DNA of 37,272 nt. Origin: Treponemataceae bacterium. Its GTDB lineage: Bacteria; Spirochaetota; Spirochaetia; Treponematales; Treponemataceae. Within the stretch, counting starts at the first letter, position 1. Every line of letters starts with the position of its first letter. Below the pieces are notes generated by a model. It saw nothing but the letters and a program-made list of their open reading frames with translations. It searched no databases and had not been told where the DNA came from. The stretch lies in contig JAILBN010000129.1 in NCBI GenBank assembly GCA_024680915.1, positions 1 through 37,272 on the forward strand, in the 5' to 3' direction. Shown here piece after piece: positions 1 through 37,272 of the stretch. The position numbers and the translations under genes were made by a program.

Positions 1-879
1 ATAATCATCTCCTATTGCGTCAGGGAGATAGGTACCCTTTATCCTGATTAAAAAAGAAAGATTTTCTGTGAAATTGAATTCAAGGGCAGCTCTTGCCTCA
101 TACCCCTGGAACCAAGCTTCTATGAAATCTGTGTAATAGGTATCAGGTCTGTTTACAGGAAAGTAGACGTAATGTATGTCCTGGGCATGGTTGAATCTGT
201 ATAGGTAATTCCAAATGTCCAAGGATAAAGAAATACCGTTGTCAAAGGTACAATGCCATACTATACCCGGCTTCCAGTAAAAGGAAGTGATATCATAGGT
301 TATAACGGTATAACCATCATATTCAGAGGTATGGGGTAAATCCGGGCTCCAATAACCTGGGCTTCTATTGTAATAATGCTGGGCGTATCCGTTCTGTCCT
401 CTGAATTTTATGTTGTTGTATTCAAAGCCTATGCCCAAACCCAGGCCGTAAAAAAAGCACCAGTCTGAATAAAAGCCCGCTGAGATAAGCTGGTCGGTAT
501 AGTTGTCATGGCAGGAATAGTCAGTGACCCTGTTATCGTACTCCCGGGCATCGTAATCCTGCATTATTCCTGTTTTGTAGGGAATAGCATAGGAAAAAAA
601 GCCGTCTAAGTTTATAGAATTATGGGCATTGAATTCATAGCCAAACATTGCATCAAAAACAAGAGATGTGGAGGGAAGGGTCTCCCAGGTGAGCCAGCTG
701 ACCTTATACAAACTATCAAGATAAGAAGTGTTGTAGAAATTTTCTGTTACTATACCACATCTTACGTCAGCTCCTGTGGCGAGCTTGAAATAAAAACCTG
801 AACTTTTTTCCTGTATGGGTTCAGCCCAAAGTGAAAGAAAAAAACAAATAAGAAAACATAGGGAAAGTACTTTTTTCAT
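1..879 (-). CDS. Omptin-family outer-membrane protease, C-terminus cut by window edge
   Basis: The frame runs 293 codons from the ATG at 879 to the window edge without a stop. It opens with a signal peptide (charged KK, hydrophobic core to about residue 18, LWA-E cleavage site), followed by alternating aromatic beta-strand segments. Omptins are ten-strand outer-membrane barrels with an Asp-Asp/Asp-His catalytic site. The matching pairs are visible here as MQDYDA (D108-x-D110) and AQDIHY (D234-x-H236), 126 residues apart, against 127 between OmpT D83 and D210. OmpT is 317 residues with its signal, so only the last strand or two should be missing. It would cleave peptides at the cell surface. 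The start overlaps the rluA stop as TAATG, so the two genes are translationally coupled. The call rests on catalytic motifs and spacing; overall identity to OmpT is low. Confidence 0.72.
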   Translation of the reverse strand, partial: MKKVLSLCFLICFFLSLWAEPIQEKSSGFYFKLATGADVRCGIVTENFYNTSYLDSLYKVSWLTWETLPSTSLVFDAMFGYEFNAHNSINLDGFFSYAIPYKTGIMQDYDAREYDNRVTDYSCHDNYTDQLISAGFYSDWCFFYGLGLGIGFEYNNIKFRGQNGYAQHYYNRSPGYWSPDLPHTSEYDGYTVITYDITSFYWKPGIVWHCTFDNGISLSLDIWNYLYRFNHAQDIHYVYFPVNRPDTYYTDFIEAWFQGYEARAALEFNFTENLSFLIRIKGTYLPDAIGDDY

Positions 880-1631
880 TATAGTTCAATAAGAGGGTCG
901 ACTTTGTATAATTTTGCCAGCTGTTTCCTGAGGGCGTTCATATCCCTCTGGTAAGGAGCTGTGAATTTGATGGTCTCGCCTGAGACTGGATGAGCAAGCT
1001 CTATACTATAGGCATGAAGGGCCAGCCTTGAGAGAAGAGGTCTTTCCTCATACACGTCACCATGCCAGGATCTTTTTATATCAGAAAGCTTTACAGGCTT
1101 TTGGTTGCCGCTGTAAAGAGGATCGCAGACAATGGAGATGCCTAAATCAGCAAGGTGGGCACGTATCTGGTGGGTCCGGCCAGTAAGAGGCCTGGCCTCT
1201 ATCCAGGAAAAGGGACCGCAGCTGCCGATAAGCTTGAACTCTGTGCAGGAAGCTTTACCCTGCCTTTTGTTTACTATAGTTCTGTGGCGGGCATCGCCAT
1301 CCGGCAGGAGCTTTGCTTCACAGGTGTAATTGTCCCAGGCCGGCCGGCCATGAACAAGAGCGTGATAAACTTTTTTTATCTGCCGCCTCTCAAAAGCCAT
1401 GGAAAGATTCCTGTGAGCATCCGCGTTCCTTGCGTATATAACTATACCTGAAGTATCTTTATCTATGCGATGGACTGCCATCAACCGTCCGTATTCCGGT
1501 TCTGCAAGGATATCAAGGCGGGGAGCCTCTTTGTCGTATCTGTCTGAAGCCGTCAGTATTCCTGAATTCTTATTGAAAACAAGGATATCATCGTCAGAAT
1601 ATATAACAGAATACGGTTTTACATGTTTCAT
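879..1631 (-). CDS. RluA-family 23S/tRNA pseudouridine synthase
   Basis: This 250-residue enzyme isomerises uridine to pseudouridine in rRNA or tRNA. The family signature HRIDKDTSG is at residues 54-62 with catalytic Asp57, followed by typical downstream blocks (KVYHALVHG, TGRTHQIRAHL near 152). There is no N-terminal S4 RNA-binding domain, so it resembles the short RluA type rather than RluC/RluD; the target base cannot be assigned. No Shine-Dalgarno precedes the ATG. A promoter-like -10 ends 8 nt upstream, so the mRNA is probably leaderless or nearly so. It is the first gene of a two-gene unit with the omptin protease. Confidence 0.9.
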   Translation of the reverse strand: MKHVKPYSVIYSDDDILVFNKNSGILTASDRYDKEAPRLDILAEPEYGRLMAVHRIDKDTSGIVIYARNADAHRNLSMAFERRQIKKVYHALVHGRPAWDNYTCEAKLLPDGDARHRTIVNKRQGKASCTEFKLIGSCGPFSWIEARPLTGRTHQIRAHLADLGISIVCDPLYSGNQKPVKLSDIKRSWHGDVYEERPLLSRLALHAYSIELAHPVSGETIKFTAPYQRDMNALRKQLAKLYKVDPLIEL

Positions 1632-1639
1632 AGGAAATC

Positions 1640-1668
1640 AGTATACCAAGTGTTTTTGTGCCTGTCTA
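1640..1668 (-). promoter_or_regulatory. Promoter of the rluA-omptin unit
   Basis: Reading the minus strand, TAGACA (1668-1663), a 17-bp spacer and TATACT (1645-1640) give 5/6 matches to both sigma-70 hexamers. The -10 ends 8 nt before the rluA ATG at 1631, which places transcription initiation at or within a few nucleotides of the start codon. Confidence 0.6.
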
Positions 1669-1707
1669 TGAGATCTATTTATTAAACTGCAAAGCTATTT
1701 CCAACGG

Positions 1708-1736
1708 TTGAATTCTTCGGTATTAGAGCGTAAAAT
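1708..1736 (+). promoter_or_regulatory. Promoter of pfk-thyX
   Basis: TTGAAT (1708-1713), a 17-bp spacer and TAAAAT (1731-1736). The leader is about 40 nt and carries GGAGG at 1775-1779 before the pfk ATG at 1784. It diverges from the rluA promoter, with about 40 bp between the two -35 elements. Confidence 0.5.
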
Positions 1737-1783
1737 AGATAAACACAAGCTGCGGATTTATCCGAACTTGAAACGGAGGATAT

Positions 1784-3157
1784 ATGAAAGGTCGTTTCGA
1801 TTTTACCGTTGATGAACTTGGAGAATGTAAGATTCCTTCGCCGATAAAGCTTTCCACTGTACATGGAGACTTTGTCGCGAATTATGTCCGGGATGATGAA
1901 TTCGTAAGATACAACGTCGATGTTTATGGCGATGTCCTTGAGACAGAAGCCGATGCCTATAATAATAATCTTATCCAGAAGGCAGGTCCCAGGGAAAAGA
2001 TATTCTTTAATCCTAACCATGTGAATGCCGGAATCTGTACTTGTGGAGGTCTTTGTCCTGGTCTTAATGACGTAATAAGAGCTATCGTCCGCTGTCTTTA
2101 TAACCGTTACGGAGTCCGTCGTATCCGTGGTATTCGTTTTGGCTTCAAGGGCCTGCTACCTGACCAGAATTTCGACACTATAGATTTAAGTCCTGATTGT
2201 GTAGATGATATCCACAAGACAGGCGGTTCCTTCCTTGGGACAAGCCGTGGCGGTGGAAACCGGGTCATGGAAATTGTTGATGCCATTGAAGCTTTGAACA
2301 TGAACATGCTATTTATTGTTGGTGGCGATGGAACCCAGAGAGGAGCTCTTGATATAGCGAACGAAGTTGAGAAGAGAGGACTAAAAATTGCTATAGTAGG
2401 TATACCGAAGACTATAGATAACGACCTTATTTTCATTCAGAAATCATTCGGTTTTGATACTGCTGTACAAAAGGCTACCGAGGCTGTTTCCGCCGCTCAT
2501 ATGGAGGCTCATTCCCATATAAACGGAATTGGTCTTATAAAGCTTATGGGTCGTGAATCTGGCTTTATCGCTACAGCGACAGCTCTTGCCAGTCATGAGG
2601 CAAACTTCTGCCTTATTCCAGAAATACCCTTTGATATGGATGGAAAGAACGGTTTCCTTGAGACCTTGGAAAAAAGGATAGAAAAACGTCATCATGCTGT
2701 AGTTATTGTGGCTGAAGGAGCAGGGCAGGAGCTGCTTAAGGCCAGTGGGGAGCACGATGCATCTGGAAATATTAAGCTTGGTGATATCGGTATTTATCTG
2801 AAGGATCGTATAACTGAATATTTCAAAGAGAAAAAGATTCACATCAATTTGAAATATATTGATCCTAGTTATCAGATTCGTTCTGCTCCCGCTGCTCCTA
2901 CGGATTCCGTCTATTGCGAGCGTCTGGGCAACAATGCGGTTCATGCGGCAATGGCCGGAAAAACAAAGATAGTTATAGGTCTTGTTCACAACAAATACGT
3001 ACACCTTCCTATTCGTCTTGTAACAGCAAAACGCAATAAGGTTAATCCGGAAGGCTCTATGTGGCGTGATACAATAGATGCTACAGGACAGCCGGTCCTT
3101 ATGCTTAACGATAGGGAAGCCTTTATACAGAAGCATCTGAAAACAGAAAAACAGTAA
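1784..3157 (+). CDS. pfk: 6-phosphofructokinase, clade X (probably ATP-dependent)
   Basis: The 457-residue cytoplasmic enzyme phosphorylates fructose 6-phosphate in glycolysis. Motifs in order are [15 protein letters not shown] (88-102), GGDGTQRGA (170-178), PKTIDNDL (198-205) and MGRESGFIA. Length and wording match the group that includes trypanosomal PFK and one of the two treponemal PFKs. The phosphoryl-donor positions are Gly173 (GGDGT) and Lys199 (PKTID). In family biochemistry, Asp at the first position favours pyrophosphate and Gly favours ATP even when the Lys is kept, so I infer ATP as donor. GGAGG lies 4 nt before the ATG. thyX follows 14 nt after the stop, so the two are co-transcribed. 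Confidence 0.9.
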
Positions 3158-3171
3158 AAGAAGAGGTTAAA

Positions 3172-4008
3172 ATGGGTCATATAGTAGTTCCAGAAGCGGA
3201 AAAAATACTCGATAAGGAATTCCCCGTGCTGAATCATGGATTTGTAAGACTTGTGGATTATATGGGGGGAGATTCCCGTATAGTACAGTCTGCCCGTGTT
3301 TCTTACGGGGAGGGAACAAAGACGGTACGTGAGGATGCAGGTCTTATCGATTATCTGCTTCGCCATCAGCATACCTCTCCCTTTGAGCAGGTTGTCCTTA
3401 CCTTTCATGTGAAAATGCCGATATTTGTCGCGCGGCAGTGGATTCGTCACAGAATGGCCAGGGTAAATGAAATATCAGGCCGTTATTCCATAATGCGTGA
3501 TGAGTTTTATCTTCCTGCGGATATGGATGTGGCTAAACAAAGTACGGATAACAAGCAGGGAAGAAGCACGGAAGTCGTGACCCACAAATATGCTGCGGAA
3601 GTTCAGGAAAAGCTTGAGAAGGGGCAGGCACAGGCCTATGCTGATTATTCAGAGCTTGTGGAATCAGGACTTGCTCGAGAGCTTGCCAGAGTGAACCTTC
3701 CCCTTTCCCTTTATACGGAAATGTACTGGCAGATAGATCTGCATAATCTATTCCATTTCCTTAAGCTCCGCCTTGATAGCCATGCCCAGAAAGAAATCCG
3801 CGACTATGCGGATGTGATATTGGATATAACAAGGGCCGTCGCTCCTCTTGCCACATCCTCTTTTGAGAATTACATGAGAGACGGTGTGAATTTCTCTGGA
3901 GAGGAGATGGAAGACCTTAGAAAAATGCTGGACGGAAAAGAACCTTCTCTTACAGGAAAGAAGCTTGAACGTCTTAAGGAAAAAATAGCTACAGGAAAGC
4001 AGCTGTAA
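3172..4008 (+). CDS. thyX: Flavin-dependent thymidylate synthase ThyX
   Basis: This 278-residue enzyme makes dTMP from dUMP using methylenetetrahydrofolate, FAD and NADPH. The ThyX signature RHRx7S is present (R92-H93-R94 ... S102) within RHRMARVNEISGRYS, preceded by RHQHTSPFEQ, which shapes the flavin/substrate pocket. It is somewhat longer than common ThyX proteins (about 220-250) because of a lysine-rich C-terminal tail. An AAGAGG-like site precedes the ATG. It is the second gene of the pfk-thyX operon and is followed by a strong terminator. Confidence 0.95.
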   Translation: MGHIVVPEAEKILDKEFPVLNHGFVRLVDYMGGDSRIVQSARVSYGEGTKTVREDAGLIDYLLRHQHTSPFEQVVLTFHVKMPIFVARQWIRHRMARVNEISGRYSIMRDEFYLPADMDVAKQSTDNKQGRSTEVVTHKYAAEVQEKLEKGQAQAYADYSELVESGLARELARVNLPLSLYTEMYWQIDLHNLFHFLKLRLDSHAQKEIRDYADVILDITRAVAPLATSSFENYMRDGVNFSGEEMEDLRKMLDGKEPSLTGKKLERLKEKIATGKQL

Positions 4009-4026
4009 TTAAGACATGAAATAAGA

Positions 4027-4059
4027 AAGGGCTATCCACTTTTGGACAGCCCTTTTTTT
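4027..4059 (+). terminator. Rho-independent terminator after thyX
   Basis: An 11-nt arm AAGGGCTATCC pairs with GGACAGCCCTT (one A-C mismatch, 6-nt loop) and runs directly into seven T. It lies between the convergent thyX and acyl-CoA synthetase genes and is oriented for thyX. Confidence 0.85.
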
Positions 4060-4073
4060 ATTGCCTAGTTTTA

Positions 4074-5984
4074 TTACTCTTCGTACATTGCTTTTATCTG
4101 CTTCTCATAGATTTCAGCAATCTTATAGCGCATGATTTCTTGCTTTGCTGAAAGCTCTACACCTACCTCAAAGGGTTTTTCCAGCAAGGTGAACTTGGAG
4201 ATACGTTCAAAGGGCTTGAAGCCATTCTTGCTGCTTACAAGTGTCTGTACTTCAGACTCAAAAAGCTTGATTATTTCTTTTTTTGTGAGCAGATCTGAGT
4301 ATTCTTTATAAGCGACATAGTTCTCACGGGCGTAAACGAGAAGCTCGTCCTTTGAAGGAATAATAAGAGCTGTAAGCATCTTTTCATCCTGTCCCACTAC
4401 AATCGTCTGGCTGACAAAACGGGATTCAGAAATCTTCATCTCGATAGGAAGAGGCTCGACATTTTCGCCACCACGAAGGACTATGGTATCTTTCATGCGA
4501 CCTCTAAGAATAATCTGACGGTCGATAGTGAAAAGAGCGATATCTCCTGTATTGAACCATCCATCCTTGTCTATGACTTTTGCCGTAAGCTCAGGTTTCT
4601 TGTAATAACCCTGCATGACTGTCGGACCTCTTACCAGCAGGACTCCTTTTTTTCCTTGAGGAACATCATTACCATCCTCATCAACGACACGGACCTCAAG
4701 TCCGCGGATGGCAGAACCTATCGTTCCGAAAGTAGGATTATCTACTGGGCGGACGGCAACGATAGGAGAGGTTTCTGTAAGTCCATATCCTTCAACTATT
4801 TTTACTCCTGCAGCCCAGAAGAATTCATCGATGGAAGGAGGAAGTGCTCCTCCACCTGAGACTCCGGCACGGAATTTAGTTCCCATTTTTGCTCTTACTT
4901 TGCTGAATACAAGCTTGCTGCCCAGCATTTTGAGAGGTGTGAGGAAAAGCCAGGGAATAAAGAAGCCAAGCCAGTAAAGGACAACATGTTGTTGCTTAAT
5001 CTTCGCGTTTTTCTGGAACATGCTTCTTGAAAATCGGCATTGAAGTTTAGATACGTATGTGAAAAACCTGAAAAGATAGAAAACTATTCCTCCTGTTTTT
5101 CTCATAGCCCTGTTAATACCGTCATAAAGAGCTTCAAAAACCCTGGGAACAGCAGGCAGGTAAACTGGGTTTACAGCTATAAGATCTTTTAGGAGAATAC
5201 TTCCTACAGGTTTTGAATAGGCAAGACTTGCAGCTTGACTTAATACGACATATTCACATGCCCTCTGGAAAACATGCCAAATAGGAAGGACACAGAGAAT
5301 TGACTCTCCCGGATTCAGATAAATCCTTTCATCAACCTCGTCGAGCTGGGAAATGAAGTTTTTGTGGGTAAGCATAACACCCTTAGGCTCTCCTGTTGTT
5401 CCAGAAGTAAAAATAAGAGTGGCAAGGTCATTTTCATCACCTTTTTCCAGTTCTTCCTCAACCTTTTTCGGATTTGCCTCCCTGTATTTTTTCCCGGATT
5501 CTAGAACCTGTGAAAAAGAAGTCGCCTTTATGCCCTTTTCCTCTGTTGCTTTCAAAGAATTTTCATCAAATTCATCAAAACATATTATCTGGGATAAAAG
5601 AGGTAGATTCTCCTTGAGGGATAATAGTTTTCTTACCTGAGTGTTATTATCTGCAATGACTAATTTGCATTCTGCCGTTGAAAGGATGAACTTAAGATCA
5701 TTTTCAGTAGCATCATTTCCTCTGGGAACATCAATTGCGCCTATACTGAGAAGGCCTATATCTGCCTGAAGCCATTCCTTGCGGTTGTCTGAGATAAGTC
5801 CGATATGCTCTTCTCTCTTGATTCCCATGGAAAGAAGACCTGCTCCAAAATCAAGTGCGGTTTGTAACAAATCCTGGTAAGATATAGATTTGAAGTTCCC
5901 ATCCTTATCTTTTGCGAGCTGGGCGGTGTGCTCCGGGTAAGCGAGTGTTGTTTCCCTTACAAGTTTTGGTATTGTTTTTTCCAA
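4074..5984 (-). CDS. Long-chain fatty acid-CoA ligase (AMP-forming)
   Basis: An ANL-superfamily adenylating enzyme of about 636 residues that activates fatty acids to acyl-CoA through an acyl-adenylate. Visible motifs are the P-loop TSGTTGEPKGVML (near 193-205), the A5 motif EGYGLTETSP and the A7/A8 region GWFNTGDIALF then LRGRMKDTIVLRGGENVEP. It matches the long (FadD15/AMP-binding) type common in treponemes. An ATG lies 12 codons upstream at 6020 but has no ribosome site. TTG at 5984 has a perfect GGAGGG 7-8 nt before it and gives the normal family N-terminus (MEKTIPKLVRE), so I chose TTG. Monocistronic and convergent with thyX. Confidence 0.88.
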   Translation of the reverse strand: MEKTIPKLVRETTLAYPEHTAQLAKDKDGNFKSISYQDLLQTALDFGAGLLSMGIKREEHIGLISDNRKEWLQADIGLLSIGAIDVPRGNDATENDLKFILSTAECKLVIADNNTQVRKLLSLKENLPLLSQIICFDEFDENSLKATEEKGIKATSFSQVLESGKKYREANPKKVEEELEKGDENDLATLIFTSGTTGEPKGVMLTHKNFISQLDEVDERIYLNPGESILCVLPIWHVFQRACEYVVLSQAASLAYSKPVGSILLKDLIAVNPVYLPAVPRVFEALYDGINRAMRKTGGIVFYLFRFFTYVSKLQCRFSRSMFQKNAKIKQQHVVLYWLGFFIPWLFLTPLKMLGSKLVFSKVRAKMGTKFRAGVSGGGALPPSIDEFFWAAGVKIVEGYGLTETSPIVAVRPVDNPTFGTIGSAIRGLEVRVVDEDGNDVPQGKKGVLLVRGPTVMQGYYKKPELTAKVIDKDGWFNTGDIALFTIDRQIILRGRMKDTIVLRGGENVEPLPIEMKISESRFVSQTIVVGQDEKMLTALIIPSKDELLVYARENYVAYKEYSDLLTKKEIIKLFESEVQTLVSSKNGFKPFERISKFTLLEKPFEVGVELSAKQEIMRYKIAEIYEKQIKAMYEE

Positions 5985-5991
5985 GTTATTT

Positions 5992-5997
5992 CCCTCC
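5992..5997 (-). promoter_or_regulatory. Shine-Dalgarno that fixes the TTG start of the acyl-CoA ligase
   Basis: GGAGGG on the minus strand ends 7 nt before TTG at 5984-5982. It lies inside the reading frame that would result from the upstream ATG at 6020, which itself lacks any purine-rich site. Confidence 0.65.
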
Positions 5998-6086
5998 GGA
6001 AATATAGTAGGCAATGACATCGCATAAAAGGCGAATCATTATTCCCATTTAAGATAAAAGAGCTTTGTGTTTGCTACTTACTATAA

Positions 6087-6111
6087 GTGACAAAAAGCCA
6101 AAAATTGTCAC
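6087..6111. promoter_or_regulatory. Possible operator upstream of the acyl-CoA ligase
   Basis: Perfect 6-bp inverted arms GTGACA ... TGTCAC are separated by 13 bp, about 100 bp before the ligase start. A TATAGT hexamer (minus strand, 6085-6080) sits at its edge, though no good -35 is seen. This could be a regulator site for the ligase gene; the regulator is unknown. The rest of 5985-6192 shows nothing else recognisable. Confidence 0.3.
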
Positions 6112-6192
6112 AATGCGTTTAAAAGTATACACTATTCGTAAATAACAAGCAAGACTGTATCTCTCATGTAATTGCTGGAATTATTCCTTGTC

Positions 6193-7023
6193 TTATTGCT
6201 GCTTTTTACCTTTATGGTTGCGGAGGTTATTCTTGAAGACTTCCTTCAAATGTTCAAGCTGAGCTTTATAGCGTTTACTGCTTATGGTTGGAAATGAACT
6301 GATAAGAGCATGTGTTTGTTTCTGGGTTTCGGAGAAGGACTCGAACCTTTCAATCATACGGGCTGAGAATTCGTCAGTTTTTAGCTTGGCCTCTTCCTTC
6401 ATCTTCAGAATTATTTCATCGAAGGAAAGGGTTTTGTTGAACCAAGCTTCGTTTATAAAATGAGATTTTAGATTCTCATTGAATTCTTCAAGCTTTACAA
6501 GGTAAGTATTGAAGTTTATGAGTTTTCTTATGGTAAAGATAAAGTCTACGAAAAAGATAAAGGCAAGTCCTGCTGCCAGGTAAAGGAGGAAAGGTTCCTT
6601 CAGCCAGGTGACTAATCTCATCAGCAGGGGATGGACAAAATGAGATGCGAGCATCCCTAAAAGTCCGAACAAAGAGGAGTTCAGAAGGCATACCCGTCCT
6701 TTTATATTGAACTTATAATGTGAATAATCCCACCATTTTGTGTCGAATAGTTTTTCAAGGATCCAGCTTGTAATATACTCCAGGATGGAAGTTACAAGGG
6801 CGGAAAGCAAAAAAAGAGGTATCCATGTTGAGCTGAAGGGTTCCAGGGCTCCCATGACGAGAAGTCCCCCGAACCCATATACGGGACAAACAGGACCTTT
6901 TAGGAAGCCTCTGTTTATAAATCGTTTTTGTAAGAAGGAGCAATAAATCACTTCACTGCACCATCCTATGAAGCTGTAGCATATAAAAAGTATAAAAATT
7001 TGAGAAAACGCAAGAGCCCTCAT
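6193..7023 (-). CDS. Putative membrane protein, ABC_trans_CmpB family (PF06541-like)
   Basis: A 276-residue protein with about five hydrophobic segments in its first 160 residues, then a soluble, charged, probably helical C-terminal half. The N-terminal block (YSFIGWCSEVIYCSFLQKR ... FINRGFLKGPVCPVYGFG) is the hallmark of the family often labelled 'putative ABC transporter permease'; its biochemical role is not established. No ATPase or binding-protein partner is adjacent. No Shine-Dalgarno is present. A TTGACG-17-TACTTT promoter-like element ends 6 nt before the ATG, so a leaderless mRNA is likely. Confidence 0.75.
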   Translation of the reverse strand: MRALAFSQIFILFICYSFIGWCSEVIYCSFLQKRFINRGFLKGPVCPVYGFGGLLVMGALEPFSSTWIPLFLLSALVTSILEYITSWILEKLFDTKWWDYSHYKFNIKGRVCLLNSSLFGLLGMLASHFVHPLLMRLVTWLKEPFLLYLAAGLAFIFFVDFIFTIRKLINFNTYLVKLEEFNENLKSHFINEAWFNKTLSFDEIILKMKEEAKLKTDEFSARMIERFESFSETQKQTHALISSFPTISSKRYKAQLEHLKEVFKNNLRNHKGKKQQ

Positions 7024-7029
7024 GAATTA

Positions 7030-7058
7030 AAAGTAATTTTGAAAAATTGAATCGTCAA
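7030..7058 (-). promoter_or_regulatory. Promoter of the CmpB-family gene
   Basis: Minus strand: TTGACG (7058-7053, 5/6), 17-bp spacer, TACTTT (7035-7030, weak). Six nucleotides separate it from the ATG at 7023, which is leaderless geometry. Confidence 0.4.
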
Positions 7059-7195
7059 TAAATTTATATGGATTAAAGATTCAATATATATAGAATAGAT
7101 AGAAAAAAAAGCTTATATTTAATATTAAGTCGCAGAAGATGGGGATGATTCGACATTATCTGTTTCAAGGATATGTATTCCGGGAGTTATTCGGT

Positions 7196-7408
7196 ATGGA
7201 AAAGGAAAATGAAGAAAGACTTACGGCTATTGAGATAAAGCTTGCATATTTGGACGACTTCGTGAATAAACTTCAAAAAATCGCTGTAGAGCAGGGGAAT
7301 ACAATAGATATTCTGAAAGCGGAGAACAGGGTTCTTAAGGCAAAGCTTTCAGAGCTTATTGAAGCGCAGGAAGGTGAAATTCCCAACCGGCGTCCACCGC
7401 ATTATTAA
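7196..7408 (+). CDS. slyX: SlyX-like coiled-coil protein
   Basis: A 70-residue protein, one continuous predicted coiled coil (heptad-like IEIKLAYLDDFVNKLQKIAV) ending in the RRPPHY tail typical of SlyX, where a terminal PPHY is the family's most recognisable feature. SlyX function is unknown. An in-frame ATG lies at 7139, but the ATG at 7196 has GGGAG 9 nt upstream and gives the standard SlyX N-terminus, so the shorter form is annotated. It precedes the efflux operon by about 85 bp and may be separately transcribed. Confidence 0.75.
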   Translation: MEKENEERLTAIEIKLAYLDDFVNKLQKIAVEQGNTIDILKAENRVLKAKLSELIEAQEGEIPNRRPPHY

Positions 7409-7492
7409 TTTTCAATTTAATTATACTGCTTAGATTGAGTTTTAAGCTCAGAGCAAACATGTAGAAATTCTTGATGTTTTGGGGAGAAACAC

Positions 7493-8572
7493 GTGAATAG
7501 GAAGATTGTAAGACGTTATATAATAACGATAGCCGCTTTTATCGTCTGTTGTGCCCTTGTTATTGTTCTGATGAATTTAGGGGAGAAGGAATATGAGACT
7601 GTTATTCCTGTAATAAAAATTGAAAAACCGAAGAAAAGAACGATATCTGAATCCATAACCCTTTCTGGATATGTGGAAGCGGAGTCAATGATACCGGTTG
7701 TTCCCTTCGTAAACGGAACAGTTATCGAATACTATGCTAAAGAAGGGAAGTCTGTAAAAAAGGGTGAAACTTTGCTGATTATAGACGATTCTCTATATCA
7801 GCAACAAAAATTACAGGCAGAAGCCGCATATTACGGCTATCAGTCTTCCTTTGAGAGGGTTGAAAGGCTCTATAAGAACGGAGCTGCGACCCAGCAGGAA
7901 TATGACACCTTGAAATCCCAGCGGGATGCCGCAAAAGCTCAGTTCGATCTGGCAAAACTTCAGTTAGGTTATACGAAAGTGACTGCTTCCATTAATGGAA
8001 CGATTCTTCAAGCTCCTCTTTCCAAGGGAGCTATAGCAACGACTACGCAACCGGCTGCCGTCATTGCAGATCTTGATAAACTTGTTGTAAGGCTGTCTGT
8101 TCCAGAAAAATATTTCACACTTTTCGTAGAGAATAAGGATCTCCTGATTGCCAGTGTAACAAGACCTGGAAATGAAGGCCTTTCTGAGGATATGACGACA
8201 GAGGCAAGGGTTGATGTCATTGCCCCTTATGTGGACGCTCTTTCTAAATCCTTTACTATTATCCTTTATTTGGAAGGTGACTTCTCTTTATTCCGCCCAG
8301 GAATGTATATTAAGGCAAAAATCAGTTATAGGACTAAAGAAAATGTACCCTCCTTTCCTTTCTCAGTGCGTAAGATTGACGGATCCTGTTATATCTATGA
8401 TGAGGCTTCTTCCAGTGTAAAATGGGTTGACTTCACACCGGAAATAAAAGATTCGGATTTTTTTGCGGTACCTGAAGAATATGCCAATACTTACTTTGTT
8501 GTTGATGGACAAGGAAGTGTTTTTGACGGACAGCTTGTAAGGGTCCTGGATTCTACAGGAGTTGCTGAATGA
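7493..8572 (+). CDS. RND efflux periplasmic adaptor (membrane fusion protein)
   Basis: A 359-residue HlyD/AcrA-type adaptor that bridges the inner-membrane pump and the TolC channel. It has an N-terminal membrane anchor (about 8-28), a split lipoyl/barrel-sandwich domain (VNGTVIEYYAKEGKSVKKGE near 76-95 and the matching half near 170), a coiled-coil hairpin between them (about 100-155), and beta-barrel and membrane-proximal domains after that. There is no lipobox, so it is anchored by an uncleaved helix. The start is GTG with GGGGAG 6 nt upstream. Its stop overlaps the pump start as ATGA (8569-8572), showing translational coupling. Confidence 0.9.
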   Translation: MNRKIVRRYIITIAAFIVCCALVIVLMNLGEKEYETVIPVIKIEKPKKRTISESITLSGYVEAESMIPVVPFVNGTVIEYYAKEGKSVKKGETLLIIDDSLYQQQKLQAEAAYYGYQSSFERVERLYKNGAATQQEYDTLKSQRDAAKAQFDLAKLQLGYTKVTASINGTILQAPLSKGAIATTTQPAAVIADLDKLVVRLSVPEKYFTLFVENKDLLIASVTRPGNEGLSEDMTTEARVDVIAPYVDALSKSFTIILYLEGDFSLFRPGMYIKAKISYRTKENVPSFPFSVRKIDGSCYIYDEASSSVKWVDFTPEIKDSDFFAVPEEYANTYFVVDGQGSVFDGQLVRVLDSTGVAE

Positions 8573-11500
8573 ATTTTTCAGGGTTTGCCATAAAGCATCC
8601 TGCTGTTATCGCGATGATGCTTATAGTTCTTGTTGCTTTCGGAATATATTTCGTTACAGGAATGAACGTAGAATTCATAGGAGAGATGTCCCTTCCTTCT
8701 GTAATAGTTTTTGCTACATATCCGGGAGCAGGAGCTGAACAGGTAGAATCTGAGGTAACCGCGGTTTTGGAGAATGATTTTGTCACTCTGCCTGATTTCA
8801 GAAAGGTCACCAGCTCTTCAATGAATTCAGTAAGTATGATTACCCTGACCTTTGCGGACAGTGTGGATCCTTATGATCAGTTGCCTGAAATACGAAATAG
8901 GATAAGCCGCTTGATGGAGTCTTTGCCGGAAGGCCTTTCCGGAGAGCCTTGGGCTGTCGTCGGTGGAGCTTCCATGATGCCTATTTTTATTTTCTCGGTG
9001 GAAGGTGGCGATGATTCTGCCCGTGTAACAGAATACATAAGGGAGAAAATTGTTCCTAGGATAACGAGGCTCAGTGGTGTCTCAGAAGTGGATCTTTCTG
9101 GAGGAAAGGAGCTTCAGTTGCTGATAACATTACGCCTTGATGACTTGGTATCAAAAAAGGTATCTGTAACGAATGTATATCAGAGTCTTAACTATGGAAA
9201 CGTCAATCTGCCTGTCGGAACGGCCGATTACGAAAGCCGCACTATAGGCCTGAGGTATGCGGGTGGATTTACTGATATTGAGGATATAAAGAACCTGCCT
9301 GTGGGAAGTGCCGGTACTCAGATAATAAGACTTTCGGACGTGGCGGATGTTGAGCTAAGATATCCGGAAGAACACACTTTAATGACTGACGGAGAGAAAT
9401 CGGTAATAACGGTCAGTGTTTCAAAACGTCAGGATGGAAATACTCTCAAAATCATAAATCAGGTAAAGGATGTATTGAAAGAGGTGGAAGCAGAGACTAA
9501 TTATGCTTTGACTTTCAATACTATCAGCGATGACAGTAATATGGTTAAAAGCTCCCTGTCGACTGTAATAAAATCAGGTATAGGTGGAATAATAATGGCT
9601 GTTCTGATCATATTCCTCTTCCTGGCGGATTTTAAGGCGACTCTGATCATTGCTCTTTCTATCCCTCTTTCAATTTTGTTTACTTTCCTTGGAATGCAGT
9701 TATTCGGACTTTCCATAAACCTCATGTGTTTGTCAGGTATTGTTGTTGCTCTTGGTATGGTTGTGGATGGTTCGATCGTTATGCTGGAACAAGTATATCG
9801 ATATTATGGAAAACTAAGTACAAAAGACAGTGCTATAAAAAAAGGAGCCGGTGAGGTGACTTCGGCTATCCTTGCCAGCACCGCCACAACGGTGGTTGTA
9901 TTCGCGCCTATTGCCATGCTTTCAGGAATTATAGGAATGATTCTGAAGGATATGGCTATTACCATTGTTTGTGCGCTTGTAGCGTCTTTTTTGGTTGCTG
10001 TTCTGGTCGTGCCCTTTTTTATGAAGGTTATTCTGAAAGAAAAGCCTTCTCAGGTATTGAAGCAGGAAAGAAAATTTGACATAAGACTTAAGAAATTAGA
10101 GGAAAAATATAAATCGATTCTTCGATGGTGTATTTCCAACCGGAAGTATTTGCTTTTAGTTTCTGTCTTTGTTCTTGTTCTTACCGTACTTGTGGCTGGT
10201 GCCTTGGGACTTACCTTTATTCCTTCCACAGACACAGGTGATTTTTATGTGAATCTTGATTTTTCTAAAGGTACGAAATTAAATCAGACAGAAAAGAAAA
10301 TGCAGCTTGCCTACGAGATCATCAAGGAAAATGTTCCTGAGATAAAAAATGCTGTATATTATACGGGAAAAGGACAGACAGGTTTTTCTATATCATCGTC
10401 TGAGAACCAGGGCTATGTCCATATAATTCTTGTTCCAGTTTCAGAAAGAAAACGCAATGTTCACGAAATAATGATCCTTGTCCAGGATCTTCTTGCCGCT
10501 AGCATACCTGATGTGACAGTCAGTGTTGAGAATGGGGGTTTTGATAAGCTTGTAGGATATATTTCTGGAGGCGGTGGTTATGGAATCACTCTTGAGGGAG
10601 AGGATCTTAACCTGCTTTACGAAACAGCGACCCGGATTGAAAAATTTATAGAAAATGATTCAGATGTTCTCTCTACCAGCCTGGATACTATGTTTGATAC
10701 CAGTACTATGGTTATAGATATGAATCAGGAAGCCCTAAGTTCCTTGGGTATAAACAGTTATGAAGCAGGAATTACGTCAACCATATTGTTCAGCGGTCTT
10801 GATTCTGGCGTATATGACAGCGGAAGTGATGATAAGGGCTATCCCATAAGGATTGAGTCTGATAAAACAGGGAAAGCCGTTACTTTTGATGACATTGCCA
10901 ATGTACACCTTATAGCTCCCTCTGGTGAAAGCGTTTCTCTTTCAAACCTTGCGGATATTCATGTTGATGAAAGTGTCTCACAGATAAACCATACAAACCG
11001 TGCGAAAACCATAACTATATCAGCGACTTTACGCAGCGAGGATACTGCAGGACTTAACAGGCGTGTCAACGCATATCTGAAAAATAATCCACTTCCACAG
11101 GGTGTGAAGAGCTCTGAAGGTGGTCTTATGGAACTTCTTAGTGATGCTATTCCTCCCATGATCTCAGCACTCAGTATTGCCTTTTTCCTTGTGTATACTG
11201 TAATGGTTCTTCAGTTCGAAAGATTCCGGCAGCCGCTGCTTATTATGGTCTCAATCCCCTTCTGTATAATCGGAGTTATTTTGGGGCTCCTGATGTTCGG
11301 ATCCTCTATGAACCTCGTCGCAATGCTGGGTATAATCGCATTGGGAGGTATTGTAGTAAACAATGGTATTATCTTGATTGACTATATGAATCAATTGAGG
11401 AAGGATAAGCCATGCACAACGGATGAGGAGCTGAAAGAAACCGTTATCGAAGGTGCTTCGTCCCGTATAAAACCTATAGCGATGACGACCTTGACGACAA

Positions 11501-11760
11501 TGCTGGGAGTCGTTCCTATGGCAATAGCTCAGGGAGAAGGTGCTGAGATCTATGCACCTTTGGGGCAGGCTATAGCAGGCGGCTTGTTGACATCTACGAT
11601 TATAACCTTGGTGATTATTCCTGTGTTGTATTATATGACTGAAAGAAGGCATCTGGATAAAGGAAAGCAAGGGCAGCCTGTCAGAAGAGCTTCAAACGAA
11701 GCTAAAAAAGAGAACAGGGGACAAGCTTATGGTCCTTTACCAGATTGTTTTTATAAATAG
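8569..11760 (+). CDS. RND-family efflux pump, inner-membrane component
   Basis: A 1063-residue protein of normal RND length with the two-fold pattern of TM1, a large periplasmic loop, TM2-6, TM7, a second loop, then TM8-12. It exports hydrophobic compounds by proton antiport. The TM4 motif is LGMVVDGSIVMLE: Asp400 matches AcrB D407, but the second Asp (D408) is Gly401. In TM10, GGIVVNNGIILIDY has Asn931 where AcrB has K940. The NN form at TM10 is common in the clostridial/spirochaetal RND branch, so activity is expected but the proton relay differs from AcrB. Second gene of the adaptor-pump-lipoprotein-TolC operon. Confidence 0.92.
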   Translation: MNFSGFAIKHPAVIAMMLIVLVAFGIYFVTGMNVEFIGEMSLPSVIVFATYPGAGAEQVESEVTAVLENDFVTLPDFRKVTSSSMNSVSMITLTFADSVDPYDQLPEIRNRISRLMESLPEGLSGEPWAVVGGASMMPIFIFSVEGGDDSARVTEYIREKIVPRITRLSGVSEVDLSGGKELQLLITLRLDDLVSKKVSVTNVYQSLNYGNVNLPVGTADYESRTIGLRYAGGFTDIEDIKNLPVGSAGTQIIRLSDVADVELRYPEEHTLMTDGEKSVITVSVSKRQDGNTLKIINQVKDVLKEVEAETNYALTFNTISDDSNMVKSSLSTVIKSGIGGIIMAVLIIFLFLADFKATLIIALSIPLSILFTFLGMQLFGLSINLMCLSGIVVALGMVVDGSIVMLEQVYRYYGKLSTKDSAIKKGAGEVTSAILASTATTVVVFAPIAMLSGIIGMILKDMAITIVCALVASFLVAVLVVPFFMKVILKEKPSQVLKQERKFDIRLKKLEEKYKSILRWCISNRKYLLLVSVFVLVLTVLVAGALGLTFIPSTDTGDFYVNLDFSKGTKLNQTEKKMQLAYEIIKENVPEIKNAVYYTGKGQTGFSISSSENQGYVHIILVPVSERKRNVHEIMILVQDLLAASIPDVTVSVENGGFDKLVGYISGGGGYGITLEGEDLNLLYETATRIEKFIENDSDVLSTSLDTMFDTSTMVIDMNQEALSSLGINSYEAGITSTILFSGLDSGVYDSGSDDKGYPIRIESDKTGKAVTFDDIANVHLIAPSGESVSLSNLADIHVDESVSQINHTNRAKTITISATLRSEDTAGLNRRVNAYLKNNPLPQGVKSSEGGLMELLSDAIPPMISALSIAFFLVYTVMVLQFERFRQPLLIMVSIPFCIIGVILGLLMFGSSMNLVAMLGIIALGGIVVNNGIILIDYMNQLRKDKPCTTDEELKETVIEGASSRIKPIAMTTLTTMLGVVPMAIAQGEGAEIYAPLGQAIAGGLLTSTIITLVIIPVLYYMTERRHLDKGKQGQPVRRASNEAKKENRGQAYGPLPDCFYK

Positions 11761-11769
11761 GAGTTGAGT

Positions 11770-13167
11770 ATGATGAGATTGAAGATGGACTCAAATATCA
11801 ATGCATCACATCCTTTTGATTTTGGTAGGTATGCTTTGAAAATGATTAAGCTTGTATCCGTGATGGCTGTGATTCTTTCTTTTGCAGCCTGTTCCGCCGT
11901 TTTTGAGGGTGGAGCCAGCGGAAAAGTCGTGGATGCGGAAAGCACTGAGACTCCAAAGGCTGGTATTCAGGATGTGGAGGTCTACATTTATACTTCTGAA
12001 TATCAAAGAAACGAAGATTTCAGCCTTTATCCAGGAAACGGTAAGTTTTTACCCTCTGGCTCGCAATATATAGGACACACCACAACGGCTTCCGATGGGA
12101 CCTTTTCTCTTAATAAACTGATGTGGGAGAGTGACAAGCCTGTTTTCGGAAAAACCGGCGACTCCATACCTGTTTTCCTTATTTTCTATCATGAGAATTA
12201 TGGACTTCAGAAAAACGACAATAATGCGGTCATACTCTCTGACAGCGTGTCCTATGTGGTTTATCAGGAAATGACAGCCATAAGGTCCTCTACCGTATTG
12301 AGTATTTCAGTTTTAGACGTTTCTCAGGATCCTGACCCGGCTACGAGACTTCCTCCTGCTATTACACAGGCTGTGAATGTAAAGGTTTCAGTTCCACAGA
12401 CAACAAGCGCAAGTCCCAATGCTGATCCTATAGTAAAAAAATCGACCGTAACAGGAAATGGCAACATCACTGTCTCCTACCCCCGGTATACTACAGGCTC
12501 AACGGAGAACACTCCTGCCGTTACGATAACATACGGACAGTCAGGGCAGAATATAAACTACAAACCCTGTAATTATGTGACGACCGAAGGATCAGAAGAT
12601 TATAGCTTTATAAGCGATTTTACCACGACTCCCATAACAAGAACAGTTCAAGGGGCTTCTCTTCCTGTACAGATTTATATGAAACCAACCATCCATACTA
12701 TTCCTACAATAAGCGGACAGTTATGCCTTACTGCTCCAGAGACAGGCAGTGCTCAAGCGACAAGGGGGGATGAAGGTACCAGTGCTGATGACAATGTAAG
12801 GGTCATGCTGGCAAGTATAAATACCTCAGGAATGCCAGATAGATTGCTGGATTATACAGCTGCAAGAGTAATGACTTCTGTATCGGGAGATGGGGCGAAC
12901 AACTCCAGGATAATCCATGGACGCTTCTCTGGTTTGGGAGAGGGAATTACTTGGACGGACGATACATATACAGGAAGATATGCCACAAAAGAATTTGCCC
13001 TTGTCTTTGATATGGACAACTCAGAGACTATAAGTACAGGTGACCGCTATTATCTTTTGAAGGACGATACAGCAGACCCGCCTGCCAAAAAAAGAGCCAT
13101 CCGTAGTAATGAGACAACAAGAAATATCGGCAAACTCACGCCTCTGTCTCTGCCTTCAATAGAATAG
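11770..13167 (+). CDS. Putative lipoprotein of the RND operon, unknown function
   Basis: A 465-residue protein with a hydrophobic segment ending in the spirochaete-type lipobox LSFAAC (Cys41 from this start). After it, a short region (SGKVVDAESTETPKAGIQD ... HTTTASDGTFSL) resembles a carboxypeptidase-regulatory/transthyretin-like beta-sandwich. The remainder is Ser/Thr-rich with no family I recognise. AGGAG, overlapping the pump stop, sits 6 nt before ATG 11770 and favours this start. An internal ATG at 11842 would give a more typical lipoprotein signal with Cys17 but has a poorer ribosome site. Its place between pump and TolC genes suggests a periplasmic or outer-membrane accessory role; that is inference. 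Confidence 0.65.
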   Translation: MMRLKMDSNINASHPFDFGRYALKMIKLVSVMAVILSFAACSAVFEGGASGKVVDAESTETPKAGIQDVEVYIYTSEYQRNEDFSLYPGNGKFLPSGSQYIGHTTTASDGTFSLNKLMWESDKPVFGKTGDSIPVFLIFYHENYGLQKNDNNAVILSDSVSYVVYQEMTAIRSSTVLSISVLDVSQDPDPATRLPPAITQAVNVKVSVPQTTSASPNADPIVKKSTVTGNGNITVSYPRYTTGSTENTPAVTITYGQSGQNINYKPCNYVTTEGSEDYSFISDFTTTPITRTVQGASLPVQIYMKPTIHTIPTISGQLCLTAPETGSAQATRGDEGTSADDNVRVMLASINTSGMPDRLLDYTAARVMTSVSGDGANNSRIIHGRFSGLGEGITWTDDTYTGRYATKEFALVFDMDNSETISTGDRYYLLKDDTADPPAKKRAIRSNETTRNIGKLTPLSLPSIE

Positions 13168-13176
13168 GGGCTGGCT

Positions 13177-14574
13177 TTGAAGAAGAACAGGCTTTTTCTT
13201 TTTATACTTTTTTGGCTTATCTATTTAGGTCCCGTCAAAGCATGGTGTGATAACGATACCTTGCTTTCTTATGTTTTCTCTCAGCTTGATATGAATAATG
13301 TTGAGTTAAGGCGTCTTCGTGAGGAATATGCTCAGAGCGTTTTGGATGTAAAGGACGCAAAAGCTGGATACGGACCTTCGATTGATCTTTTGGTTACCGG
13401 CACTTATATGCCTGATCCTTTGATTGGAAGGGTCACGGTGGATGTGGGGGACATCCTGTCAGCTGTCAATATACCTGGAAGCCAAGCTGTAAACCCAGCG
13501 AACCAGTATATAACCTTGTACAGTGGCATGGAACAGACTCAGTACCAGTTTCAGCTTACGGTGACACAACCGCTCTTCACCTGGGGAAAAATAAGCTCAG
13601 CTGTAAAGATCTATTATGCGGCATCAGAAGTGAAGCATCTGCAAATTCTTGATAAACAGTATCAGCTTGAGTCAGAAATACAGACAAGACTTGCTGCTCT
13701 TTATTATATAAGGCAGATACGTTCTTATCTTGATGAGGAGCAGGAATATGCGGAGAAGCTTATCTCTATAAGTGAGCAAGTCGCTCAAAACGGACTGCTT
13801 TTACAACAAAAGGTAATGGAAGCACGAATTCAGGCTATGGAAATTGATATAGCAAGGGCAGGGATAGATGATGAATATACAAAGATGCTTTCTGCCCTGG
13901 AAACCCTGACTGGATTGTCTGTTGAGGAGCTTGAGGCAATACGGTTTCTACCGGATAAAACATCTGCGGATGAAATGCTGACGAAGGATATGAAGATGCT
14001 TCAAGAAGAAGCGGTTTCCCAGGACAGGCTCACCTTGCAGATTTTACAAAAACTTATCGAGATAAGTGAGCTTACGGAGAATGTCTCAAAAGCTTCTGTA
14101 TATTGGAAACCAGATATGGCTCTTCAATTGTCCTTGGATTATTCAGGCTCCCGCTTTCCTTTGGTGGAGACGGACTGGTACAGGAAAGACGATTCTAACC
14201 TTAATATCACTTTGGCTCTGAAAACTACTGTGTGGGACGGCGGAAAGAAAATAAACGATATCAAACGGAGCGAAAGCAAAAGTATGCTTTCTGCCATCCA
14301 ATATGAAGAAGCAGAGCTTAAGCTTAAGCATACTGTTCAGGAGCAATATAACCAGATGCTGCTGTCCAAAACAAAAGCCGATTATCAGATGTTGAAAGTG
14401 GAGACAAAGAATTCCTTGATAGACCAGGCAGAAAAAGCTTATAGGACAGGATACGGAAGCGAAGCAGATCTTATAACCGCGCAGATAGAGAAATGTACAG
14501 CCCAGATAGAGATGATTCAAAATATACTTTCCTACATGACTGCGTATTATACCTTGCAATATCTGACAGAATAA
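13177..14574 (+). CDS. TolC-family outer-membrane efflux protein
   Basis: A 465-residue protein with a signal peptide (hydrophobic to about 20, PVKA-W) followed by two halves of long amphipathic helices with intervening beta strands, the outer-membrane efflux protein layout. Typical wording includes TQPLFTWGKISSAVKIYYAA in the first half and TVWDGGKKINDIKRSESK then EKAYRTGYGSEADLITAQIE in the second. It forms the trimeric exit duct for the RND pump. The start is TTG at 13177 with AGGGG 6-7 nt upstream overlapping the preceding stop. Last gene of the operon; it converges on sir2 with only 5 bp between stops and no obvious terminator. Confidence 0.88.
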   Translation: MKKNRLFLFILFWLIYLGPVKAWCDNDTLLSYVFSQLDMNNVELRRLREEYAQSVLDVKDAKAGYGPSIDLLVTGTYMPDPLIGRVTVDVGDILSAVNIPGSQAVNPANQYITLYSGMEQTQYQFQLTVTQPLFTWGKISSAVKIYYAASEVKHLQILDKQYQLESEIQTRLAALYYIRQIRSYLDEEQEYAEKLISISEQVAQNGLLLQQKVMEARIQAMEIDIARAGIDDEYTKMLSALETLTGLSVEELEAIRFLPDKTSADEMLTKDMKMLQEEAVSQDRLTLQILQKLIEISELTENVSKASVYWKPDMALQLSLDYSGSRFPLVETDWYRKDDSNLNITLALKTTVWDGGKKINDIKRSESKSMLSAIQYEEAELKLKHTVQEQYNQMLLSKTKADYQMLKVETKNSLIDQAEKAYRTGYGSEADLITAQIEKCTAQIEMIQNILSYMTAYYTLQYLTE

Positions 14575-14579
14575 AAGCT

Positions 14580-15404
14580 TTATTTGACTTTTATGGAATC
14601 CAGTACGCTGCCTATGCTGTCGTTTATGACGAGATTGGCACGACCGTCCACAGGCGTGGAAGATTTATTTATAAGCACGAGATATTTGCCCTGAAAGTAA
14701 TTGATGAAGGAGGCTGCCGGATAAACCACAAGTGAGGTTCCCCCGATAATAAGGCAGTCTGCTTTTGCAATGGCGTTTATTGCCTCTCTTACCGTAGCAT
14801 CGTTAAGACCTTCTTCATATAAGACGACATCAGGTTTTACAAGTCCTCTGCAGGTCGGACAATCGCATTTAGGAATGCATTCTTCCGGCCATTTTTTACG
14901 GGCTTCCGGGGAATCATACTTTTCAGGAGAAAGCTTTACAGCCTTGGCAGCTTTGTCTATATAGTTCTTAATATAATCGGCATCATAAAATTTATTGCAT
15001 TTAGTGCAATAGTTACGCAGAATACTGCCATGAAGCTCATATACTGTCTTGCTGCCTGCTGCCTGATGGAGTCCGTCAATATTCTGTGTTATTACGGCTT
15101 TTAGTTTTCCAGCTTTTTCCAGTTCCGCAAGTTTTTTATGGGCTTTATTAGGTTCTATATTGTCAAGCAGAATCTTTGCGCGGTAGAACCTATAGAATTC
15201 AGCTGTTTTCCTCACAAAAAAAGTATGACTGATTATTGTCTCCGGAGGATAATCCCATTTCTGGTTATACAAACCATCTACGCTTCTGAAATCAGGAATT
15301 CCGCTTTCAGTTGACACTCCGGCTCCGCCAAAAAAAACGATATTATTGCTTTCATCAATAATACGCTGTAATTCTTTATACTTTTGCTCCGATATACTTT
15401 CCAT
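14580..15404 (-). CDS. Sirtuin, NAD-dependent protein deacylase
   Basis: A 274-residue Sir2-family enzyme that removes acyl groups from lysines using NAD. Motifs: GAGVSTESGIPDFRS (27-41), TQNIDGLH (106-113), catalytic His125 in ELHGS, and a zinc site C133-x2-C136 with C182-x2-C185. The zinc-ribbon loop has an insert (about 138-180) longer than in CobB, making this somewhat large for the family. It may act on acyl-CoA-derived modifications, but no substrate can be read from the sequence. No Shine-Dalgarno is seen; a -10-like TACAGT (minus 15417-15412) after TTGTTT with 17-bp spacing ends 7 nt before the ATG, so the mRNA may be leaderless. Confidence 0.93.
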   Translation of the reverse strand: MESISEQKYKELQRIIDESNNIVFFGGAGVSTESGIPDFRSVDGLYNQKWDYPPETIISHTFFVRKTAEFYRFYRAKILLDNIEPNKAHKKLAELEKAGKLKAVITQNIDGLHQAAGSKTVYELHGSILRNYCTKCNKFYDADYIKNYIDKAAKAVKLSPEKYDSPEARKKWPEECIPKCDCPTCRGLVKPDVVLYEEGLNDATVREAINAIAKADCLIIGGTSLVVYPAASFINYFQGKYLVLINKSSTPVDGRANLVINDSIGSVLDSIKVK

Positions 15405-15411
15405 AATAATA

Positions 15412-15440
15412 ACTGTAAGACACTTTTTTTATAAAAACAA
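15412..15440 (-). promoter_or_regulatory. Candidate sir2 promoter
   Basis: Minus strand TTGTTT (15440-15435), 17-bp spacer, TACAGT (15417-15412), then 7 nt to the ATG at 15404. Both hexamers are only partial matches. Confidence 0.3.
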
Positions 15441-15494
15441 GTCATTAAATCGCTGATTTTTGCATATCATAAGAAAATACAATAAAGATTCTGG

Positions 15495-15513
15495 ACAATT
15501 CGGAGGTAATTGT
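15495..15513. promoter_or_regulatory. Palindrome upstream of the GH105 gene, possible activator site
   Basis: Perfect arms ACAATT and AATTGT are separated by 7 bp. A TATAAT lies at 15541-15546, 6 nt before the GH105 ATG, with no recognisable -35 at 16-18 bp. The palindrome centre is about 48-49 bp before the start codon, where class II activators commonly bind. This suggests sugar-responsive control; inference only. Confidence 0.35.
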
Positions 15514-15552
15514 TCCTAGTATAAAGTATCTTTTTTATATTATAATAAATTC

Positions 15553-17775
15553 ATGGCTTATTATTTTGATGATGCAGCCGCTGTCTGCAATTTGAACAAC
15601 AGCGATATAAAAGATACATTGAATTGCATATCATCTACGTATATGTACAAGAATCCTGCGAAGGCATATATAGCAAGACCCTTCTTGAATACTGGGATAA
15701 GACGGGGAAAAGATTACAGATATTGCGCTGATTTGAATGCTCTATATCCAGATGCTGAAAACGGGGCTTATGTTTATATGAGAGGTGTCTATGCCTCTGC
15801 CTCAAATTCTTCCATCCAATTCACTGTAATCCCTTATGGACCAGTAAAAATATGGATGAACGGAAAGGAAGTCTTTGCGTCTGATATTTTTACAGAAAGA
15901 TATGCGGATAAGGCTGTCACATTCTCTATCCCTGTGAAAAAAGGCAGGAATTCCATTTTGCTCCGTTGCACAAAAACAAAATCGGGTTTTGGTGCTGAAT
16001 TCGGAACTTGGCTGGGTAAGCTTGATTATCGCTTTTACAGTGGGATGAAAGGCTGTTCTGAGTATGAGGGAATAGATTTAACCCTTCCGTCAAAAGAAAA
16101 AAACACGGCTCTTGAAACAGATTGCTCTGCCGGACAGTCTTTAGCAGATAAAAATAAGGATTTTTTCCTGGCTCCTGCCCAATGGACAGATGACGAAGTA
16201 AAAAAAGGCAATTTCGGAAGGATTTTCGGTACTCAGGCTGTTTTCGGCAGAGGAGTGGCAGCTGCTGTTTCTTATATAAGGCCTCTTGCTGGAGATTATA
16301 GGGTTGAGTGCAAATATGAAGGCAGCTTTTCCTTATTTGTTTCCGGGAAAAAAGTTCTTTCTGGCGAGGGAAGTGGAAAGCTCTCCTCTGACATAAAGCT
16401 GTCTGGGAAAAAGTATCTTGTGGAAATTGTCTCAGAATGCCCGGATCCGACACAAGGAAAATGGGCTTGTGATGTGGCCTTTATCGGTTTGAATGGTCAG
16501 AAGGTTGCTTTTGAGAGCGTTTTCTTTGATGAACGGACCCCCGAGTCTGCCGCTGCCTTCCCATGGGCTTACACAGGTTTATTCTCAGAAGCAAAATACA
16601 TTCCATTCAATAGATCTTCCCTTGCCTGTATAGGTAATGAATGCAGATGGTATCAGCTTGATAAACCCCACTGTTGGGTCAGACTTTATAATGAGAACAA
16701 TCTTTTTGGTCACTGGAATTATCCGCTGGGAGTGACCCTTTACGGTCTTGTGGAGTTAGGACGTAAGCTTTCTGTCGGTTCTGAAGAGGATGTAAAAAAA
16801 GGTGCCCGTATAAAGAACTATGTGAAAGCTCATGTCTCTCAGTCTGTGGCTTCCTTTGATTATGCCCGTTTTGACAAAGCCATGTTCGGAGGAGCGACAG
16901 GTGTCCATCATCTTTTGACCAGCATTGACAGTTTGGATGACTGTGGTTCTTTCGGTTCACTTATGCTGGAGACTTCAAAGGATCTTGATATCGGTGAGTA
17001 TCATAAAATAGCGGATTATGTCGGAGAGTATATAGTCAACTGCCAGGACCGCCTGCCTGACGGAGCCTTTTTCAGAAAGGAGATGATGCATCATTTCCAC
17101 AATGGAACGATGTGGGCTGATGACCTTTATATGAGCATTCCTTTTTTATGCCGTTATGCCAAGTACACAGGAAAGATGACAATCCTTGATGATGCAGTTT
17201 CTCAGTTCGAGGGTTTTAAGAAGCGGCTTTTTATGGAAGAAAACGGGCTTATGGCTCACGTATATGATTTCAACCGTGATATGAACACCGGTGTTCCCTG
17301 GGGACGTGGAAATGGATGGACGGTTTTTTCGTTGACTGAACTTCTTCAGGTTTTGCCTGAGAATCATCCGAAAAGAGAATTCCTGCTTTCTTTTTACAGG
17401 ACTCTTTGCAAGGCATATCTATCATGCCAGGATGAAAAGGGTATGTGGCATCAGGTTCTGAACATGAAAGAATCATATCCTGAGACTTCCTGTACTGCTA
17501 TGTTCATAAGCGCTTTCGCAAGAGGACTGCGTAATGGCTGGTTGACAGAGGATACTGAAAAATACAGGGAAGCCTGTGAGAAAGCATGGAAAGCCCTGAC
17601 CCGTATATCCATAGATGTGAAAGGCAATGTTTACGGTGTCTGCCGTGGTTCTGAGTTCGCTTTTAATCCGCGGTATTATGCGGAACATCTTTTGCCCCGC
17701 CTTAACGATACCCATGGAATAGGTATCGTTATTCTGGCTGGTGTTGAGCTTCTACGCTTGCAGGCTTCTGACTGA
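15553..17775 (+). CDS. GH105-type unsaturated glucuronyl/galacturonyl hydrolase with N-terminal beta-sandwich region
   Basis: The 740-residue protein has no signal peptide, so it should act in the cytoplasm. The C-terminal 370 residues carry the alpha/alpha-barrel motifs of GH105/GH88 hydrolases: MWADDLYMSIPFL (D523/D524), PWGRGNGW (582-589), and SYPETSCTAMF. These enzymes remove the unsaturated uronic acid left by polysaccharide lyases on pectin or rhamnogalacturonan fragments. The first 370 residues are unusual for the family and contain jelly-roll-like pieces (GPVKIWMNGKEVF ... GRNSILLRC), possibly carbohydrate-binding. No Shine-Dalgarno precedes the ATG; TATAAT ends 6 nt upstream. The last 24 bp overlap plsC tail to tail. 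Confidence 0.85.
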   Translation: MAYYFDDAAAVCNLNNSDIKDTLNCISSTYMYKNPAKAYIARPFLNTGIRRGKDYRYCADLNALYPDAENGAYVYMRGVYASASNSSIQFTVIPYGPVKIWMNGKEVFASDIFTERYADKAVTFSIPVKKGRNSILLRCTKTKSGFGAEFGTWLGKLDYRFYSGMKGCSEYEGIDLTLPSKEKNTALETDCSAGQSLADKNKDFFLAPAQWTDDEVKKGNFGRIFGTQAVFGRGVAAAVSYIRPLAGDYRVECKYEGSFSLFVSGKKVLSGEGSGKLSSDIKLSGKKYLVEIVSECPDPTQGKWACDVAFIGLNGQKVAFESVFFDERTPESAAAFPWAYTGLFSEAKYIPFNRSSLACIGNECRWYQLDKPHCWVRLYNENNLFGHWNYPLGVTLYGLVELGRKLSVGSEEDVKKGARIKNYVKAHVSQSVASFDYARFDKAMFGGATGVHHLLTSIDSLDDCGSFGSLMLETSKDLDIGEYHKIADYVGEYIVNCQDRLPDGAFFRKEMMHHFHNGTMWADDLYMSIPFLCRYAKYTGKMTILDDAVSQFEGFKKRLFMEENGLMAHVYDFNRDMNTGVPWGRGNGWTVFSLTELLQVLPENHPKREFLLSFYRTLCKAYLSCQDEKGMWHQVLNMKESYPETSCTAMFISAFARGLRNGWLTEDTEKYREACEKAWKALTRISIDVKGNVYGVCRGSEFAFNPRYYAEHLLPRLNDTHGIGIVILAGVELLRLQASD

Positions 17776-18483
17776 TTCTGCGATAAGAGACTGGACCCTT
17801 CCTGGAATTTCTTTCTGCTCCTCACGGGATAAACCTTTCGTGGGGATTGCAGGATGAAAAATCATCGTCAAATCCGTTGACTGGGAATGTCCTGTTTCTT
17901 CATACATCCTGTATGTATTGTTTATTGTAACCGGTATTATCGGGACTTCGGCCCTGAATGCCAGCTTGAAGCTGCCTGGATGGAATTCTTTCACTTCTGG
18001 TGATTTGCTTCTGTGTCCTTCTGGAAAGATTATCAGGGAGTATCCTTTTTTTATGTTTTCTACACCGTCAGCCATCGCCTTGATGGACTGCTTCGGGCTG
18101 TTTCTCTTGAGGAAAATACAGTGGAGTATTCTCATCCAATCTGAAAAAATCGGAACTTTGGCAAACTCGGCTTTTGAGATAAAACCGATTTGACGGCCAG
18201 CATACCCTAACATAAAAGGAACATCGAGAAAGCTTTGGTGGTTTGCTATGAAAACTACAGAAGTGTCAGAGGGAATATTTTCCTGACCTTTGACTGTGAT
18301 AGTTGTCTCTTTGCCACCAACGGATTTTATAAGGTTCCTTCCCCAATTCTGAGCTATGGAAGCTGCTAGGTCGTTACACTCTTTGATTTTACCCTGCTTT
18401 TCGAATTTAAGGCATTTCCTTCTGTATTTTTCTAAGCTTATCAGAATGAAAAATTGTCTGAATAATGCACCATATATTGTCAT
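17752..18483 (-). CDS. plsC: 1-acyl-sn-glycerol-3-phosphate acyltransferase (PlsC family)
   Basis: A 243-residue membrane-associated acyltransferase that makes phosphatidic acid from lysophosphatidic acid and an acyl donor. Motif I is NHQSFLD (catalytic NHx4D), motif III is FPEGHRSKS, and a motif IV-like VPIIPVTI follows. The N-terminal hydrophobic stretch (YGALFRQFFILISL) would anchor it. The frame is open upstream to 18597, but that extension would cross a divergent promoter. ATG 18483 sits exactly 6 nt after a TATACT -10 box and gives the usual family length. There is no Shine-Dalgarno, so a leaderless mRNA is inferred. Confidence 0.88.
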   Translation of the reverse strand: MTIYGALFRQFFILISLEKYRRKCLKFEKQGKIKECNDLAASIAQNWGRNLIKSVGGKETTITVKGQENIPSDTSVVFIANHQSFLDVPFMLGYAGRQIGFISKAEFAKVPIFSDWMRILHCIFLKRNSPKQSIKAMADGVENIKKGYSLIIFPEGHRSKSPEVKEFHPGSFKLAFRAEVPIIPVTINNTYRMYEETGHSQSTDLTMIFHPAIPTKGLSREEQKEIPGRVQSLIAESVRSLQA

Positions 18484-18489
18484 AATGGT

Positions 18490-18518
18490 AGTATACTTCG
18501 GATGTTGAATGTTTACAA
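18490..18518 (-). promoter_or_regulatory. plsC promoter, leaderless geometry
   Basis: Minus strand TTGTAA (18518-18513), 17-bp spacer, TATACT (18495-18490), then 6 nt to ATG 18483. The predicted transcription start is the A of the start codon. The -35 overlaps the -35 of the divergent promoter. Confidence 0.55.
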
Positions 18519-18539
18519 CTGAATAAAAAAATGCATAAT
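18512..18539 (+). promoter_or_regulatory. Promoter of the 18547 gene, overlapping the plsC promoter
   Basis: TTTACA (18512-18517), 16-bp spacer, CATAAT (18534-18539), then 7 nt to ATG 18547. Its -35 shares five bases with the divergent plsC -35, so the two promoters should compete for polymerase. Confidence 0.5.
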
Positions 18540-18546
18540 TGTTTCT

Positions 18547-18939
18547 ATGACTATAAATGAGATAGACGAAGAGATTGAAAAAGCCAGGGCAAGGCAAAAA
18601 AGCTTTCAGACCAACAGGACCCTGTCTGGCCTTGTGGTGGTTTTTCTTTGCTATGAAATTTACAAGACTGTGTCTGAGGAATCAACAGCCTTGTGGTTCT
18701 TTATTGTTATGGGCCTTTTTATAGCAGTAGCCCTATTCCTTGTTATATTTGATACAAAACGGATAAATCAGGCGAAAGCCGAGCTGGAGACACTCGAAAA
18801 AGAGAAAGAGGCTTTTGTTGCAGAGCTTGATGATGCGTACGATAGTGATGACGGAGAAGGGGACGATGATAAAGAGTCCAGCGAGGAGGTCCCGCTGAAC
18901 TCCGATAGCCCGGATGAATCAGAAGCTGAGGACGAGTAA
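18547..18939 (+). CDS. Small two-helix membrane protein with acidic tail, unknown function
   Basis: 130 residues: a charged N-terminal helix, two hydrophobic segments (about 28-42 and 48-68), a Lys/Glu-rich probable coiled coil (70-93), then an Asp/Glu/Ser tail with almost no hydrophobic residues. I recognise no family. The acidic tail could be a disordered linker or cation-binding segment; this is speculation. Transcribed divergently from plsC from an overlapping promoter, and it has no Shine-Dalgarno. Its stop lies 5 bp from that of the DUF1667 gene. Confidence 0.65.
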   Translation: MTINEIDEEIEKARARQKSFQTNRTLSGLVVVFLCYEIYKTVSEESTALWFFIVMGLFIAVALFLVIFDTKRINQAKAELETLEKEKEAFVAELDDAYDSDDGEGDDDKESSEEVPLNSDSPDESEAEDE

Positions 18940-18944
18940 GAGAC

Positions 18945-19337
18945 CTAGCTTTTTTCCACCGATTCACAAGCGACTACGTTGACGCCTGTTCCCAAAATGT
19001 CGTGGATAAGTATGTCCCCGGTTTTTATGGGAGCCTTGCAAGCTGCGCGGCGAATTACTTCCATGCATTGAAATAAAAGCTTTTTAGGCACTTCTCCTGC
19101 AGTTTTTACCGGAACAACAGGCTGATTTCCTTCTAAGACAGAAACAGTCGTCGTCAGCGTCCTGGTCGGGTTCATGTATTCCTTCTTTGCATATTCAGCG
19201 CCGCGCGGGCAGGTGTTGTCTTTTACATTAGTGACCCGGCTTATCCCGTCTTCTGTTTCCAGCGTGATTTCCATATTGCAGCCCATCGGACAGATAATAC
19301 AGGTCATGGGCTTTGTTTCTTTTATAATTTCCGACAT
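18945..19337 (-). CDS. DUF1667 protein, partner of the FAD oxidoreductases
   Basis: 130 residues with an N-terminal cysteine cluster C13-x2-C16-x3-C20 and a further Cys43 in NTCPRGAEYA, the DUF1667 pattern and a plausible iron-sulfur or zinc site. Genes of this family usually sit immediately downstream of a GlpA-type dehydrogenase and a pyridine-nucleotide/FAD oxidoreductase, exactly as here, so it is likely a small electron-transfer or assembly subunit. Its ATG overlaps the upstream stop by one base (TAATG). Last gene of the three-gene operon. Confidence 0.85.
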   Translation of the reverse strand: MSEIIKETKPMTCIICPMGCNMEITLETEDGISRVTNVKDNTCPRGAEYAKKEYMNPTRTLTTTVSVLEGNQPVVPVKTAGEVPKKLLFQCMEVIRRAACKAPIKTGDILIHDILGTGVNVVACESVEKS

Positions 19338-20620
19338 TACTCCACATCCTCCTCTGGAATCTCAACGGCTACTGTCACATTGTCCCGTATTTTTGAAAGT
19401 TCACCCGGGGAAAGATTCACAACCTGCATCTCTCCAGGTCGGATGATTTTTTTCCGTACGGATTTAATACGCTGATCATTACTATAAATAACGATGGTGA
19501 CACCTCGGTATACGTCCGTAGAACGGAACATAATAGAAACCGGAGTCTCGCTTTGTGTGGATTCGATATACTGAGGGACTGTGTAGCGTACACGGTTTCC
19601 TGGACGGAGGGTGATATGCTTTGGCTGCTCCGTTCTTTTTCCCTGGACATATTTGGCGGCATTCTCACCAGCCCTGAGACTTTCTGCAGTCACAAAATCC
19701 ACAAGATCGTGTACATGGACGGTATTACCACAAGCGAATATTCCTTCAACGGAAGTCTGCATATGTTCGTTGACAACAGGGCCGGAAGTGCTTGAATCAA
19801 TCTCAACTCCGCATTCCTTAGAAAGCTCATTTTCTGGGATAAGTCCCACAGAAAGAAGGAGAGTATCACATTCAATATACTCTTCTGTTCCTGGAACAGG
19901 CTTTCTGTTTTTATCCACCTGAGATACGGTAACACCTTCCACCCTTTCTTTCCCATGTATCTGGGTTATGGTATGGCTGAATTTCAGCGGGATGTTAAAG
20001 TTCTCCACGCATTGGACTATATTGCGTTTAAGACCTGCGGAGAAAGGCATGAGCTCGCATACCAGCTTAACCTCCGCACCTTCCAGTGTAAGGCGGCGGG
20101 CCATAATAAGACCGATGTCTCCAGAACCAAGGATGACGACCTTTTTTCCTGGAAGGTAGCCGTCAATGTTTACAAAGCGCTGGGCGGAACCTGCCGTGAA
20201 AATACCTGCGGGGCGGGAGCCTGGAATGACAAGGGCCCCTCTTGTCCTTTCCCTGCAGCCCATGGCAAGAATAACCGCCTTGGCTTGAATCACCATAAGA
20301 CCGTCTTTAGTGTTTATAGCGGTGACTTTTTTGTCTGGGGATATTTCTAAAACCATCGTATCGGTTTTGTATTCTATGCCCAATTCTTCTACTTCAGCGG
20401 CGAAGCGGCCTGCATATTCAGGACCCGTAAGCTCCTCCCCGAAGTGATGAAGTCCGAAGCCGTTGTGTATGCACTGCAAGAGTATACCGCCGATACGTGT
20501 ATCCCTTTCCAATATAAGAATGCTCTCCGTGCCATTTTTACGGGCTGCGATAGCTGCGGCAAGCCCTGCGGGACCGCCGCCTGCGATAACAATGTCGTAT
20601 GAAAGATTTGTCTGAGCCAT
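19337..20620 (-). CDS. NAD(P)/FAD-dependent oxidoreductase of the glycerol-3-phosphate operon
   Basis: 427 residues with two Rossmann folds: FAD site IAGGGPAGLAAAIAARKNG (about 12-30) and NAD(P) site VVILGSGDIGLIMARR (about 160-175), plus GIFACGNTVHVHDLVD, the C-terminal FAD motif. A LQCIHNGFGLHHFG block near residue 50 is typical of the partner of GlpA-like dehydrogenases. It probably passes electrons between the dehydrogenase and NAD(P) or another carrier. An in-frame ATG exists at 20668, but ATG 20620 has GGGAG 6 nt upstream and lies 14 nt after the preceding stop. Middle gene of the operon. Confidence 0.88.
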   Translation of the reverse strand: MAQTNLSYDIVIAGGGPAGLAAAIAARKNGTESILILERDTRIGGILLQCIHNGFGLHHFGEELTGPEYAGRFAAEVEELGIEYKTDTMVLEISPDKKVTAINTKDGLMVIQAKAVILAMGCRERTRGALVIPGSRPAGIFTAGSAQRFVNIDGYLPGKKVVILGSGDIGLIMARRLTLEGAEVKLVCELMPFSAGLKRNIVQCVENFNIPLKFSHTITQIHGKERVEGVTVSQVDKNRKPVPGTEEYIECDTLLLSVGLIPENELSKECGVEIDSSTSGPVVNEHMQTSVEGIFACGNTVHVHDLVDFVTAESLRAGENAAKYVQGKRTEQPKHITLRPGNRVRYTVPQYIESTQSETPVSIMFRSTDVYRGVTIVIYSNDQRIKSVRKKIIRPGEMQVVNLSPGELSKIRDNVTVAVEIPEEDVE

Positions 20621-20634
20621 TTCCGTCTCCCGTT

Positions 20635-22143
20635 TTAACGTGTCTTTGAATTGAGGATGTAAGAGCATCCACCGTTTTTAGTAACGGATGTCATTGGTAT
20701 ACTCCGTTCCCTGCTTATTATTTCCGTTACACGGGGGGAACAGAATCCACCCTGGCAGCGTCCCATTCCTGCGCGAGTCCGTCTTTTCACTCCGTCCAGA
20801 TCTTTTGCCCCTACAGTGGAGTTCACAGCTTGAACAATTTCTGCCTCTGTAATCATCTCGCAGCGGCATATAATACGTCCATAAAGAGGATTCTCTTCTA
20901 TAAGCTGTTCTTTCCTTTCTTTTGAAGCGTTTTTGAAGGATTCTATGCCCTTCCTGACTGCAACAAAGTCTTTGTTTTTCTCCAGCTTTATACCAGCTTT
21001 CTCCACAAGCCCCGTTACATATACTGCTATGGCTGGTGCTGCGGTAAGTCCTGGAGAGCATATCCCTGCCACGTTTATGAAACGCTTTGCAGAGGCATCT
21101 TCCTCGATTATGAAGTCGTTCACAGGGCTGCCATCCTCATTCAGAGCTATGGCACGGATTCCTGCGAAGGAGTTTATTATATTCCGTCGTGGGATATCGT
21201 TAAGTGTTTTAGAGCTTTTTTCAAAAACCAGATCCTGTCCGGCCCTTGTTGTGGACGTATCATCTCTGGAATTCCCATCTCCTGCAGTAGGTCCTACAAG
21301 AATATTCCCATCCACAGTGGGAGTGACTAAGACACCCTTGCCCAGCTCGTCCGGCGGCTGGAATAAGGTGTGATGGGCGAGAGACTCACAGTTGCTGTCT
21401 AAAAGGAAATATTCACCTCTTCTTGGTTTTATCTTGAATTTTCTTGCGCCGGCCATCTCACTTATTTTATCAGCAAAAAGCCCGGCTGCATTTATAAGGC
21501 AACGGCTTTCTATGTCGGCGCTTCCGGTGTGGATAATCCAGTTCCCGGCACCAGGTTTTGCGCCGGTTTCACCAGCAGCTTTACCGTCAGCACCTTCTGA
21601 TGCATCTGGTCGTGTAATTCCATGTACTTCGGATTCAGTGAAAAGCTTGGCACCATTTTGAACAGCATTCTCGGCGATAGCCCAGGTAGCTTGATAGGGG
21701 CTTACTATCCCGGCAGATTCTGCCAGCAAAGCCCCGCAGGCTTCTTCATTCACATTGGGTTCTAGCTCATGAAGTTCTTCCCCTGAAAGCAACTTCATAC
21801 CGGGAACCCCGTTTTTTATACCTCTGTCATAAAGCTTTTTGAGGTGGGCCATGTCGGCTTCAGAAAAGGCGATGACAAGAGAACCTATATTCTTATAGTC
21901 AAAATGAAGCTCTTCTGACCATTGCTGGTACATGGCTGTTCCTTGGACATTCAGTTTTGCCATCAATGTTCCAGGCTCCGGATCATATCCTGCGTGGACT
22001 ATTCCAGAATTCGCCTTGGATGTTCCGCAAGAAACATCATCCGCTTTTTCTACAAGACAGATTTTAAGCTTGTATCTAGAAAGCTCCCGTGCTATTGAGG
22101 CTCCTATTATTCCAGCCCCTATTATCGCGATGTCGTATACCAT
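20635..22143 (-). CDS. GlpA-like FAD-dependent glycerol-3-phosphate dehydrogenase with BFD iron-sulfur domain
   Basis: 502 residues. The FAD-binding IIGAGIIGASIARELSRYK opens a DAO-fold dehydrogenase domain (to about 400), followed by a BFD-type [2Fe-2S] domain with C426-x-C428 and C463-x4-C468. This architecture oxidises glycerol 3-phosphate (or, in related members, a 2-hydroxyacid such as 2-hydroxyglutarate) and hands electrons to the partner oxidoreductase. AGGAG lies 7 nt before the ATG. First gene of the operon. There is no glpK or glpF beside it, so glycerol use is inferred from family only. An insert rich in Gly/Ala near residues 185-197 looks lineage-specific. Confidence 0.85.
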   Translation of the reverse strand: MVYDIAIIGAGIIGASIARELSRYKLKICLVEKADDVSCGTSKANSGIVHAGYDPEPGTLMAKLNVQGTAMYQQWSEELHFDYKNIGSLVIAFSEADMAHLKKLYDRGIKNGVPGMKLLSGEELHELEPNVNEEACGALLAESAGIVSPYQATWAIAENAVQNGAKLFTESEVHGITRPDASEGADGKAAGETGAKPGAGNWIIHTGSADIESRCLINAAGLFADKISEMAGARKFKIKPRRGEYFLLDSNCESLAHHTLFQPPDELGKGVLVTPTVDGNILVGPTAGDGNSRDDTSTTRAGQDLVFEKSSKTLNDIPRRNIINSFAGIRAIALNEDGSPVNDFIIEEDASAKRFINVAGICSPGLTAAPAIAVYVTGLVEKAGIKLEKNKDFVAVRKGIESFKNASKERKEQLIEENPLYGRIICRCEMITEAEIVQAVNSTVGAKDLDGVKRRTRAGMGRCQGGFCSPRVTEIISRERSIPMTSVTKNGGCSYILNSKTR

Positions 22144-22207
22144 GTTTGCTCTCCTGTGAGAATAACTCTGCGGATTATTGAAAATTTGTGGATGCCTTAC
22201 AGCTGTC

Positions 22208-22235
22208 AGACTGTAATCTGTATACAGAATAGTCT
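22208..22235. promoter_or_regulatory. Quasi-palindrome upstream of the glycerol-3-phosphate operon
   Basis: AGACT and AGTCT arms flank the perfect 10-bp palindrome CTGTATACAG (22218-22227), with a 2-nt asymmetry between half sites. It lies about 65-90 bp before the GlpA-like start and could be its operator. No confident -35/-10 pair was found around it. Confidence 0.33.
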
Positions 22236-22242
22236 AAGCCAG

Positions 22243-22293
22243 AAAACGCGACAAGGCAAGGGGACTTTTAGCTTTAGAAGACTGCCTTGCCGC
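22243..22293 (-). terminator. Probable terminator after the lytic transglycosylase
   Basis: Minus strand: GCGGCAAGGCA pairs with TGCCTTGTCGC over 11 bp (one G-T). An inner hairpin lies in the 24-nt loop, and the stem is followed by a G and then TTTT. The short T run lowers confidence. Confidence 0.5.
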
Positions 22294-22320
22294 ATTTGTG
22301 CATTTGAGGAAATGTTTGTG

Positions 22321-23157
22321 TTATTTGTCTTGGTTGATTTTTGCGATGAATATCGGTGTTTTTGCTTTTTTTACGACTTCCTGCTCGAAAAGCTCATCTA
22401 ACATATTCCTGTAGTTCAGAATTCCATTGATGTAGTTCAGTGTATGACGGGGAGTTCCGTCTTTTTTTACTTTTACAGTACCTGCATTATACATTGCGAG
22501 GCCGGCAACTTCGTTTCCTGCCGTCTGAATACAGAAACTCAAGTGAGCAAGTCCATATCTGGCACTGACGTAAGGATCATAAAAATCTTTCTCCGCTATT
22601 TTCGGGAAGGAGCTGCTATTAAGTTGAAATAATCCTCGGTCAATGGAAGTGTTGGAATTCGTATTGATCGCATTTGGTTTATACCGGCTTTCTCCCCAAG
22701 CAAGTGAGAATGCAAGAGAAAGAGGTATGTCGTTTTTCGAGGCATAAGTCAGGATTGCATCTGTAATAGTGGAGCTTCCCGTAATCTGTGTGTAAAACTG
22801 TATGACAGAGTTCCTGTTGCTTATGTCCCGGTAAAATGCCAGTCCGGGATCGTTCGTACTAGTGCTTCCCGCGATTTTCTCCTCAAGTTTGGTAGAAATG
22901 CTTTCTGTCATAAAGGAGAAGGATACCGGCATTGCTTGCTGTTTTTGATAAATTTCTGAAATTATGGTTTTGGATTCAGTTGTTTCTTCGATGGAATCCA
23001 TGTTTTTTGCAGTGGCAGGAGTAACTGTTGAAGATTTTGTGGAATATGAAAGACTGCTGATAAGCGAAAAAGAATAAAAGACTGAAATAAAACAGAGAAT
23101 GCACATTCCTGCCAATATCTGCAGAAAAACCATCTTTTTGATCTGTTCTTCTGACAT
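22321..23157 (-). CDS. Membrane-anchored lytic transglycosylase (SLT domain)
   Basis: 278 residues with a single N-terminal hydrophobic helix (about 10-35), a Ser/Thr-rich linker to about 120, and a C-terminal goose-lysozyme-like SLT domain. The catalytic Glu156 is in LAWGESRYKPNA, followed by DRGLFQLN and the LAMYNAG motif. It cleaves the MurNAc-GlcNAc bond of peptidoglycan with anhydro-sugar formation, in the periplasm. No lipobox is seen, so it is held by the helix. No Shine-Dalgarno; a TTGATT-17-CATAAT promoter ends 9 nt before the ATG. Monocistronic, with a terminator downstream. Confidence 0.88.
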   Translation of the reverse strand: MSEEQIKKMVFLQILAGMCILCFISVFYSFSLISSLSYSTKSSTVTPATAKNMDSIEETTESKTIISEIYQKQQAMPVSFSFMTESISTKLEEKIAGSTSTNDPGLAFYRDISNRNSVIQFYTQITGSSTITDAILTYASKNDIPLSLAFSLAWGESRYKPNAINTNSNTSIDRGLFQLNSSSFPKIAEKDFYDPYVSARYGLAHLSFCIQTAGNEVAGLAMYNAGTVKVKKDGTPRHTLNYINGILNYRNMLDELFEQEVVKKAKTPIFIAKINQDK

Positions 23158-23166
23158 AGTGGGATT

Positions 23167-23195
23167 ATTATGTCGGAGAAATCAAAAAAAATCAA
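23167..23195 (-). promoter_or_regulatory. Promoter of the lytic transglycosylase
   Basis: Minus strand TTGATT (23195-23190), 17-bp spacer, CATAAT (23172-23167), then 9 nt to ATG 23157. The 5' leader would be about 3 nt. Confidence 0.45.
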
Positions 23196-23220
23196 CAAAA
23201 AAAAGTGAAAATTTATGAAA

Positions 23221-23261
23221 ATAAAAGAAAAACGCACGCTTTTTTTGAATTGCGTGCGTTT
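23221..23261 (-). terminator. Rho-independent terminator after serA
   Basis: Minus strand: perfect 10-bp stem AAACGCACGC / GCGTGCGTTT with a 12-nt loop, continuing into TTCTTTTAT. It ends the rex-serC-serA transcript. Confidence 0.7.
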
Positions 23262-23296
23262 GAAAAAAACTCTCTGATGTATGAATTAAAGGGATA

Positions 23297-24472
23297 TCAA
23301 CCTATTTTCCTTACAGTAATAATACCTTCAATTCCTTTGATCTTACTGATGATAGAATCATCGATTTCATTCTCAACATCGATGATGTTGTATGCCACGT
23401 TCGCTCTGTTCTGGTTAACCATAGCGGCAATATTGATTTTTGCATCGGCAAGGATTGTGGTAATCTGTCCGACCATGTTGGGAACGTTCTTGTTTGCTAT
23501 GCAAAGACGTGAGCCGTTTGCAGGTACAGGCTCGTCCATGCGGCACTTCGGGAAGTTGACGGAGTTCGTGATATTTCCGTTCTCAAGGAAGTCACGGAGC
23601 TGTGCAACAGCCATAAAGGCGCAGTTATCCTCTGCTTCTGGAGTAGAAGCTCCCAGGTGAGGCAGACAGATAACCTTCTCGTTCTTAAGAAGCTCTTCAT
23701 CAGCGAAGTCTGTTACAAAAGCTTCGATTTTTCCGCTTTCGATAGCTGCAAGAACATCAGCATTCACGATAAGCCCGCCGCGGGCAAAGTTCAGGAGCCT
23801 TACTCCTTTTTTCATCATTGCGATGCGGTCTGCATTGATGTAGCCCTTGGTGTCGTTTGTCTGTGGAATATGGATTGTCACATAGTCAGCTTTTGAAAGG
23901 AGGCTCTCAAGGCTTTCCGCCTTGTGGACAGCACGGCTCAGTGACCAAGCAGCATCAACTGAGATATATGGGTCATAACCGATTACTTCCATTCCCAGAC
24001 CGATCGCAGTGTTCGCTACCATTGCACCGATCGCTCCAAGACCGATGACACCCAGTGTCTTTCCTTTGATTTCTGGTCCTACGAACTGGCTTTTGCCTTT
24101 CTCTGCCATATCAGGAATGGCATCTCCGTTTCCAGCCAGGCCTTTTGCCCAGGCTGCAGCCTTATGGACAGGGCGGCTTGAGAAAAGCAAGGCTGCGATT
24201 ACAAGCTCTTTTACAGCATTGGCATTTGCTCCTGGGGTGTTGAAAACAACGACACCACGGTCTGTAAGCTCAGGAATAGGAATATTGTTGGTTCCAGCCC
24301 CTGCACGGGCAACAGCCTTTACTGTCGCAGGAATATCCATTGTGTGCATATCTGCGGAACGGACAAGCACTGCATCCGGGTTAAGGATTTCTGAAGCTAT
24401 TTCGTAATCATCCCGTGGGAACTTCGCTAATCCGTCCGGTGAAATCTTATTAAGTGTCTGTATCTTGTACAT
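23297..24472 (-). CDS. serA: D-3-phosphoglycerate dehydrogenase
   Basis: A 391-residue enzyme for the first step of serine synthesis, oxidising 3-phosphoglycerate with NAD. The Rossmann motif GLGAIG is at 144-149. The catalytic residues Arg231 (FARGG) and His272 (PHLGAST), with an acidic residue in ADEE near 257-260, are intact. A C-terminal ACT domain (about 320-391) suggests serine feedback. It is the short form without the intervening domain of the long type. The frame is open upstream to 24562 inside serC, but ATG 24472 has AAGGAG 6 nt before it. It lies 55 bp after serC, in the same operon. Confidence 0.93.
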   Translation of the reverse strand: MYKIQTLNKISPDGLAKFPRDDYEIASEILNPDAVLVRSADMHTMDIPATVKAVARAGAGTNNIPIPELTDRGVVVFNTPGANANAVKELVIAALLFSSRPVHKAAAWAKGLAGNGDAIPDMAEKGKSQFVGPEIKGKTLGVIGLGAIGAMVANTAIGLGMEVIGYDPYISVDAAWSLSRAVHKAESLESLLSKADYVTIHIPQTNDTKGYINADRIAMMKKGVRLLNFARGGLIVNADVLAAIESGKIEAFVTDFADEELLKNEKVICLPHLGASTPEAEDNCAFMAVAQLRDFLENGNITNSVNFPKCRMDEPVPANGSRLCIANKNVPNMVGQITTILADAKINIAAMVNQNRANVAYNIIDVENEIDDSIISKIKGIEGIITVRKIG

Positions 24473-24527
24473 GTAAGTCTCCTTAGTTTGCGACGAGCCT
24501 TTTTGGGGACCCGCCGCAGTCTCGCTA

Positions 24528-25658
24528 TTAGTTTGCTTTTGCGAATTCATCCATGAAGGCAATCAGAGCTTTTACTCCGTCAAGGCCCATGGCGTTATAA
24601 ATAGAGGCGCGCATACCACCTACAAGTCTGTGACCTTTAAGGTTTACAAGCCCTGCGGCTGTCGCTGCCTTAACGAACTTGTCGTTAATCTCTTTTTCCT
24701 TGGCTACAGAAGCTTCGTCCTTTGCTCCGTTTGAGTATTTTGTAAGGAAGGGGATATTCATGAGAGAGCGGCTTCCTTTAGCAGCTGTCGCATGATAGAA
24801 GTCGGAGTTGTCGAGGTAGTTATAGAAAAGCTCGGCTTTCTCATTGTTTCTCTTTGCCATTCCTTCAGCTCCTCCGTTCCTCTTTATCCACTTGAGAACT
24901 TTACCCATCATGTAGATGGTGTAGCATGGCGGAGTGTTGAACATAGAACCGTTATCGGCGTGTGTCTTGTACTGGAGCATTGTGGGAGTGTTCTCTACGG
25001 CTGGTGTCTCCGGGATGAGATCCTCACGGATAATTACAAGAGTAACACCTGCAGGAGCAAGGTTTTTCTGGGCTCCGGCGAAGACAATGCCGAATTTGCT
25101 TATATCAAGAGGCTCGGAAAGGATGCAGCTTGAAGCGTCAGTCACGAGGGGAATCTCTGTTCCGTCCGGGCGTTTTGCTTCAGGGATATAAGCCCATTTT
25201 GTTCCCATGATCGTATTGTTCATGGTGTAGTAGAAATAGTCATAGTCACCGACGACAGGCTTTACTTCCGGGATATATGAGAAGTTTTTGTCTTCTGAAG
25301 TGGCGATTACATCAACAGAAAGATATTTTTTTGCCTCTGCTATTGCTTTCTTTGACCAAACACCTGTATTTACGTATGCAGCTTTCCCCGTCTTTTTAAG
25401 GTTCATAGGAACCATCGCGAACTGAAGACTTGCTCCACCCTGAAGGAAAAGAACCTTGTAGTTTGCAGGTACATTGAGCAGCTCACGGACTAAAGCTTCA
25501 GTCTCCTGGATGATTGGCTCATAGGCCTTTGAACGGTGGCTCATCTCCATTACGGACTGCCCTGTTCCGTTGCAATCCAGCATTTCTTCTGCAGCTTCTT
25601 TAAGAACCTCTTCTGGCAGGGCAGATGGTCCTGCGGAAAAATTGTAGACACGACTCAT
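24528..25658 (-). CDS. serC: Phosphoserine aminotransferase
   Basis: A 376-residue PLP enzyme that converts 3-phosphohydroxypyruvate and glutamate to phosphoserine. It starts with the family hallmark MSRVYNFSAGPSALP; Lys198 in FAGAQKNLAPAG is the PLP Schiff-base lysine, and the HRSKAY region binds phosphate. ATG 25658 is preceded by AAGGAG at 10 nt and gives the normal SerC N-terminus, so the longer in-frame start at 25703 was not used. It sits between rex and serA on one strand, which may put serine synthesis under redox control. Confidence 0.95.
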   Translation of the reverse strand: MSRVYNFSAGPSALPEEVLKEAAEEMLDCNGTGQSVMEMSHRSKAYEPIIQETEALVRELLNVPANYKVLFLQGGASLQFAMVPMNLKKTGKAAYVNTGVWSKKAIAEAKKYLSVDVIATSEDKNFSYIPEVKPVVGDYDYFYYTMNNTIMGTKWAYIPEAKRPDGTEIPLVTDASSCILSEPLDISKFGIVFAGAQKNLAPAGVTLVIIREDLIPETPAVENTPTMLQYKTHADNGSMFNTPPCYTIYMMGKVLKWIKRNGGAEGMAKRNNEKAELFYNYLDNSDFYHATAAKGSRSLMNIPFLTKYSNGAKDEASVAKEKEINDKFVKAATAAGLVNLKGHRLVGGMRASIYNAMGLDGVKALIAFMDEFAKAN

Positions 25659-25702
25659 TTTGTTTGAACTCCTTATGTGCCTTCCTGGCTGCGATACATA
25701 CA

Positions 25703-25730
25703 AGGGTACTGATTTTCATCAGTGTGAATC
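25703..25730 (-). other. Hairpin in the rex-serC gap
   Basis: Within the 99-bp gap, minus-strand ACTGAT-GAAA-ATCAGT (25723-25708) forms a 6-bp stem with a GNRA tetraloop. Outer GCGAT/ATCGC arms could enclose it. There is no T tract, so it is not a standard terminator; it may tune rex-serC read-through. Confidence 0.3.
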
Positions 25731-25757
25731 GCATTTTTGCGGAGGCAAAATCTTCAA

Positions 25758-26378
25758 TTATCTTGTGCTTAGCTTCTGTAATGCATCTATTACAGAAAGA
25801 TTTTCGACGGCCGTGGTCTCCGGCACACGGAGAATTGCGGTCGTATAATTTACTATTCCGCGAAGTCCGCAGGCAGCAAGCCTTAATGCCATTTCTTGAG
25901 CGGAAGCTTCCGGAACAGTAAGTATCGCATATTCAATGCCCAGGTTTTTTATGACCGACTCCATCCTTGTCGTGGTGTACAGAGGGAAAGGAGCTATAAG
26001 CGTTTCCGTACGGTTCACGCTTGTATCAAAGCCTGCGACAATTTTGAAAGTACTGTTGGCAAAACCGCCGTAAGCAGCCAGTGCTGCCCCCAGTTTTCCA
26101 AGCCCGACGATACAGCAGAGCTTTTCCTCTATACCCAAGTCAAGCTTTCTGCGTATCTCGTCTTTCAAAACGGTAGTCTTGTAACCGGCAGGACTGGAGC
26201 AATGTATTCCCAGTGAGGATACATCACGGCGGACTGTAAAGCTTGTCCATCCCGTGCGCTGCTGGATTTCGGCGGATGAAACTGTTGTCTTGCCTGCTTT
26301 TTCAAGCTGGTCAAGAAGCCTGACAAGACGAATCAGACGTTCTCTTGTAGGTTTAGATATTTGAAGTTCCACTCCCAT
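25758..26378 (-). CDS. rex: Redox-sensing transcriptional repressor Rex
   Basis: 206 residues. An N-terminal winged helix (about 8-65, with TSFTVRRDVSSLG as recognition region) is followed by an NADH-binding Rossmann domain with GLGKLG (92-97) and the closing NYTTAILRVPETTAVEN block typical of Rex. Rex leaves DNA when NADH/NAD rises and so derepresses fermentative or redox genes. The frame extends to ATG 26435, but that codon lies upstream of the predicted transcript start and its extension would encode the operator. ATG 26378 has AGGA 10 nt before it and gives a family-like N-terminus. Two Rex operators lie upstream, so autoregulation is expected. Confidence 0.93.
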   Translation of the reverse strand: MGVELQISKPTRERLIRLVRLLDQLEKAGKTTVSSAEIQQRTGWTSFTVRRDVSSLGIHCSSPAGYKTTVLKDEIRRKLDLGIEEKLCCIVGLGKLGAALAAYGGFANSTFKIVAGFDTSVNRTETLIAPFPLYTTTRMESVIKNLGIEYAILTVPEASAQEMALRLAACGLRGIVNYTTAILRVPETTAVENLSVIDALQKLSTR

Positions 26379-26400
26379 TTTTGCTAAGTCCTGCGGTAAG

Positions 26401-26430
26401 CATAAGTTGTGAATTTTTTCACAACTTATG
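26401..26430. promoter_or_regulatory. Rex operator 1, over the rex transcription start
   Basis: A perfect 30-bp palindrome with 13-bp arms (CATAAGTTGTGAA / TTCACAACTTATG) around TTTT. The core TTGTGAA-N4-TTCACAA (26407-26424) matches the known Rex box. It begins immediately downstream of the -10 element and covers the predicted +1, so bound Rex would block rex transcription. Confidence 0.85.
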
Positions 26431-26435
26431 GACAT

Positions 26436-26464
26436 ATCCTAGCATGTAGAAAAAATAGTGTCAA
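26436..26464 (-). promoter_or_regulatory. rex promoter
   Basis: Minus strand TTGACA (26464-26459, perfect), 17-bp spacer, TAGGAT (26441-26436). The predicted start near 26429 gives a leader of about 50 nt, with operator 1 across it and operator 2 just upstream of the -35. Confidence 0.75.
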
Positions 26465-26482
26465 TTGAAGTTTTGTATTTTG

Positions 26483-26500
26483 TTGTGAAAATTTTCACAG
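26483..26500. promoter_or_regulatory. Rex operator 2, upstream of the rex -35
   Basis: TGTGAAAATTTTCACA (26484-26499) is a perfect 16-bp palindrome of Rex-box type. Its centre is 76 bp from operator 1, about seven helical turns, so both sites lie on the same DNA face, with the promoter between them. Confidence 0.75.
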
Positions 26501-26533
26501 CGTGATTGTGTGAAGAAAGTGATTTGTTGCGCC

Positions 26534-26620
26534 AACTTACCGAGTTCCGCTTGCGCAGAACTCGACAGTTTTGGCGTGCGTCCATGCACGCAGATTGTTT
26601 ATTTAATTTCAACAACCCAG
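26534..26620. repeat. 87-bp direct repeat, copy 1 (carries a relic of the ilvE 3' end)
   Basis: Identical over 87 bp to 26647-26733. It contains two hairpins, CGAGTTC...GAACTCG and GCGTGC...GCACGC, and ends with the 22 bp that encode the last seven codons and stop of ilvE. Here those codons are detached from the gene. The 26379-26711 interval otherwise holds the rex promoter/operators and the spacer hairpin. Confidence 0.9.
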
Positions 26621-26622
26621 GC

Positions 26623-26649
26623 GTTCGGGCACATCCATGATGCCCGAAC
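26623..26649. repeat. Spacer hairpin between the two 87-bp copies
   Basis: GTTCGGGCA and TGCCCGAAC form perfect 9-bp arms around a 9-nt loop. The last three bases belong to copy 2. Confidence 0.75.
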
Positions 26650-26733
26650 TTACCGAGTTCCGCTTGCGCAGAACTCGACAGTTTTGGCGTGCGTCCATGC
26701 ACGCAGATTGTTTATTTAATTTCAACAACCCAG
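26647..26733. repeat. 87-bp direct repeat, copy 2 (overlaps the ilvE 3' end)
   Basis: Exact copy of 26534-26620 at a period of 113 bp. Bases 26712-26733 are the functional 3' end of ilvE. The adjoining hairpins could protect or end the ilvE transcript, although no T tract follows them. Confidence 0.9.
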
Positions 26734-27737
26734 TTTTCGGGAGCCTTGAGGCGGCCCATCTGGATTCCTGTAAGTGTGTCGTAAAGCTTTGTAAGGACTG
26801 GACCCATCTCGTCCTTTCCTCCATTGTATACGATCTCTTTACCGTGGTCGTTGATTTTTCCGACGGGTGAGATGACTGCAGCTGTACCGCAAAGTCCGCA
26901 CTCAACGAAGTCAGCCAGCTCGTTCTTGTTGACCTTTCTTTCCTCCACCTCGATATTGCAGTAATCCTTAGCTACTGTAAGGAGAGAACGGCGGGTGATA
27001 GAAGGCAGGATAGAATCGGATTTAGGGGTTACCAGCTTTCCGTCCTTTGTGATGAAAATGATGTTCGCACCACCTGTTTCTTCTATATATGTGTGTGTCG
27101 CAGGATCTGTATAGATGTTCTCTGCGAAGCCGCATTTATGGGCATCAACAATATTGTAAAGGCTCATGGCATAGTTAAGGCCTGCTTTGATGTCTCCTGT
27201 TCCATGGGGTGCGGCGCGGTCAAGGTCAGAAAGGCGTACAGTGATTGGTTTTACTCCTCCCTTGAAATAAGGTCCTACCGGGGTTACCAGAATGCGGAAC
27301 TGATATTCGTCAGCGGGTTTTACTCCGATTACGGGGCTTGAGCCGAACATATACGGGCGGATATAAAGGGTTGCACCTGTTCCGTAAGGAGGAACATAAT
27401 CTATGTTTGCCTTTACCACGTCAAGAACGGCCTCTACGAATCTTTCCTTTGGAAATACTGGCATTTCAAGGCGGCGGCAGGAATTCTCCATGCGCTCTCC
27501 GTTCAAGTCCGGGCGGAAGGTAACGATTCTTCCATCCTGTGTTGTGTAAGCCTTAAGACCTTCGAAACAGGTCTGGGCATACTGAAGGACACCGGCACAC
27601 TCAGAGATGACGACCTTGTCATCGTCGGTGAGGACCCCGTCATCCCATGCGCCGTCTTTGAAATTAGCTACGAAACGTTTTTCAGTTTTCATGTAACCGA
27701 AAGAAAGGTTTGCCCAGTCGAGATTTATTTTACTCAT
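26712..27737 (-). CDS. ilvE: Branched-chain amino acid aminotransferase
   Basis: A 341-residue fold-type IV PLP enzyme that interconverts Val, Leu and Ile with their 2-oxoacids. The PLP lysine is Lys184 in GDIKAGLNYA; EETGGANIIFI and the C-terminal GLCGTAAVISPVG loop are characteristic of the larger BCAT type II group (about 340-360 residues). AGGAGG lies 7 nt before the ATG. The final seven codons and stop belong to an exact repeat present again 113 bp away, so the C-terminus may have been rewritten by a duplication or insertion event. Monocistronic with a long leader. Confidence 0.93.
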   Translation of the reverse strand: MSKINLDWANLSFGYMKTEKRFVANFKDGAWDDGVLTDDDKVVISECAGVLQYAQTCFEGLKAYTTQDGRIVTFRPDLNGERMENSCRRLEMPVFPKERFVEAVLDVVKANIDYVPPYGTGATLYIRPYMFGSSPVIGVKPADEYQFRILVTPVGPYFKGGVKPITVRLSDLDRAAPHGTGDIKAGLNYAMSLYNIVDAHKCGFAENIYTDPATHTYIEETGGANIIFITKDGKLVTPKSDSILPSITRRSLLTVAKDYCNIEVEERKVNKNELADFVECGLCGTAAVISPVGKINDHGKEIVYNGGKDEMGPVLTKLYDTLTGIQMGRLKAPENWVVEIK

Positions 27738-27763
27738 GATAATCCTCCTGATAAAAGCTTTGT

Positions 27764-27808
27764 ATTGATACTCCCGCGCTGATTGTTCGGCGCATCCGGG
27801 TATGCAAT
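27764..27808 (-). promoter_or_regulatory. Structured 5' leader of ilvE
   Basis: In the ilvE leader, ATTG/CAAT, ATAC/GTAT, CC/GG and GCGC/GCGC segments can stack into an imperfect 14-bp hairpin with small bulges and a 10-nt loop. It ends about 27 nt before the start codon. This could be a regulatory leader, but no T-box or known riboswitch consensus was recognised. Confidence 0.3.
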
Positions 27809-27832
27809 TTCTTACTTAATTAATACTTAATA

Positions 27833-27861
27833 ATCTTAAACCATATTAAAAATACTTGCAA
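27833..27861 (-). promoter_or_regulatory. Candidate ilvE promoter
   Basis: Minus strand TTGCAA (27861-27856), 17-bp spacer, TAAGAT (27838-27833), each 4/6. The leader would be about 90 nt. The rest of 27738-28033 is AT-rich and otherwise featureless. Confidence 0.4.
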
Positions 27862-28033
27862 GTAGAGAGGAATTGAGTTGCAGGAACCTTATCAATGGCC
27901 GTCGAAAATAAACGTTTCCTTAAATTCAAAAAAAAGTTGCTTCTGGATAATCATTACCTAAGATATTTAAAAAAAACATGTTACTATACTTGTATATTGA
28001 TTTAGGACAAAAGTCCTTATTTTCGGAGGTTTT

Positions 28034-29017
28034 ATGAAGAAAATCAGTTTACTTATCGTTTTTGTGGCAGCTTTGCTTGTGTTCACCTCATGTTTGAGTG
28101 ATGACGGTGGAGTTCTCTCCGCGAAGAAGACTATAACAATGCCTGCAGAAATAGGTAACATCCCGGAAGGTTCTACACTTGCCATTAACGTAGATCCGAA
28201 TTTTGAGCTTCTTTGGGAAATGGAACCAGAGGAAATAGTAAATTCCCCATTCACGAATGAATACGTTGAGGAAGCTTATGACGAATACTTCTCCATCAAT
28301 GGTGGAGCAACTATTGGTACTATTTATTATTCTCCATTCCGTAGAGGAGGTGTGACACCGGAATTCCTTAAAGAGCAGGCCGAGGCTGTTTTTGAGTATT
28401 ATCTGACGACAGAGAAGGGTGTATACTTCTTACCTGATCCTGAGAACCCAAAGAGTCTTTATTCAACAGCACCTGCAGATTTTGACTACAATACATGGCC
28501 TTATGAGCCTGTGCTTATCGCCGGTGGTGAGACTATTGCACCGAAATTTGTAATGGCAGAAGATCCTGCTGCAGCGGATTATACTCTTGATGTTCACTTC
28601 AAGCTTGAGGCTAAGATTTATCAGGTTATAGATTTTTCACCTGAAGAAAGCTATCTTAAGGATTACTGGGATGAAGACAACAGATACCTGAAACAGAATG
28701 GTGATGTTTTCATGCGTTATGATGTTCTGTCCAATTATACTCTTACCAACAATGCGACCGGTGAGAAGGTCTGTGATATCATGACACCTCAGGGAGATGG
28801 CCATATCAATTCAGATTCACACTATAGTATGTTTGGTAGTGAATTCCTTACGAATACAGAAGATGCCGCTGCCTTCCTTAATTCCTATGATTTCGCAGAC
28901 AAGGCTCTTGATTTTGTGATCGCATCTGTAGAGGGTGTTATTCCCCGCCTGAGAGTCCTTTGGTACTGCAATTCTGATGACATGACGATCGTATATCCGG
29001 AAGTAGCCGCAGAATAA
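28034..29017 (+). CDS. Putative lipoprotein, unknown function
   Basis: 327 residues beginning with a short signal and lipobox LVFTSC (Cys20), then an acidic, aromatic-rich exported domain. It has no transmembrane segment and no domain I can name. It is monocistronic, with GGAGG 4-5 nt before the ATG, a small AGGAC-AAAA-GTCCT hairpin in the leader (28004-28017) and a strong terminator after it. Such a dedicated unit, together with codon usage rich in GAA/GAT/CTT, suggests good expression. Location is probably the periplasmic face of either membrane. Confidence 0.75.
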   Translation: MKKISLLIVFVAALLVFTSCLSDDGGVLSAKKTITMPAEIGNIPEGSTLAINVDPNFELLWEMEPEEIVNSPFTNEYVEEAYDEYFSINGGATIGTIYYSPFRRGGVTPEFLKEQAEAVFEYYLTTEKGVYFLPDPENPKSLYSTAPADFDYNTWPYEPVLIAGGETIAPKFVMAEDPAAADYTLDVHFKLEAKIYQVIDFSPEESYLKDYWDEDNRYLKQNGDVFMRYDVLSNYTLTNNATGEKVCDIMTPQGDGHINSDSHYSMFGSEFLTNTEDAAAFLNSYDFADKALDFVIASVEGVIPRLRVLWYCNSDDMTIVYPEVAAE

Positions 29018-29046
29018 TTGATGTAATGCCCTTTCCGGTATGACAG

Positions 29047-29085
29047 AAGACCGCGTTTCCTTAGTGAGATGCGGTCTTTTTTTTT
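29047..29085 (+). terminator. Rho-independent terminator after the 28034 lipoprotein
   Basis: AAGACCGCGTTTC pairs with GAGATGCGGTCTT over 13 bp (two G-T) around a 6-nt loop, ending in a run of nine T. Confidence 0.85.
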
Positions 29086-29198
29086 ACAATTTTATTTTCC
29101 AACCCTTGCATTTTATGCTGTTTTTTTTATCATAAAGCGAAGTAACACTTTTTTTATATCAGGGTGTTTGAATTTATGAAAACAGGAAACATTGCGCA

Positions 29199-29747
29199 AT
29201 GAAAAAAAAGAAAGATGCGGTGACTTTAGATGATTTTACCGCACTATATGAGAAATATGGACCGATGGTGCTCAGACGCTGCCGGTTTCTGCTTAAAGAT
29301 GAGGAAAAGGCTCTTGATGCAATGCAGGATGTGTTCGTCCGTATCCTTGAGAAGCGGACGACATTATCTTCTGTTTGTTCCAGTCTTTTTTATACGGTTG
29401 CCACCCGTGTCTGCCTTAATAAAATCAGGGCTGATAAAATAAGGTCAGGCCCGTCATTGGAAAACCTCGTAATTGATATTGCTGATAATATTACGGCTAA
29501 TCATGAGGAGGTAGCGGATACATCTGCTCTGCTTGATGTTATTTTTTCGGAGACGAAAGAGGATACAAGAGAGATGGCAGTCCTTCACTACGTGGATGGA
29601 TACACACTTGAGGAGACTGCTGAAAAAATGAATATGTCAGTATCCGGAGTCAGGAAAAGATTATCTGTACTAAGAACAAAGGCCCTTGCCTGTGTGACTA
29701 TGGTAATGGTTCTTTTTTCTGGATTTACGAATATTGGCAGGAGATAG
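29199..29747 (+). CDS. ECF-type RNA polymerase sigma factor with hydrophobic C-terminal tail
   Basis: 182 residues with region 2 (about 10-55: ALYEKYGPMVLRRCRFLL then ALDAMQDVFVRILEKR, the DAMQDVF motif being typical of region 2.2) and region 4 (about 115-160: HYVDGYTLEETAEKMNMSVSGVRKRL helix-turn-helix). It directs polymerase to a small regulon. Unusually, it ends in an about 16-residue hydrophobic stretch (ALACVTMVMVLFSGF, 161-175) then TNIGRR, which could bind membrane or the partner protein. The next gene starts 4 nt after the stop, so the two are made together; that gene product is the likely anti-sigma factor. AGGAAA lies about 12 nt before the ATG, a weak site. Confidence 0.88.
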   Translation: MKKKKDAVTLDDFTALYEKYGPMVLRRCRFLLKDEEKALDAMQDVFVRILEKRTTLSSVCSSLFYTVATRVCLNKIRADKIRSGPSLENLVIDIADNITANHEEVADTSALLDVIFSETKEDTREMAVLHYVDGYTLEETAEKMNMSVSGVRKRLSVLRTKALACVTMVMVLFSGFTNIGRR

Positions 29748-29751
29748 TGCT

Positions 29752-30546
29752 ATGGGGAAAAAAACGAGAATCCTTGAACAAATCAAAGCTGGGGAGTTAT
29801 CCTCCTCCAAATATGCGGAATTTTCAGAAGGTTCAGCTGGTAATCTTTTTCAGGAGCTTTCTGCGCTTGAGAAATCCGACAGGGAAATCCTTGCGGCCTA
29901 TCCGGCTTCAGAAATGCAGGCCGCGGTAGCTGCAAAGCTTGCGGCGTCAAGCTTCAAGGACAGGACGGGCGGCTGGAACCTTATAAGGATAGTCGCCTGT
30001 GCGGCTGTTCTTTGTCTTGCTCTTATGGTGCCCTTCTTTGTGTTGAGGAATACCGGTACCGTCACAAAGGAGGCGCTGGGAGTATCCTTGGAGGCGGCGA
30101 CGGACGAAAGCCGGGCCAAGGGCGCTGGTTCCCGGATGTATCTGTACAAGAAAGTGGGAGACAAGGCTGTGAAGCTTTCCGACAGCGACAGCGTGTCGGA
30201 GGGAGATATAATTCAGATAAGCTATGTATCATCCGGTGCCAAATATGGAGCTATAGTTTCCGTGGATGGTAATGGAGTGGTGACCCAGCATTATCCTGAA
30301 TATGGATATACTTCGGCTCTGCTTGAGACGAACGGAGAAATCCCCCTGGAGTATTCATACCAGCTTGATGATGCACCTTCTTTTGAGCGTTTCCTGCTTA
30401 TAACAGGTGATAAACCTTTTTCAGTTAGTGGTATAGTTGATGCTGTTGATTCTTTTACTAATAAAAATTTGTCCATTAAAGCTGATTTTTCAAAATATCT
30501 TCCGAAAAATACGAAGTTGACGGAACTGCTGCTTTTAAAAAAATAA
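29752..30546 (+). CDS. Single-pass membrane protein with DUF4384-like domain, probable anti-sigma factor
   Basis: 264 residues: a cytoplasmic helical N-terminus (1-70), one transmembrane helix (about 76-98) and a periplasmic C-terminus. The latter (SEGDIIQISYVSSGAKYGA ... VSVDGNGVVTQHYPE ... ERFLLITGDKPF) follows the DUF4384 pattern, a domain often associated with bacterial caspase-like proteins. Topology and coupling to the sigma gene are those of a transmembrane anti-sigma factor, though no classical ZAS zinc motif is seen in the N-terminus. AGGAG lies 8 nt before ATG 29752. It is followed 19 bp later by the caspase gene. The sensor role is inferred. Confidence 0.7.
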   Translation: MGKKTRILEQIKAGELSSSKYAEFSEGSAGNLFQELSALEKSDREILAAYPASEMQAAVAAKLAASSFKDRTGGWNLIRIVACAAVLCLALMVPFFVLRNTGTVTKEALGVSLEAATDESRAKGAGSRMYLYKKVGDKAVKLSDSDSVSEGDIIQISYVSSGAKYGAIVSVDGNGVVTQHYPEYGYTSALLETNGEIPLEYSYQLDDAPSFERFLLITGDKPFSVSGIVDAVDSFTNKNLSIKADFSKYLPKNTKLTELLLLKK

Positions 30547-30565
30547 GGGATTGTAGGAGATGAGC

Positions 30566-32908
30566 ATGAAAACGATAAAAAATATTTCGACTTTGTTGCT
30601 GATTCTTATATTTTGTGCAGAAAGTATTTTTGCTGCCGATTCTTCTTCAAATGGGACTTCCATTGAGCGATATGCCTTATATGTCGCGTCGAACAAGGGT
30701 GGTGAAGACAGGGAGACCCTTAAATACGCGGGAACCGATGCGGAAGGTCTTGCAAAAACAATGATAGAAATCGGGGGTATAAGAAAGCAGAACAGTTTTA
30801 TACTTGTAGATTCTACCCGGGATGAAATTGAAGGAGCTTTCGACAACATTACCTCGATAATAGAACGCAACAGGTACAAGGCGAAGAGAGTGGAATTCAT
30901 CTTCTATTATTCGGGACATTCCGATGAGGAAGCTTTGCTTTTAGGAAATGAGAAGTATGGATATTCTGACTTGAAATCAGATATATCTAAGGTACCCAGC
31001 GATATTCACGTGGTAATGCTTGATTCCTGCTTCTCCGGTAATTTTATCAGGGCAAAGGGCGGTTCCCGTCAGAAATCCTTCCTTATGGACGATGCCTCCG
31101 TTGTACAGGGACATGCCTACCTTTCCTCCAGTTCCGAAAGTGAAAGCTCTCAGGAATCGGACCTTATAGGTGCCTCCTATTTTACGCATTCGCTTATAAC
31201 AGGACTGCGTGGAGCAGCTGACACATCAGGTGACAACAGGGTTTCTCTCAATGAGCTCTATTATTACGCCTTCAATGATACTCTTGCAAGGACAGAGACC
31301 TCAGTCATAGGTCCTCAGCATCCTTCCTTCAATATAACCCTTGTAGGTTCCGGTGACTTGGTGCTTACGGATCTTTCTGATGCTGAGTCTATGATTATCC
31401 TTCCTGCTGAGGCAGAGGGAAGGTATATCGTGAGGACTTTGGACGGAAAGCTTGCCTCCGAGGTGAACAAAATCCGGGGCAGTCAGCTTTCAGTAGCTTT
31501 GCCGGCAGGTTATTACTCTGTGACTGTCGTTACTCCAGTCAGCACGGGGCAGACTAACATCCGCCTTACCGCAGGAAACTCTTTCAGGCTTGCCTCTGAT
31601 GGAATAACACAGATTCCTCTTACAGAAGGCGTTGCCCGTGGAGGGGCTGTGTTGTCTGAAACAGCTGTGGATGCCTCCAGCCTTATGACTGATGCTGCGG
31701 CAGTTTCCGGATTAGCGGCAGGCGAGTTAAGCGTTTCCGGAGCTTCAAGGATATTCGGATATGAGGATTCCTCCTTGGATTCAGAAGAAGAAATTGTTCT
31801 TCAAAGAGCAAGGCGAAATGCTGCAAGGTCTTATGGTGTGAATCTCGGTGATGATTACTATGATGACGATTACGATGACCTGACCTCAGCAACGTCGGCA
31901 AAGGTGGAATATGATCCTATCTCTGTCGCCGTGTTGCCGGGAATTTTCATCCCTGATGAATACGATAACGTCAATTTCGGAATTGGATCTATTTTTATCA
32001 GCAATGAGAATGTTCAGGGATTCCAGATTTCCGGCTTGATAGGAACTGTGAAAAAACAATTGGCTGGTGTTCAGATTTCAGGACTTATGAGTAAACTGAA
32101 CGGGACAGGAAACGGTATTATGATAAGTGGAGCCCTTAATACGGTGAAAAGTGATTTCCGCGGTATTCAATACGCAGGCTTTGGAAATTTCAGCAGTGGC
32201 GATATCCGTGGAACACAAATCGCAGGTTTTATGAACAGAGCCTCCGGTAAACTAAATGGTATGCAGATAGCAGGCTTCCTGAACATCGCTGGTAATGTCC
32301 AGGGCTCACAGATAGGTTTTATAAATATAGCAGATTCCTGTTCCGGAGCCTCAATCGGTGTCTTCAATTTTATAAAGAATGGAATAAACTCAAGCTCCGT
32401 ATTCTGGGAGAATAATGGGATGGGTATTCAGTACCAGGGCGGAACAAAGGCCTTCTTTACGACTTTCCTGGCCAGCTCCATAATTCCAAGCGAGGACGAC
32501 AAATCCTTTGTTTTAGGATATGGAATGGGAACCCAGGTGGGCGGAGGCTTTATCAATTTTGATATAGAACTTTTGGGTAAGTATATTTTTGATCCGGATT
32601 ATGTGCTGCCCAAGCTGGAAAATATAGGACTTTCTGATAACCCTTCCGCTGGGGAAGCCCAAGCTACAGTCATTGAATTAGTGGACGGTTTCCAAAAAAG
32701 ATTCTATCCGTCCGCAAGGATAACAGCCAACATGAGGTTCGGCAGTCATTTCGGGATATATGCATCCTTCAATGCCGACTTAAGGGTATTGGGATGGAAC
32801 GACAAGGTGTTCGACTACTGGGATGATGAATTCAGTCATTATGATTTTCCTGTTAATGGTGCCGATTGTACTGTCAGAACATACTGGACCTTCGGTATAA
32901 AATTCTAA
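30566..32908 (+). CDS. Secreted caspase-family protease fused to surface-repeat/barrel domain
   Basis: 780 residues. A signal peptide (to about residue 24) precedes a C14 caspase-like domain (about 36-265) with the His/Cys dyad His118 in YYSGHSDEE and Cys155 in LDSCFSGNF. A beta-rich segment (about 280-365) and an acidic linker (DDYYDDDYDD) follow. Then come at least six repeats of the form GxQIxGFxN (GVQISGL, GIQYAGFGN, GTQIAGFMN, GMQIAGFLN, GSQIGFIN), as in LA_2272-type spirochaetal surface proteins. The last about 150 residues look like barrel strands and end in Phe, as outer-membrane proteins do. AGGAG is 6 nt before ATG 30566 and abuts the ATG at 30560. Third gene of the sigma-membrane-caspase unit. 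The cleavage target is unknown. Confidence 0.8.
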   Translation: MKTIKNISTLLLILIFCAESIFAADSSSNGTSIERYALYVASNKGGEDRETLKYAGTDAEGLAKTMIEIGGIRKQNSFILVDSTRDEIEGAFDNITSIIERNRYKAKRVEFIFYYSGHSDEEALLLGNEKYGYSDLKSDISKVPSDIHVVMLDSCFSGNFIRAKGGSRQKSFLMDDASVVQGHAYLSSSSESESSQESDLIGASYFTHSLITGLRGAADTSGDNRVSLNELYYYAFNDTLARTETSVIGPQHPSFNITLVGSGDLVLTDLSDAESMIILPAEAEGRYIVRTLDGKLASEVNKIRGSQLSVALPAGYYSVTVVTPVSTGQTNIRLTAGNSFRLASDGITQIPLTEGVARGGAVLSETAVDASSLMTDAAAVSGLAAGELSVSGASRIFGYEDSSLDSEEEIVLQRARRNAARSYGVNLGDDYYDDDYDDLTSATSAKVEYDPISVAVLPGIFIPDEYDNVNFGIGSIFISNENVQGFQISGLIGTVKKQLAGVQISGLMSKLNGTGNGIMISGALNTVKSDFRGIQYAGFGNFSSGDIRGTQIAGFMNRASGKLNGMQIAGFLNIAGNVQGSQIGFINIADSCSGASIGVFNFIKNGINSSSVFWENNGMGIQYQGGTKAFFTTFLASSIIPSEDDKSFVLGYGMGTQVGGGFINFDIELLGKYIFDPDYVLPKLENIGLSDNPSAGEAQATVIELVDGFQKRFYPSARITANMRFGSHFGIYASFNADLRVLGWNDKVFDYWDDEFSHYDFPVNGADCTVRTYWTFGIKF

Positions 32909-32918
32909 TAAAAATAAG

Positions 32919-33025
32919 AGGGGGAAGTCTCCCCCTGCCTCCAGCCTCCTCGACCGCATTCCATGCGGCCTGCGGGGGCTTCCGTCACCCCCTCTCCTAA
33001 GGGGGAGGCCCCCTTAAAATCCCCC
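32919..33025. repeat. Cluster of G/C-run inverted repeats after the caspase gene
   Basis: Four hairpins in about 100 bp: AGGGGGA/TCCCCCT (32919-32936), CCGCA/TGCGG (32954-32968), GGGGG/CCCCC (32974-32992) and AAGGGGG/CCCCCTT (32999-33015), then another C run. No T tract follows the first, so termination is uncertain. The composition is unlike flanking genes and suggests a dispersed intergenic element. Confidence 0.6.
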
Positions 33026-33133
33026 ATGAAATCCTAATTAGCGGACTGCAATATTTTGATATCCACGAATAACATCAATTGTGTATCTCCTTGTAAAACT
33101 GATATAATCCAGGCAGCCGGGAGGCATTTTTTT

Positions 33134-34492
33134 ATGAGCCATCTTTTTTCTAAAAAAGATATATGGTCGTTAGTATGGCCTCTTATGATAGAGCAGCTTC
33201 TGGCCATAACCTTGGGGATCGCTGACATCATCATGGTGGCCACACTGGGAGAGTCCGCTGTCTCAGGAGTTTCTCTTGTCGATTCTATTTTTGTATTCAT
33301 AAACCAGCTTTTTGCGGCACTTGCTACCGGTGGTTCTGTGGTTTGTTCCCAGTACATCGGTAAGGGCAGCCCTGAGCTTGCCTCCAAAACAGCCAAGCAG
33401 TTGATAGGAACTGTCTTTGTAAGTGCTGTCCTTGTGGCAGTCATAGGTTTTTTCAGCAATAAGGGGCTTCTTTCTTTTCTTTTCGGGGATATAGAAGCTT
33501 CTGTCATGGACAATGCCAGCACCTATTTCTCCTGGATGCTTCTGGGGCTTCCTTCTGTAGCTCTTTACAATGCCTGTGCCGCTCTCTTCCGTGCTCAAAG
33601 GAATTCCCGTATATCAATGTTCACAGGCTTCATAATCAACGTCCTCAACATCGGTGGAAACGCTGTAATGCTCTACGGGCTCCACTTTGGTGTGGAAGGT
33701 GTGGCGATTCCGACCTTCATTGCGAGAACGACTGCCGCGATAATCCTTCTGCTGCTCTTATATCAGCCCCGCCAATTCAAAAAGCTTCATATTGATCAGG
33801 TATTCTCGATAAAAGGAATTATCCGGACAAAACCGGATTTTTATCTTATCAAAAAAATACTGCAGATAGGCGTTCCCAACGGGCTTGAGAACAGTATGTT
33901 CCAGCTGGGAAAAATCCTTGTGGTGACCTTGGTGGCAACCTTTGGAACCGGGGCTATAGCCGCGAATGCTGCGTCAAACACGATTTCCGCTTTTGAGGTG
34001 TTGCCAGCGTCTTCTATAGGACTTGCGATGCTGACCGTTATAGGCCAATGCATGGGGGCTAAGCGTCCTGACGAGGCAGTTTACTACACAAAGCGTATGA
34101 TGGCAGCCGCCTATCTCAGTATGGCGGCTCTGAATGTGCCTCTTTTGCTTTCTGCCCGGTGGCTGATCGGTATTTACGGCATGTCTCCCGAAACTACGGA
34201 GCTGGGCTGGCGGATGCTTATGTGCCACGGCTTGTGCGGCATTGTTTTCTGGCCGGCTTCCTTTACTTTGCCCAATGCGCTCCGGGCCGCCAATGACGCG
34301 CGCTACACGATGGTTGTCTCTCTTATCTCCATGTGGACGGTGCGTGTTGGTTTAAGCTATGTTTATGCCAATACCTTCGGTATGGGAGCCTTCGGAGTCT
34401 GGGTCGCCATGGCTACGGACTGGGTTTTCCGCGGAGCCTTTTTTATAATCCGCTTCAAAAGCGGCAAGTGGAAGAACCGCCAGCTTGTGTAG
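33134..34492 (+). CDS. MATE-family multidrug efflux transporter
   Basis: 452 residues with about twelve hydrophobic helices in two similar bundles, the MATE arrangement. It exports organic cations or drugs by Na+ or H+ antiport. Typical N-terminal wording is WPLMIEQLLAITLGIADIIMV, and the PNGLENSMFQLGKILV block opens the second half. The frame is open to 33056, but ATG 33134 has GGGAGG 9 nt upstream and gives the normal N-terminus. It stands alone between two repeat regions. Confidence 0.92.
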   Translation: MSHLFSKKDIWSLVWPLMIEQLLAITLGIADIIMVATLGESAVSGVSLVDSIFVFINQLFAALATGGSVVCSQYIGKGSPELASKTAKQLIGTVFVSAVLVAVIGFFSNKGLLSFLFGDIEASVMDNASTYFSWMLLGLPSVALYNACAALFRAQRNSRISMFTGFIINVLNIGGNAVMLYGLHFGVEGVAIPTFIARTTAAIILLLLLYQPRQFKKLHIDQVFSIKGIIRTKPDFYLIKKILQIGVPNGLENSMFQLGKILVVTLVATFGTGAIAANAASNTISAFEVLPASSIGLAMLTVIGQCMGAKRPDEAVYYTKRMMAAAYLSMAALNVPLLLSARWLIGIYGMSPETTELGWRMLMCHGLCGIVFWPASFTLPNALRAANDARYTMVVSLISMWTVRVGLSYVYANTFGMGAFGVWVAMATDWVFRGAFFIIRFKSGKWKNRQLV

Positions 34493-34532
34493 AAGTCGGG
34501 ATTTTCACAATTCTGCGCGGGAATCAGGCTTT

Positions 34533-34762
34533 GTGCGCTGATATAAGTTTTGTCGTTTTTTGCGCTGCTATTCGTTTTTGTGGACTTTTGCAAGGCTGTG
34601 AGCTTTTGCGGTGTTAGGTGCCGGTATAAGTTTTGTCGCTTTTTGCGCTGCTGTGTGGCTTTTCGTGGCGTTTGGTGCCGGTATGAGTTTTGTCACTTTT
34701 TGCGCTGCTGTGTGGCTTTTCGTGGCGTTTGGTGCCGGTATGAGTTTTGTCACTTTTTGCGG
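34533..34762. repeat. 57-bp minisatellite between the MATE gene and rlmJ
   Basis: Two full near-identical 57-bp units start at 34618 and 34675, a partial third (31 bp) starts at 34732, and a degenerate unit begins at 34533. Because 57 is a multiple of 3, the array is open as 19-residue repeats in two plus frames and one minus frame. The minus-strand version (repeat KLIPAPNATKSHTAAQKVT) is hydrophilic, while the plus versions are Cys/Phe-rich. No frame has a convincing ribosome site, so I treat it as non-coding. The rest of 34493-34905 is T/G-rich, without a gene. Confidence 0.8.
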
Positions 34763-34905
34763 TTTTTCGGCGGCTTTGTGCAGCCTTTCACAGTGCTGTG
34801 TGGCCCTTCGCGGCATTTTCCAGTTTTTTTGCGGACTTTTGAAGTTCTGTGCGGTTTTTTGTTTTTCACGATTTTCCGCACGATAAAATAGGAGATTTAC
34901 TTGGG

Positions 34906-36126
34906 ATGTTGAGTTACAGACACGCTTTTCATGCGGGAAACCATGCGGATATTTTGAAGCATTCCATGCTTATGCTTATTCTTCAGAGCCTTCAGAAGAA
35001 GGATAAGCCTTACTCACTTATAGATACCCATGCCGGCGCTGGTCTTTACACGCTGGATGATGAGCGTGCCCTGAAGACAGGCGAGGCGGAGGAGGGCATT
35101 ATCCGGCTTATTCGCCTTGCGGATAAAGAGCCTAAGGAGGTTCCTGAAGAGCTTTTGCCCTATCTGGATTTGTGCAGGACTTATGCGAAGGAAGGAAGGT
35201 ATCCTGGTTCACCGGAGATTATGAGGCGCTTTTTACGTCCTCTGGCTCTTGCAGACCGTGGAAAAACAGCAGGAGGAGGTGCCTGTTTTGCTGATTCCGC
35301 CAAGTCTGGAGCTGGAAAAACTCAGCCGGGTGGCGGACTGAGGACCGGAGCTGGCGAAGTTCGTTCTAAAGCAGCGAAGGTTGGGGCGACGGCCACACTC
35401 CAGGACAAGCTTATTCTTCTGGAGCTTCACAATACAGAAATCGATGTTCTTCGAATAAACATGAAACGGAATGCGGACAGCTCCCGGATTAATATACATC
35501 ATCGTGACGCATACGAGGCTATGTCCTCTCTTGTGCCACCGGAGCCAAAAAGAGGACTCCTGCTGATGGATCCCAGCTATGAAGTGGACAGTGATTATAC
35601 CAATGTAATAGACTCCTTGCGGGAGGCTCACCGCCGATGGACATCTGGAATCATATGCCTTTGGTACCCGCTTTTGAAGCGACGTCGGGCAGAGACGGCA
35701 CAGTTAAAGACTGCGCTAAGGGATATGGCGGCAGGAACTCCTTGCAGCTTTATGACCGCAGAGCTTTTGGTGGATGATGAGGAGAATGAGACAGGTCTTT
35801 ACGGTTCAGGAATGGCTGTCATCAATCCACCCTGGCACTTGGACGACTCTATGAGAAAAACACTCCCATATCTGGCTTCTGTGCTGGGTGTAAAAAAGGA
35901 TGCCTCCAGCCATGGCGGGCAGACAGAATTTGTCGGTGAGACTGAGTTGTCTGTGCCTGCGGGTTCTAAAGCTATGCAAGACGCGAGTTCTGAGCCAACC
36001 AGTTCGCAAGGTTTGCAGGGCGCGAGTTATACACCGGACGTGGTTGCAACGCCGGGCGCACTGGAGAAATCGCACAACAGAGGCAGCACTTTCGGCACTT
36101 GGAACCTGGACATGTACGCAGTATAA
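34906..36126 (+). CDS. rlmJ: 23S rRNA (adenine2030-N6)-methyltransferase RlmJ with two low-complexity insertions
   Basis: 406 residues against 280 in E. coli. It starts with the RlmJ hallmark MLSYRHAFHAGNHADILKH, followed by LIDTHAGAGLYTL (SAM-binding), YPGSPEIMRRFL, the catalytic DPSYE (222-226, where most N6-adenine methylases have DPPY), LWYPLLKRR and SGMAVINPPWHLD. The extra length is two inserts: residues about 118-166 (Gly/Ala/Lys, e.g. GGGACFADSAKSGAGK) and about 330-393 (Ser/Gly/Ala), just before a normal C-terminal GTWNLDMY strand. AGGAG lies 11 nt before the ATG. Activity is expected because the core motifs are intact. Confidence 0.9.
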   Translation: MLSYRHAFHAGNHADILKHSMLMLILQSLQKKDKPYSLIDTHAGAGLYTLDDERALKTGEAEEGIIRLIRLADKEPKEVPEELLPYLDLCRTYAKEGRYPGSPEIMRRFLRPLALADRGKTAGGGACFADSAKSGAGKTQPGGGLRTGAGEVRSKAAKVGATATLQDKLILLELHNTEIDVLRINMKRNADSSRINIHHRDAYEAMSSLVPPEPKRGLLLMDPSYEVDSDYTNVIDSLREAHRRWTSGIICLWYPLLKRRRAETAQLKTALRDMAAGTPCSFMTAELLVDDEENETGLYGSGMAVINPPWHLDDSMRKTLPYLASVLGVKKDASSHGGQTEFVGETELSVPAGSKAMQDASSEPTSSQGLQGASYTPDVVATPGALEKSHNRGSTFGTWNLDMYAV

Positions 36127-36179
36127 GGATTATTTGCTTTATTGGGTGTGGTCGAGTACAAAAAAGGTATTTCGCATGG

Positions 36180-36429
36180 TTCCCGACTAAATTGGCGTTT
36201 TTGAGGATTTAGTCGGGAAAACCACGTCAGTAGCTGTTTTTTGCGACTTGAAATTCCCGACTAAATTGTTTTTTTTAAGGGTTTAGTCGGGAATCATTCA
36301 GGGAAACTGTCTTTCGAGGATCTGAATTTCCCGACTAATCTCCCGATTTCCAGCTTTTAGTCGGGACCCGTAGCTGCATTACATGAGAACTTCCCGACTA
36401 AATTGGCATTTTTGGGATTTCAGTCGGAA
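36180..36429. repeat. Array of four inverted repeats built on TTCCCGACTAAAT
   Basis: Hairpins lie at 36180-36219, 36253-36294, 36328-36366 and 36391-36429, each pairing TTCCCGACTAAAT with ATTTAGTCGGGAA across a variable 13-18 nt loop. The first two are perfect and the last two degenerate. Unit starts are 73, 75 and 63 bp apart, with unrelated 24-33 bp between hairpins. This lies in the gene-free stretch 36127-36975. Confidence 0.85.
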
Positions 36430-36610
36430 ATATGCCACCCATGCACTTTTTTCTGTACTTCTTTCCAACAAGCGCAAATAGCAAACTGAGCACTTTTATA
36501 ACTTTTCCCACACTTTTTTTCCAAAAACATCAATTTTTTTGTCTCTTCCGTCAAATAAATCTTATGCAGGGGTTCGTGAGTCGTCGCACTTGGGCGCAGC
36601 ACCGACAGTA
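36430..36610. other. AT-rich gene-free segment
   Basis: Between the hairpin array and the GC-rich repeats this segment is T-rich on the plus strand (repeated CTTTTTTC/ACTTTT runs). It has no convincing gene, promoter or structure. Confidence 0.5.
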
Positions 36611-36960
36611 GCAGCCACATCCGGCGATACCCGCGCGGACACTGACGTGACATAGCTCCGACAGACTCTAATACTGGCAAGGTCCGCATGGTCGCCATCG
36701 TAACACAGCTCTGACGGAACTGCTCAGCTAGCAATACAGCTTCGCTCCAAGCTGCCGAGACGGACTAAATGCGACAAAAGCTGTCCTCCGGCGATACCCG
36801 CGCTACCCCCGACAGGCGTAGCGCAGCCCTGACGGAGCCGCCCCAAGACTGCTGTTCTCTGACACGGGCCGCTTGGTCGCTGTCCGGATTTGCACCAAGC
36901 CCGCTCTGACGGAGCCGCCCCAAGACGACCGCCGCCCGTACCCCGCGACAAACAAACCTG
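36611..36960. repeat. GC-rich short direct repeats upstream of the Rpn-like gene
   Basis: A 17-bp repeat TCCGGCGATACCCGCGC occurs at 36620-36636 and 36787-36803. A repeat of CTGACGGAGCCGCCCCAAGAC occurs at 36829-36849 and 36906-36926 (21 bp, period 77). Shorter variants (GCTCTGACGGAAC, GCTCCGACAGAC) are scattered between. GC content is about 60%, well above the rest of the window, and continues into the nuclease gene, suggesting the block moved together with it. Confidence 0.7.
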
Positions 36961-36975
36961 TACGAGAGGTAGACA

Positions 36976-37272
36976 ATGGAAAAGAAAAGACTCACCCCTG
37001 AGGAGAAATGGGAGCAGGCAACCCTTGCCAATGACTTCCTCTTCTACATGGTCATGCGTAACCACCCCGACGCATGCCAGCAGCTGCTGGAAATGCTGCT
37101 TAAAATCAAAATCGATCACATGGAGATGCACAACGAGGCCGTCATCAATCTGGAGAACGGTGCGAAGGGAATCAGGCTGGACGTCTACGTCAAGGACACC
37201 GGACGCCTCTTCGACATAGAGCTCCAGGTCACAGACACAGGCGAGCTGCCGGAGAGAGCCCGCTACTACGCC
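36976..37272 (+). CDS. Rpn-family PD-(D/E)XK nuclease / putative transposase, N-terminal part
   Basis: Only the first 99 codons are in the window and the frame stays open at the edge. The start (LTPEEKWEQATLANDFLFYMVM), then GIRLDVYVKDTGRLFDIELQ, shows the PD-(D/E)XK core used by the Rpn/PDDEXK_2 family: Asp before the strand and E-x-Q at its end. These are recombination-promoting nucleases often annotated as transposases and found in many copies per genome. GAGAGGT lies 5 nt before the ATG. Codon use is strongly G/C-ending, unlike the upstream genes, pointing to transfer. Confidence 0.8.
   Translation, partial: MEKKRLTPEEKWEQATLANDFLFYMVMRNHPDACQQLLEMLLKIKIDHMEMHNEAVINLENGAKGIRLDVYVKDTGRLFDIELQVTDTGELPERARYYA

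Follow-up and report, generated by a model that had tools for sequence, protein, structure and literature searches.

The RseA/DegS/RseP system possesses an ECF sigma factor held by an anti-sigma factor that spans the membrane once, is helical on the inner side and carries an outer domain, the first cut being made near the membrane by a PDZ serine protease. FecI-FecR-FecA also joins an ECF sigma factor to a membrane anti-sigma factor (PMC11637429). Craspase, which is cytoplasmic and RNA-guided, consists of Cas7-11, the TPR-CHAT protease Csx29, Csx30 and CASP-sigma; its sigma factor is proposed to be set free when the inhibitor is cut, and sigma motifs are found inside its own locus (PMC10028731). 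ECF54 sigma factors have CHAT, subtilase and carboxypeptidase neighbours and are proposed to lack an anti-sigma factor (PMC8999054). Among the family C14 proteases, TbMCA2 uses two Asp residues to accommodate basic P1 residues (PMC6426788, PMC4357240), and caspase processing sites lie approximately 14 residues after beta4 (PMC4357240).

The locus described here belongs to a Treponemataceae bacterium (GCA_024680915.1, contig JAILBN010000129.1, positions 1 to 37,272, forward strand); this whole stretch of 37,272 nucleotides is referred to as the window. The operon is characterized by the following features:

29045..29080, forward strand: intrinsic-terminator-like hairpin (15 pairs, then a T run), dividing the operon from an upstream lipoprotein gene
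29142..29169, forward strand: ECF-type promoter GTAACA-N16-GTGTTT, a predicted autoregulatory site 29 nt before the sigma ATG
29199-29747, forward strand: ECF sigma factor ORF, 182 aa, with regions 2 and 4
29752-30546, forward strand: single-pass anti-sigma factor ORF, 264 aa, best start ATG 29752
30560-32908, forward strand: exported caspase-family protease ORF, 782 aa, with a predicted C-terminal outer-membrane repeat/barrel domain

A sequence-only reading had proposed three same-strand genes for a sigma factor, a membrane protein and an exported caspase, which the ORF calls and domain matches bear out. Of the spacings it gave (4 nt and 19 nt), the first is correct for the sigma/anti-sigma gap, while the anti-sigma/caspase gap is 13 nt and becomes 19 nt only if the second ATG is taken as the caspase start. 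The sigma protein matches Sigma70_r2 (3.7e-9), r4_2 (1.2e-7) and TIGR02937 (4.9e-17), all above cut-off, and its 182 residues, with regions 2 and 4 only, represent the ECF (group IV) architecture.

With a single-pass anti-sigma factor carrying an outer domain, and an M50 site-2 protease in the genome, the triad has two traits of systems of the RseA/DegS/RseP type, which it also resembles in its helical inner domain, a candidate first cut near the membrane and predicted autoregulation. It differs in that the candidate site-1 protease is an operon-encoded cysteine protease of caspase fold with its own predicted outer-membrane domain, rather than a PDZ serine protease, and in that the outer domain of the anti-sigma factor is DUF4384-like. 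In Craspase, too, a single locus encodes a protease of the caspase clan together with an inhibitor of sigma and an ECF sigma factor, and both systems have sigma motifs within their own locus and a proposed release of sigma by cutting of the inhibitor; by comparison, the triad protease is exported, its putative inhibitor is membrane-spanning, and no CRISPR part, including the RNA-guided Cas7-11/Csx29 genes of type III-E, is found in the locus. The linkage of an ECF sigma factor to protease genes, the caspase-clan type included, is shared with ECF54, but the triad always has an anti-sigma factor. We surmise, with a probability of roughly 0.55, that the triad serves the Spirochaetota as a module for envelope signalling under its own control, in which the caspase cuts the anti-sigma factor at an R-x-K-G motif common to both proteins and frees the sigma factor.

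Conservation of synteny in spirochaete genomes had been set beforehand as a check, and the order and strand of the three genes proved to be kept across the phylum: 50 of 52 loci from Treponemataceae and 39 of 40 from distant Spirochaetota show them, and the few that do not lie at contig ends. Of 195 genomes, 56 carry the sigma factor and 56 the anti-sigma factor; the caspase is present in the same ones, contig-edge cases aside, and in one genome (G113) all three genes have decayed together. Co-expression by itself can preserve operons, and a conserved neighbourhood in which caspase and anti-sigma factor have no direct regulatory link might look similar; nevertheless, co-inheritance of the three genes is near-absolute across many families while the genes flanking them turn over, and we regard this explanation as very improbable. 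A plasmid origin was rejected, there being no anti-sigma match in plasmids and one weak caspase fragment in Enterococcus only. No description of the three-gene combination was found in the literature; an ECF group with such a context may already have been given a number.

Some 55 nt upstream of the sigma gene, 45 of 46 family loci carry the motif GTRACA-N16-GTGTY with the same spacing (0.7% in shuffled upstream regions). Among 40 distant Spirochaetota loci, 14 to 19 have the promoter (against 0.1 to 1.5%). The window promoter is the sole match at that stringency in its own 3.15 Mb genome, where the reversed control pattern gives two. Because an ECF-type promoter precedes the sigma gene in nearly all family loci, the sigma factor probably drives its own operon. 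The halves GTAACAC/GTGTTAC form an imperfect palindrome. A repressor operator was set aside as an interpretation of the motif because in one genus the right half is TGTCTAA, the left half remaining GTRACA and the spacing fixed.

The same motif also stands before further envelope genes, those for a toastrack lipoprotein, a TonB receptor and ExbB, which supports the envelope theme of the sequence-only reading. In a rival reading the caspase is an output only: the anti-sigma factor would sense the envelope alone, the sigma factor would be freed by a change of conformation or by some other site-1 protease, and the caspase would act on other substrates in the envelope or outside. Like the other motif-preceded genes, the caspase gene stands behind a sigma-type promoter, in the same operon, and in some loci it is followed by a gene for an M16 peptidase and a TonB receptor, which would suit protein degradation and uptake. 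Yet no anti-sigma factor of this family lacks a caspase in any closed locus examined, whereas the non-triad genes carrying the motif differ from genus to genus; a constant caspase among variable genes argues that it is part of the switch. As the matching R-x-[KR]-G islands described below would also be left without explanation, we consider the output-only role rather unlikely.

In about half of the Treponemataceae loci, the triad is followed by genes for a TonB receptor and ExbB-ExbD-ExbD-TonB. The receptor shows a match to Plug and a weak one to a CarboxypepD_reg-like domain; no signalling domain is reported in it. In contrast to FecI-FecR-FecA, no FecR domain was found in the triad system and a caspase is always present. 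For the window, where no receptor adjoins the triad, a FecIRA-type system was rejected because no homologue of the g4 TonB receptor was found in seven genomes of the genus.

The anti-sigma factor comprises:

29752..29949, forward strand: N-terminal four-helix anti-sigma domain, aa 1-66 (predicted helices 3-12, 18-24, 29-49 and 52-66)
29983..30054, forward strand: transmembrane helix, aa 78-101, from the structure model and hydrophobicity
30112..30123, forward strand: R-A-K-G, aa 121-124, a candidate cleavage site and conservation island in the juxtamembrane linker
30124..30543, forward strand: predicted periplasmic Ig-like beta domain, DUF4384-like, aa 125-264, from the model and orthologue DUF4384 matches

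The N-terminal domain (aa 1-66) contains no zinc motif. Among 19 relatives, 8 and 7 have matches to NCBIfam anti-sigma models here, at best 4.1e-5, the window protein itself giving no match; together with the predicted four-helix domain, these matches point to a Class I anti-sigma factor and support the ECF/anti-sigma pairing proposed earlier. The gene always adjoins that of the sigma factor. Against DUF4384 (PF14326) the window protein is below threshold (13.8 bits, cut-off 27, E 0.064), while with E values up to 0.1 the domain is seen in 24 of 46 orthologues, the strongest match reaching 5.6e-5. Foldseek with the anti-sigma factor returned generic Ig-like folds only, and PDB sequence searches by the caspase and anti-sigma profiles returned no useful match.

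The caspase comprises:

30665..31363, forward strand: caspase domain, aa 36-268 (metacaspase 4, 6w8r, Z 17.8 over 202 residues)
30917..30919, forward strand: catalytic His120, invariant in 90/90
31028..31030, forward strand: catalytic Cys157, invariant in 90/90
31049..31060, forward strand: R-A-K-G, aa 164-167, in the loop that follows Cys157, a candidate for autoprocessing
31637..31642, forward strand: R360-G361, an island of conservation where the linker to the barrel begins, and a candidate release site
31913..32905, forward strand: beta-rich surface-repeat domain of LA_2272/VC2662 type, a likely outer-membrane barrel, aa 452-782, from model matches and predicted structure

The match to Peptidase_C14 (9.2e-7) is above cut-off, and the fold and the His/Cys dyad, intact as previously claimed and invariant, assign the protein to caspase family C14. 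Against NF047832, the model of EACC1-associated caspases, it scores 52.2 bits, below the cut-off of 140. Two acidic S1 candidates are kept, Asp155 in 90/90 and Asp60 in 88/88; they fit the TbMCA2 pair and would be the acidic pair expected for cutting after Lys or Arg. Fold, dyad and this pair for basic P1 residues are shared with bacterial orthocaspases and with plant and protist metacaspases (PMC6426788), from which the triad caspase differs in its fusion to a predicted C-terminal outer-membrane repeat domain and its obligate linkage to an ECF/anti-sigma pair. The surface-repeat/barrel domain of the sequence-only reading was recovered, the LA_2272 and VC2662 models matching 34 and 32 of 42 orthologues. 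Some lineages lack the barrel. Since the caspase domain is N-terminal to the barrel, a periplasmic location is more likely for it than surface exposure.

The R-x-[KR]-G motif shared by anti-sigma factor and caspase is a new point of analysis. It is found at three places: anti-sigma residues 121-124, caspase residues 164-167 and, as a basic residue followed by Gly, caspase residues 360-361. In the anti-sigma factor, R, K and G are conserved at 94%, 98% and 97%, whereas their linker neighbours are mostly below 35%. The caspase loop has K-G in 90/91 and R-x-K-G in 79/91 sequences, always nine residues after the catalytic Cys and near the position of known caspase processing sites; the linker start has basic-G in 87/90. 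All three lie in or beside segments with pLDDT <50 (anti-sigma 102-123, caspase 160-182 and 356-405). As controls, K-G was absent from the post-Cys loop of 12 non-triad caspases (0/12), and R-x-K-G preceded the domain in none of about 20 other DUF4384 proteins listed. A basic-Gly pair in this loop is not unique to the triad, since non-triad caspases from the same genomes carry R-G there. Covariation of the P3 Arg between the two proteins was not significant (both lost in one genome, approximately 0.6 expected).

The motif could be a structural feature of the anti-sigma beta domain or a binding epitope. Alternatively, the DUF4384-like domain might dock onto or inhibit the caspase and hold it inactive, R-x-K-G serving as a pseudo-substrate that blocks the active site, with signalling by dissociation and no cutting. 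Identity of the motif in both proteins and the strong conservation of the anti-sigma outer domain would agree with this; a Lys at P1 with Gly next to it, within a disordered linker, however, resembles a cleavable site, and a second inhibitory feature was not found, making docking a distinctly unlikely account. Because R-x-[KR]-G is common to both proteins, and the acidic pair suits cutting after Lys or Arg, our preferred reading is that the caspase itself cleaves the anti-sigma factor and is not only a sigma output. The earlier proposal of a surface protease as end product is probably wrong or incomplete, the shared motif suggesting action upstream, on the anti-sigma factor.

In the favoured mechanism, the N-terminal helical domain of the anti-sigma factor would hold the sigma factor at the inner membrane, and the exported caspase is probably anchored to the outer membrane through its C-terminal barrel, a flexible linker presumably placing the catalytic domain in the periplasm. 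An envelope signal would activate the caspase, which would mature at its own R-x-K|G loop, perhaps free itself at the linker R-G, and make the site-1 cut at the identical R-x-K|G just outside the membrane. A resident RseP-type site-2 protease and cytoplasmic proteases would then release the sigma factor, which would turn on its own operon, in a positive loop, and other envelope genes. That this describes a phylum-wide, self-amplifying system, with an outer-membrane-tethered periplasmic caspase as the dedicated, self-maturing site-1 protease acting on the same R-x-[KR]-G in both proteins, is to us an even bet.

To our knowledge, the roles of bacterial caspase homologues are largely open, and a native substrate is known for few. 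The triad offers a protease and, encoded by the gene beside it, a candidate substrate; a cut site is predicted, and the promoter can serve as a readout. If the reading is true, a bacterial caspase gains a testable job, a caspase-type first step joins the textbook routes of ECF sigma release outside CRISPR, and a name would be put to an envelope response common to much of a phylum in which such signalling is little understood.

The three open reading frames were recovered at the positions called in the sequence-only reading, all on one strand:

29199-29747, + strand, ECF sigma factor gene
29752-30546, + strand, anti-sigma membrane protein gene
30560-32908, + strand, exported caspase gene

A terminator-like hairpin (29045-29080) separates this triad from the lipoprotein gene upstream. 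The upstream secreted protein (28034-29017) gives only a weak match to DUF7297, and its gene adjoins the triad in the closest relatives only. On the 3′ side of the caspase gene, the GC-rich intergenic stretch at 32905-33025 is copied in part at two other places in the genome (contigs C20 and C52) and may be a small repeat element. Further on, the interval from the MATE gene to the following ORF contains a 57-nt unit in three tandem copies (34597-34767).

The three-gene order, which the sequence-only reading had treated as a candidate envelope-stress proteolysis system, recurs in spirochaete genomes. Order and strand are kept in 50 of the 52 Treponemataceae loci examined, the remaining two stopping at a contig edge; the intergenic spacing runs from -22 to +42 nt between sigma and anti-sigma and from -4 to +124 nt between anti-sigma and caspase. 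When 195 family genomes were searched with profiles, the sigma factor turned up in 56 and the anti-sigma in 56; contig breaks aside, these genomes coincide with those carrying the caspase. In the phylum as a whole, 59/393 genomes and 38/167 genera have the anti-sigma. At the distant loci fetched, the sigma gene lies immediately 5′ of the anti-sigma gene in 40/40 and the caspase gene immediately 3′ in 39/40, the last being at a contig edge, and over this range the flanking genes vary without conservation. Genome G113 possesses only fragments of all three genes, so the triad decays as a unit; the promoter motif persists beside them (L210; G113:C3:68500-71500).

This motif, GTRACA or a close variant followed after 16-17 nt by GTGTT or GTGTC, is found before the sigma gene in 45/46 family loci, approximately 55 nt 5′ of the start codon, and in 0.7% of shuffled upstream regions. 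Among the distant loci the strict form occurs in 14/40 (0.1% in shuffled sequence) and a loose form in 19/40 (1.5%). The window's own genome contains a single match to the pattern, at 29142.

Structural modeling of the putative anti-sigma predicts a helical N-terminus, one transmembrane helix and a β-sandwich outer domain. The proposed resemblance of the latter to DUF4384 holds for relatives, in which the match is real; the window protein itself falls below threshold (E 0.064). The caspase, present in one copy in its genome, carries the catalytic dyad and ends in an LA_2272/VC2662 repeat domain. A fold search with residues 32-268 groups it with metacaspases, legumains and caspases, the best match being metacaspase 4 (Z 17.8 over 202 residues). 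Asp60, in the first helix, and Asp155, two residues before the Cys, are invariant; by motif position they appear to correspond to Asp95 and Asp211 of TbMCA2, which are reported to matter for the fit of basic residues (PMC6426788; PMC4357240). The pair would thus suit a protease that cuts after Lys/Arg.

Alignment of 91 anti-sigma proteins reveals that the linker between the transmembrane helix and the outer domain (pLDDT below 50) is variable, surrounding positions being mostly below 35% conserved, except for a single island: R121 (94%), K123 (98%) and G124 (97%). The caspase possesses the same R-x-K-G at 164-167, exactly nine residues after the catalytic Cys in 90/90 sequences, within a loop predicted to be disordered (160-182). 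This loop is near the place where caspases are processed, about 14 residues after β4 (PMC4357240). A third island, R360-G361, most often R-x-R-G, stands where the disordered linker leading to the C-terminal domain begins; just one further conserved basic-Gly pair emerged from the same scan, at R217 within the folded caspase domain. As a control, the corresponding loop of 12 non-triad caspases from these genomes contains R-G, and K-G was not found there; nor was R-x-K-G found before the domain in the other DUF4384 proteins listed. Large non-triad caspases of related genomes (L198-L209; about 300-1000 aa) have DTCNSG active sites, with R-G in the loop following the Cys.

The reading we favour, at a probability of roughly 0.55, is that the caspase makes the site-1 cut in the anti-sigma and that sigma regulates its own expression. 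On a presumed envelope signal, an active caspase would make the first cut, and the sigma factor, otherwise bound by its putative anti-sigma, would drive its own operon. An M50 site-2 protease is encoded in the genome. Since a domain that precedes a C-terminal barrel normally lies in the periplasm, the catalytic domain could, on its flexible linker, reach the inner-membrane anti-sigma. The tether may differ among lineages, because in some the repeat domain gives way to another kind of C-terminus, with the caspase domain and linker motif retained. Examples are a shorter β domain and a CsgG-like plus Kelch-like region, the latter seen in two distant triads (L187 and L188). The triad is proposed to work like RseA regulation and Craspase (PMC10028731), and as far as tested belongs to neither. 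Among reported links between ECF factors and the caspase clan, ECF54 comes nearest, and it is said to lack an anti-sigma (PMC8999054); the triad has one. No description of the triad was found in the literature searched, the main ECF reclassification lying outside that coverage.

With mismatches allowed, the next-best site in the window's own genome lies 35 nt 5′ of the gene for a DUF4097 toastrack lipoprotein, a likely conserved regulon member; homologues or family members with the motif occur in two other genomes of the genus (L086, L091) and in a different genus (L121). The secreted toastrack protein is encoded at L243:617-1465 (contig C10 of the window's own genome), and the distance from motif to start is 19 to 35 nt in the four genomes concerned, three from this genus and one from a different one. 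In genus g4, the motif also precedes ExbB and the TonB-dependent receptor gene behind the caspase. Such a receptor lies nearby downstream of 23 triad loci across Treponemataceae, with its own motif in 15/23 (0.2 expected in shuffles), and ExbB has one in 8/22. Receptor, ExbB, two ExbD and TonB stand directly behind the triad at L067:1746-4941 and 22 other loci, about half of those in Treponemataceae, often with their own copy of the motif. The receptor was not found in the window's genus at the search threshold used. The triad is therefore the constant part, and the further targets of the motif, mostly envelope proteins, vary.
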